From the NCBI GenBank assembly GCA_017540905.1, contig JAFYAC010000015.1:1-35854 (forward strand): DNA of 35,854 nucleotides. The letters run 5' to 3'. Shown one piece after another: positions 1 to 35,854 of the stretch (positions are counted from its first letter, which is position 1; each line of letters starts with the position of its first letter). The notes beneath the pieces were generated by a model, which had not been told where the DNA came from, searched no databases, and worked only from the letters and a program-made list of their open reading frames with translations. The position numbers and the translations under genes are program-made. The stretch comes from Kiritimatiellia bacterium. GTDB lineage: Bacteria > Verrucomicrobiota > Kiritimatiellia > CAIQIC01 > Lenti-01.

Positions 1-473
1 CACGTTTCAGCGCCGATGCGCGTCACGGGATATCCAGCCAAGGTCGCCGGAATGGTCAAATCGCCCACGGCGGGTTCCGCGCCCGTCACGGTCGCCTTGC
101 CGTTTGCAACCGAATATCGCCATGTCACGCCGTTGACCACCGCCGACGCCCCTTGCGCCTCCGCCCAGTGGGCGTACAGCGTCCGTTCCGCCACCGCCGT
201 CACGGTCTGCGCCTCCGTCACCTGCATGCCCCCGCTCGCCGCCGTGAACCACCCGAGGAACTCATGGCCCGACCACACCGCTTCGGGCAAGAAGGTATAG
301 GGCTCGCCCTGGGTGTAATAGTCATATCCCGTATTGCAGGTTCCCCCGTTCGCGTCGAACACCAGCTTCTGCATCCCCCTGGCAGTTGCCATCTCCTGTC
401 CAGCCAGCGCGGTCCCCGCTCCCCACACCACGGCCGCCACCAGCATTCCCATCCACCATTTCAAGCGTTCCAT
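1..473 (-). CDS. InlB B-repeat / BspA-like surface protein (3' truncated by window edge)
   Basis: The reading frame starts at the ATG ending at 473 and stays open to the window edge, giving 157 residues without a stop. Residues 1-24 form a signal peptide: MERLKWW, a hydrophobic core, then TALAG. Residues 37-103 carry an InlB B-type (Listeria-Bacteroides) repeat, recognisable from VFDANGGT, the GHEFLGWFTAASGG strand pair and the closing TLYAHW. After a short linker, GVTWRYSVANGKATVTG and GDLTIPATLAGYPVTRIG match the start of a BspA-like leucine-rich region, so the full protein is probably much longer. An AAAGG-type ribosome site lies seven bases before the ATG. Family knowledge suggests a secreted or cell-surface protein for adhesion or carbohydrate contact; the true ligand cannot be told. 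The gene lies downstream of the unknown membrane protein on the same strand but has its own promoter-like sequence. Confidence 0.85.
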   Translation of the reverse strand, partial: MERLKWWMGMLVAAVVWGAGTALAGQEMATARGMQKLVFDANGGTCNTGYDYYTQGEPYTFLPEAVWSGHEFLGWFTAASGGMQVTEAQTVTAVAERTLYAHWAEAQGASAVVNGVTWRYSVANGKATVTGAEPAVGDLTIPATLAGYPVTRIGAET

Positions 474-557
474 GCTCGTTCCTTTCCATGCATCCGACGT
501 CCTGCTTCGGCCATGTGGGTTTTCGGGCAGGAAGGCCAAGCTACAAGGATTGAACAC

Positions 558-584
558 AATATACCGCAGGGCCCATTCGGGCAA
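558..584 (-). promoter_or_regulatory. Candidate promoter of the InlB/BspA-like gene
   Basis: On the minus strand a TATATT -10 box (558-563) follows TTGCCC (579-584) with a 15-base spacer. It would give a leader of about 80 bases containing the ribosome site. The spacer is short for a sigma70 site, so this is tentative. The rest of 474-637 shows only a weak hairpin after the upstream stop codon. Confidence 0.35.
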
Positions 585-637
585 ACAAAATGGCTTTTCT
601 GAGTGCCCCAAAGAGCGGCACAACAAGGCATATCGCT

Positions 638-1762
638 CTACCGGTACATCCACCACGCGCGCAGTGCGTAGTGGAGCCACTGGGCAAAGGAGGCGATGCC
701 GCGGCGGACCGATAGAATGGGTTCGCCGAAAAGGCGCTGGGGCAGGGAGCGGTGGCGGTGGCGTTCGTGGCGGACTTTCACGCGGACGCGGCGGTAGCGC
801 TTTGGGACCGGAGCCGGAGGGGGCACGGGCGCGGGAGAGGGCGCGGGGACGTCCGGGACCGGGGCTACCGCCTCCGGCGCGACCGGCGGCCCGGGGGGAG
901 TTCCCGGAGCGGCGGGCGCGGCGGGAACGGCCGGTGCGACGGGAAGGGGGATGCCGTTGTCGGCAAAGAAAGCGGCAATGTTGGCGCGGGTGGTTTCGGG
1001 GTCGAGCGGAAGGGAAAAGTCGCTCCAGTCGATGGCGAGCGCGGCGGCGAGCGCGATGGGGGACAGCAGGGGGCGCCCGGGGGCGGCGGCGAGCTGCAGG
1101 GCGTAGTCGGTGCTGAGCTCGACGCATTCCCAGCGTTCGCGCGCGAGGAGCCGCGGGAGGACGCCTTCGCTGGCGGCGGCCGCGGCGGCCCCCACCAGCT
1201 CGTGCAGTAGGTGCTGGCGCGCGGCGGAGGCGAGGGAGCCGTCGTCGGCGGACTCCCGCCAGCGGGCTTCGAGGTCCTTGACCTGCGGCCAGACGCACAG
1301 CCAGGCGGTTTTGCGCGCGCGACGCATGGCCCCGCCGCGGATCCGCGTGCACTCCCGCTCCAGGTCGTCGCCGCGCGGATGCGTGCGCAGAAAGGCCCGG
1401 AGTTCCCGGTGGGCCTCCAGGAGTTCGCGCTGCACGTTGCGGGGCAGCGCGGGGTCGCCCTGATGGTAGAGGAGCATGCGGCCGATGGCATGGGCCTGGC
1501 GCCGCCACGCATCGCAGCCCGCCCCGGCGTCCGGCCACGGCTCGTCGTTGCGCCGCGGCGCGCGCAAGGACGCCCACGCGAGGATCGGCCCCAGCCAGGC
1601 CCCGGCGAGCACGATTGCGGCGAACAACCCGACCGTGGGCGAACGCATCCATACAAACCCCGCCACCGCGGCGCCGCATGCGAAGGCCAGCGCGGCCCAC
1701 CAACCGGTAAAGGCCAGGCGCTCGCGCCGGGCCGCCCTCCACTGGTCGCTCCAGGTCGTCAT
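638..1762 (-). CDS. Unknown membrane protein with two N-terminal helices and a Pro/Ala/Val-rich linker
   Basis: This 374-residue protein was not recognised. It starts at the ATG whose first bases overlap the stop of the upstream amidohydrolase (ATGA overlap), so the two are translationally coupled. Residues 17-38 and 43-65 are hydrophobic and predict a membrane hairpin. The following 200 residues are soluble-looking, Arg-, Ala- and Leu-rich and probably helical. They are followed by a strongly proline-, alanine- and valine-rich stretch at about residues 265-315, typical of a flexible spacer, then a very basic segment (KRYRRVRVKVRHERHRHR) and a short aromatic tail. Many Arg and Trp residues and no Cys-based motif are seen. 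No enzymatic motif is visible. A membrane-anchored scaffold or cell-envelope protein is possible, but that is a guess. Confidence 0.75.
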   Translation of the reverse strand: MTTWSDQWRAARRERLAFTGWWAALAFACGAAVAGFVWMRSPTVGLFAAIVLAGAWLGPILAWASLRAPRRNDEPWPDAGAGCDAWRRQAHAIGRMLLYHQGDPALPRNVQRELLEAHRELRAFLRTHPRGDDLERECTRIRGGAMRRARKTAWLCVWPQVKDLEARWRESADDGSLASAARQHLLHELVGAAAAAASEGVLPRLLARERWECVELSTDYALQLAAAPGRPLLSPIALAAALAIDWSDFSLPLDPETTRANIAAFFADNGIPLPVAPAVPAAPAAPGTPPGPPVAPEAVAPVPDVPAPSPAPVPPPAPVPKRYRRVRVKVRHERHRHRSLPQRLFGEPILSVRRGIASFAQWLHYALRAWWMYR

Positions 1763-3135
1763 CCCCGTCCCGCCCTGCGCAGCAGGTCGGCCGCGGCGGC
1801 GTTGGCGCGGTGGAAGAGGGCTTCCTCGTCGATGCGGACGAGGTGGCCCTTCTCGACGAGCACCTCGCCGGCGACGATCGTGTACTCCGCGCGCGGCGCG
1901 CTGCCGCAGAAGAGCACCGCGCTGGCCGGGTCGGCCATCGCGCCCGCGAAGTCGATGCGGTCGAGGCGGAACAGCGCCAGGTCGGCGGCCTTGCCGGGGA
2001 CCAGCTGGCCGATGTCGTTCTCGTAGCCGAGGACCTCGGCGCCGCCGCGCGTCGCGATGCGCAGGACGTCGCGCGCGGGCATTTGGTCGACGCCGGTGCC
2101 GACGCGGTGGACGAGCAGCGCGGTCTGCATTTCCTTGAGGAGGTTGGAGGAGTCGTTGCTGGCGGAGCCGTCGACGGCGATGCCGACGCGCGCGCCGCTC
2201 TTGAGCAAATCGGGGATGTGGCAGATGCCGGACCCGAGGCGCAGGTTGCTGACGGGGCAGTGGGCGACGCCGCAGCGGGCCTTGCCGAGGCGGGCGATTT
2301 CCTCGTCGGTGAACCAGATGCCGTGCGCGTACCACACGTCGGGGCCCATCCAGCCGACGCTTTCCATGTAGTCGAGGGGGCGCATGCCGACCTTTTCGAG
2401 GCAGAAGTCCTGCTCGTCCATGGTCTCGCAGAGGTGGGTGTGCATCATGACCTTCTTTTCGCGCGCGAAGACGGCGGTCTCGGCGAGCGACTCGCGCGTG
2501 ACGCTGAACGGCGAGCACGGCGCGAGCGCGATGCGGGTCATGGCGAAGGGCGCCGGGTCGTGGTACTTGGCGATGACGCGCTCGCAGTCGGCGAGGATGT
2601 CGGGCCACGGCTGCGTGACGTCGTCCGGCGGCAGCCCGCCCGCGCTGCGGCCGAGCGACATGCTGCCGCGGGTGGCGTGGAAGCGCACGCCGAGGCGGCG
2701 GGCTTCGTCGAGCTCGGCGTCGAGCAGGTCGGCGGGCGCGCTCTTGGGGAAGCAATAGAAGTGGTCGGTCGTCGTCGTGCAGCCGCTGAGGAGGAGCTCG
2801 CCGAGGGCGACCTGCGTGGAGATGCGCACGGCCTCCGGCGTGAGCCCGCGCCAGACTTCGTACAGCCACACGAGCCAGTCGAAGAGCTTGGCGTCCTGTA
2901 CGGCGGGGATGTTGCGGGTGAGGGTCTGGTAGAAGTGGTGGTGGGTGTTGACGAAGCCGGGGTACGCGACGCACCAGCGCCCGTCGAGGACGCGCGTCCC
3001 CTCGGGTGCGGCGAGCCCGCGTCCGACGGCCTCGATGCGGCCGTCGCGGACGAGCACGTCGACGTCGTGCAGAACGTTGAACTCGTCGTCCATCGTGACG
3101 AGCGTGTGGATGTTGGCGATCTTGAGCAGGTTCAT
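1759..3135 (-). CDS. 8-oxoguanine deaminase-like amidohydrolase
   Basis: The 458-residue protein belongs to the metal-dependent amidohydrolase superfamily (TIM barrel, AtzA/TrzN-like branch). The metal ligands are visible: NTHHH (His65 and His67), MHTHLCE (His232/234), YAHG (His271) and AVDGSASND (Asp322). The segments DAKLFDWLVWLYEVW and LSGCTTTTDHFY are typical of 8-oxoguanine deaminases, which hydrolyse 8-oxoguanine to urate and ammonia in the cytosol. Related aminohydrolases acting on guanine, hydroxy-triazines or other purines are alternatives. The start was placed at MNLLKIAN because GAAAGG lies six bases upstream; the in-frame ATG 90 bases further out adds a basic stretch with no family resemblance. 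The gene is coupled to the next one by an ATGA overlap. The role would be purine salvage or clearing of oxidised purines. Confidence 0.85.
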   Translation of the reverse strand: MNLLKIANIHTLVTMDDEFNVLHDVDVLVRDGRIEAVGRGLAAPEGTRVLDGRWCVAYPGFVNTHHHFYQTLTRNIPAVQDAKLFDWLVWLYEVWRGLTPEAVRISTQVALGELLLSGCTTTTDHFYCFPKSAPADLLDAELDEARRLGVRFHATRGSMSLGRSAGGLPPDDVTQPWPDILADCERVIAKYHDPAPFAMTRIALAPCSPFSVTRESLAETAVFAREKKVMMHTHLCETMDEQDFCLEKVGMRPLDYMESVGWMGPDVWYAHGIWFTDEEIARLGKARCGVAHCPVSNLRLGSGICHIPDLLKSGARVGIAVDGSASNDSSNLLKEMQTALLVHRVGTGVDQMPARDVLRIATRGGAEVLGYENDIGQLVPGKAADLALFRLDRIDFAGAMADPASAVLFCGSAPRAEYTIVAGEVLVEKGHLVRIDEEALFHRANAAAADLLRRAGRG

Positions 3136-3160
3136 GGCAGGCCTTTCTTTTGGTTTCGGA

Positions 3161-3173
3161 CAATCAATGATTG
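3161..3173. other. Short perfect inverted repeat upstream of the amidohydrolase
   Basis: CAATCA and TGATTG flank a single base in the leader of the deaminase gene, about 26 bases before its start codon. A site of this shape can be a repressor half-site pair, but no regulator is encoded nearby and chance is not excluded. Confidence 0.2.
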
Positions 3174-3272
3174 GGAAAAAGTTTCCATGGGTTGTGCGAC
3201 GCCCCGGACGGCGCGCCGCGCGCACCGGCGCATCCAGCTGAACGCTTTACCATCATGCATCGATTCTAGCGG

Positions 3273-3300
3273 TTTCCCCCACCCTCCCGCAAGGGGGAAA
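3273..3300. other. Hairpin TTTCCCCC / GGGGGAAA
   Basis: An 8-bp perfect stem with a 12-base loop, about 140 bases upstream of the deaminase start. It has no T-tract and may be a decayed repeat rather than a terminator. The rest of 3174-3346 shows no gene. Confidence 0.4.
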
Positions 3301-3346
3301 GTGGGCGGAACGGCGGGGGGGGCCGGACAGAATAGTGACTTTGGGG

Positions 3347-3460
3347 TTGTCAGGTGAAAACCCGGTCTGTGCATGGTGCGGCTGGCCGGTAGGGGCCGAC
3401 CTCCGGGCGGCCCGTCATGGGCCATCCTGCCGCACGGCCCGCCCGGAGGTCGGGCCCTAC
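3347..3460. repeat. REP-C element, copy 1 (GTAG-headed inverted repeat)
   Basis: This 114-bp unit has a near-identical direct copy of the same length at 3654-3767. The first third (TTGTCAGGTGAAAAC onward) is unique-looking. The rest is an imperfect inverted repeat with arms 3389-3414 and 3434-3460. Each arm begins at its outer end with GTAG followed by GC-rich self-complementary sequence, the structure expected of REP elements. Confidence 0.75.
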
Positions 3461-3468
3461 TGCCGGCC

Positions 3469-3556
3469 GGGAGGGCCCGGCTTCGTCCGGGCCGTCTCCA
3501 CAGGGGGCTTCAAGGACATTCCGGGAACACGGCCGCGACGAAGCGCGGCCCTCCCC
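3469..3556. repeat. REP-A inverted pair, copy 1 (GGAG-headed), with an extra arm at 3593-3620
   Basis: Two arms face each other. The first is GGGAGGGCC then CGG-cttcgt-CCGGGCC; the second is the reverse complement of GGGAGGGCC-GCG-cttcgt-CGCGGCC. Each arm folds on its own and the two arms also pair with each other. A third, degenerate arm (GGGAGGGACGCGCTTCCGCG...) lies at 3593-3620. Other copies are at 6992-7088, 27669-27769 and 30865-30962. Confidence 0.75.
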
Positions 3557-3653
3557 GGGCGTTTCCCTCCCGCATGGTCGCGCTCTCCACGGGGAGGGAC
3601 GCGCTTCCGCGCGTCCTCGGTGGGAAAGAATGCCCATGGCCTGGACAATGGGC

Positions 3654-3767
3654 TTGTCAGGTGAAAACCATGTCTTTTGCATGGTGCGGCGGCCGGTAGG
3701 GTCCGACCTCCGGGCGGCCCGCCATGGGCCATCCTGCCGCACGGCCCGCCCGGAGGTCGGGCCCTAC
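3654..3767. repeat. REP-C element, copy 2
   Basis: Second 114-bp copy of the unit at 3347-3460, same orientation; arms are 3696-3721 and 3741-3767. The two copies bracket the REP-A pair, giving a C-A-C composite that fills most of the 3136-3927 gap. Confidence 0.75.
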
Positions 3768-3839
3768 CGACAAGCCTCTCTTCCTCACCGGAAAAGAGTT
3801 TGGAGTGTGTTTATGGCGCGTGGACACCTCTCCGGCAAA

Positions 3840-3930
3840 CTCCACCTCCCAAAACCCTCCGTGCCTCCTTCCTCCGTACCCTCCGTGTTTCGCGCCGCGG
3901 GCCCGTTCCCCCAAGGCAAATCCTTTTTCA
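3840..3930. repeat. Partial copy of the CTCCGTG-rich repeat (right half of the 7180-7473 element)
   Basis: The run of CCTCCGTG motifs ending in CGCGCCGCGG, then AAGGCAAATCCTTTTTCA, resembles 7381-7455 in order and spacing. Only the right half of the foldback element is recognisable. The stop codon of the adjoining glycosyltransferase (3928-3930) lies in its last bases. Between 3768 and 3839 nothing else is seen. Confidence 0.55.
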
Positions 3931-5136
3931 GTGTGCGTCGATTCCCGCGAGGGCCAGGAGCGGGCCGACCGTTGCCCGCACGACAGCGGGGAGGTCGAAC
4001 TGGCGCCGCGCGTCGGCATGGGCCGCGGCGCCGAGGCGGGCGCGCAGGTCGGAATCCGCGGCCAGCGCTAGGAGAGCCTTCTGGAAGGCGGGGCCGTCGT
4101 CCGGCGGGAAGAGGTAGCCGTTGCGGCCGTCCTCCACGACTTCGGCGACGCCGCCGAGACGCGCCGCCAGCACGGGCAGCCCGCACGCCATGGAGTGGAC
4201 GAGGGCGCCCGTCATGTGGAAGTCGTCCGACCGCGCGCCGGTGCGCATGACCAGCCCGATGTCAGCGGCGCCCAGCGCGCGGCATACGTCGGCGGGGCCG
4301 GGCAGCCATCCGGTGAACGTGCACGCGCGCGCGATGCCCAGTTCTTCCGCCAGGCGCCGCAGGCGCGGCAGTTCGGGGCCGTCGCCGACGAGCAGGAACC
4401 GCAGCCCCGGATTCTCCGGCAGCAGCGGTGCGAGCCAGCGGAGGATGCGGTCGTTGCCCTTGTTGGGATGGGCGATGCCATGGTGGGCGAGCACGATGTC
4501 GCCGGGGCCGTACCCGAAGGCGGCGCGCGCGGCCTCCCGCTCCCCCGGCGCTGCCGGATGGTAGAGGCCGAAATCGCAGGGGTCGTACACCGGATGGACC
4601 GCCTCCGGCGCCACGCCGCGCTCCGCCAGCCAGTCCCGCGTGTTGCGGGCACGCGTGAAGACCAGCGGCAACCGCCGCCACGCGCGGATGTCGGCCCGTT
4701 GCAGGAGGCGGCCGATCGGGGCGAGGGCGCCGGTGAAGTAGATGTCGGTGAACATGTCGGCGACCGTCACCGCGACGCGCGGCCCGAAGTGCCGCAGGGC
4801 GATGCCGGCGGTCAGCGGTATCGTCTCGTCGATGTACACCGCCCGCACCCCCAGCGCCCGGCACCGGCGCGCCACGTACGGCAACGCCGCCACCCAGAGC
4901 GCCGTCTTCGCCAGCTTGGACAGCCCAGAGTTCCGCCGCACCCGCAGCGGGAGCGGATGCCACTCGACGGTGCGGAGGATGTTTTCGGGAATCGGTTTTT
5001 CCGAGCGCATCCCGAAGCAGTGGACGGTGCAATGACGCGCGAGTTCCGCCCAGATTTCCGGCATGGCATGGAAAAGTTCCGCGTGCTCCGCCGGGCCGTA
5101 GCGGAACCAGAAGGCGATGGACGGCCGCCCGCTCAC
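3928..5136 (-). CDS. Glycosyltransferase family 4 (GT-B fold)
   Basis: This 402-residue protein has the two Rossmann-like halves of a GT-B enzyme. The C-terminal donor-binding half runs from about residue 205 and shows VLAHHGIAHPNKG, FLLVGDGPELPRL, CTFTGWLP and SMACGLPVLAARLGGVAEVV, the usual GT4 landmarks. The acidic residue that normally opens the E-x7-E motif is not obvious (ALVHSMACG), so donor preference is unclear. The likely role is transfer of a nucleotide sugar to a lipid-linked or growing glycan at the inner face of the membrane. The start is GTG, sharing GTGA with the stop of the preceding SDR gene. It is the last of three closely spaced genes that supply and use sugar nucleotides. 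Confidence 0.85.
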   Translation of the reverse strand: MSGRPSIAFWFRYGPAEHAELFHAMPEIWAELARHCTVHCFGMRSEKPIPENILRTVEWHPLPLRVRRNSGLSKLAKTALWVAALPYVARRCRALGVRAVYIDETIPLTAGIALRHFGPRVAVTVADMFTDIYFTGALAPIGRLLQRADIRAWRRLPLVFTRARNTRDWLAERGVAPEAVHPVYDPCDFGLYHPAAPGEREAARAAFGYGPGDIVLAHHGIAHPNKGNDRILRWLAPLLPENPGLRFLLVGDGPELPRLRRLAEELGIARACTFTGWLPGPADVCRALGAADIGLVMRTGARSDDFHMTGALVHSMACGLPVLAARLGGVAEVVEDGRNGYLFPPDDGPAFQKALLALAADSDLRARLGAAAHADARRQFDLPAVVRATVGPLLALAGIDAH

Positions 5137-5942
5137 GGCAGCACCACCCGCCCCGCGAGGACGTCGGCGACGAAGGCCCGCACCGTCGGGGCCGTTTCCG
5201 GCAGGTCGAGCAGGGTGGACGCGAGGCCGAGGTTCAGTTCGGCGTGGACGGTCGGCAGCGACGCGGTCTCCGGCGGCAGGGCGCGCCCCGCCCAGGCGGC
5301 GATTTCGGCGACGGTGGCGGTCCCGCGCGCGGAGACGTTGACCACGTCCGGCGGCGCCCCGGCCCGCTCGTAGAGGGTGAACGCCGCCCGCGCCAGGTCG
5401 CGCGTGTGCATGAACTGGAAGGCCGACGCCGGGTTCACGAACAGCGGCCCGCCCGACAGCACGTCGCGCACCGCGTTCTTGCGCAGGCCCGCCCCGACGA
5501 AACCGCCCATGCGCAGGACCAGCCGCCGCGGGCACTCGTGGAGCACCAGCAACTCGGCGAGGCGCTTGTGGAAGCCGTAGCGCGTCATGCGGGCGGGGTC
5601 CAGCCGCGTGTCCTCGGCGTTGCGCGCCGGGTCGCCTTCGTCGGGATACACCGCGCCCGAGGAGAGCAGCAGGAAGAAGTCGGGATGGAAGTCGCACAGC
5701 GCCCGCCGCATCGCTTCCACCGAGAGCCGGAAGCCTTCCAGCGGGTCCCGGTCGTCGATGAATTTCCGCGAATTGCCCGCCGCGAAGACCAGCAGGTCCG
5801 GCTTCGCGCCGACCGCGCCGGCATAGTTGTCCAGGTCGACCGCCTGCACGCCGTAGCCGCGCGCCGCCGCCTCCGCCGCGACCGCGGACCCGATGAAGCC
5901 CCGCGCCCCCAGCACCAGGCAGGTTTTCCCGCGCGCGGCCAT
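5133..5942 (-). CDS. NAD(P)-dependent sugar epimerase/reductase (extended SDR)
   Basis: The 269-residue protein begins with a Rossmann motif GARGFIG (residues 12-18). It carries SSGAVYP (94-100) and the catalytic pair Tyr122/Lys126 in YGFHK, so it is an extended short-chain dehydrogenase of the NDP-sugar epimerase/dehydratase/reductase type. It is shorter than typical 4,6-dehydratases (about 320-350) and nearer to dTDP-rhamnose-type reductases or simple epimerases. The exact sugar cannot be assigned. It starts five bases after the GDP-fucose-synthase-like gene without a strong ribosome site and overlaps the following GT4 gene by GTGA. It probably prepares the sugar donor used by that transferase. 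Confidence 0.8.
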   Translation of the reverse strand: MAARGKTCLVLGARGFIGSAVAAEAAARGYGVQAVDLDNYAGAVGAKPDLLVFAAGNSRKFIDDRDPLEGFRLSVEAMRRALCDFHPDFFLLLSSGAVYPDEGDPARNAEDTRLDPARMTRYGFHKRLAELLVLHECPRRLVLRMGGFVGAGLRKNAVRDVLSGGPLFVNPASAFQFMHTRDLARAAFTLYERAGAPPDVVNVSARGTATVAEIAAWAGRALPPETASLPTVHAELNLGLASTLLDLPETAPTVRAFVADVLAGRVVLP

Positions 5943-5947
5943 GGCGA

Positions 5948-6904
5948 TCAGAGCCGTACGTCCCCGGTCCCGCGCGCCGCGCGGAACCAGTCCGCCGTGC
6001 GCTTGAGCCCCACCGACAGCGGCGTGTCGCACGAGAGCCCCAGCGAATGCAGGCGCGAGACGTCGAAGATCTTGTCCATCTGTCCGTCGGGCTGCGTCGT
6101 GTCCCACACGATTTCGCCGCGGAACCCGGTCGCCTCGCGCATGGATTCGGCGAGCTCCCGGATGGAGATGCGCCGCCCGGCGGAGATGTTCACCGGCTCG
6201 GAGGAATCGTAGTGGCGGATGAACCACGGCACCGTCGCCATGACGTCGCCCGCGTACACGAAGTCGCGCGTCGGCTTCCCCGTCCCGAACGCCCGCACGC
6301 TCGCGTCGCCGCGGTCCGCCGCCTCGATGTACTTGCGCACCAGCGCCGGGATCACGTGCGCCTGCTCCAGGTTGAAGTTGTCCCACTCCCCGTACACGTT
6401 GCCGGGAACCAGCACCACCGAGTTGAAGCCGTGCTGCACGCGGTAGGCCCACGACTGCACCAGCAGCATCTTCTTCGCCACCGAGTAGCCCGCCGACTCG
6501 ATCTGCGGGAAGCCGTTCCACATCTGGTCCTCGCCGATGGGCGAGACGGCGTCGTGGGGGTACGAGCAGCCGCCCATGAACGTCACCAGCTTGCGGACCC
6601 CCGCGCGCTGGGACTCGTGCAGCATGTGGAGGTTCATGCAGAGGTTCTCGTAGAAGAAGTCCGCCGGATGCAGCCGGTTCGTCAGGATGCCGCCCGACTT
6701 CGCCGCCATGTGGATGACGCAGTCGGGCTTCGTCCGCGCCAGCAGCGCCGCCGGCGCGCCGGGCTCCAGTAGGTCCGCGTCGGCGCGCGACACCGGCAAA
6801 ATCTCGCTCTCCGGGAATTCGCGCCGGAGGACGGGCAGGAGGTGGTGGGCGAGGAAACCGGTGGCCCCGGTGACCAGGATACGTTCAAAGTGGGATGTGT
6901 CCAT
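5948..6904 (-). CDS. GDP-L-fucose synthase-like NAD(P)-dependent epimerase
   Basis: The 318-residue protein aligns by eye with the GDP-4-keto-6-deoxymannose epimerase/reductase (fucose synthase) group. Landmarks are GATGFLA (13-19), HMAAKSGGI, GGCSYPHD (111-118), GYSVAKK with Tyr140/Lys144, and GNVYGEWDNF. Family enzymes convert GDP-4-keto-6-deoxymannose to GDP-L-fucose using NADPH. Two departures are notable. The serine or threonine that normally precedes the Cys-x-Tyr-Pro segment is Gly111, and the third glycine of GxxGxxG is Ala19. A related 4-epimerase or another 6-deoxysugar is therefore possible, and no GDP-mannose dehydratase lies in this window. The start at MDTSHF was chosen because a promoter-like sequence ends seven bases before it; an in-frame ATG 36 bases upstream coincides with the -35 region. 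Confidence 0.75.
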   Translation of the reverse strand: MDTSHFERILVTGATGFLAHHLLPVLRREFPESEILPVSRADADLLEPGAPAALLARTKPDCVIHMAAKSGGILTNRLHPADFFYENLCMNLHMLHESQRAGVRKLVTFMGGCSYPHDAVSPIGEDQMWNGFPQIESAGYSVAKKMLLVQSWAYRVQHGFNSVVLVPGNVYGEWDNFNLEQAHVIPALVRKYIEAADRGDASVRAFGTGKPTRDFVYAGDVMATVPWFIRHYDSSEPVNISAGRRISIRELAESMREATGFRGEIVWDTTQPDGQMDKIFDVSRLHSLGLSCDTPLSVGLKRTADWFRAARGTGDVRL

Positions 6905-6911
6905 GCGGGCC

Positions 6912-6940
6912 AGTGTACACGCGGTGGCGGGGCGGGGCAA
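6912..6940 (-). promoter_or_regulatory. Candidate promoter of the three-gene epimerase/GT operon
   Basis: Minus strand: TTGCCC (6935-6940), 17-base spacer, TACACT (6912-6917). The expected transcription start falls at or within a base or two of the ATG at 6904, so the mRNA would be leaderless. Confidence 0.5.
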
Positions 6941-6991
6941 CGGGAAAACGGAGGTCTCGGGGCCCGAACCGGGCCGGCACTAGGCCGCCTT

Positions 6992-7130
6992 GGGAGGGCC
7001 GCGCTTCGTCGCGGCCGCGCGAACGGGGTGTTCCGGCATGTCCTTGAAGCGTCCTCTGGCGTCGGCCCGGACGAAGCCGGGCCCTCCCGGAATACCGCTA
7101 CGCTTTTTCTTTTTTTTTCAGGTACAGTGC
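6992..7130. repeat. REP-A inverted pair, copy 2, with T-rich tail
   Basis: Arms are GGGAGGGCC-GCG-cttcgt-CGCGGCC (from 6992) and the reverse complement of GGGAGGGCC-CGG-cttcgt-CCGGGCC (ending 7088), heads outward. Similarity to the copy at 27669 continues past the pair through a CGCTTTTTC-type T-tract, so the unit is about 135-140 bp. The hairpin plus T-tract could also terminate plus-strand transcripts. Confidence 0.75.
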
Positions 7131-7160
7131 AAAGTCAAACCATCCGTTTTGGCTGGCCCC

Positions 7161-7493
7161 GGGTAGGGCGGGCAGTCCCGAAGGTTGATCGATCAGATAA
7201 GCCATGGAACAAGCCCGCTCGCACTCATTTCTCTTCTGCCTGCGGCGCAAAACACGGAGCGCGCGGAGTAAGGAGACACGGAGATTTTCCAGGGAGGAGC
7301 TTCGCGCGTCCCAAAACGTCCCTCTCAAACGTTTGTCCGGCGTTTTCGGGTGCGAAGTCTCCTCCAACAAACGCTCCATCCAAAAACTCTCCGTGTCTCC
7401 GTGCCTCCGTTCCCTCCGCGTTTGGCGCCGCAGACCCCGTCCTCAAGGAAAAATCCTTATCTGATCAGCATTCCGGGCAGTCCCCTGCCCGCC
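7161..7493. repeat. REP-B hairpin interrupted by a foldback element
   Basis: The left part (7161-7179) and the right part (7485-7493) of a GTAG-headed hairpin are separated. The 11-bp sequence CGGGCAGTCCC stands on both sides (7169-7179 and 7474-7484). Removing one copy and the insert restores a 28-bp hairpin identical to the reverse complement of 34096-34123. Confidence 0.8.
7180..7473. mobile_element. Foldback/MITE-like insertion of about 294 bp
   Basis: The insert is one long imperfect palindrome. Its ends carry GATCAGATAAG (7190-7200) and CTTATCTGATC (7457-7467). Further in are CTGCGGCGC with GGAGACACGGAGA (left) and the CTCCGTGTCTCCG run with GGCGCCGCAG (right), then GGAGGAGCTTCGC and GCGAAGTCTCCTCC. 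It encodes no plausible protein. The flanking 11-bp duplication marks it as a transposed, non-autonomous element, presumably mobilised by a transposase elsewhere. A partial relative lies at 3840-3930. Confidence 0.75.
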
Positions 7494-7500
7494 GTGCGAA

Positions 7501-7618
7501 ATGGTCGCGGCATGAAGGCAAATGGAAAGCTTTCCATGCGTCTGGCAGGCGCACGGCGGCGAAGGGACTCGCCGCCCTACCCCGAAAAGATGCGAAAGAA
7601 TGGACTTTTCGGCGTACC
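7501..7618. repeat. REP-B long unit, copy 1
   Basis: This stretch matches 19411-19529 closely over about 110 bp. It includes a perfect 16-bp palindrome ATGGAAAGCTTTCCAT (7522-7537) and a hairpin GGCGGCGAAGGGACTCGCCGCC followed by CTACCCC (reverse orientation of the GTAG head). With the interrupted hairpin at 7161-7493 it forms an outward-headed inverted pair. The remaining 7619-7809 shows no gene or clear signal. Confidence 0.75.
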
Positions 7619-7809
7619 AGGCGCTCGTTTTGGGCAAAGCCACCATCCCACTTTTCCACTTTTCGCTGCATACCCCGCCGGAACTGGAATCAGGGCAACG
7701 GGAAAGTCTGCGTGGAGGCGTTGGGGGCAGGCTGGGAAGGCGGATGTTCCCACATCCAGGGCCCCGGAATCAGGCCGCACGGGAGGGCGGACGGCACCGG
7801 GGGGCGCTC

Positions 7810-8292
7810 CTATTCCTCTCCTCCGTCGAAGTCTTCGTCTTCGTCGAACGGCTCCCCGTCGTCTTCCCCCTCGTCCTCCTCGTCGTCCTCGTCGAGATCG
7901 CCCATTTCGGCGAACTTGTCGTAATACTCCTGCGCGAGATCGATGAATTCACCGGCCTCTTCGAGGAATTTTTCCTTGTCGAACTTGGCGTAGGGAAGGT
8001 GCTGGAAGAGGACCATTGCGCCGACGATCGGCAGGCGGCCGAGGCCGGGACCGCCGTAGAACGGGCCGCACGCCATGTCCACCAAGTCTTCGGCGTCCTG
8101 GTAGCTGATGCCTTTGGGGAGCTTCGGGGCGACGATGCTGAACAGGGTGGCCTGCGTGCCAGCGTCGTCCTCGCGGAGCATCACGCTGAGATCCTTGTCG
8201 ATGATGATGACGTGCGAGCCCAATTGGTCGCGCTCGATGTCGTAGTCGATGGTTTCGCTCAGCGCGTCGATGTATTCTTCCAGTTTCGTCAT
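7810..8292 (-). CDS. Small acidic-tailed protein, possible CesT/YbjN-like fold
   Basis: The start is the ATG of MTKLEEYIDALSE, giving 160 residues. Residues 1-130 alternate helix, beta strands and helix in an order that recalls the CesT (type III secretion chaperone) or YbjN fold: an N-terminal helix, VIIIDKDLSVMLRED, ATLFSIVAPKLP, a loop, then IVGAMVLFQHLPY and a long C-terminal helix. Residues 131-160 are almost entirely Asp/Glu/Gly. No secretion genes are present here, so a chaperone role is unproven and the fold call is by eye only. It has its own promoter-like sequence and follows the metallo-hydrolase gene on the same strand. Confidence 0.7.
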   Translation of the reverse strand: MTKLEEYIDALSETIDYDIERDQLGSHVIIIDKDLSVMLREDDAGTQATLFSIVAPKLPKGISYQDAEDLVDMACGPFYGGPGLGRLPIVGAMVLFQHLPYAKFDKEKFLEEAGEFIDLAQEYYDKFAEMGDLDEDDEEDEGEDDGEPFDEDEDFDGGEE

Positions 8293-8347
8293 GGTGGTTC
8301 CGTTGGGTTTCGGGGTTCGTGCGGCAAGCTCCGCCTGCCTGCCCCAC

Positions 8348-8377
8348 ACCATACCCGCAAACGGCGGGCGCGGTCAA
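8348..8377 (-). promoter_or_regulatory. Candidate promoter of the acidic-tailed small protein gene
   Basis: Minus strand: TTGACC (8372-8377), 18-base spacer, TATGGT (8348-8353). The -35 box overlaps the stop codon of the preceding hydrolase gene. The leader would be about 50 bases. Confidence 0.5.
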
Positions 8378-9015
8378 CCGCCCGCGTGCAGTTGAAGGAA
8401 GGGGTTGGCTCGGCGTTCGGCATCGAGGGTCGAGGCCGGGCCGTGCCCGGGCAGGATGGCGGGGGAACCCGGCAAGCCGGCCAGGCGGCGGAGGGAGCGG
8501 AGAAGGGTCGGATAGTCGCCGCCGGGAAGGTCGGTGCGGCCGGCGCTGCCCGCGAAAAGGGTGTCGCCCGTGAAAAGGACGTCCGCCGCCGGGACGTGCC
8601 AGCAGACGCCGCCGGGGGTGTGGCCGGGGGTCTCCAGGCAGTGCCACTCGGCGCCGGCGAGGGCCAGTACCGTGCCTTCGGTTGCGCTGTGGAGTTCGGC
8701 GGCGGGACGCCGCGGGGCGGGGAGGAATCCGGCAAGGGCGTTGGCGGCGGTGAATGCCCAGGGGAGGTCCCCCGCGGGGAACCACACGGGGACCTCCGGG
8801 AGGGCGTCGGAGAGGTCGGCCAGCGCCAGGATGTGGTCCGGATGGCCGTGGGTGACGAGGATGGCGTCCAGCGCCAGGTTTTTGGCGCGGAGGTGCGAGA
8901 GGAGGGCGTGTGCGTCGTCGCCGGGGTCCAGGAGGACGGCGCGGCGGGTGGCTTCGTCGATCGCCAGGTGGCAGTTGGTTTCGATGGGGCCGACGGGGAG
9001 GGTCTGGATTTTCAT
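8374..9015 (-). CDS. Metallo-beta-lactamase-fold hydrolase (glyoxalase II-like)
   Basis: The 213-residue protein shows the complete metal-binding set of the MBL fold. It has THGHPDH (His56, His58, Asp60, His61), a histidine in ETPGHTPGG, an aspartate in FTGDTLFAGSAGRTD, and LPGHGP near the end. Length and the GSAGRTDLPGG segment fit the short YcbL/glyoxalase II-like group that hydrolyses thioesters such as S-lactoylglutathione, though many members have unknown substrates. It is cytosolic, with no signal peptide. The gene lies just beyond the rpsT terminator, with no promoter seen in the 87-base gap; the ribosome site is weak. Confidence 0.88.
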   Translation of the reverse strand: MKIQTLPVGPIETNCHLAIDEATRRAVLLDPGDDAHALLSHLRAKNLALDAILVTHGHPDHILALADLSDALPEVPVWFPAGDLPWAFTAANALAGFLPAPRRPAAELHSATEGTVLALAGAEWHCLETPGHTPGGVCWHVPAADVLFTGDTLFAGSAGRTDLPGGDYPTLLRSLRRLAGLPGSPAILPGHGPASTLDAERRANPFLQLHAGG

Positions 9016-9040
9016 GGCAGGCGGGAGGGCGGTGGCGGGG

Positions 9041-9082
9041 AAAAAGAAAGCCCGCGCAGTCCGTGTGGGGAGCGGCGCGGGC
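9041..9082 (-). terminator. Rho-independent terminator of rpsT
   Basis: On the minus strand GCCCGCGC (9075-9082) pairs with GCGCGGGC (9050-9057) and is followed at once by a T-rich run, TTTCTTTTT. It lies 20 bases after the rpsT stop. Confidence 0.85.
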
Positions 9083-9102
9083 GCAGTCGGAAAGGGCTGG
9101 GA

Positions 9103-9372
9103 TTACTTCGCGGCGACCTTGCGGAGCATGGCGCCGGCGCGGGATTTCTTGCGGACGGCGGTGTTCTTCGGGACGATGCCGTGCTTGACGCCTTTGTCCA
9201 GGGCGGAGCAGTAGGCGGCATAGGCTTCGGCGGTCTTCGGGGCTTCGCCGGCTTCGACAGACGCGAGCAGGTCCTTCCGCAGGGTGCGGAGGCGGGACTT
9301 GGTCTGCGTGTTGCGTTGGCGCGATTTCTCGGCGGTCTTTACGCGTTTGACGGCGCTTTTGATGTTGGGCAT
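9103..9372 (-). CDS. rpsT: 30S ribosomal protein S20
   Basis: The 89-residue Lys/Arg/Ala-rich protein begins MPNIKSAVKRVKTAEKSR and ends KKSRAGAMLRKVAAK, both characteristic of S20, which binds 16S rRNA near the base of the small subunit. The length is usual for the family. A CAGGAGAC ribosome site stands seven bases before the ATG. It is monocistronic in appearance, with a near-consensus promoter upstream and a strong terminator downstream. The gene is divergent from the polysaccharide operon that starts at 9546. Confidence 0.98.
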   Translation of the reverse strand: MPNIKSAVKRVKTAEKSRQRNTQTKSRLRTLRKDLLASVEAGEAPKTAEAYAAYCSALDKGVKHGIVPKNTAVRKKSRAGAMLRKVAAK

Positions 9373-9404
9373 TCGTTGTCTCCTGATTTCTTGAAAGTTG
9401 CCGA

Positions 9405-9432
9405 ATCATACCCGGTGGCGACGGAATGTCAA
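9405..9432 (-). promoter_or_regulatory. rpsT promoter
   Basis: Minus strand: TTGACA (9427-9432), 16-base spacer, TATGAT (9405-9410). The -35 is a perfect sigma70 consensus and the -10 differs at one base. The leader is about 25-30 bases. Confidence 0.85.
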
Positions 9433-9499
9433 TCTTGGATGCACGGAAAGCGGATTTTTCCGTCGGCACGGCCCGGCGCCCGGCCGCCGGAAAAAAGGG

Positions 9500-9527
9500 T
9501 TGGTCCGCGCCAGTGACTTGGTATAGA
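9500..9527 (+). promoter_or_regulatory. Candidate promoter of the polysaccharide assembly operon
   Basis: TTGGTC (9500-9505), 16-base spacer, TATAGA (9522-9527). The ATG lies 18 bases beyond the -10 box. It is divergent from the rpsT promoter, whose -35 is 68 bases away. Confidence 0.5.
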
Positions 9528-9545
9528 CTTGGCAAAATACAACCC

Positions 9546-11141
9546 ATGAACACGACCACCGACATCCCCCCACCCCATCCAGCCCCCAGGCGCATGCCCG
9601 AGAGCCAGCGCTCGACGTACCAGTTCCCCGTCTACCGGTGGATCAACTGGCTGGCCGTCGCCGGGTACGGGGTCGGCCTCGTCGCCATGTTTTTCCTTTC
9701 CGCGATGGTAGGCTTGCCTGCGGCCATCCTTTGGCCGTTCTTCGTGGTGCTGTTCTGCGCCGGCGTCGCTTTGCTGGGCCGTCCCAAGGCATTGATGAAC
9801 GTCATGATGTTCTACTTCCTGCTCATGCCGAGCAACCGCCTGCTGGGCTTGTTGCCATTGCCTTTGCCGGGCTTCATCGACGAGCTCTTCTTCGTCCCCT
9901 TCATCGCGGTGATTGTCATGAACCTGATCCAGGGGCGAACGGTGAAAGAGGGAAACTGGTTTCCGTTGCTGTTCGGGCTGGTCACGATCCTGAGCTGGTA
10001 TCTGAACGGGAAAAAGGTGCCGTTCACGGCGATGAAAATCCTGTTGGTCAACCTCAAGTTCTTCATCATCTGGTATTTCTGCCGGTTGTGCCTGACGTTC
10101 AAAGACAGCCGGGAACTTTTCCGCTGGTGCTGGATGTTCATCCTGTTCGCGGCGATGCAGTTCCCGTACAACGTGCTGTGGCAGCGGGGGCCACGGGTGC
10201 GTGTCAATCCGGACTTCAGCGGCGGCGTCTTTGGCCCGGACTCCTATGCGGCGCACGTGGTCGGCTACATTTCCATGATTTCGCTTTTCCTGCTGGTGGG
10301 CTGGAGCGTTACGCGGCTTGCCCGCCTTTCGTTCTGGAAGAAGACATGGCTGGCGCTGACAGCCCTCGTCATCTTCTATGACATGGTCTTCATGACGGAC
10401 ACGAAGCACGTTCTGGTTTTGGGACCCTTGGTTTGCGGTGTCCTGTTGTTCCTTCCGGGGCTCTCCACACGGCTGAAGTTGCAGATGACGGTATTGGGCA
10501 TCCTGGTCTTGCTGGCTGGGTTCTATTATGTCAGCACCCAGAGGATGACGAACTACTGGCGGACATTGCGGAACTTCGAGACGACGCCCAAAGGCCAGCT
10601 GTTCAAGGCTGTGACAAGTGACTTCCCGAAGCTTGTGCCATACCCGATTTTCGGGGCCGGCCCCGGACGCTTCGCCTCCGATGCAGCCCGCGAGAACATG
10701 GCCCCTCTGGCCCGCCGCTATATCATTCCCTACTACGATGCCGCCCGGCGACTGGGCTACTACGGGCAAAAAGGCGTCACGGCCATCTCCTCCGTTGCGG
10801 GTTCGGTCAATACGGATTTCTTCTACATCATCAGCGAATTCGGTTGGTTCGGGGAAGCGGTCTACGTGGTGTTCTGGGGGTACTGCATCCTGCACCTGTT
10901 CGCGAAGGGCATAAGGGCCCGCGGCCGCTCCGATGCGTGGGGAGTCTATCTTGCGCTGGGTGTTTCGTTGCTGCTGTTCATGCTGTTGCAGCTCCTGACC
11001 AGTGTGTGCACGGTGGCGTGTCTGGCGTTTCCCGTCTGGATGCTCGTCGGCCGGGCTTGGGACATGGAGGAAGATGGCGGCGCGGCACCGGAATCCACCC
11101 AGGAGGCGCTTCTGCCGGACGGAATCGGAGAAGGCGCCTGA
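9546..11141 (+). CDS. O-antigen ligase/polymerase-like membrane protein
   Basis: The 531-residue protein has about ten to twelve hydrophobic helices and a large periplasmic-type loop at about residues 340-430. That loop contains FGAGPGRFASDAARENM and ends in NTDFFYIISEFGWFGE. The Gly-rich start and the acidic E-x-G-x-x-G end are typical of the Wzy/WaaL (O-antigen ligase and polymerase) family, which joins lipid-linked glycan units or transfers them to an acceptor outside the cytoplasmic membrane. Polymerase and ligase cannot be told apart by sequence. The start at MNTTTD was chosen over an in-frame ATG at 9426 because the promoter-like sequence lies between them. It opens a plus-strand operon of six genes. 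Confidence 0.8.
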   Translation: MNTTTDIPPPHPAPRRMPESQRSTYQFPVYRWINWLAVAGYGVGLVAMFFLSAMVGLPAAILWPFFVVLFCAGVALLGRPKALMNVMMFYFLLMPSNRLLGLLPLPLPGFIDELFFVPFIAVIVMNLIQGRTVKEGNWFPLLFGLVTILSWYLNGKKVPFTAMKILLVNLKFFIIWYFCRLCLTFKDSRELFRWCWMFILFAAMQFPYNVLWQRGPRVRVNPDFSGGVFGPDSYAAHVVGYISMISLFLLVGWSVTRLARLSFWKKTWLALTALVIFYDMVFMTDTKHVLVLGPLVCGVLLFLPGLSTRLKLQMTVLGILVLLAGFYYVSTQRMTNYWRTLRNFETTPKGQLFKAVTSDFPKLVPYPIFGAGPGRFASDAARENMAPLARRYIIPYYDAARRLGYYGQKGVTAISSVAGSVNTDFFYIISEFGWFGEAVYVVFWGYCILHLFAKGIRARGRSDAWGVYLALGVSLLLFMLLQLLTSVCTVACLAFPVWMLVGRAWDMEEDGGAAPESTQEALLPDGIGEGA

Positions 11142-11181
11142 TGATGGCCGGAGCGGTCATCTTCCGGCGGAGGTTGTTCCC

Positions 11182-12738
11182 GTGAGCGTTTCCGGGACAG
11201 CCATGTCCCGAAGCCGGCTGTGGGTGGTTTGCGCCGTGGCCCTGCTGATGTTGGCGTTGGGATTTGTCCGGACGCTCTTCGACGGGATGAACCGGATGTT
11301 CCTCTTCTGGACCCGCACCGACGTGCTGTTGCTGGCCGGACTGTTGGCGGTGGAAACGACACTCGCGTGGCTGGCGGTGATGGGGGTGCGCCGAATCGCG
11401 GGCGGGCGGCTTGCACGGTGGCTGTCCCCTCTGTTCTTCGCCTGGCTGGTGATGGTCCTGGTGAACCTCTTCCCGCAGGGCCGCCAGAACCTCCTGCCGC
11501 ATTTTCCCTGGCTGACGGGGCCCGTCTACTACCTTCTGGCCTGGGGCACGGGATTGGTCTTGTCCGTGGCGGCCGCATGGAGCCCGGCGGGGCGGCGGCT
11601 TGCGGCAGCCGGTTGGCGCGCACTGTTCCACGGATGGGCGTTGCTGGTTGTCCTGCCGGTCAATTTGTGGTGGATTTCCCCTTCCCGGCCACCTGCGTCC
11701 AGCTCTCCGGCGGAATTGCCCCGGCGCGGCGGTGGCGCATCGAGTCCTGTGGTGCTGGTCCTTCTGGATATGGTGGCCGACTCGGAGGTCGTGGACGAGG
11801 ATGGTCGGGTGGCCGAAGACCTGCCGAACCTCAAGGCCTTTGCGGAGACTGCCACCTACCACTCCGAAACCCGTGCCCCCGGATTGGAGACGCTGACGTC
11901 GATTCCCGGCATCTGCTTCCAGTGCGCGGTGGGAGCCCCGAGACTGGACCGCGAAGGGGTACCCTCGTGGGCCCCGGCGGAAGGGGACGGCACATGGTTG
12001 GGAATGAATGGTTTTCCGCTGGCGATTCCCCGGCAAGTCCGCTCGATGGGCGGGCGCGCGGTGCTCTGCAGCTATTATCTGCCATGGCAGGACTGGTTCA
12101 CGGGCGACTGGGCTTGGGATGTGGCGAGCACGAGATGCTTTTACGGGATTGGGGCCGACTCCGGCGGCTGGCGCGGACTGGCCGGCCGGGCTGGATTGAT
12201 CCTGTGGCAGTGGACAGAGGCCTCCAAGAGTCCGTTGGCCGCGGCCTTGAAACTGCTTCGGGCATGGGAACCCGGCGTGAACCGCCACTATGCGGCCATG
12301 TCCGCCGAAATCCAGGCCGAAGGCTCCGCATTCCTGCGGCATGCCCTTTCTCCAGGTGATTTTGCATTCCTCCACCAGCCTCTCCCCCATCCGCCATTCG
12401 CCGTGGACGGGGACGGGAACGTGTTGCGCCACCACGAAAGCACGCCCACGGCCTACCGTGCCCAGTTGCACCGTGCCGACACGTTGTTCGGGGAATGGAT
12501 GGATGCCCTGCGCGCATCCGGCCTCGGCGACGACGCCTGGGTGCTCGTCACTTCCGACCACGGCCTCCATTCACCAGCTTGGAGCCGGAATCCCGTGCGC
12601 CATGACAAGCCGCACGTCCCTTTGTGGATCAAGGCCCCCGGCCAGCGGAGCGCGGACACGGACGGGACGCCGGTCCGCTTGGATCGCTTGGCGGATTTGG
12701 CCAATCCGCCATGGCCATTTGGCGGTGGAACGCCATGA
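11182..12738 (+). CDS. Sulfatase/phosphoethanolamine-transferase-like membrane protein
   Basis: The 518-residue protein has about five N-terminal hydrophobic helices (to residue 165) and then a periplasmic alkaline-phosphatase-superfamily domain. Landmarks are VLLDM (metal-ligand Asp196), a Thr/Ser-rich ETLTSIPG at 236-243 where the catalytic threonine would sit, and VTSDHG (Asp459/His460). This layout recalls LPS phosphoethanolamine transferases and lipoteichoic-acid synthase relatives, which move phospho-alcohol groups from lipids to glycans; sulfatase activity is less likely with such an N-terminus. A GTG start was chosen because GGAGG lies eight bases upstream; an ATG seven codons later is the alternative. 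It lies between the polymerase and the glycosyltransferases and overlaps the next gene by ATGA. Confidence 0.75.
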   Translation: MSVSGTAMSRSRLWVVCAVALLMLALGFVRTLFDGMNRMFLFWTRTDVLLLAGLLAVETTLAWLAVMGVRRIAGGRLARWLSPLFFAWLVMVLVNLFPQGRQNLLPHFPWLTGPVYYLLAWGTGLVLSVAAAWSPAGRRLAAAGWRALFHGWALLVVLPVNLWWISPSRPPASSSPAELPRRGGGASSPVVLVLLDMVADSEVVDEDGRVAEDLPNLKAFAETATYHSETRAPGLETLTSIPGICFQCAVGAPRLDREGVPSWAPAEGDGTWLGMNGFPLAIPRQVRSMGGRAVLCSYYLPWQDWFTGDWAWDVASTRCFYGIGADSGGWRGLAGRAGLILWQWTEASKSPLAAALKLLRAWEPGVNRHYAAMSAEIQAEGSAFLRHALSPGDFAFLHQPLPHPPFAVDGDGNVLRHHESTPTAYRAQLHRADTLFGEWMDALRASGLGDDAWVLVTSDHGLHSPAWSRNPVRHDKPHVPLWIKAPGQRSADTDGTPVRLDRLADLANPPWPFGGGTP

Positions 12739-13892
12739 TCGTGCATTCCGCATCCCCTTGGGGCAATCTGACGGGAGCCCCGCTCTGCGCGCTCGACCAT
12801 GCGAAGAACATGGCGCCGGATTACGGGGGGGAATTGGTCCTGTGCGGCCATGGCCCCCTGGAGGACAAGGCACGGGAACTGGGGGTCCCCATCTGGTGTT
12901 CTCCTTTCCTCTTCATGGGACTGCGGCATGCAAGGCCTCTCCGTTTCCTGAAAAACGTCGGTCGGGTGGCCGCTTCCCGCATTCGTTACGTGATCGCCTT
13001 GGCCCGGCACCTGCGGCGTCATCCCGGCATCCTGCACATCCATAGCCGGGCGGCCCACCTGCCGTATGCCCTTCTGGCGGGACGGCTGGCCGGGGTTCCC
13101 ATGGCCATGACCCTGCACGAACCCTGGATTGGCGGATTCGAAGAGTGGTGGCATCTCGTCCTGATGCGTGCCGCCCGCATCCCTGTCGTCTGCCTCAGCC
13201 AGGCGATGGTATCCCAGTATCCGAAACTCTTGCGTACCGCCACCATCATCCCCAACGCCCTGCGGACGATGCCGGAACCGCGGCCGAGGCGGGTGCTGGC
13301 CGGGCGCCCTCCGGTCATCGGCATGGTCGGCACCATGATTCCCGAAAAAGGGTTGGACCTGTGCCTGGAAACCTGCCGCCTGCTCAAGGAGCGGGGACTC
13401 GTCTTCGAGCTGCGCCTTGTCGGTCGGTGGACCCGCGAGCCCGTCCGGAAACAGGCCGACGACTTCATTGCCCGCCACGGCCTGTCGTCCCGCGTGCGGA
13501 TTCTGGGCGAAGTCCGATCCGGCACCGGAATATACGAGGATTTCGACATCTTCTTTCTGCCGACCCGCCGGGATTCCTTTCCCCGCGTGGTCATGGAAGC
13601 GATGGGCCATGCCCTGCCCGTCGTCGCCACCCGCGTGGACGGCATTCCGGAAATGGTCGCGGATGGCGCCTCGGGTTTTCTCGTGGCCCCCGGGGATACC
13701 GCTGGATTTGCGGACGCACTCGGACGACTCCTGCTCAAGCCGGAATTGCGTGCCGAAATGGGGAAAACGGGGAGGGCCCTCGCCCAAGCCCGGTTTTCGC
13801 CGGAAGCCTACCGACAGCGGTTTGACGAATTCTATGCATCCCTTCCGTCCGTCCGCCGCCTCGCGACAAAGTTGGGGGAGGCCCTTCCATGA
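12735..13892 (+). CDS. Glycosyltransferase family 4
   Basis: The 385-residue GT-B protein has an N-terminal acceptor half with a NLTGAPL loop. Its donor half shows VIGMVGTMIPEKGLDL, FELRLVG, VRILGEV and RRDSFPRVVMEAMGHALPVVATRVDGIPEMV. The E-x7-E motif is present with Asp280 in the first position and Glu288 in the second. It would add a sugar from an NDP- or polyprenyl donor to the lipid-linked repeat unit. The ATG shares ATGA with the stop of the previous gene, and GGTGGAA serves as ribosome site. An in-frame ATG eight codons upstream is less likely. Confidence 0.88.
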   Translation: MIVHSASPWGNLTGAPLCALDHAKNMAPDYGGELVLCGHGPLEDKARELGVPIWCSPFLFMGLRHARPLRFLKNVGRVAASRIRYVIALARHLRRHPGILHIHSRAAHLPYALLAGRLAGVPMAMTLHEPWIGGFEEWWHLVLMRAARIPVVCLSQAMVSQYPKLLRTATIIPNALRTMPEPRPRRVLAGRPPVIGMVGTMIPEKGLDLCLETCRLLKERGLVFELRLVGRWTREPVRKQADDFIARHGLSSRVRILGEVRSGTGIYEDFDIFFLPTRRDSFPRVVMEAMGHALPVVATRVDGIPEMVADGASGFLVAPGDTAGFADALGRLLLKPELRAEMGKTGRALAQARFSPEAYRQRFDEFYASLPSVRRLATKLGEALP

Positions 13893-14896
13893 CCCCTATC
13901 CCGGCCAAGCCCTCCACTGCCCCCGTCGTTTCGGTGGTGATTGTGTGCATGGACCAAATGGCACGCCTGCGGACCTGTCTTGATTCGCTCTTTGCGCAGA
14001 ACACGCGTGTCCCGTTCGAAACCTGGGTCGTCGCTTACCGCTTCTCCTCCAGCCATCTCCAAGACCTCCGCCGCGAGTACCCCGGCGTCCTCGTGGTTGA
14101 AAGCGACGAGACCCGCGGGTTTTCCGAGAACAACAATCTCGCCCTCCGGCAGGCCCGCGGCCGGTACTGTTTTCTCCTGAACGATGACACATGGATGGAA
14201 ATGCCTGTCCTCGACCGTCTTGTCGATTCCTTTGAGCTCCACCCCGAAGCCGCCATCTTCATGCCGAAGATTCTCAACCCGGACGGCTCAATCCAGTTTT
14301 GCGGGGGGGTGGACATGACCATCGGTTATTGGCTGTTCCAGGCTTTCCATCTGGCCAAATGGCGGACTCGCCGCTCCCGTTACGCCAACCAGCCGGGCGC
14401 CTTCCGGACCCGGAACATCCTCGGCGCCGCTTTCATGATCCGTACCGAGGCGCTGCGCGCCCTGGGATTCCTGGACGAACGCTACTTCTTCTCCCCGGAA
14501 GACACCGCCCTCTCCACTTTGGCCAACTGCCGGGGATATTCCTGCTGGGTCGATGCCGGCATCGAAATCTTCCATGACCACAGCAGCACCCTCAAGGCCC
14601 ATTACCTTCCCGTCCTGCTGGCCTTGCAACGGGGAAACCGTCTCTTTTTCGCCGACAGGGGGCGCTTGCAGGGTGCCACGATCACCCTGCTTTGGGCCCT
14701 CCGCGACATCCTGACCTTCTTCTACTGGTCCTTCCGCCGCGGGGAGTCCGCCCGCCTGCACCGGCAAGTCTGGTCCGCGATGCTCCGGACCGTTTTTTCC
14801 CGTGCGACCCCGAAAGAGCTGTTCGTCCGGTACTCGTGTCCGGTGCCATCCGGAACGGCGGGGAACGGCACGGCCGGGAAGGAAAACCCTCCATGA
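13889..14896 (+). CDS. Glycosyltransferase family 2 (rhamnosyltransferase-like)
   Basis: The 335-residue GT-A enzyme opens with VVSVVIVCMDQMARLRTCLDS. It has GFSENNNLALRQARGRYCFLLNDDT, whose NDD (98-100) is the metal-binding DxD-type motif, followed by PDGSIQFCGG, a loop ending NILGAAFMIRTEALR and the catalytic-base motif SPEDTAL (Glu204/Asp205). These are typical of WcaA/rhamnosyl-type GT2 enzymes, which are inverting. The C-terminal 60 residues hold two aromatic-rich helices (around ILTFFYWSFRR) suggesting membrane attachment. It is coupled by ATGA overlaps on both sides. Confidence 0.88.
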   Translation: MTPIPAKPSTAPVVSVVIVCMDQMARLRTCLDSLFAQNTRVPFETWVVAYRFSSSHLQDLRREYPGVLVVESDETRGFSENNNLALRQARGRYCFLLNDDTWMEMPVLDRLVDSFELHPEAAIFMPKILNPDGSIQFCGGVDMTIGYWLFQAFHLAKWRTRRSRYANQPGAFRTRNILGAAFMIRTEALRALGFLDERYFFSPEDTALSTLANCRGYSCWVDAGIEIFHDHSSTLKAHYLPVLLALQRGNRLFFADRGRLQGATITLLWALRDILTFFYWSFRRGESARLHRQVWSAMLRTVFSRATPKELFVRYSCPVPSGTAGNGTAGKENPP

Positions 14897-16110
14897 AGAT
14901 TGCCACTCTTTACACCCTCTACGGGCGGCGGGCCGGAGCCGAAATGTGCTTCGAGAAGACCTTGGAAGCCATGGTGCGCCAGGCCTCCGGCATCCACTGG
15001 ACCGTCCTCTGCAACCGCGAGTCGGAGTCCATCCTCCGGGCGATGGCCCTTCCGGACACCGAAACGGTCCGCGTTCCCGATTTGGACAACCAGTTCCGCA
15101 AGGCATTCTGGTTGGAATTCCGCTCGCCCGCCTTCTTCCGCAACCACCCTCAGGATGCCTTCTGGAATCCGAGCGGGTGCAACCACTTCCCCGGCAGATG
15201 GCCCTTCCCGACGGTCACGACCTTCCACGACCTCGGCGAATATCACGTCCGCGGCAAATACGATTTCAAGCGGACGGTCTTCCGCAAATGGATTTGCATT
15301 CCCCGGTCGGTCCGCCGTTCCGCCGCCTTCACCGCCGTCTCCCGCTTCACCGCGGAAGACATGCGGCGCATCCTCGGTCTGGACGCCGTGCGGGTCGTCC
15401 TCAACGGACCTTCCCCCTATCGGATCGAACATCGCCCGGATGCCCGCGGCATCATCGCCCGGGAGCTCGGTCCTGACGCCCTCGGGACTCCTTTCTGGTT
15501 TGTCCCTGGCCGGACCGACTACGTTGGGAAGGGGCTCGACCTGGTTTTGACTGCCGCGGAAAATGCCTTGCGGACCGGTCGCGGCATCGGGCGGATCTTT
15601 TTCGCCGGCCCGCAAGGGGACGGCCACGCCACCTTCGCCGCCCGCCTGTCGCGGGCCGATGGCGGGCGGGGCCTTTTCCGTTATCTTGGCCGCGTGCCGG
15701 AAGAACTCCTCGTGTCGCTCTACCAGGAGTGTTTCGCCGTCATCCTTGCCTCCCGCTTCGAAGGCTTCGGATTCCCCGTCCTCGAAGCCATGGATGCAGG
15801 CGCACCGGTCATCTGCTCCGATGCCGGCTCCTTGCCGGAAATCGCCGGCGACGCCGCCCTGCTGTTCCCGGCGGGAGATGCCGCCGCCCTGGAAGAACGC
15901 ATGGAACGCCTCCGTGCCGGGCCCGCCCTGCGTGCCGCCCTGTGCGGCAGGGGAAAGACCCGGAGCCAGGCCTTCTCCTGGAACGCTTGCGGCCGGGAGA
16001 TGCTCGGGTTGATTCGGTCGGTTGCCGCGGACGGCCACCGCCGCAAGCCCCGGAAGTCCGCCGGGTTGCCGCACTCATCTCCTCCCGGGGAAAAGGAATC
16101 GAACGCATGA
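14893..16110 (+). CDS. Glycosyltransferase family 4
   Basis: The 405-residue protein starts MKIATLYTLYGRRAGAEMCF, a GT4-type acceptor domain. The donor half has FWFVPGRTDYVGKGLDLVL, RIFFAGPQGDG, FRYLGRVPEELLVSLYQEC and SRFEGFGFPVLEAMDAGAPVI, with a complete E-x7-E pair (Glu290/Glu298) followed by GSLPEIAGDAALLF. It closely resembles mannosyl- or rhamnosyl-type retaining enzymes of O-antigen clusters. The last 30 residues are Lys/Arg/Pro-rich and outside the fold. The start overlaps the GT2 stop (ATGA), and the stop overlaps the next start in the same way. Confidence 0.88.
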   Translation: MKIATLYTLYGRRAGAEMCFEKTLEAMVRQASGIHWTVLCNRESESILRAMALPDTETVRVPDLDNQFRKAFWLEFRSPAFFRNHPQDAFWNPSGCNHFPGRWPFPTVTTFHDLGEYHVRGKYDFKRTVFRKWICIPRSVRRSAAFTAVSRFTAEDMRRILGLDAVRVVLNGPSPYRIEHRPDARGIIARELGPDALGTPFWFVPGRTDYVGKGLDLVLTAAENALRTGRGIGRIFFAGPQGDGHATFAARLSRADGGRGLFRYLGRVPEELLVSLYQECFAVILASRFEGFGFPVLEAMDAGAPVICSDAGSLPEIAGDAALLFPAGDAAALEERMERLRAGPALRAALCGRGKTRSQAFSWNACGREMLGLIRSVAADGHRRKPRKSAGLPHSSPPGEKESNA

Positions 16111-17456
16111 CAGAATCCAACAGCGCAAGCATGTCCCCACCCTGTTCTGGTGGGCCGCGGTTCCGGGAGCCGGCGGCAGGTTCCGGGAAGCGCCTGCGGA
16201 ACGGCCGTATCGCGGAGGTGCTGGTTTTCGCCCTGGGCTTGGGGATGGGATTGGCCTTCGGTTTTTTCGCGCTGGGCCATCTTCCGGAGGCCTGCACGGA
16301 CGTGGATGGGTTCGGGGCGTTGGGAGAGAAGTTCGCCCGCACATGGGGTTTCGGGGGATCGGTGCGCAGGGCCCCCATCTATCCGCTGTTCCTCGGACTG
16401 TTGTACCGTGCGTTCGGCATTGGCAACCATGCCGCGGTGGTATGCGCACAGGCCGTGGTGTTCGCCTTGCTTTGCCTTTCGATCCAACGCCTTTCCCTCT
16501 CGCTGTTCCATTCCCGCCGGATGGCCTTTGCCACGGGGCTGTGCGCAGTTCTCCATCCCGTGCTGTGGTGGTACGTCCCGAGACTCTGGGTTGAATTGCC
16601 CTATGCCCTGCTTGCGCTCTGGTCCACCCATGCGGCAATCCGTGCGGTCGAACGCCCGACGATGCTCCGGATGGCCGTTTTCGGCATGTCCGCCGCCGCC
16701 GCCAGCCTTTGCAAGGCAACTTCCATGCTCCTGCCGTTGTTCCTGGGCCTCGCTGTTGCAGGGGGCTGGATGGCCCGTTCACGGGCATTCGCCCACCTGG
16801 GCATCCGGTCCGTCGTGCGCTTCGTCCTGGTCCCCACCATCTCGATGTGCCTGTGCCTGGCCCCGTGGACGCTCCGCAATTGGCGTGTTGCCGGTCGTTT
16901 CGTTCCCGTTTCCGGCCACCTCCCGGTCGAATTCTTCCGCGGCACGGCCTTCGCCGACCAGAACAGTTTTCTCCTGAAAAAGGGCATCGCCGAGCTTTGG
17001 ACCGAATCGGAGAAACGGGAAACCGCCTTCATCGCGGCCGTTGGGGGCGGCCCTGGTACGGAGTTGGACGACCTGTTCGCCCGTCCCATGCGGGAATTGA
17101 TGTTTCGGACCCCCCACCGCTTTGCGGTCAAGATTCTCAAGCAAATTCCGGCGTTCTGGTCGTTGGGCGACTCGCTCCCGAAGTCCTCCTTCTTCCTGTG
17201 CAACGCCATCCTCCTCCTTGCCCTCGGCGGGCGGGGCCTGTGGCGGAGGAGGACAGAACCGGCATCGTTTTTGGTTTTCTTCACGATCGTGTATTTCAAT
17301 CTCTGTTACGCGGCCATTCTGGCCTACGCCAGATATTCCGTCGTCCTCTATCCCCTTCTGCTGCTGTATGCCGTTCCCGGCTTGGTTTCCCTGTTTCCAG
17401 AAAGCCTAGGGGGGATTCTTGCGCACAACGGACGGAAGGAAAGAATTCCGTCGTAA
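16107..17456 (+). CDS. GT39/ArnT-like membrane glycosyltransferase
   Basis: The 449-residue protein has a cytoplasmic N-terminal tail, then about ten hydrophobic helices. After the first helix comes TDVDGFGALGEKFART, where the Asp matches the essential acidic residue of PMT/ArnT-type enzymes, then RRAPIYPLFLGLLYRAFG, the usual APxYPLFL-like segment, and later PWTLRNWRVAGRFVPVS, another family hallmark. Such enzymes transfer a sugar from a polyprenyl-phosphate carrier outside the cytoplasmic membrane. Substrate unknown. It ends the ATGA-coupled operon; a short stem (17431-17437 with 17446-17452) covers its last codons but lacks a T-tract. Confidence 0.75.
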   Translation: MTESNSASMSPPCSGGPRFREPAAGSGKRLRNGRIAEVLVFALGLGMGLAFGFFALGHLPEACTDVDGFGALGEKFARTWGFGGSVRRAPIYPLFLGLLYRAFGIGNHAAVVCAQAVVFALLCLSIQRLSLSLFHSRRMAFATGLCAVLHPVLWWYVPRLWVELPYALLALWSTHAAIRAVERPTMLRMAVFGMSAAAASLCKATSMLLPLFLGLAVAGGWMARSRAFAHLGIRSVVRFVLVPTISMCLCLAPWTLRNWRVAGRFVPVSGHLPVEFFRGTAFADQNSFLLKKGIAELWTESEKRETAFIAAVGGGPGTELDDLFARPMRELMFRTPHRFAVKILKQIPAFWSLGDSLPKSSFFLCNAILLLALGGRGLWRRRTEPASFLVFFTIVYFNLCYAAILAYARYSVVLYPLLLLYAVPGLVSLFPESLGGILAHNGRKERIPS

Positions 17457-17537
17457 CTGCGTACACGCCACTCCTGGCTTGGTCGCGGCCCGGGGGCGAG
17501 GTGCCAAATAGGACGGAACGCAGGGACAGATTCCCGG

Positions 17538-17567
17538 TTGCAAACGGAGAACGGTGCGGGGTATAGT
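17538..17567 (+). promoter_or_regulatory. Candidate promoter of the flippase gene
   Basis: TTGCAA (17538-17543), 18-base spacer, TATAGT (17562-17567). It places the transcription start near 17574, downstream of the in-frame ATG at 17567 and upstream of the GTG at 17669. This supports the GTG start. Confidence 0.5.
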
Positions 17568-17668
17568 TGCGGAATCATGGGCAATGGAATGGACAGCGCG
17601 AGCGGCTTGGCGGCATTGGCCCCGGCCGGGGCTGGTTGTGCCCGCGTGCATGGGACGGGGAGCGGACG

Positions 17669-19237
17669 GTGACGCGCAACGCGAGGATTGCGTTGAACAT
17701 CGCGGCGACGTACGGCCGGAGCCTGTACGCGCTGGTAGTGGGGTTGTACACGTCGCGCTGGGCCCTCCAGGCGTTGGGTGAGGTGGATTACGGACTGGTG
17801 GGGGTCATTGGCGGACTCGTCGGGTTCATTTCGTTCTTCAACAACATGCTCGCCACCGTGGTGGGACGTTTTTACGCGGTGAGCGTGGGCCGTGCGAGCG
17901 TGGCCGAAGACCGGACGGCGGCGCTGGAGGAAACGCAGGCGTGGTTTTCGACGGCTGTGGCCATCCACACGGTGGTTCCGACGCTCCTGATGCTGGCGGG
18001 ATATCCGGCGGGCATGTGGGCGGTGCGGCATTTTCTGTCGATTCCGCCAGACCGGCTGGCGGACTGCACGTGGGTCTTCCGGTTCGTCTGCGCGGGAGCG
18101 TACCTGACGATGGTGTCGGTGCCGGTCCAGGCGATGTACACGGCCAAGCAGTACATCGCGGAGTTGACGGTGTACGCTTTCGCGACGACCACCCTCCGGG
18201 CGGTCGGCCTGTGGTACATGGTGTCGCATCCCGGCGTCTGGCTGGCCCCCTACGGGGCCATGGTCTGCCTGCTGACCGTCGCCCCGCAGGCCATCATCGC
18301 CCTCCGTGGATTCTGGCTCTTCCCCGAATGCCGCTTCCGCTGGCGCGCCGCGTGCTCGTTCCCCCGCTTGAAGGAGATCGCCTCCTTCGCGGCTTTCCAG
18401 TTTGTCGGTGCCATGGGGTATCTTGTCCGCCTCCACGGCGTCCAAGTCGTGGTCAACAAGTTTTTCGGGGCGCGTGCGAACGCGGCGATGACGGTCAGCA
18501 CAACGGTGAATGCCCAAACCCTGGCATTGTCGGCGGCTCTGGTGGGGGCCTTCCAGCCGGCCATCGTCCAGGCCTACGGGGCGGGGGAACGGGACCGGAT
18601 GCTCGCGCTCTCCTACCGGGCGTGCAAGCTGTCCGCGGTGTTCGTGCTGTTCTTCATCCTGCCCCTCGGGCTCGAAATCCGCGAAGTGCTCCGCCTCTGG
18701 CTCGGCAACCCGCCCGCGGGCGCGGCCGGTCTCTGCCTGCTGACATTCGCGGTGACCCTGCTCGACCAAAGCACCGTCGGGCACCGCATGGCCATCATGG
18801 CCTGTCCGCGGCAGGCGCTGTTCCAGATGGCCACGGGCGGGGTGGAAGTCCTCACGCTGCCCATCGCCGTGGCATGGTGCATGCTCGGCGGGAACCTGCA
18901 TTGCGTCATGTGGAGCGTGCTGGCCGCGTTCGGCGCGGGCGTTTCCGTGCGTGTCGTCTTTGCCCGGCGCATGGTTGGAATGTCGGCACGCTACTGGGCA
19001 GGACGCATCCTGCTCCCGCTGGCGGGAGTGGCCCTCGCGGCCTGTGCCGCGGGCGCTCTCCCGCGGCTCTGGCTCCCACGCTCTCCCCTGCGGGTACTCG
19101 CCGCCACCGGCCTTTGCGAAACAGTTCTGCTGGGACTCGCCTGGACCCTGCTTTTCGACATGGCGGAACGCGGTTATGCAATCGCCAAGATCCGCTCCGT
19201 CTGGGAGCGCATCGCGAAAGGGACGAAACCCCAATGA
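17669..19237 (+). CDS. Wzx-like polysaccharide flippase (MOP superfamily)
   Basis: The 522-residue protein has about 12-14 hydrophobic helices. Its start VTRNARIALNIAATYGRSLYALVVGLYTSRWALQALG resembles the first helix pair of RfbX/Wzx-type lipid-linked oligosaccharide flippases, and GEVDYGLVGVIGGLVGFISFFNN fits the second. It would move the undecaprenyl-linked repeat unit across the cytoplasmic membrane, supplying the polymerase/ligase encoded upstream. The GTG start is favoured by GGGGAG six bases upstream and by the promoter position; the open frame extends 34 codons further. It stands 212 bases after the operon with its own promoter. Confidence 0.8.
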   Translation: MTRNARIALNIAATYGRSLYALVVGLYTSRWALQALGEVDYGLVGVIGGLVGFISFFNNMLATVVGRFYAVSVGRASVAEDRTAALEETQAWFSTAVAIHTVVPTLLMLAGYPAGMWAVRHFLSIPPDRLADCTWVFRFVCAGAYLTMVSVPVQAMYTAKQYIAELTVYAFATTTLRAVGLWYMVSHPGVWLAPYGAMVCLLTVAPQAIIALRGFWLFPECRFRWRAACSFPRLKEIASFAAFQFVGAMGYLVRLHGVQVVVNKFFGARANAAMTVSTTVNAQTLALSAALVGAFQPAIVQAYGAGERDRMLALSYRACKLSAVFVLFFILPLGLEIREVLRLWLGNPPAGAAGLCLLTFAVTLLDQSTVGHRMAIMACPRQALFQMATGGVEVLTLPIAVAWCMLGGNLHCVMWSVLAAFGAGVSVRVVFARRMVGMSARYWAGRILLPLAGVALAACAAGALPRLWLPRSPLRVLAATGLCETVLLGLAWTLLFDMAERGYAIAKIRSVWERIAKGTKPQ

Positions 19238-19410
19238 CCCAACCTCGCAGCCCGGCCGGCGGACACGCGACAGCCCAAAGCGATATCTGCCCTCGGGCTC
19301 CGTGGGCTGCGACTGGAAATCGCCAGCGGACTGCCAGCTCGGGACGGAAGACGCCCGAATCCAGCTGAAAAGACTCTCCCCGAAAATGCAAGGGAGACCC
19401 CATGTACTAA

Positions 19411-19529
19411 AATGGCAGCGGCATGGAGGCAACTGGAAAGCATTCCATGCGTTTGGCAGGACACGGCGGCGAAGGGACTCGCCGCCCTACCCCGAAAACA
19501 TGCGAAAGAATGACCTTTGCGCCGTACTA
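19411..19529. repeat. REP-B long unit, copy 2
   Basis: Nearly the same sequence as 7501-7618: the AATGGAAAGC-type palindrome (here with one change), TTTGGCAGG, then GGCGGCGAAGGGACTCGCCGCC and CTACCCC, and a shared tail GCGAAAGAATG. The last bases hold the stop codon of the adjoining methyltransferase. The preceding 19238-19410 shows no gene or clear structure. Confidence 0.75.
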
Positions 19530-20219
19530 GTGGTATACCATGAACGACTTCGTGATGCCGCCCACGCGCTCACGGGCAATCGTGGCTTCCGGGAACAGGC
19601 ACATCAGGTCATTTTGGCGCAACAAAGTGATTTCGCGCGCGATTTTCAGGCTGTCCTGCCAATCCTTCCCCTGGGGCCAGAACCCGAGCTCGAAGGAACG
19701 GATGAAAACGGCTTTCAGCCAAACGGGGAAGAACTGGAAGAAGGGGAACAGGAAATGGGGTTCCACCGGGAAATACCGGTTCGGCGTCTGCAAGAAGTAG
19801 TGCTCGCCCACCCGCCGCATTTCGTCGGCCATCTTCTGCCATTCGCGTTCCCGTCCCACGTGTTCGATGCAGCTGTTGCTGAATACCAGATCGTATGCCT
19901 TGTCCGCCACCCCGGCCAAGTCCGTCGCGTCCCCTTCCACCGACTGCATGTTCGGCACGGGTTCGGGCAACTTCGACCTCTCTATGTTCAAAAGGGTCAG
20001 GTCCAGGGAATCGAACAGCGGGAATTCCATCGCCTTCCAGAACCGGTACGTTCCCCCGATGTCCAGGACCTTGACTTTCCTGCCGTCCCGGATGGCATCT
20101 CCGAAATGCTCCAGAACGAACTTCTCCAGCACGGCCATCCGCTGTTTCCTCAGCTTGTTCGTGACGCTCCCGGGATTGTACGAACTCGCCTGGAACCTGA
20201 TTCGTTCCCAAAGACTCAT
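19527..20219 (-). CDS. Class I SAM-dependent methyltransferase
   Basis: The 230-residue protein has the SAM-binding motif KVLDIGGTYRF (residues 50-60), an acidic loop LLNIERS, VEGDATDL (94-101) and DLVFSNSCIEHVG (110-122). These are the landmarks of a type 11 methyltransferase. C-terminal hydrophobic and aromatic residues (FLFPFFQFFPVWLKAVF) suggest membrane association, as in some lipid- or glycan-linked O-methyltransferases. The substrate is not apparent. It is transcribed divergently from licD and has a near-consensus promoter. The ATG follows GGAAGGG by two to five bases. Confidence 0.85.
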   Translation of the reverse strand: MSLWERIRFQASSYNPGSVTNKLRKQRMAVLEKFVLEHFGDAIRDGRKVKVLDIGGTYRFWKAMEFPLFDSLDLTLLNIERSKLPEPVPNMQSVEGDATDLAGVADKAYDLVFSNSCIEHVGREREWQKMADEMRRVGEHYFLQTPNRYFPVEPHFLFPFFQFFPVWLKAVFIRSFELGFWPQGKDWQDSLKIAREITLLRQNDLMCLFPEATIARERVGGITKSFMVYH

Positions 20220-20324
20220 TGCCCTTCCTTTTCCTTTCTCTTGCCGCTTGCCCGAAGGTCCGCCAGCCCGCCGGACGCAACTCCTTCGGACAACGGAACC
20301 CAGACATTCCGTGAATGGCACGAC

Positions 20325-20353
20325 ATCATGGCCACTTCCCGATTGCCTGTCAA
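20325..20353 (-). promoter_or_regulatory. Promoter of the methyltransferase gene
   Basis: Minus strand: perfect TTGACA (20348-20353), 17-base spacer, CATGAT (20325-20330). Its leader is about 100 bases. Confidence 0.7.
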
Positions 20354-20376
20354 CCCAAGTTCCCGGCCATCTGGGA

Positions 20377-20406
20377 TTGAGATAATGGAGGAATGGGGTG
20401 TACAAT
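20377..20406 (+). promoter_or_regulatory. Candidate promoter of the LicD-family gene
   Basis: TTGAGA (20377-20382), 18-base spacer, TACAAT (20401-20406), about 50 bases before the licD-like ATG; divergent from the methyltransferase promoter 24 bases away. Confidence 0.55.
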
Positions 20407-20464
20407 GGTTGCCGAACGATGATGGTCGGCATACGCTGGCGAACCGAACGGGAATGGCAACACC

Positions 20465-21289
20465 ATGGAAAATCCAAAACTGGCAAAGCTCCGCGCGCTG
20501 GAAGTGAAAATCGCGCTGGAAATCCAGCGGGTCTGCGACAAGAACGGACTGCGCTGTTTCTTGGTCTACGGCACCCTCCTGGGGGCGGTGCGGCACGGGG
20601 GGTTCATCCCCTGGGACGACGACATGGACATGGGCATGCTCCGCGCGGACTACGAGAAGTTCGCGGAAGCCTGCAAGACCGACCTGGGGCCGGAATTCCT
20701 CTGGCAGTCCTGGGACAACGATCCGTCCTATCCCTTTCCCGCCGGCAAGGTCCGGCTGAAGGGGACGCATACGCAGGAGAAATTTTCCCCCGAGGGCGTG
20801 GAAGACGGCATTTACGTCGATGTGTTTCCCTACGATGCGGTCTCCGATGTCGCATGGAAACGCCGCGTCCAGGGTTGGTGGCATTATTGCGGGAAACGTC
20901 TGCTGTGGATGAAAAAGGGCTATGGGCGGTGCATCCGCGACGAGTCGTTCACCCAGCGCCTCAGATACGACGTCACCATGGCCCTGGTCCGCTTCGTGCC
21001 CTATGATTGGTTGCGCCGCCGCGTCGCGCGGGCGCTGACGCGCTACAACGGACAGCATACCCGCCAGGTGGCCAGCTACGAAAAATACGCCATCGACCGC
21101 GAGTGGGTCGATGATTTGATCCCCCTTTCCTTCGAAGGGGAACAGTTCCGGGCCATCCGCGCCTACGACGCCGACCTGCGCAACATCTACGGGGACTACA
21201 TGGAACTGCCGCCGGAAAGCGAACGGTTCTGCCACGAGTTCCGGCGGCTGGATTTCGGCCCCTACGCCGAGGGCGGGGAACCGGGCTGA
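20465..21289 (+). CDS. LicD-family phospho-alcohol transferase
   Basis: The 274-residue protein carries the LicD hallmark VYGTLLGAVRHGGFIPWDDD (residues 34-53) followed by MDMGM; the Asp51-Asp53 and Asp55 cluster binds metal and the nucleotide substrate. LicD enzymes transfer phosphocholine or other phospho-alcohols from CDP-activated donors to sugar hydroxyls. Later segments YVDVFPYD and the C-terminal PLSFEGEQFRAIRAYDADLRNIYGDYM also fit the family. There is no signal peptide, so it acts at the cytoplasmic face. It converges with a five-gene operon that contains a cytidylyltransferase, a likely source of its donor. The usual choline genes (licA, licB, licC) are absent, so the transferred group may not be choline. 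Confidence 0.88.
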   Translation: MENPKLAKLRALEVKIALEIQRVCDKNGLRCFLVYGTLLGAVRHGGFIPWDDDMDMGMLRADYEKFAEACKTDLGPEFLWQSWDNDPSYPFPAGKVRLKGTHTQEKFSPEGVEDGIYVDVFPYDAVSDVAWKRRVQGWWHYCGKRLLWMKKGYGRCIRDESFTQRLRYDVTMALVRFVPYDWLRRRVARALTRYNGQHTRQVASYEKYAIDREWVDDLIPLSFEGEQFRAIRAYDADLRNIYGDYMELPPESERFCHEFRRLDFGPYAEGGEPG

Positions 21290-21302
21290 CGGCATCCGCC
21301 GC

Positions 21303-21324
21303 GCCGGAACGCTTGCGTCCCGGC
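21303..21324. terminator. Hairpin between convergent genes
   Basis: GCCGGAACG and CGTCCCGGC pair with one mismatch around a CTTG loop. A short T-rich stretch follows on the plus strand. It sits between licD and the oppositely oriented fusion gene and could serve both directions weakly. Confidence 0.45.
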
Positions 21325-21368
21325 ATTTCCGTATTCCCTCCGCCCGCTTCCGTTCCCCCCTGCGCGGT

Positions 21369-22655
21369 TCATCGCTCCGCGCCGTCCGCTTTGCCGGTCA
21401 ATTCCGCGATGGCGGCCGACTCCATCTGCGTCACGTTGCCGCATCCGCGGCCCATCGCGACGGTCCGGGCGAATGCCACCAGCTCCGCGCGGATGCCTTC
21501 CCCGTCCAGCTGGTAGAAATAGCGCCGGTTCAGGCCGGGGTCTTCGTGCCGCTCCTCGAAGTAGTCCGTCTTCCACCACGGCGCCGGCACGTAGATGTAT
21601 CCGTCCGTCCCGGAAACCACCAGTTCCCCCTCGGATTTGACGCCCTTGCCCACTTTCACCGACGCCACCGCGTTCCCGTATTCGAAATCGTATTTCGTGA
21701 ACAGGTCGAAATCGTCCGCCCCTTCCGCGAAAAACGATTTCCGGCGCACCCGATCCCAGTGCGTTCCCAGCAGATGGAACACCGCCAGGAGGCCGGTCGG
21801 GGCCCAGGCCTGCCGCGAATTCCAGCGCGTGGCCAGTTCCGATGCGTCCTTCCAGGGCGGCATCAGGCTCGTGCAGGTTGCATCCACCGACACCACCCGG
21901 CCGATCTTCCCCGACTTCACCACCAGCAGCATCCGGTTGTAGGCCGTTGAATAGGCCGTCTTGATGGCATCCATCAGGACCAGGCCCTTCGCCTCCGCGA
22001 GCGCGGCCAGTTCCCGGAATTCCTTCCCCGACAACGCCACGGGCGACTCGCACAGCACGTGCATTCCCGCCTTCAGGGCCGCACGGACGTCCGCCGCGTG
22101 CCGCCGTGGGTGCGACGCCACGTATACCGCATCGCATTTTTCCGCCAGGCGTTCCACCCCCGCCTCGCCTTCGCCGCACTGCCACCCGATGCCCATGCCG
22201 TTCACCCATGCCGCCTCCCGCCGGAATTTATCCGCCAGCCCGGCCATGCCGAACAGTCCCAGCCGGACGCCCCGTTGGGCACCCCGGATCTCGCTGGAAC
22301 TCACCCCTTCCGTGCGCGGCAGGTACACCACCTCGCACCACTCCCGCAGATAGTCGAACTTGCCCTCCCAGTCGTTGCCCACCGTGAAGACGTCCACGCC
22401 CAGCCGCCGGATGTCGTCGATCTTCTGCCCCTCGTATTCCTCCACGAGGATTTCATCCGCCAACCCCAGGCCTTTGACCGCCTCCACCCGTTCCATCAGG
22501 GGCTGGGCCGCGTTGATTTTGCCCCGGGTCCGGTCGTAGTCGTCGCTCGTCACGCCAACGATCAGCCAGTCTCCCAGCGCCTTCGCCCGTTCCAGCAGCC
22601 GTCGGTGACCCTCGTGCAGGCAGTCGAACGTCCCGTATGTGATGACCTTTCTCAT
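21369..22655 (-). CDS. Cytidylyltransferase fused to a Gfo/Idh/MocA-type oxidoreductase domain
   Basis: The 428-residue protein has two domains. Residues 1-125 form a TagD/glycerol-3-phosphate-type cytidylyltransferase: GTFDCLHEGH with His14/His17 (HxGH), then VGNDWEGKFDYL and RTEGVSSSEIR (114-124). This domain would join CTP to a phospho-alcohol. Residues 129-428 resemble a Gfo/Idh/MocA NAD(P)-dependent oxidoreductase: VRLGLFGMAGLADKF (Rossmann), DAVYVASHPRRHAADVRAAL, HVLCESPVALSGKE and LLGTHWDRV. The usual EKP lysine is serine (ESP, Ser204), and the typical dinucleotide loop is shifted, so catalysis may be altered. It is coupled by an ATGA overlap to the aminotransferase gene. The role may be making a CDP-linked, oxidised or aminated alcohol for LicD. 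Confidence 0.85.
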   Translation of the reverse strand: MRKVITYGTFDCLHEGHRRLLERAKALGDWLIVGVTSDDYDRTRGKINAAQPLMERVEAVKGLGLADEILVEEYEGQKIDDIRRLGVDVFTVGNDWEGKFDYLREWCEVVYLPRTEGVSSSEIRGAQRGVRLGLFGMAGLADKFRREAAWVNGMGIGWQCGEGEAGVERLAEKCDAVYVASHPRRHAADVRAALKAGMHVLCESPVALSGKEFRELAALAEAKGLVLMDAIKTAYSTAYNRMLLVVKSGKIGRVVSVDATCTSLMPPWKDASELATRWNSRQAWAPTGLLAVFHLLGTHWDRVRRKSFFAEGADDFDLFTKYDFEYGNAVASVKVGKGVKSEGELVVSGTDGYIYVPAPWWKTDYFEERHEDPGLNRRYFYQLDGEGIRAELVAFARTVAMGRGCGNVTQMESAAIAELTGKADGAER

Positions 22656-23770
22656 GGGTTTGCCATCCTGGTTCCCGGGGTTCCCGCCGCCGGGTCCGTT
22701 CCGCCGCCTCCCAGCACCGTGCCCAAGGCCGCTACCAATGTCTCGTTGTCCGCCGTCGTCAGCGCCCCCATGTGCCCCACGCGGAAAACCGAATCCTTCA
22801 GTTCCCCGCCATTCGGGCAAATCCACAGGCCGTGGTGGTTCTTCAACTCCAGGAAGACATCGTACGCCGAAATGCCGTTCGTGGGATGCAAGGCGGTCAC
22901 GGCGTTGCTCGGGTTTTCGCTGAAGAATTCCAGCGGCAGGCCACGGATGCCGGACCGGAAGTGGGTGGCCAGCCGCGCCGTGCGGCGGATTTCGCTTGCC
23001 GCCCCGCCTGCCGCCGCGATGCTTTCCAGCCGCGCGTGGATTTGCCGCAGGATCCCCACCGCCGGCGTGAACGGGGTCTGCCCCCGCGCTCCGTCCGCCA
23101 GCGCCGCTTTCAAATCCAAGTAGAACGTCTTCGGGCGGTTCCGTTCCACGCGTTCCAACGCCCGCGGGCCCAGGACCAGCACGCTCACCCCCGGCGCACA
23201 GGCCAGCGCCTTCTGGGAACCGGCGATCATCACGTCCGCGCCCAGCGCCGCCATGTCGAACTCGTCGGCCAGGAAGGAACTGATGTTGTCCACCACCAGC
23301 AGCATCCCGTTGCGGCGGCAGAAGTCCGCCAGCGAGTCCATGTCGTACAGCACCCCCGTGCTCGTCTCGTGCTTGTTCACCAGCAGGGCCGTGTAGCCCT
23401 TCCCGTCGAACGGGGCCAGGTCTTCCTGCCGGATCTGCCGCCCCGCCGCCAGCCGGATCGCGTCGTGGGGAATGCCGTGGACTCCGCAAATCCTGCAGAA
23501 GCGGGCCCCGAAGCTGCCCCCGTCCACCACCAGCACCCGGTCCCCTTCCCCCAGCACGTTCAGCACGGCCGCTTCCATCCCCGCCGTCCCGCTTCCCGTC
23601 AGGAAGACGGCCCTCGCCCCCGCTTCCGCCCCGGCGAACTCCAGCACCAGGCGCTCGTTCTCCAGCATCATCGCCGAAAACTCCTCCGTCCGGAAATACG
23701 GAGTCCGCTCGCCTCCGATCGCCAATGTCTCCCCGAACTCCTCCACCGGACCAACCGCGAAATTCTTCAT
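22652..23770 (-). CDS. Class V (AGT/PhnW-like) PLP-dependent aminotransferase
   Basis: The 372-residue fold type I enzyme shows LTGSGTAGMEAAVLN (58-71), DNISS with Asp161 binding the PLP nitrogen, GSQKALACAPG with the Schiff-base Lys187, and KHETSTGV (133-140). It resembles alanine-glyoxylate, serine-pyruvate and 2-aminoethylphosphonate transaminases. Phosphonate synthesis is not supported, because no phosphoenolpyruvate mutase or phosphonopyruvate decarboxylase is nearby. Context suggests amination of a keto-alcohol (free, phosphorylated or CDP-linked). The start at MKNFAVGP follows GAGG by a few bases; an in-frame ATG 10 codons upstream has no ribosome site. Overlaps the fusion gene by ATGA and follows the methyltransferase by 49 bases. 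Confidence 0.87.
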   Translation of the reverse strand: MKNFAVGPVEEFGETLAIGGERTPYFRTEEFSAMMLENERLVLEFAGAEAGARAVFLTGSGTAGMEAAVLNVLGEGDRVLVVDGGSFGARFCRICGVHGIPHDAIRLAAGRQIRQEDLAPFDGKGYTALLVNKHETSTGVLYDMDSLADFCRRNGMLLVVDNISSFLADEFDMAALGADVMIAGSQKALACAPGVSVLVLGPRALERVERNRPKTFYLDLKAALADGARGQTPFTPAVGILRQIHARLESIAAAGGAASEIRRTARLATHFRSGIRGLPLEFFSENPSNAVTALHPTNGISAYDVFLELKNHHGLWICPNGGELKDSVFRVGHMGALTTADNETLVAALGTVLGGGGTDPAAGTPGTRMANP

Positions 23771-23819
23771 CTGCCTCGACCTCTGCTTCCGTTCCGCCAT
23801 TGTGTATCAAAGTCCCGCT

Positions 23820-24554
23820 TCATGCCCTCACCAGATGCCAGTAATATGTGTTCGTTTCCGCCCAAATCCCTTTTTCCTCCGGATACTCCCACCCCTTCCG
23901 CGCGATCCGGAATCCCGGCAGCGCCGAGCGGTAGAATTCCTCGTATTCCGACGGCATCCGGTACACCACGTTGTAATCCGTCTGCAGTTCCTTCGACGGA
24001 AAATCCACCAGCGTCAGCCGCTGCTCCATCGTCGAGACCTTCTCCTTGAAAAACAGGGCCTCCACCGGCAACGCCTCCACGCTTTCGTAGAATTTCCGTG
24101 CTTCGCCGTCGTTCAGATACATCACGCAGCCCGAGCAGATGCCCATCGTGTACCGGCCGCCCACGCGGATGAACTCCATCGGCAGGTCCGTCAGGGTCCC
24201 CACCGCGAAACGGAAGCGCCCATCCCCCTGGAACACGGCCCGCGCCTTCGCGATGAACTCCTCCGCGAAATCGATGCCCGCGTAGCTTTCCACGACATCC
24301 GCCAAAAGCTCCGCCCACCGCCCGTTCCCGCATCCGAACTCGAGTATCCGCTGTTTCTTTCCCTCCGTGCACTCCCTGAACAGCTTGCGGTCCAGGGCAT
24401 TCTTCATGGCCGTGAGGTCCTCGCCGCCGTGGTTTCCCAGCAGGGTACCGGCCGTTCCTACCGCCGTTGCCGCCTGTCTGGCCCAGAACCGTTTCACCGC
24501 CTCTCCGCGGATTGCCACGTTCTTCCCGTATATCCGATGTTCATCCGGCTTCAC
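23820..24554 (-). CDS. Class I SAM-dependent methyltransferase
   Basis: The 244-residue protein has ILEFGCGNGRWAELLADVV (residues 70-88) as SAM motif I, GIDFAEEFIAKAR and GRYTMGICSGCVMYLNDGEA as later motifs. The C-terminal half is rich in aromatic residues (TYYWHLVRA at the end). Because it sits between the FrhB-type gene and the aminotransferase in a coupled operon, it may methylate the amino group or a sugar in the same pathway. The target is inferred. Translation starts at a GTG inside the last codons of the upstream gene, a 14-base overlap. Confidence 0.82.
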   Translation of the reverse strand: MKPDEHRIYGKNVAIRGEAVKRFWARQAATAVGTAGTLLGNHGGEDLTAMKNALDRKLFRECTEGKKQRILEFGCGNGRWAELLADVVESYAGIDFAEEFIAKARAVFQGDGRFRFAVGTLTDLPMEFIRVGGRYTMGICSGCVMYLNDGEARKFYESVEALPVEALFFKEKVSTMEQRLTLVDFPSKELQTDYNVVYRMPSEYEEFYRSALPGFRIARKGWEYPEEKGIWAETNTYYWHLVRA

Positions 24555-25788
24555 CGCTTCTCTCCTCGGCTATTTTCTTTTTCCCGCGCAACCGGTTCCA
24601 GCACCATACCTTCTGGCGGTTGCCCCAGACATACTTGGAAAACAGCAGCCGCGGCCCCGGCTTTTCCGCCCATTTCCGGACAAACGGCCCGAAGGGCAAG
24701 GTGCGCAGGTCCGCCATGCACTCTTCCCGGCGGGGATTGCCGGCGATGGCTCTGCGCATCGGGCCCTGATAGCGCAGGGCCGGTTCCATCGGGAGGAAAT
24801 GCCCGTGCAGAGCGTGTCCGGCCGCCTTGAGGACCTCCAGGCCCTTCCCGGTGTTGCAAAACGCGATGGAGGCCCCTCCGTTGCGGCCGTACAGTTCCGG
24901 GCAATACAGGTGGACGCCCCAGAGGTCGCCCAAGGTGATGTCCGCCAGGCGCTCCGGTGTGGCGAACGGGCATTGATAGCAGGATGGACGCGAAATCAGG
25001 TGCTGGAGCCAGATGGACCAGAACGGATTGAACCAGCGGTCCTGTTTCCAGCCGAAAACGGTTCCATCGGGCTTTTCGAGCGTCGCCTTCATCACTTGGA
25101 AGTCCCAACGGCGCCCGTCCTTGAAGCGGTAGTCGATGGACCGGACCGTTCCCCCCAGGCGGTGTCCGAGCCACTCGGCGAAACCGTGGATGTAGAGCGG
25201 CGAGGGCACCCCCTCGCAGACCACCTCGACGGCCAGCAGGTCCGGCTTGCCGGTTCCGCCCAGAAACGTCTTGAGGCCGGCGATCTGGCATGGCGTTCCG
25301 GAAAAGAGCACCCGCTTGCCGCCGGCAAGCGCGGCGCGGACTTCCCGGTAGCAGCCGCCCATTTCGCTTTGCAGGTATTTGGACTTGCGGAAACGGCCGA
25401 TGCCGCCGGGATGTTCCGCCCCGCAGTGCCGGACCGCAAGGCCATCCGCCACGGCCCCGAAGACCAGTCCCCCGCCGGAGCACCACGCATCGGCCAAGAC
25501 GGAGAAGAAACCGCCCGAAGTGCTTTCCCCGCGGATGGTTCCGTCCAGCGCATAGCCACCGAACGCGGCCAGCGGGGGGGGATTCCGTTTGGGCGGACGA
25601 GAGGCCGGACAAGCCCGCCGGCATTGGCCGCATCCGACGCATTTGGCCCTGTCGACGACCGGATAGCGGAATCCTTCCTCGTCGGCGAGCATCCCGATGG
25701 CTCCGCGGGAACAGGCCTGGACGCAGGCTTCGCATCCGAAACACTGCGCCTTGTCGCCCGTGGCCAGATAGCCGCCTTCTTCTTTCAC
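24541..25788 (-). CDS. FrhB/FdhB-type iron-sulfur protein of polysaccharide loci
   Basis: The 415-residue protein starts with two 4Fe-4S ferredoxin motifs: CFGCEACVQAC (Cys16, 19, 22, 26) and CVGCGQCRRAC (Cys50, 53, 56, 60). It continues with a coenzyme F420 hydrogenase/dehydrogenase beta-subunit domain, seen in VLFSGTPCQIAGLKTFL and CYQCPFATPERLADITLGDLWG. In bacteria without F420, such proteins commonly sit beside polysaccharide pyruvyl transferases in glycan clusters; their reaction is not settled. Redox chemistry on a sugar or nucleotide sugar is the usual guess. The GTG start shares GTGA with the stop of the pyruvyl transferase gene, a coupling that supports joint function. Confidence 0.85.
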   Translation of the reverse strand: MKEEGGYLATGDKAQCFGCEACVQACSRGAIGMLADEEGFRYPVVDRAKCVGCGQCRRACPASRPPKRNPPPLAAFGGYALDGTIRGESTSGGFFSVLADAWCSGGGLVFGAVADGLAVRHCGAEHPGGIGRFRKSKYLQSEMGGCYREVRAALAGGKRVLFSGTPCQIAGLKTFLGGTGKPDLLAVEVVCEGVPSPLYIHGFAEWLGHRLGGTVRSIDYRFKDGRRWDFQVMKATLEKPDGTVFGWKQDRWFNPFWSIWLQHLISRPSCYQCPFATPERLADITLGDLWGVHLYCPELYGRNGGASIAFCNTGKGLEVLKAAGHALHGHFLPMEPALRYQGPMRRAIAGNPRREECMADLRTLPFGPFVRKWAEKPGPRLLFSKYVWGNRQKVWCWNRLRGKKKIAEERSGEAG

Positions 25789-26894
25789 GGCAGCTCCAGT
25801 TCCGCCCGGAGGAAGGTGTACGATTCCTTCCGCGCCGCCGCGATGCGGGCGTGGACCCGCACATAGTCCGGCGGCCCGGCCGGAGGGCGGTCGTCCGAGC
25901 GCAGCAAACACTCCTCCATGCCGAACAGCTCCAGCACCTCGCCGATCTTGGTATCCCCCTGCTCGCGGGAGAAGACGAAGCAGGGACGGGAATACTGGAC
26001 GGCGAAAATCAGGCCGTGGAAGGAATTCGTGACCACGAGCGCGGCGTCGCGCACCAGGGCGAGGAACTCCTCGACGCCCGCGTCGTAGCGCATTTCGTGG
26101 CCCCGCGCCGCGTTGACCGCGCGCAGGGAAATCTCCACGACGGCCAAACCGCGCTCCCGAGCCTCCCGGACGGCGAACGCCTCCATGGCGGGGTTGTAGC
26201 GCCGGGTGTAGAGCAGCAGGTACGGGGCATGGGGCGCGGCGGGCGCGGCGATGGCGTCGTAATCTTCCCGCGACAGCAGCAGCGTCGGGTCCACCACCCG
26301 CGCGCAGGGCACGGCCGTGTGGGCCTTCACGTAGGGCAGCATCTGGCTTTCCCGCAACCCGATGGCCTTGAAGTTGGCCAGCCGGGCATCCAGCACCGGG
26401 TAGTCGGAGGGCGCGAAATGGACGTCGCCGAACGATGCGGCGTAGGCCACGGAGCGGCCCCGCATGCAGGGGTAGTTCGCGTAGTAGCCGTCGTCGAAGC
26501 CCTTGAATTCGTCGATGCAGAAAATCGTGTCCGACCCGCACACGAAGCCGTCCAGGCCTTCCCTCCCGACGCATTCGCAGAAGTTTTCCGACGTGTAGGC
26601 GCCCGCCGACACGTTGCACCGCCCGCGGTAGAAGGCCTCGAATTTCGCGCAATTGACCCGGATGGCCGGCAGGGTCAGTTCGCACATCCGGCGCGACTCT
26701 TCGTCCTGGTCCCACATGTGGGCGAACGGATCGAGAGGCGTCCGCCCCCGCAGGACGTCCGGACAGTAATCCAGCATCACCGGCCGGTGCCCGAGCCGCG
26801 CGATGGCACGCCCCAACGCCCAGCTTTGCAGCGCCGAACCGTAGTTCGTGAAACTGCAATGCATGTTGTAACTGACTGTTCCAAAGGTTCTCAT
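25785..26894 (-). CDS. Polysaccharide pyruvyl transferase family protein
   Basis: The 369-residue protein begins MRTFGTVSYNMHCSFTNYGS; the NYGSALQSWALGRAI segment (17-31) is the family hallmark. Later landmarks are FVCGSDTIFCIDEF, ARVVDPTLLLSREDY and VVTNSFHGLIFAVQYSRPCFVF. Members such as CsaB, WcaK and Pvg1 add pyruvate ketals to sugars from phosphoenolpyruvate, but many homologues have unproven activity. This is the first gene of a five-gene minus-strand operon in which nearly all genes overlap. An ATG five codons upstream (26909) is a possible alternative start, but neither start has a strong ribosome site, and no clear promoter is seen in 26895-27056. Confidence 0.85.
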   Translation of the reverse strand: MRTFGTVSYNMHCSFTNYGSALQSWALGRAIARLGHRPVMLDYCPDVLRGRTPLDPFAHMWDQDEESRRMCELTLPAIRVNCAKFEAFYRGRCNVSAGAYTSENFCECVGREGLDGFVCGSDTIFCIDEFKGFDDGYYANYPCMRGRSVAYAASFGDVHFAPSDYPVLDARLANFKAIGLRESQMLPYVKAHTAVPCARVVDPTLLLSREDYDAIAAPAAPHAPYLLLYTRRYNPAMEAFAVREARERGLAVVEISLRAVNAARGHEMRYDAGVEEFLALVRDAALVVTNSFHGLIFAVQYSRPCFVFSREQGDTKIGEVLELFGMEECLLRSDDRPPAGPPDYVRVHARIAAARKESYTFLRAELELP

Positions 26895-27056
26895 GTCGTG
26901 GAAACCCATTCCCGGAAACCCACCCCCGCGCAGTTTGTGGGGGGGCCGTCGTTTGAGCCTGCCCAACGCTAAGCACGGGCAGGGAAAACGCAAGGCAAAA
27001 AATGCACACAGCGGAGATGCGCCCTTGCACGCCCCTGGCTGGCGGCTGGATGTCCC

Positions 27057-27085
27057 TTGACGCCTGGCAAGCCCGTTGCCACAAT
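27057..27085 (+). promoter_or_regulatory. Candidate promoter of ybaK
   Basis: TTGACG (27057-27062), 17-base spacer, CACAAT (27080-27085). The expected start point is within about four bases of the ATG at 27096. Confidence 0.5.
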
Positions 27086-27095
27086 GGGCGCATCC

Positions 27096-27584
27096 ATGCC
27101 AAAGCATCCCGCCCCAGCAAAAAAGACCAATGCCCTGCGCGAAGTCGAAGCCGCCGGACTGCCCCACCGCTTCATTCCCTTCGAATGCCCGGAGGCCATT
27201 TCCGGCACCGAAGTCGCCGCGCGGCTCGGCGAAGATCCCGACCATGTGTTCAAGACGCTCGTGGCCCGGGGGCGCTCCGGCGAGCACCTCGTGTTCATGA
27301 TTCCCGTCGCCAGCAACCTCGATCTCAAGAAGGCCGCCGCCGCCGCGGGCGAAAAATCCGTCGAAATGGTCAAGTTGCGCGACCTTTTCCCCCTTACCGG
27401 CTACGTCCACGGAGGGTGCTCGCCCATCGGCATGAAAACACCCTTCCGCACCTTCATCGACGAAACCGCCCAACTCCACGACACGATCCTCTTCTCCGCC
27501 GGACGCATCGGCGCCCAGCTCGAAATGCGCCCATCCGACCTGGCCGCCCTCGTCCCCCTCGTCTTCGCCGACATCGCCGGATAG
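27096..27584 (+). CDS. ybaK: YbaK/EbsC-type Cys-tRNA(Pro) deacylase
   Basis: The 162-residue protein is typical in length for YbaK. Residues 33-60 (EAISGTEVAARLGEDPDHVFKTLVAR) hold the conserved lysine (Lys53) of the editing site. Segments LKKAAAAAGEKSVEMV and GYVHGGCSPIGMKTPFRTFID also match. YbaK removes cysteine mischarged on tRNA-Pro in the cytosol. The ATG at 27096 was preferred; ATGs at 27084 and 27057 are in frame, but the first lies within the -10 box and the second in the -35. There is no ribosome site, fitting a leaderless message. It is divergent from the pyruvyl transferase operon. Confidence 0.92.
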   Translation: MPKHPAPAKKTNALREVEAAGLPHRFIPFECPEAISGTEVAARLGEDPDHVFKTLVARGRSGEHLVFMIPVASNLDLKKAAAAAGEKSVEMVKLRDLFPLTGYVHGGCSPIGMKTPFRTFIDETAQLHDTILFSAGRIGAQLEMRPSDLAALVPLVFADIAG

Positions 27585-27630
27585 GGCGGCATGCGTTTTG
27601 GGGGGCTTTCCAGACGCTTCCCAAGCACCC

Positions 27631-27805
27631 GGTCGCGCGGAAGCGCGATCCTCCCGGGGCTCTCCGTGGGGAGGGCTGCGCTTTGTCGCGGCCGCGCGAA
27701 CGGGGTGGTTCTGGCACTGTACCTGATGCGCCCTGTGGAGACACGGCCTGGACAAAGCCGGGCCCTCCCAGGATACGGCTGCACTTTTTCTTTATTTGCG
27801 GTAGA
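27631..27805. repeat. REP-A inverted pair, copy 3, with extra arm and T-rich tail
   Basis: A degenerate arm (27631-27660) precedes the pair at 27669-27769, whose arms are GGGAGGGCTGCGCTTTGTCG and the reverse complement of GGGAGGGCCCGGCTTTGTCC. The downstream GGATACGGCTGCACTTTTTC matches the tail of the copy at 6992-7130. Confidence 0.7.
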
Positions 27806-27844
27806 GCGGTTCAAGAAATCGTGTATCCGTTCCAGAGCAGGAAA

Positions 27845-28147
27845 ACTCCGATTTGTCCGATGCCTCCGCTAACGCTCCGGCGATGCGTTCCTATCGCTTC
27901 TTCAACTGCACTTCAATGTGCGCAGCGAAGTATTTTTCCGATTCCGGGAAGCAAAGTGATGGAAAACTCCTTGCAAGATTGCGCAAATGATCCACGGGAC
28001 GGAATGGGAAAAATGTCCATCGCGCGGGCAGCGACGGAGGTCCCGGGCAAGGGACGTCCGTCGCTGCCCGCGTTGTTGGGATGCCATTGGACCAGTCAGT
28101 GGGATGCATCGCCGGAGCGTTAGCGAAGGCATCGGACAAATCGGAGT
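27845..28147. repeat. 303-bp element bounded by 42-bp inverted repeats
   Basis: The arms 27845-27886 and 28106-28147 are complementary at 41 of 42 positions (outer ends ACTCCGATTTGTCC, inner ends GGCGATGC). The 219-base interior encodes no convincing protein and contains the strong hairpin listed separately. No clear target duplication was found at its borders. It may be a MITE or a structured RNA gene. Confidence 0.7.
28023..28072. other. Strong hairpin inside the inverted-repeat element
   Basis: CGCGGGCAGCGACGGA (28023-28038) pairs perfectly over 16 bp with 28057-28072. GTCCC/GGGAC extends the stem inside after a small bulge, leaving a six-base loop. No T-tract follows on either strand. 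Confidence 0.7.
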
Positions 28148-28260
28148 TCCTCCATCTTGGCATGGCCATACCTTTCCCGAAACCGCGCCAAGGGGCTGCT
28201 CCCTGCCCTCCGTGTCCCAGGGAGTTCCGGTGAAACGCGCATGAGGCGCCAGGACGCGGC

Positions 28261-28282
28261 GGGCCGCCCGCTTGGGCGGCCC
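28261..28282. other. Hairpin after the PAP2-like gene
   Basis: GGGCCGCC and GGCGGCCC pair around a six-base loop, 11 bases past the stop of the minus-strand gene at 28294. No T-run follows, so terminator function is uncertain. The remaining 28148-28260 holds nothing recognisable. Confidence 0.5.
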
Positions 28283-28293
28283 GGGAGCATGAC

Positions 28294-28794
28294 CTACCCC
28301 GCAACCGCCGTCCCACCCGCGCCGGCCAGCCACTCCGCGGCCCAGTCGCCGAGGAGCCAGTGCACCCCGAGCGCCACGGCGATTCCCAGCAGGAAGCCCA
28401 TGATGACTTCGAAGCGCGTATGCCCCAGGAACTCCACCAGCTTCTCCGGGGAGAACTTGTGGTTGCGGTAGAAGTCTTCCGCCATCTGGTTCAGCAACCG
28501 CGCCTGCCGCCCCGCCGCGTAGCGGACGCTCTGGGCGTCCACCATGATGAGCGCCATCAGCCCGGCCGCCACCGTGAACCCAGCCGAGTGGAACCCCCAG
28601 GTCATTCCGATGGACAGCGCACCGGCCGCCGAAGCCGCCGTGTGCGAGCTGGGCATCCCGCCCAGGCGGAGCAGGAAGCCGTAGTCGAACTTGCGTTCGC
28701 GCACTGCAAAAATGGCCAGCTTGATCAGCTGGGCCGCTATCCACGCGGCGATGCTGGCGATGAGCGCCAGGTTGTGGACCAGTTGGTAAATCAT
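28294..28794 (-). CDS. Divergent PAP2 (DUF212/YuiD-like) membrane protein
   Basis: The 166-residue protein has four to five hydrophobic helices and the family signature LRLGGMPSSHTAA (residues 42-54). MVDAQSVRYAAGRQARLLNQM and LVEFLGHTRFEVIMGFLLG follow. The divergent PAP2 group keeps the PSSHT phosphatase-like motif; it probably binds or hydrolyses a lipid phosphate, though activity is not established for the family. It is well conserved across bacteria and plants. The start fits the family length and it stands alone between repeats and the Smr gene. Confidence 0.88.
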   Translation of the reverse strand: MIYQLVHNLALIASIAAWIAAQLIKLAIFAVRERKFDYGFLLRLGGMPSSHTAASAAGALSIGMTWGFHSAGFTVAAGLMALIMVDAQSVRYAAGRQARLLNQMAEDFYRNHKFSPEKLVEFLGHTRFEVIMGFLLGIAVALGVHWLLGDWAAEWLAGAGGTAVAG

Positions 28795-28859
28795 GCGCCT
28801 CCTCTACCACAACCTCCCCCACCCCGCAATCCCGCTTTTTCGGTCGTTCCCGGCCCCTC

Positions 28860-29318
28860 TCACAGCTCCACGAACGTGATGCCCGGATTGTGCCGGTCCT
28901 GGCGCTCGGTGGAGGTCAGCTCCGGGAAGCGCCGGATGAGGGCGCGGCCCTCGGGCTCGGTGTGGCTGTAGCGGTCGCCGGGGAGCACGGAGCGGAAGCG
29001 CCCGCCGTCCAGCTGGCCGGCGAGCCAGCGGCGCACCGCCGGGCGGATCTTGCCCCCGCCGCCGCTGGTGGAGCCCCATCCGTGGATGACGCGCACCAGC
29101 CCGGCGCCGTTGGCTTCGGCGGCGCCCAGACGGGCTTTCAGCCGCGCGAGGGCCTCGTCCACGGTCGGCAGGCCGTCCTCGACGTTGATGTTCGCGATGG
29201 GCGAAAGGGAAAAACCCGCCGCGCGGCGCACGCTCCCGGCCGGCTGCGGCGACTCGCAGTAGGGGCAGACGGAGGAAATGGCGGCGATGTCCTCGCCGCA
29301 CACCGGACACGTCTTCAT
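28860..29318 (-). CDS. Zinc-ribbon/Smr-domain protein
   Basis: The 152-residue protein opens with a zinc ribbon (MKTCPVCGED and CPYC: Cys4, 7, 18, 21). After a linker it has a small Smr-type (MutS2 C-terminal) domain recognisable from TVDEALARLKARL and VRVIHGWGSTSGGGGKIR, the HGxGxG nucleic-acid-binding loop. Smr domains nick or bind nucleic acids and, in MutS2, act in ribosome rescue or recombination; a stand-alone zinc-ribbon version has no assigned job. The start codon shares one base with the stop of the MATE gene (TGATG). The protein is cytosolic. Confidence 0.8.
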   Translation of the reverse strand: MKTCPVCGEDIAAISSVCPYCESPQPAGSVRRAAGFSLSPIANINVEDGLPTVDEALARLKARLGAAEANGAGLVRVIHGWGSTSGGGGKIRPAVRRWLAGQLDGGRFRSVLPGDRYSHTEPEGRALIRRFPELTSTERQDRHNPGITFVEL

Positions 29319-30739
29319 CACGGCACCGTCCCCGCGGCCGCGGCGCTGGCCATCGCGGTTTCCGCCTCCAGGCGCCGGAAAATCCGCACCTCGCGCCGCA
29401 CGAAGGCGACCGACACGAGGAACGTCAGCACGTCCGACATCGGCGCCGACAGGTACACCGAATCCAGCGGGCTCAGCGACCCGAACAGCACCGGCAGCAC
29501 CCGCGGGCACACCAGCAAAAACGGGATGAAGAACACCAGCTGCCGCGCCAGCGACAGGAAGAACGCGTGCCACGGCTTGCCGATGCTCTGGAACAGCATC
29601 CCCGACATCATGCAGAAGCCGATCACCGGGAACGCCAGCGTGAACATCCGCAGCGCCCGGTCCCCCATCGGCACCAGTGGCGACGAGGCGTCGACGAACA
29701 TCCGCATCACCGCGCCCGGCGCGAACCGGCCGACGCACCAGCCCGCGACCATGAGCCCCGTGACCACCCACGTCGCCTGCCGGAAGAACGAGAGCACGCG
29801 CCCGTAGAGCCGCGCCCCGTAGTTGTAGCCCATCAGCGGCGCGACGCCCTGGCCGATGCCCATCGCGGTCATGAACACGATCCCCATGAACGACGCCAGG
29901 ATGCCCATCACCGCCAGCGCGTTGTCCCCGCCGTAGCGCTGGAGCCCGCGGTTGAGGATGACGTTGAGCAGGCTGTTGCACATGTTCATGGCGAAGGGCG
30001 TGATGCCCAGCACCAGGAACGGCCCCACCACGCGCCGCCAGTCCAGCGCCAGACACGACCGCCGAATCCGGATGTGCGCCGCCGGCCGCAGGAAGTAGAG
30101 GAAGCACCACAGGAACGAGCACCCCTGCGCGATGACCGTCGCCCACGCCGCGCCGGCCACGCCCCAGCCGAAGTACAGGATGAACAGCGCATCCAGCGCC
30201 GTGTTCACCAGCGCGCCGATGAGCATCGCGACCATCGACCCCACCGGATGCCCGTCCGACCGCAGGAAATGCGACAGCCCGTGCCCCGTCGTGCTCAGCG
30301 CGGACCCGCCCAGCACGACCATGGCGTACGTCCGCGCGGGCGGCAGCAGCGCCTCGCTGCACCCCATCAGCCGCAACAGCGGGTCCAGGCACCAGATTGC
30401 CGCGACTGCCGCCGCCGCCGGGAACGCGAACAGCAGCACGAACGCGTTCCCCAGGATCCGCTCCGCCAACTCCTTGCGGCCCTCGCCCATCTTGATGGAA
30501 AAGAGCGTGTTCGAGCCGATGCCGACGAGCGTCGAGAACGACACCATGACCATCATCAGCGGAAAACTGACCGTGATGGCGGCAATGCCCAGCTCGCCCG
30601 CGCCGTGGCCGACGAACATGCGGTCGACGATGTTGTAGAGCGAATTGACGACCATCCCGATGACGCACGGCAACGAGAACCGCAACAGCAGTCGGAACGG
30701 CCGGTCGGTTCCCATCTGGTCCGTGCTGTCGCGCGGCAT
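29318..30739 (-). CDS. MATE-family efflux transporter
   Basis: The 473-residue protein has twelve hydrophobic helices in two similar halves. The MepA/DinF-like features include LLRFSLPCVIGMVVNSLYNI, VDRMFVGHGAGELGIAAITVSFP and GIGQGVAPLMGYNYGAR. Members export cationic drugs or metabolites in exchange for Na+ or H+. The ATG at 30739 was chosen over an upstream ATG because GGGAGAG lies six bases before it. It is coupled (TGATG) to the zinc-ribbon/Smr gene. The substrate cannot be told. Confidence 0.9.
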   Translation of the reverse strand: MPRDSTDQMGTDRPFRLLLRFSLPCVIGMVVNSLYNIVDRMFVGHGAGELGIAAITVSFPLMMVMVSFSTLVGIGSNTLFSIKMGEGRKELAERILGNAFVLLFAFPAAAAVAAIWCLDPLLRLMGCSEALLPPARTYAMVVLGGSALSTTGHGLSHFLRSDGHPVGSMVAMLIGALVNTALDALFILYFGWGVAGAAWATVIAQGCSFLWCFLYFLRPAAHIRIRRSCLALDWRRVVGPFLVLGITPFAMNMCNSLLNVILNRGLQRYGGDNALAVMGILASFMGIVFMTAMGIGQGVAPLMGYNYGARLYGRVLSFFRQATWVVTGLMVAGWCVGRFAPGAVMRMFVDASSPLVPMGDRALRMFTLAFPVIGFCMMSGMLFQSIGKPWHAFFLSLARQLVFFIPFLLVCPRVLPVLFGSLSPLDSVYLSAPMSDVLTFLVSVAFVRREVRIFRRLEAETAMASAAAAGTVP

Positions 30740-30864
30740 CTTGTTCTCTCCCGATTTCATCATCGCTCCACCCTACTCCCCGCCCCACGCCTTTGGCGAG
30801 CAATAAAGGTTTCGCGGCAGGAGCGCGGGCCGTGGAAGCTTGCCTTGCACTTTCGGATTTCTCC

Positions 30865-30962
30865 GGGAGGGCCGCGCTCCGTCGCGGCCGGGCGAAAAGA
30901 GTGTTTCCGAATCGTTCCTGCCGATTCCAGAGGACTCGGCCCGGACGGAGCCGGGCCCTCCC
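30865..30962. repeat. REP-A inverted pair, copy 4
   Basis: Arms GGGAGGGCC-GCG-ctccgt-CGCGGCC and the reverse complement of GGGAGGGCC-CGG-ctccgt-CCGGGCC, heads outward, 98 bp. The loop has changed to ctccgt in one arm and compensated in the other (cggag), as in copies 1-3. The rest of 30740-31033 shows no gene. Confidence 0.75.
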
Positions 30963-31033
30963 GGGGAAATCAACAAATCCGAAGCTTTATGCCGGATGGT
31001 GTTCCAGCCGCCTTGTTGAGTTCCCGTCCGTGC

Positions 31034-33019
31034 CTACCAGTTGTAGCCGCGCCAGGCCGGTGCGGGCGTGGTGGGGCGGTCGATCTGGAGCTTGGCAGGG
31101 TCGATTTCCTCGATGAACGGGGAGACGGAGCAGAACTGGAGATCGCCCGAGGCGGAACGGCGCATCTGCGGGGCGCAGAGCCAGAGGTAGTCCTTGGCGC
31201 GGGTCACCGCGACGTAGAAGAGGCGCCGCTCCTCGGCCATCATGCCGGGTTCTTCGGCGGCGCGCGACGAGGGGAACATGCCGTGGACCATCCAGAGGAC
31301 GAAGACAGCCTTCCATTCGAGGCCCTTGGCCTGGTGGACGGTCGTCAGGCGGATGGCGTCGTCGGGGTCGGCGTCGCGGCCGGCGGAGGCCTGCGGAGTC
31401 CCGGAGTCGAGGTTGGTCTGGAGGCTCATCTCGTCGAGGAACGCCTCGGTGGAAGGGTATTTGGCCGCAAAGGCGCACAGTTCCGTGATGTCTTCCTGGC
31501 GGGAGCGGGGGGTGTCGAAGGTCGCGTCGATGATGTCGGCGTAAAAAGCCTTGACGAAGGTTTCGACGAGCTCCCCGGGGCGGCCCAGGAGCGCCGTGTC
31601 GCCGGCGGGGAAGAGCGCGGACTCGAGGTCGCACCAGGCGCCGCGCGCGTCGGCGGGCAGGGCGTCGGCCAGGGCGGCGCGGGATTCGTAGTCGCGGAGG
31701 TCCAGGCGGCCGCCCAGCTTGCGCCACATGGTTTCGGCGCGCTTGGGGCCGACCTTGGGGAAGAGTTCCATCCAGCGGGCGAAGGCCAGGAAGTCGGCGG
31801 GATTGACGGCGAGGCGCAGCGGGGCGACGACGTCCTTGATGTGGGCCTGCTCGAAGAAGCGGACGCCGGAGACGACGGTGTAGGGCATCTGGGCGCGGTT
31901 GAGCTCCAGCTGCAGCTCCATGGCGTGGAAGTGGGAGCGGTAGAGGACGGCGATCTCGCCGGGGCGGACCTCGCCGGATTCAATCAGGCGCATGGCTTTC
32001 TCGACGACGTAGCGGGCCTGGTGGCGGCCGTCGGAGAGGTGGACCAGCGTGGGGCGTACGCCGCCGGGACGGTGGGGAACGAGGGTCTTGGGGTACTGCT
32101 CGGGGTTGCCCGCGATGACGTCGTTCGCGACATCGAGGACGCCGGGGACGCTGCGGTAGTTGCGTTCGAGCTTGTAGATGCGGGCCGCGGGATGGCGCTT
32201 GCGGAAGTCGAGGAAATTGACGATTTCGGCGCCGCGCCAGGAGTAGATGCTCTGGAAGTCGTCGCCCACCGCCATCAGGTTGTCGTGGCCGGCGGCGATA
32301 AGGTCCACGAAGTCGGACTGGATGCGCGAGGTGTCCTGGTATTCGTCCACGAGGACGTGGTGGAAGGTGTTGCGGTAGTGTTCGGCGACGTCCGGGCACT
32401 CGCGGAGGAGCCGCAGGCCGTTCAGCAGCAGGTCGTCGAAGTCCATGCCCTGGGCTTCGCGCTTGCGGCGGTCGTAGAGGTCGTGGACCTTGAGCATGCC
32501 CTCGATGTCGGCTTCGGGCGAGGTGAAGCGGTCCTCCAGGGTCTCGCGGAGATCGGCCATGCGGCTGGCGGCCAGGCCGAACACGCCGTGGAGGACGTCC
32601 GGCTTGGGGAACTTCTTGTTGCCTTTGAGGCCGAGGTCGGCGATGCACTGCTTGAGGAGCCGGGAGGCGTCGTCCTCGTCGAGGATCGCGAAGGAGCGGT
32701 CGTATCCAAGGCGCTCGGCGTGGCGGCGGAGCATGCGGTTCGCCACGGAATGGAAGGTGCCGCCCCAGAGGGATTCGATGCCGCCGCTCATGAGCTGCCC
32801 CGCCCGCTCGAGCATCTCCTTGGCGGCGCGGTTGGTGAAGGTCAGCAGGAGGATGTTCCAGGGGCGTATGCCGTGCTCCTGGACGAGCCAGGCGACGCGG
32901 TGGGTCAGGGTGCGGGTCTTGCCGGTGCCGGCGGCGGCGATGACGAGCGCCGGGCCGTCGGGGGCGGTGACGGCGGCGCGCTGCTGGTCGTTGAGTTCGG
33001 CGAGGAGGTCGGTGGGCAT
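31034..33019 (-). CDS. UvrD/PcrA/Rep-family ATP-dependent helicase
   Basis: The 661-residue SF1A helicase carries LNDQQRAAV (Q-motif region), Walker A AAAGTGKTRTLTHR with Lys34, LLLTFTNRAAKEM (Ia), DEYQDTS (Walker B), VGDDFQSIYSWRGAEI (III), LERNYRS (IV), TVHQAKGLEW (V) and LFYVAVTRAKDYLWL (VI). It unwinds DNA 3'-5' in repair or replication restart. It is shorter than E. coli UvrD (720) and nearer to Rep. The region between 2A and the C-terminus lacks the long basic tail of UvrD. The neighbours give no clue to a special role. Confidence 0.92.
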   Translation of the reverse strand: MPTDLLAELNDQQRAAVTAPDGPALVIAAAGTGKTRTLTHRVAWLVQEHGIRPWNILLLTFTNRAAKEMLERAGQLMSGGIESLWGGTFHSVANRMLRRHAERLGYDRSFAILDEDDASRLLKQCIADLGLKGNKKFPKPDVLHGVFGLAASRMADLRETLEDRFTSPEADIEGMLKVHDLYDRRKREAQGMDFDDLLLNGLRLLRECPDVAEHYRNTFHHVLVDEYQDTSRIQSDFVDLIAAGHDNLMAVGDDFQSIYSWRGAEIVNFLDFRKRHPAARIYKLERNYRSVPGVLDVANDVIAGNPEQYPKTLVPHRPGGVRPTLVHLSDGRHQARYVVEKAMRLIESGEVRPGEIAVLYRSHFHAMELQLELNRAQMPYTVVSGVRFFEQAHIKDVVAPLRLAVNPADFLAFARWMELFPKVGPKRAETMWRKLGGRLDLRDYESRAALADALPADARGAWCDLESALFPAGDTALLGRPGELVETFVKAFYADIIDATFDTPRSRQEDITELCAFAAKYPSTEAFLDEMSLQTNLDSGTPQASAGRDADPDDAIRLTTVHQAKGLEWKAVFVLWMVHGMFPSSRAAEEPGMMAEERRLFYVAVTRAKDYLWLCAPQMRRSASGDLQFCSVSPFIEEIDPAKLQIDRPTTPAPAWRGYNW

Positions 33020-33026
33020 GGGAAAA

Positions 33027-33056
33027 CTAGATTGCCTAGAAAGCCTAGAAATCTAG
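33027..33056. repeat. CTAG-rich tandem repeat in the helicase leader
   Basis: Two perfect tandem copies of GCCTAGAAA (33034-33042, 33043-33051) lie inside an inverted CTAGATT/AATCTAG pair (33027-33033, 33050-33056). Four CTAG sites occur in 30 bases, between the coiled-coil gene and the helicase start. Confidence 0.7.
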
Positions 33057-33069
33057 ACGGGGCAGGGAG

Positions 33070-33951
33070 CTACTTGGCTGGGGCGGCGTCGGGGGATTGG
33101 GCGGCCTGCATCTGGGCGGCCTTGGTGTCGATGAAGCGCTGGATGTACGCGGCGCGGTATTCGTCATCGCAGCGGCGGCGGGTGGCGGGGTCCATTTCGG
33201 TAATCGGGATTTCTAGGTTGCCGGCGAGCTCGGTCTCGATGCGGGCGAAGCGGACGCCGTCGCGCCGGCCGTAGTACTTGAGGACGCCCTTGCGGACGAG
33301 GCCGTTCTTGGTGCGCAGTTCGACGGTTTCGCCGAGCTGGTACATGGGTTCGGTCTGGTCGAGGCGGGCGCGGAAGGTTTCCAGGGCCTGGGCCTTCTTG
33401 GCTTCAAACGCCTGGCGCTGGGCTTCGGCTTCGGCCGCGGCGGCTTCTTCGGCGGCGCGGGCGGCCGCGGCTTCGGCTTCGGCCTGGGCTTGGAGGGCGG
33501 CTTCCTTTTCCGCCTCCAGGCGGGCTTTTTCGGCCTCTTCGGCGGCTTTCTTGTCGGCTTCGGCTTTTTCCTTGGCGGCTTTTTCTTCGGCGAGTTTCTG
33601 CTCGCGGGCGGCACGGTCGGCGGCGATCTGTTCTTCGCTGGGGATGTTGGCGGGCGGGACGAATTCTTCTTCCTTGGGGAGGAGGAACCAGACGAGGGCG
33701 CCGACCAGGATGACGCCGGCGACGGCGCCGAGGGCGATCAGCCGCTTGGTCTCGGGAGGGAGACCGCCGGAGACGTTCTTGCCGGTCTTGAAGTTGTAGC
33801 CGCACTGGACGCAGAGGACGGCGTCGGCCGGGGCCTTGGCGCCGCACTTGGGGCAGGGTTTGCCGGCGCCGTGGAGGTCGGGGGCGTCGTGGATGACGTG
33901 GAGGTCGGGGCGGGTGGCGTCGGTTTCGGGGGTGTCAGGGGTGTCGCTCAT
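33070..33951 (-). CDS. Zinc-ribbon membrane protein with a long Ala/Glu/Lys coiled coil
   Basis: The 293-residue protein was not recognised as a named family. A double-zinc-knuckle-like ribbon (CPKCG at 33 and CVQCG at 47: Cys33, 36, 47, 50) precedes a single membrane helix (71-91, LIALGAVAGVILVGALVWFLL-type). A 100-residue Ala/Glu/Lys/Gln-rich region (about 106-205) follows and predicts a long coiled coil, like the middle of TolA. The C-terminal 90 residues hold a small folded-looking part (GETVELRTKNGLVRKGVLKYYGRRDGVRFARIE). The topology would place the coil on the other side of the membrane from the zinc ribbon. Possible roles are envelope spanning or signalling. Confidence 0.78.
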   Translation of the reverse strand: MSDTPDTPETDATRPDLHVIHDAPDLHGAGKPCPKCGAKAPADAVLCVQCGYNFKTGKNVSGGLPPETKRLIALGAVAGVILVGALVWFLLPKEEEFVPPANIPSEEQIAADRAAREQKLAEEKAAKEKAEADKKAAEEAEKARLEAEKEAALQAQAEAEAAAARAAEEAAAAEAEAQRQAFEAKKAQALETFRARLDQTEPMYQLGETVELRTKNGLVRKGVLKYYGRRDGVRFARIETELAGNLEIPITEMDPATRRRCDDEYRAAYIQRFIDTKAAQMQAAQSPDAAPAK

Positions 33952-34095
33952 GGGGGGGGCTCCGGGGTTGGCGGTGGGTGGAATTCAGATTACAGCGAGG
34001 AAAGAGTTGAGGGATTTGTGGAGGAAGGAGCGAAGGGCGGGGAGGAGGCGCAACCGCACGGGCCAATTCGCTTTCCTGTGGAATCCCAGGGGCGC

Positions 34096-34189
34096 GGCGG
34101 GCAGGGGACTGCCCGCCCTACCCAACGGTCGCACGAACCGCTCTTCCCCGGTGCAAAGCCCGGGTAGGGCGGCGAGTCCCCTCGCCGCC
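34096..34189. repeat. REP-B inverted pair (intact), inward-facing heads
   Basis: Two hairpins, GGCGGGCAGGGGACTGCCCG-type at 34096-34123 and its relative GGGTAGGGCGGCGAGTCCCC-type at 34162-34189, each with a GTAG head (CTAC when read on the plus strand for the first). The first is identical over 28 bp to the target restored at 7161-7493. The remaining 33952-34095 has no gene. Confidence 0.8.
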
Positions 34190-34223
34190 GCGCGGATGGT
34201 GTGCGTTTTCGCAAGACGCATGG

Positions 34224-35804
34224 TTAGCCGATCGCTTCGTCGAGTTTGGCGACGAGGGCGTCGAGGGTGATGCGTTCCTGGGTCATGGAGTCGCGTTCGC
34301 GCAGGGTGACGGTGCCGTCTTCGAGGGTCTGGAAGTCGACGGTGACGCACCAGGGGGTCCCGGCTTCGTCCATGCGGCGGTAGCGGCGGCCGATGGCCCC
34401 GGTTTCGTCCCAGAAGCAGTTCCACCGGCGCTGCAGGCGGGCGAAGATTTCGCGAGCCTTGGCGTAGAGTTCGGGCTTGTTCTTGACGAGCGGGAAGACG
34501 CCGGCCTTGATGGGGGCGATGGCGGGGGAGAAGCGCAGGACGGTGCGGGTGTCGGTCTTGCCCTTGGCGTCGGTCAGGGTCTCTTCGTCGTAGGCGTTGC
34601 AGAGGAGCGCCAGGGCGAGGCGGTCGGTGCCGGCGGAGGGTTCGATGACGTGCGGGACGTACTTGCCTTCGAGGAGTTTGTCGAGGAAGGCGTTGGCGTC
34701 TTCGGCGGATTTGCCGCGGGCGGTCCAGGCGGCGACGGTCTTGGCGCGGAAGGCGGCCAGCTCGTCGGGGGTCTTGGCCTTGGCGGCGTTCTTGAGGGCT
34801 TCGTCGAAGACTTCCATCGACTTGCCGGAGTGCTTCTGGTGCTGCGTGAGGTCGAAGTCGCTGCGGGCGGCGATGCCTTCGAGTTCCTGGACGCCGAAGG
34901 GGAAGGCGTATTCGATGTCGACGCACGCGCGGGCGTAGTGGGCGAGTTCGTCGCCGGTCTGCCAGTAGAGGTGCAGGTCGGCTTCGGGCAGGCCGATGGC
35001 GCGGTAGAAGGCGAGGCGCTGCTCGACCCAGTAGCGGTGCCAGACTTCCCACCCCCAGTCGGGCTGTGGGGCGCCGGCCAGGTCGGGGTTGTCGGCCAGG
35101 GTGGCGACATGGCCGCAGAGGAGCTCGACGGCTTCGTCGGGCGGGATGAAGAACTCGAGCTCCATCTGCTCGAATTCGCGGGAGCGGAAGGTGTAGTTGC
35201 GCGGGTTGATCTCGTTGCGGAAGGATTTGCCGGTCTGGGCGACGCCGAAGGGGACTTTCTGGCGCGCGGTCGCGTAGATGTTGTTGAACTGCGCGAAGAT
35301 GGCCTGCGCGGTCTCGGGGCGCAGCCACGCGACGGCGGAGTCGTCTTCGACGGGGCCGACGTAGGTCTTGAACATGAGGTTGAAGCTGCGCGGGGCGGTC
35401 AGGTTCTTCGAGCCGCACGCGGGGCAGACGGTGCCTTCGGGGAGGGCGAAGGAGGAGCCTTCCTTGATCAGCTGCTTGCCCTGCTCCTCGCAGAGCTGGT
35501 CGGCGCGGAAGCGTTTGCGGCAGTCCTTGCAGTCGACCATCGGGTCGGCGAAGCCGTCGGCATGGCCGGACGCCTTCCAGATGGCGGGATGCATGATGAT
35601 GGTCGCGTCGAGGCCGACGACGTCCTCGCGGGAGCGGACCATGGCCTTCCACCAGGCGTCCTTGATGTTGCGCTTGAGCTCGGAGCCGAGGGGGCCGTAG
35701 TCCCAGAAGCCGTTGATGCCGCCGTAGAGTTCGGAGGACTGGAAGATGAAACCGCGACGCTTGCAGAGGGATGCAAGGATTTCCATGTTGATGTTCTTGT
35801 TCAT
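34224..35804 (-). CDS. glyQS: Glycine--tRNA ligase (dimeric alpha2 type)
   Basis: The 526-residue class II synthetase begins [17 protein letters not shown] and carries the GlyRS hallmark [18 protein letters not shown], then zinc-binding CKDC (about 92-95) and CPACG segments, [14 protein letters not shown] (motif 2 region) and [25 protein letters not shown]. It attaches glycine to tRNA-Gly in the cytosol. The alpha2 form is typical of many bacteria, archaea and eukaryotes; the proteobacterial alpha2beta2 form would need two genes. The ATG at 35804 fits the family N-terminus; an in-frame ATG 13 codons upstream overlaps the promoter. No ribosome site is seen, and the promoter lies just upstream. 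Confidence 0.95.
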
Positions 35805-35814
35805 AGTGCGGGGG

Positions 35815-35843
35815 AGGATGCGCCAAATCGGGCGGCGCGTCAA
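35815..35843 (-). promoter_or_regulatory. Candidate promoter of glyQS
   Basis: Minus strand: TTGACG (35838-35843), 17-base spacer, CATCCT (35815-35820). The predicted start is within a few bases of the ATG. The -10 is weak. Confidence 0.4.
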
Positions 35844-35854
35844 GCCGGGGGTGC

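Follow-up and report, generated by a model that had tools for sequence, protein, structure and literature searches.

The 294-bp foldback insert at positions 7180 to 7473 of the window (the whole 35,854-nucleotide stretch of Kiritimatiellia bacterium DNA that was analysed) is confirmed as one copy of a family of ~300-bp MITEs with dozens of copies in the genome. These elements, which are non-autonomous and bounded by 18-bp terminal inverted repeats (TIRs), belong to an already known kind of element, and the enzyme that moved them in trans was very probably a transposase of the IS4 family, subgroup IS4.

The insert and its family

The insert (+ strand) splits a GTAG-headed REP, designated type A by the REP pattern, into a 5' part at 7161-7179 (+) that ends in the first copy of an 11-bp duplication and a 3' part at 7485-7493 (CTGCCCGCC; +). 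The duplication, CGGGCAGTCCC, stands on either side of the insert at 7169-7179 and 7474-7484 (both +). The original prediction of a foldback insert in a REP with an 11-bp target duplication agrees with these data in its coordinates, its repeat and its inverted repeats. When the flanks (7161-7179 plus 7485 onward) are joined they read GGGTAGGGCGGGCAGTCCCCTGCCCGCC, and a script-based comparison found the 28 bases of the restored site to be identical to the reverse complement of 34096-34123, an intact type A REP on the - strand and the only place in the window where this 28-mer occurs. The intact empty site that had been proposed for the window is therefore matched base for base, but it is a paralogous REP and does not represent the orthologous locus. 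A search of four related genomes for the left flank gave a closest match that ends at 6883, short of the insertion locus.

The borders proposed for the element hold at the right end, where 7473 coincides with the right end of the MITE family and the right TIR, GAATGCTGATCAGATAAG (7456-7473, -), fits the family pattern exactly. The left TIR of this copy (7180-7201, +; GAAGGTTGATCGATCAGATAAG) is degenerate, beginning with GAA at 7180 and then altered, with ~4 extra and 10-11 missing bases relative to the consensus. Because of this alteration, BLAST alignments of other good copies begin at query base 23 or later, and the left border at 7180 is a probable assignment, supported by the 11-bp repeat and by the initial GAA. 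Overall, this copy has 93.8% identity to the consensus, which for this figure was built from 17 copies, one of them (C77:7473) wrongly oriented; the alignment of 23 copies described below contains it in the right orientation. The insert carries two inverted-repeat pairs, and its calculated single-stranded DNA folding energy was -63.8 kcal/mol, compared to -40.6 ± 4.0 kcal/mol in 200 shuffles (z -5.85). An Rfam search of 6800-7900 gave no match.

Searches of the genome and its relatives with the insert and its ends, which the original prediction had proposed, revealed a multi-copy family. In the source assembly (3.5 Mb in 178 contigs, 84% complete), BLAST with the insert returned at least 88 rows, 40 of 126 candidates being scored, and the TIR GAATGCYGRYCAGAYAAG with up to two mismatches had 97 matches, compared to 0 for the reversed control. 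These matches could be arranged into 24 plausible pairs, 22 of which span 289-326 bp, which left 48 ends unpaired, several near contig ends. An alignment of 23 complete copies, including that of the window, comprises 333 columns and shows two or more subtypes as well as apparent mosaics. One MITE (C26:1847-2172; L108 1847-2215) is nested inside another, with the duplication GGGCTTGTCCC. Short length, 18-bp TIRs and multiple copies with target duplications are all features of a MITE. In a search with the MITE, 4 of 39 genomes (own included) matched, these being the own genome, two of the genus and one of the taxonomic family, with the matches in one genome (G001) covering the inner part only. 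Of 18 genomes of the taxonomic family, 6 contained the TIR pattern with up to one mismatch, at 1-2 matches each apart from the own genome.

As a separate observation, many TIRs of the family, including that at 7456-7473, contain GATC (within TGATCAG), and GATC is a methylation-controlled site in some IS4-family elements.

Target duplication and REPs as landing sites

Target duplication was assessed in 23 complete copies derived from 27 pairs at a looser cut-off, after a duplicated contig, two truncated copies and the false outer pair that the nested insertion produces had been set aside; the window copy, whose left end is altered, was not included. Identity between flanks was highest at 11 bp (0.78), compared to 0.27-0.47 at 6-10 and 12-16 bp. 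At this length the duplications were perfect in 7/23 copies and identical at 10 or more of 11 positions in 11/23, whereas 10,000 permutations gave on average 0.6 copies at the latter level, with a maximum of 5. The other 12 copies fell below 10/11 at 11 bp, among them C91:14153, which has a 10-bp duplication. From 84 distinct flanks, representing 95 of the 97 ends, we derived the palindromic target consensus GGGNCWGNCCC, the exact form of which is not enriched in the genome (88 occurrences, with 88 also for its reversed reading).

The GTAG REP pattern, with up to three mismatches, had 108 matches in the genome and 0 in the control. The interrupted and the intact REP of the window each form a pair with a slightly divergent, inverted sister, termed type B and located by the same pattern at 7555-7580 (-) and 34164-34189 (+), respectively. 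Of the 95 ends, 68 fall outside REPs and 27 inside. The pattern assigned 20 of the latter to type A and 4 to type B, and three more, on C26, C49 and C31, which deviate slightly from it, were assigned to type A by hand. Counted as insertion loci, 19 were type A and 3 type B, compared to 41 type A and 59 type B among intact REPs, the latter counts being taken from the 100 of 108 REPs listed (Fisher p 1.1e-4). The 19 type A loci comprise 17 by pattern plus C26 and C31 by hand, with C49 counted as a duplicate of C26, and may double-count elements split over two contig ends; with 13 or 10 type A loci instead, p is 0.005 or 0.018. Type A REPs differ from GGGNCWGNCCC at one base and type B REPs at two, and the favouring of type A fits the target consensus, to which it is nearer.

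The REP is a preferred target of the MITE, not an exclusive one. The original prediction had named the REP as the target of the element, and this stands insofar as one REP type is favoured, but most ends lie elsewhere and the target proper is GGGNCWGNCCC. This is a clean case from a little-studied lineage, in which the REP type near to the target is hit and its sister type much less, and target choice of the IS4 type can explain how one class of mobile DNA accumulates in another, the REPs.

The REPs themselves show a GTAG head, a palindrome, many copies and a gene resembling those for REP-associated tyrosine transposases (RAYTs). This gene, on contig C86 (L067 1315-1992), scored 77.5 bits against NF047646, just under the cut-off of 80, and has GTAG REPs on either side of its conserved part. 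The GTAG head, the palindrome and a nearby RAYT are shared with the GTAG-tagged REPs and REPtrons reported, in Verrucomicrobia among others, in the available part of PMC3733652; unlike in that work, the REP here is a target and not the mobile element under study.

Evidence for an IS4-type transposase

According to Table 1 of De Palmenaer et al. 2008 (PMC2266710), elements of the IS4 subgroup have ends of the form -AATR--------WTW---- and duplications of 10-13 bp. The right-end consensus of the MITE, GAATGCTGATCAGATAAG, fits this signature in full, while its left-end consensus has ACA in place of the tabulated WTW. Likeness to the subgroup lies in the right-end signature, the length of the duplication and a YREK motif in a related transposase described below, and the available part of the same paper also ascribes strong target specificity to some members. 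The element of the window differs from them in having no transposase.

Two contig ends of the own genome carry the MITE TIR next to IS-type coding ends. At the end of C138, GGGCCAGACCC is followed by the TIR and then by the 3'-terminal 64 codons of a gene resembling DUF6788 (PF20586, E 0.0027, below the cut-off). The end of C107 carries the reverse complement of these 11 bp, the TIR (one mismatch) and a 23-codon C-terminus that resembles the end of an IS4 transposase, and both coding frames stop within the TIR. The C107 C-terminus had alignment scores of 38, 26 and 24 against the transposases of the related elements L166, L171 and L170, compared to a mean of 21 and values of up to 44 for shuffled 23-mers. 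Judged from their sequences, C138 and C107 are likely the two ends of one shared insertion and hence of one IS, although they could be different insertions, because GGGCCAGACCC/GGGTCTGGCCC recurs in the genome. We infer that this IS supplies, or once supplied, the transposase. The full element is absent from the assembly, in which, at 84% completeness, no intact transposase with MITE TIRs was found; the flanks read around the 4 PF01609 genes of the own genome held no TIR with fewer than five mismatches, and a contig-database scan that possibly did not cover the own genome yielded no element bounded by both TIRs.

Plasmids yielded no match to the DUF6788-like end; matches occurred in 11 of the 241 genomes of the class, counting the own one, with 39-59% identity in the other 10. 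Among the 22 matching loci outside the own genome, 18 carry a TIR of related type (e.g., GAATGGCGCTTAGTTAAG), often beside GGGTCAG-type flanks. L166, which has the same sequence as L169 from Verrucomicrobia bacterium UBA6015, is a complete related IS with the TIR GAATGGCGCT... and the 11-bp duplication GGGACAGACCC on both sides. Its transposase of 488 residues is of the IS4 family (NF033592, 177.8 bits against a cut-off of 115; PF01609 also matched) and has the YREK motif YLRRWDLELGFRDLK, whereas only the 23-residue C-terminus at the TIR is seen in the own genome. A second, divergent gene of 111 residues matches PF20586 (DUF6788) at 41.3 bits, with a cut-off of 27.2, and L162 likewise has a DUF6788-like gene divergent to an IS4-family transposase. 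In the IS4-type elements at L166 1665-3502 and L170 213-2072, the divergent DUF6788-like gene ends at the TIR. Of three relatives with both ends, L166 alone has a perfect duplication (L171, 9/11; L170, 7/11), and the TIRs of related ISs match the MITE TIR pattern at only 12-15 of 18 positions.

A DUF6788-like gene is a less usual feature for a partner IS, and the data suggest that several genomes of the class harbour an IS4-type IS with such a companion; a literature search gave no hit for DUF6788. In the available part of PMC2266710, a single-ORF transposase is a hallmark of the IS4 family, from which the related IS differs by its second gene. The family assignment rests on the transposase, and because the relative carries this second gene we limit the claim to movement by an IS4-type transposase, short of full membership in the IS4 subgroup.

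Taken with the 11-bp duplication, the end signature and the IS-like contig ends, the complete related IS, which shares duplication length and kind of target with the MITE, agrees with the suggestion in the original prediction of an IS4-type transposase acting in trans. Such a transposase would bind the TIR of the MITE, which would be inserted by cut-and-paste into the palindromic 11-bp target, repair then duplicating these 11 bp. REP hairpins would be hit often, as one REP type holds a near-perfect target. The cut-and-paste mode is proposed by analogy with what the available part of PMC2266710 describes for IS4.

Other origins of the insert were also considered. It might have entered by recombination between repeats, with the 11-bp repeat being simply a part of the palindromic REP and matching by chance. 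The targets are indeed so alike that even permuted flanks agree at 5.1 of 11 positions on average, but the elements' own flanks agree at 8.6 of 11, far above the permuted value, and do so at 11 bp only. Moreover, the duplications differ between copies (e.g., TCCTTTTTCCC and TGGGATGTCCC), and one copy lies nested in another, all of which makes chance or recombination extremely improbable. The insert could instead be a large REPIN-like unit moved by a RAYT, and both REPs and a RAYT-like gene do exist in the genome. Against this, duplications of 11 bp and TIRs of 18 bp are the marks of a DDE transposase, HUH-type enzymes are not known to leave such a duplication, and 68/95 ends lie outside REPs, so we regard a RAYT as a highly improbable agent.

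A DDE transposase from another family that also makes duplications of ~11 bp would account for these marks as well, and the assembly contains no intact transposase, the IS of the own genome being known from two contig ends only. The DUF6788-like end at the TIR, however, has counterparts in 10 further genomes of the class, most matching loci carry a related TIR, and at L166 and L162 the accompanying transposase is a divergently oriented one of the IS4 family. Together with the end signature and duplication length of the IS4 subgroup, these observations make another DDE family improbable, and we favour movement of the MITE by an IS4-type transposase.

Comparable target choice exists among known elements. 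IS231A prefers the target GGG(N)5CCC, which like that of the MITE places GGG and CCC around five bases; our literature search for IS231 combined with target preference gave no hit. By Table 1 of PMC2266710, the 10-12-bp duplications of IS231 are similar to the 11 bp of the MITE, but its ends start with CAT and those of the MITE with GAAT. ISRm22 of Sinorhizobium meliloti is likewise an IS4-family element that targets REP palindromes, but in the available part of Tobes and Pareja 2006 (PMC1525189) it has 6-bp duplications and all counted copies are in REPs, compared to 11 bp and 27/95 ends for the MITE. The same part of that paper places IS1397 in the IS3 family, so that landing in REPs is common to IS1397 and the MITE while the transposase family differs. 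The resemblance to IS1397 drawn in the original prediction is therefore not borne out as kinship, and the REP habit is a mere analogy. IS1397 makes a short duplication, and the 11-bp duplication and IS4-type ends of the MITE are not those of an IS1397/IS3-type element.

Coding potential, inner palindrome and surroundings

The insert is crossed by an 86-codon frame (7204-7464, +), in which 21/23 copies have no early stop but 12/23 have frame-shifting indels. Variable columns number 44, 47 and 51 of 86 at the three codon positions, with the third position not favoured (p 0.56), and the three frames of the insert had no match in Pfam. With neither a Pfam match nor a codon-position bias as a sign of coding, the MITE apparently has no coding function and is taken as non-coding, consistent with the small, transposed, non-coding element originally predicted.

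The inner stem of the insert has arms at 7240-7288 (CTGCGGCGCAAAACACGGAG...GGAGACACGGAG; +), defined by the inverted repeats I1 and I4 and by conservation, and at 7384-7433 (CTCCGTGTCTCC...GGCGCCGCAG; +), defined by inverted repeats and conservation. Across 23 copies, conservation was 0.968 and 0.924 in these arms, compared to 0.914 and 0.901 in the TIRs and 0.81-0.84 in the spacers and loop, for segment borders set after seeing the alignment. Arms that are better conserved than the TIRs are a less usual feature. Covariation in the stem was weak, with 7 of 71 predicted pairs changed on both sides.

The motif CTCCGTGYCTCCGTG occurs in 75 of the 241 class genomes, representing 43 of 108 genera. 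Its reversed control, in part the 8-base repeat itself in rotated form, also matches in ~53 of the 241, so that part of the spread may be simple repetition. Thirteen stretches from nine of these genomes (L201-L213), chosen for motifs standing in inverted pairs, are foldback repeats with CACGGAG arms; TTYACCACGGAG is present on at least one strand in 11 of them, and none contains the MITE TIR with fewer than four mismatches. Literature searches with three variants of the CACGGAG motif gave no hit. It is conceivable, if rather unlikely, that the inner palindrome is a conserved functional module akin to class-wide CACGGAG palindromes that were picked up by different mobile ends. As a putative binding site, it may be recognized by a host or transposition protein. 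The sharing of this stem motif by repeats in many genomes of the class may reflect common descent, a common function or simple repetition.

In the surroundings of the insert, a second repeat family (GGAGGGCCGCGCTTCGTCGCGGCC...GGCATGTCC) occupies 6988-7116, immediately upstream of the REP pair, and recurs in related genomes; two MITE copies, C91:14153 and C175:3674, are inserted in copies of this repeat. Further out, 3944-6883 matches two contigs from a genome of the same genus at 98% identity, compared to only 78-79% between 8396-9453 and its relatives. To judge from this contrast, the 98% segment, which includes an epimerase gene, was possibly part of a recent exchange.
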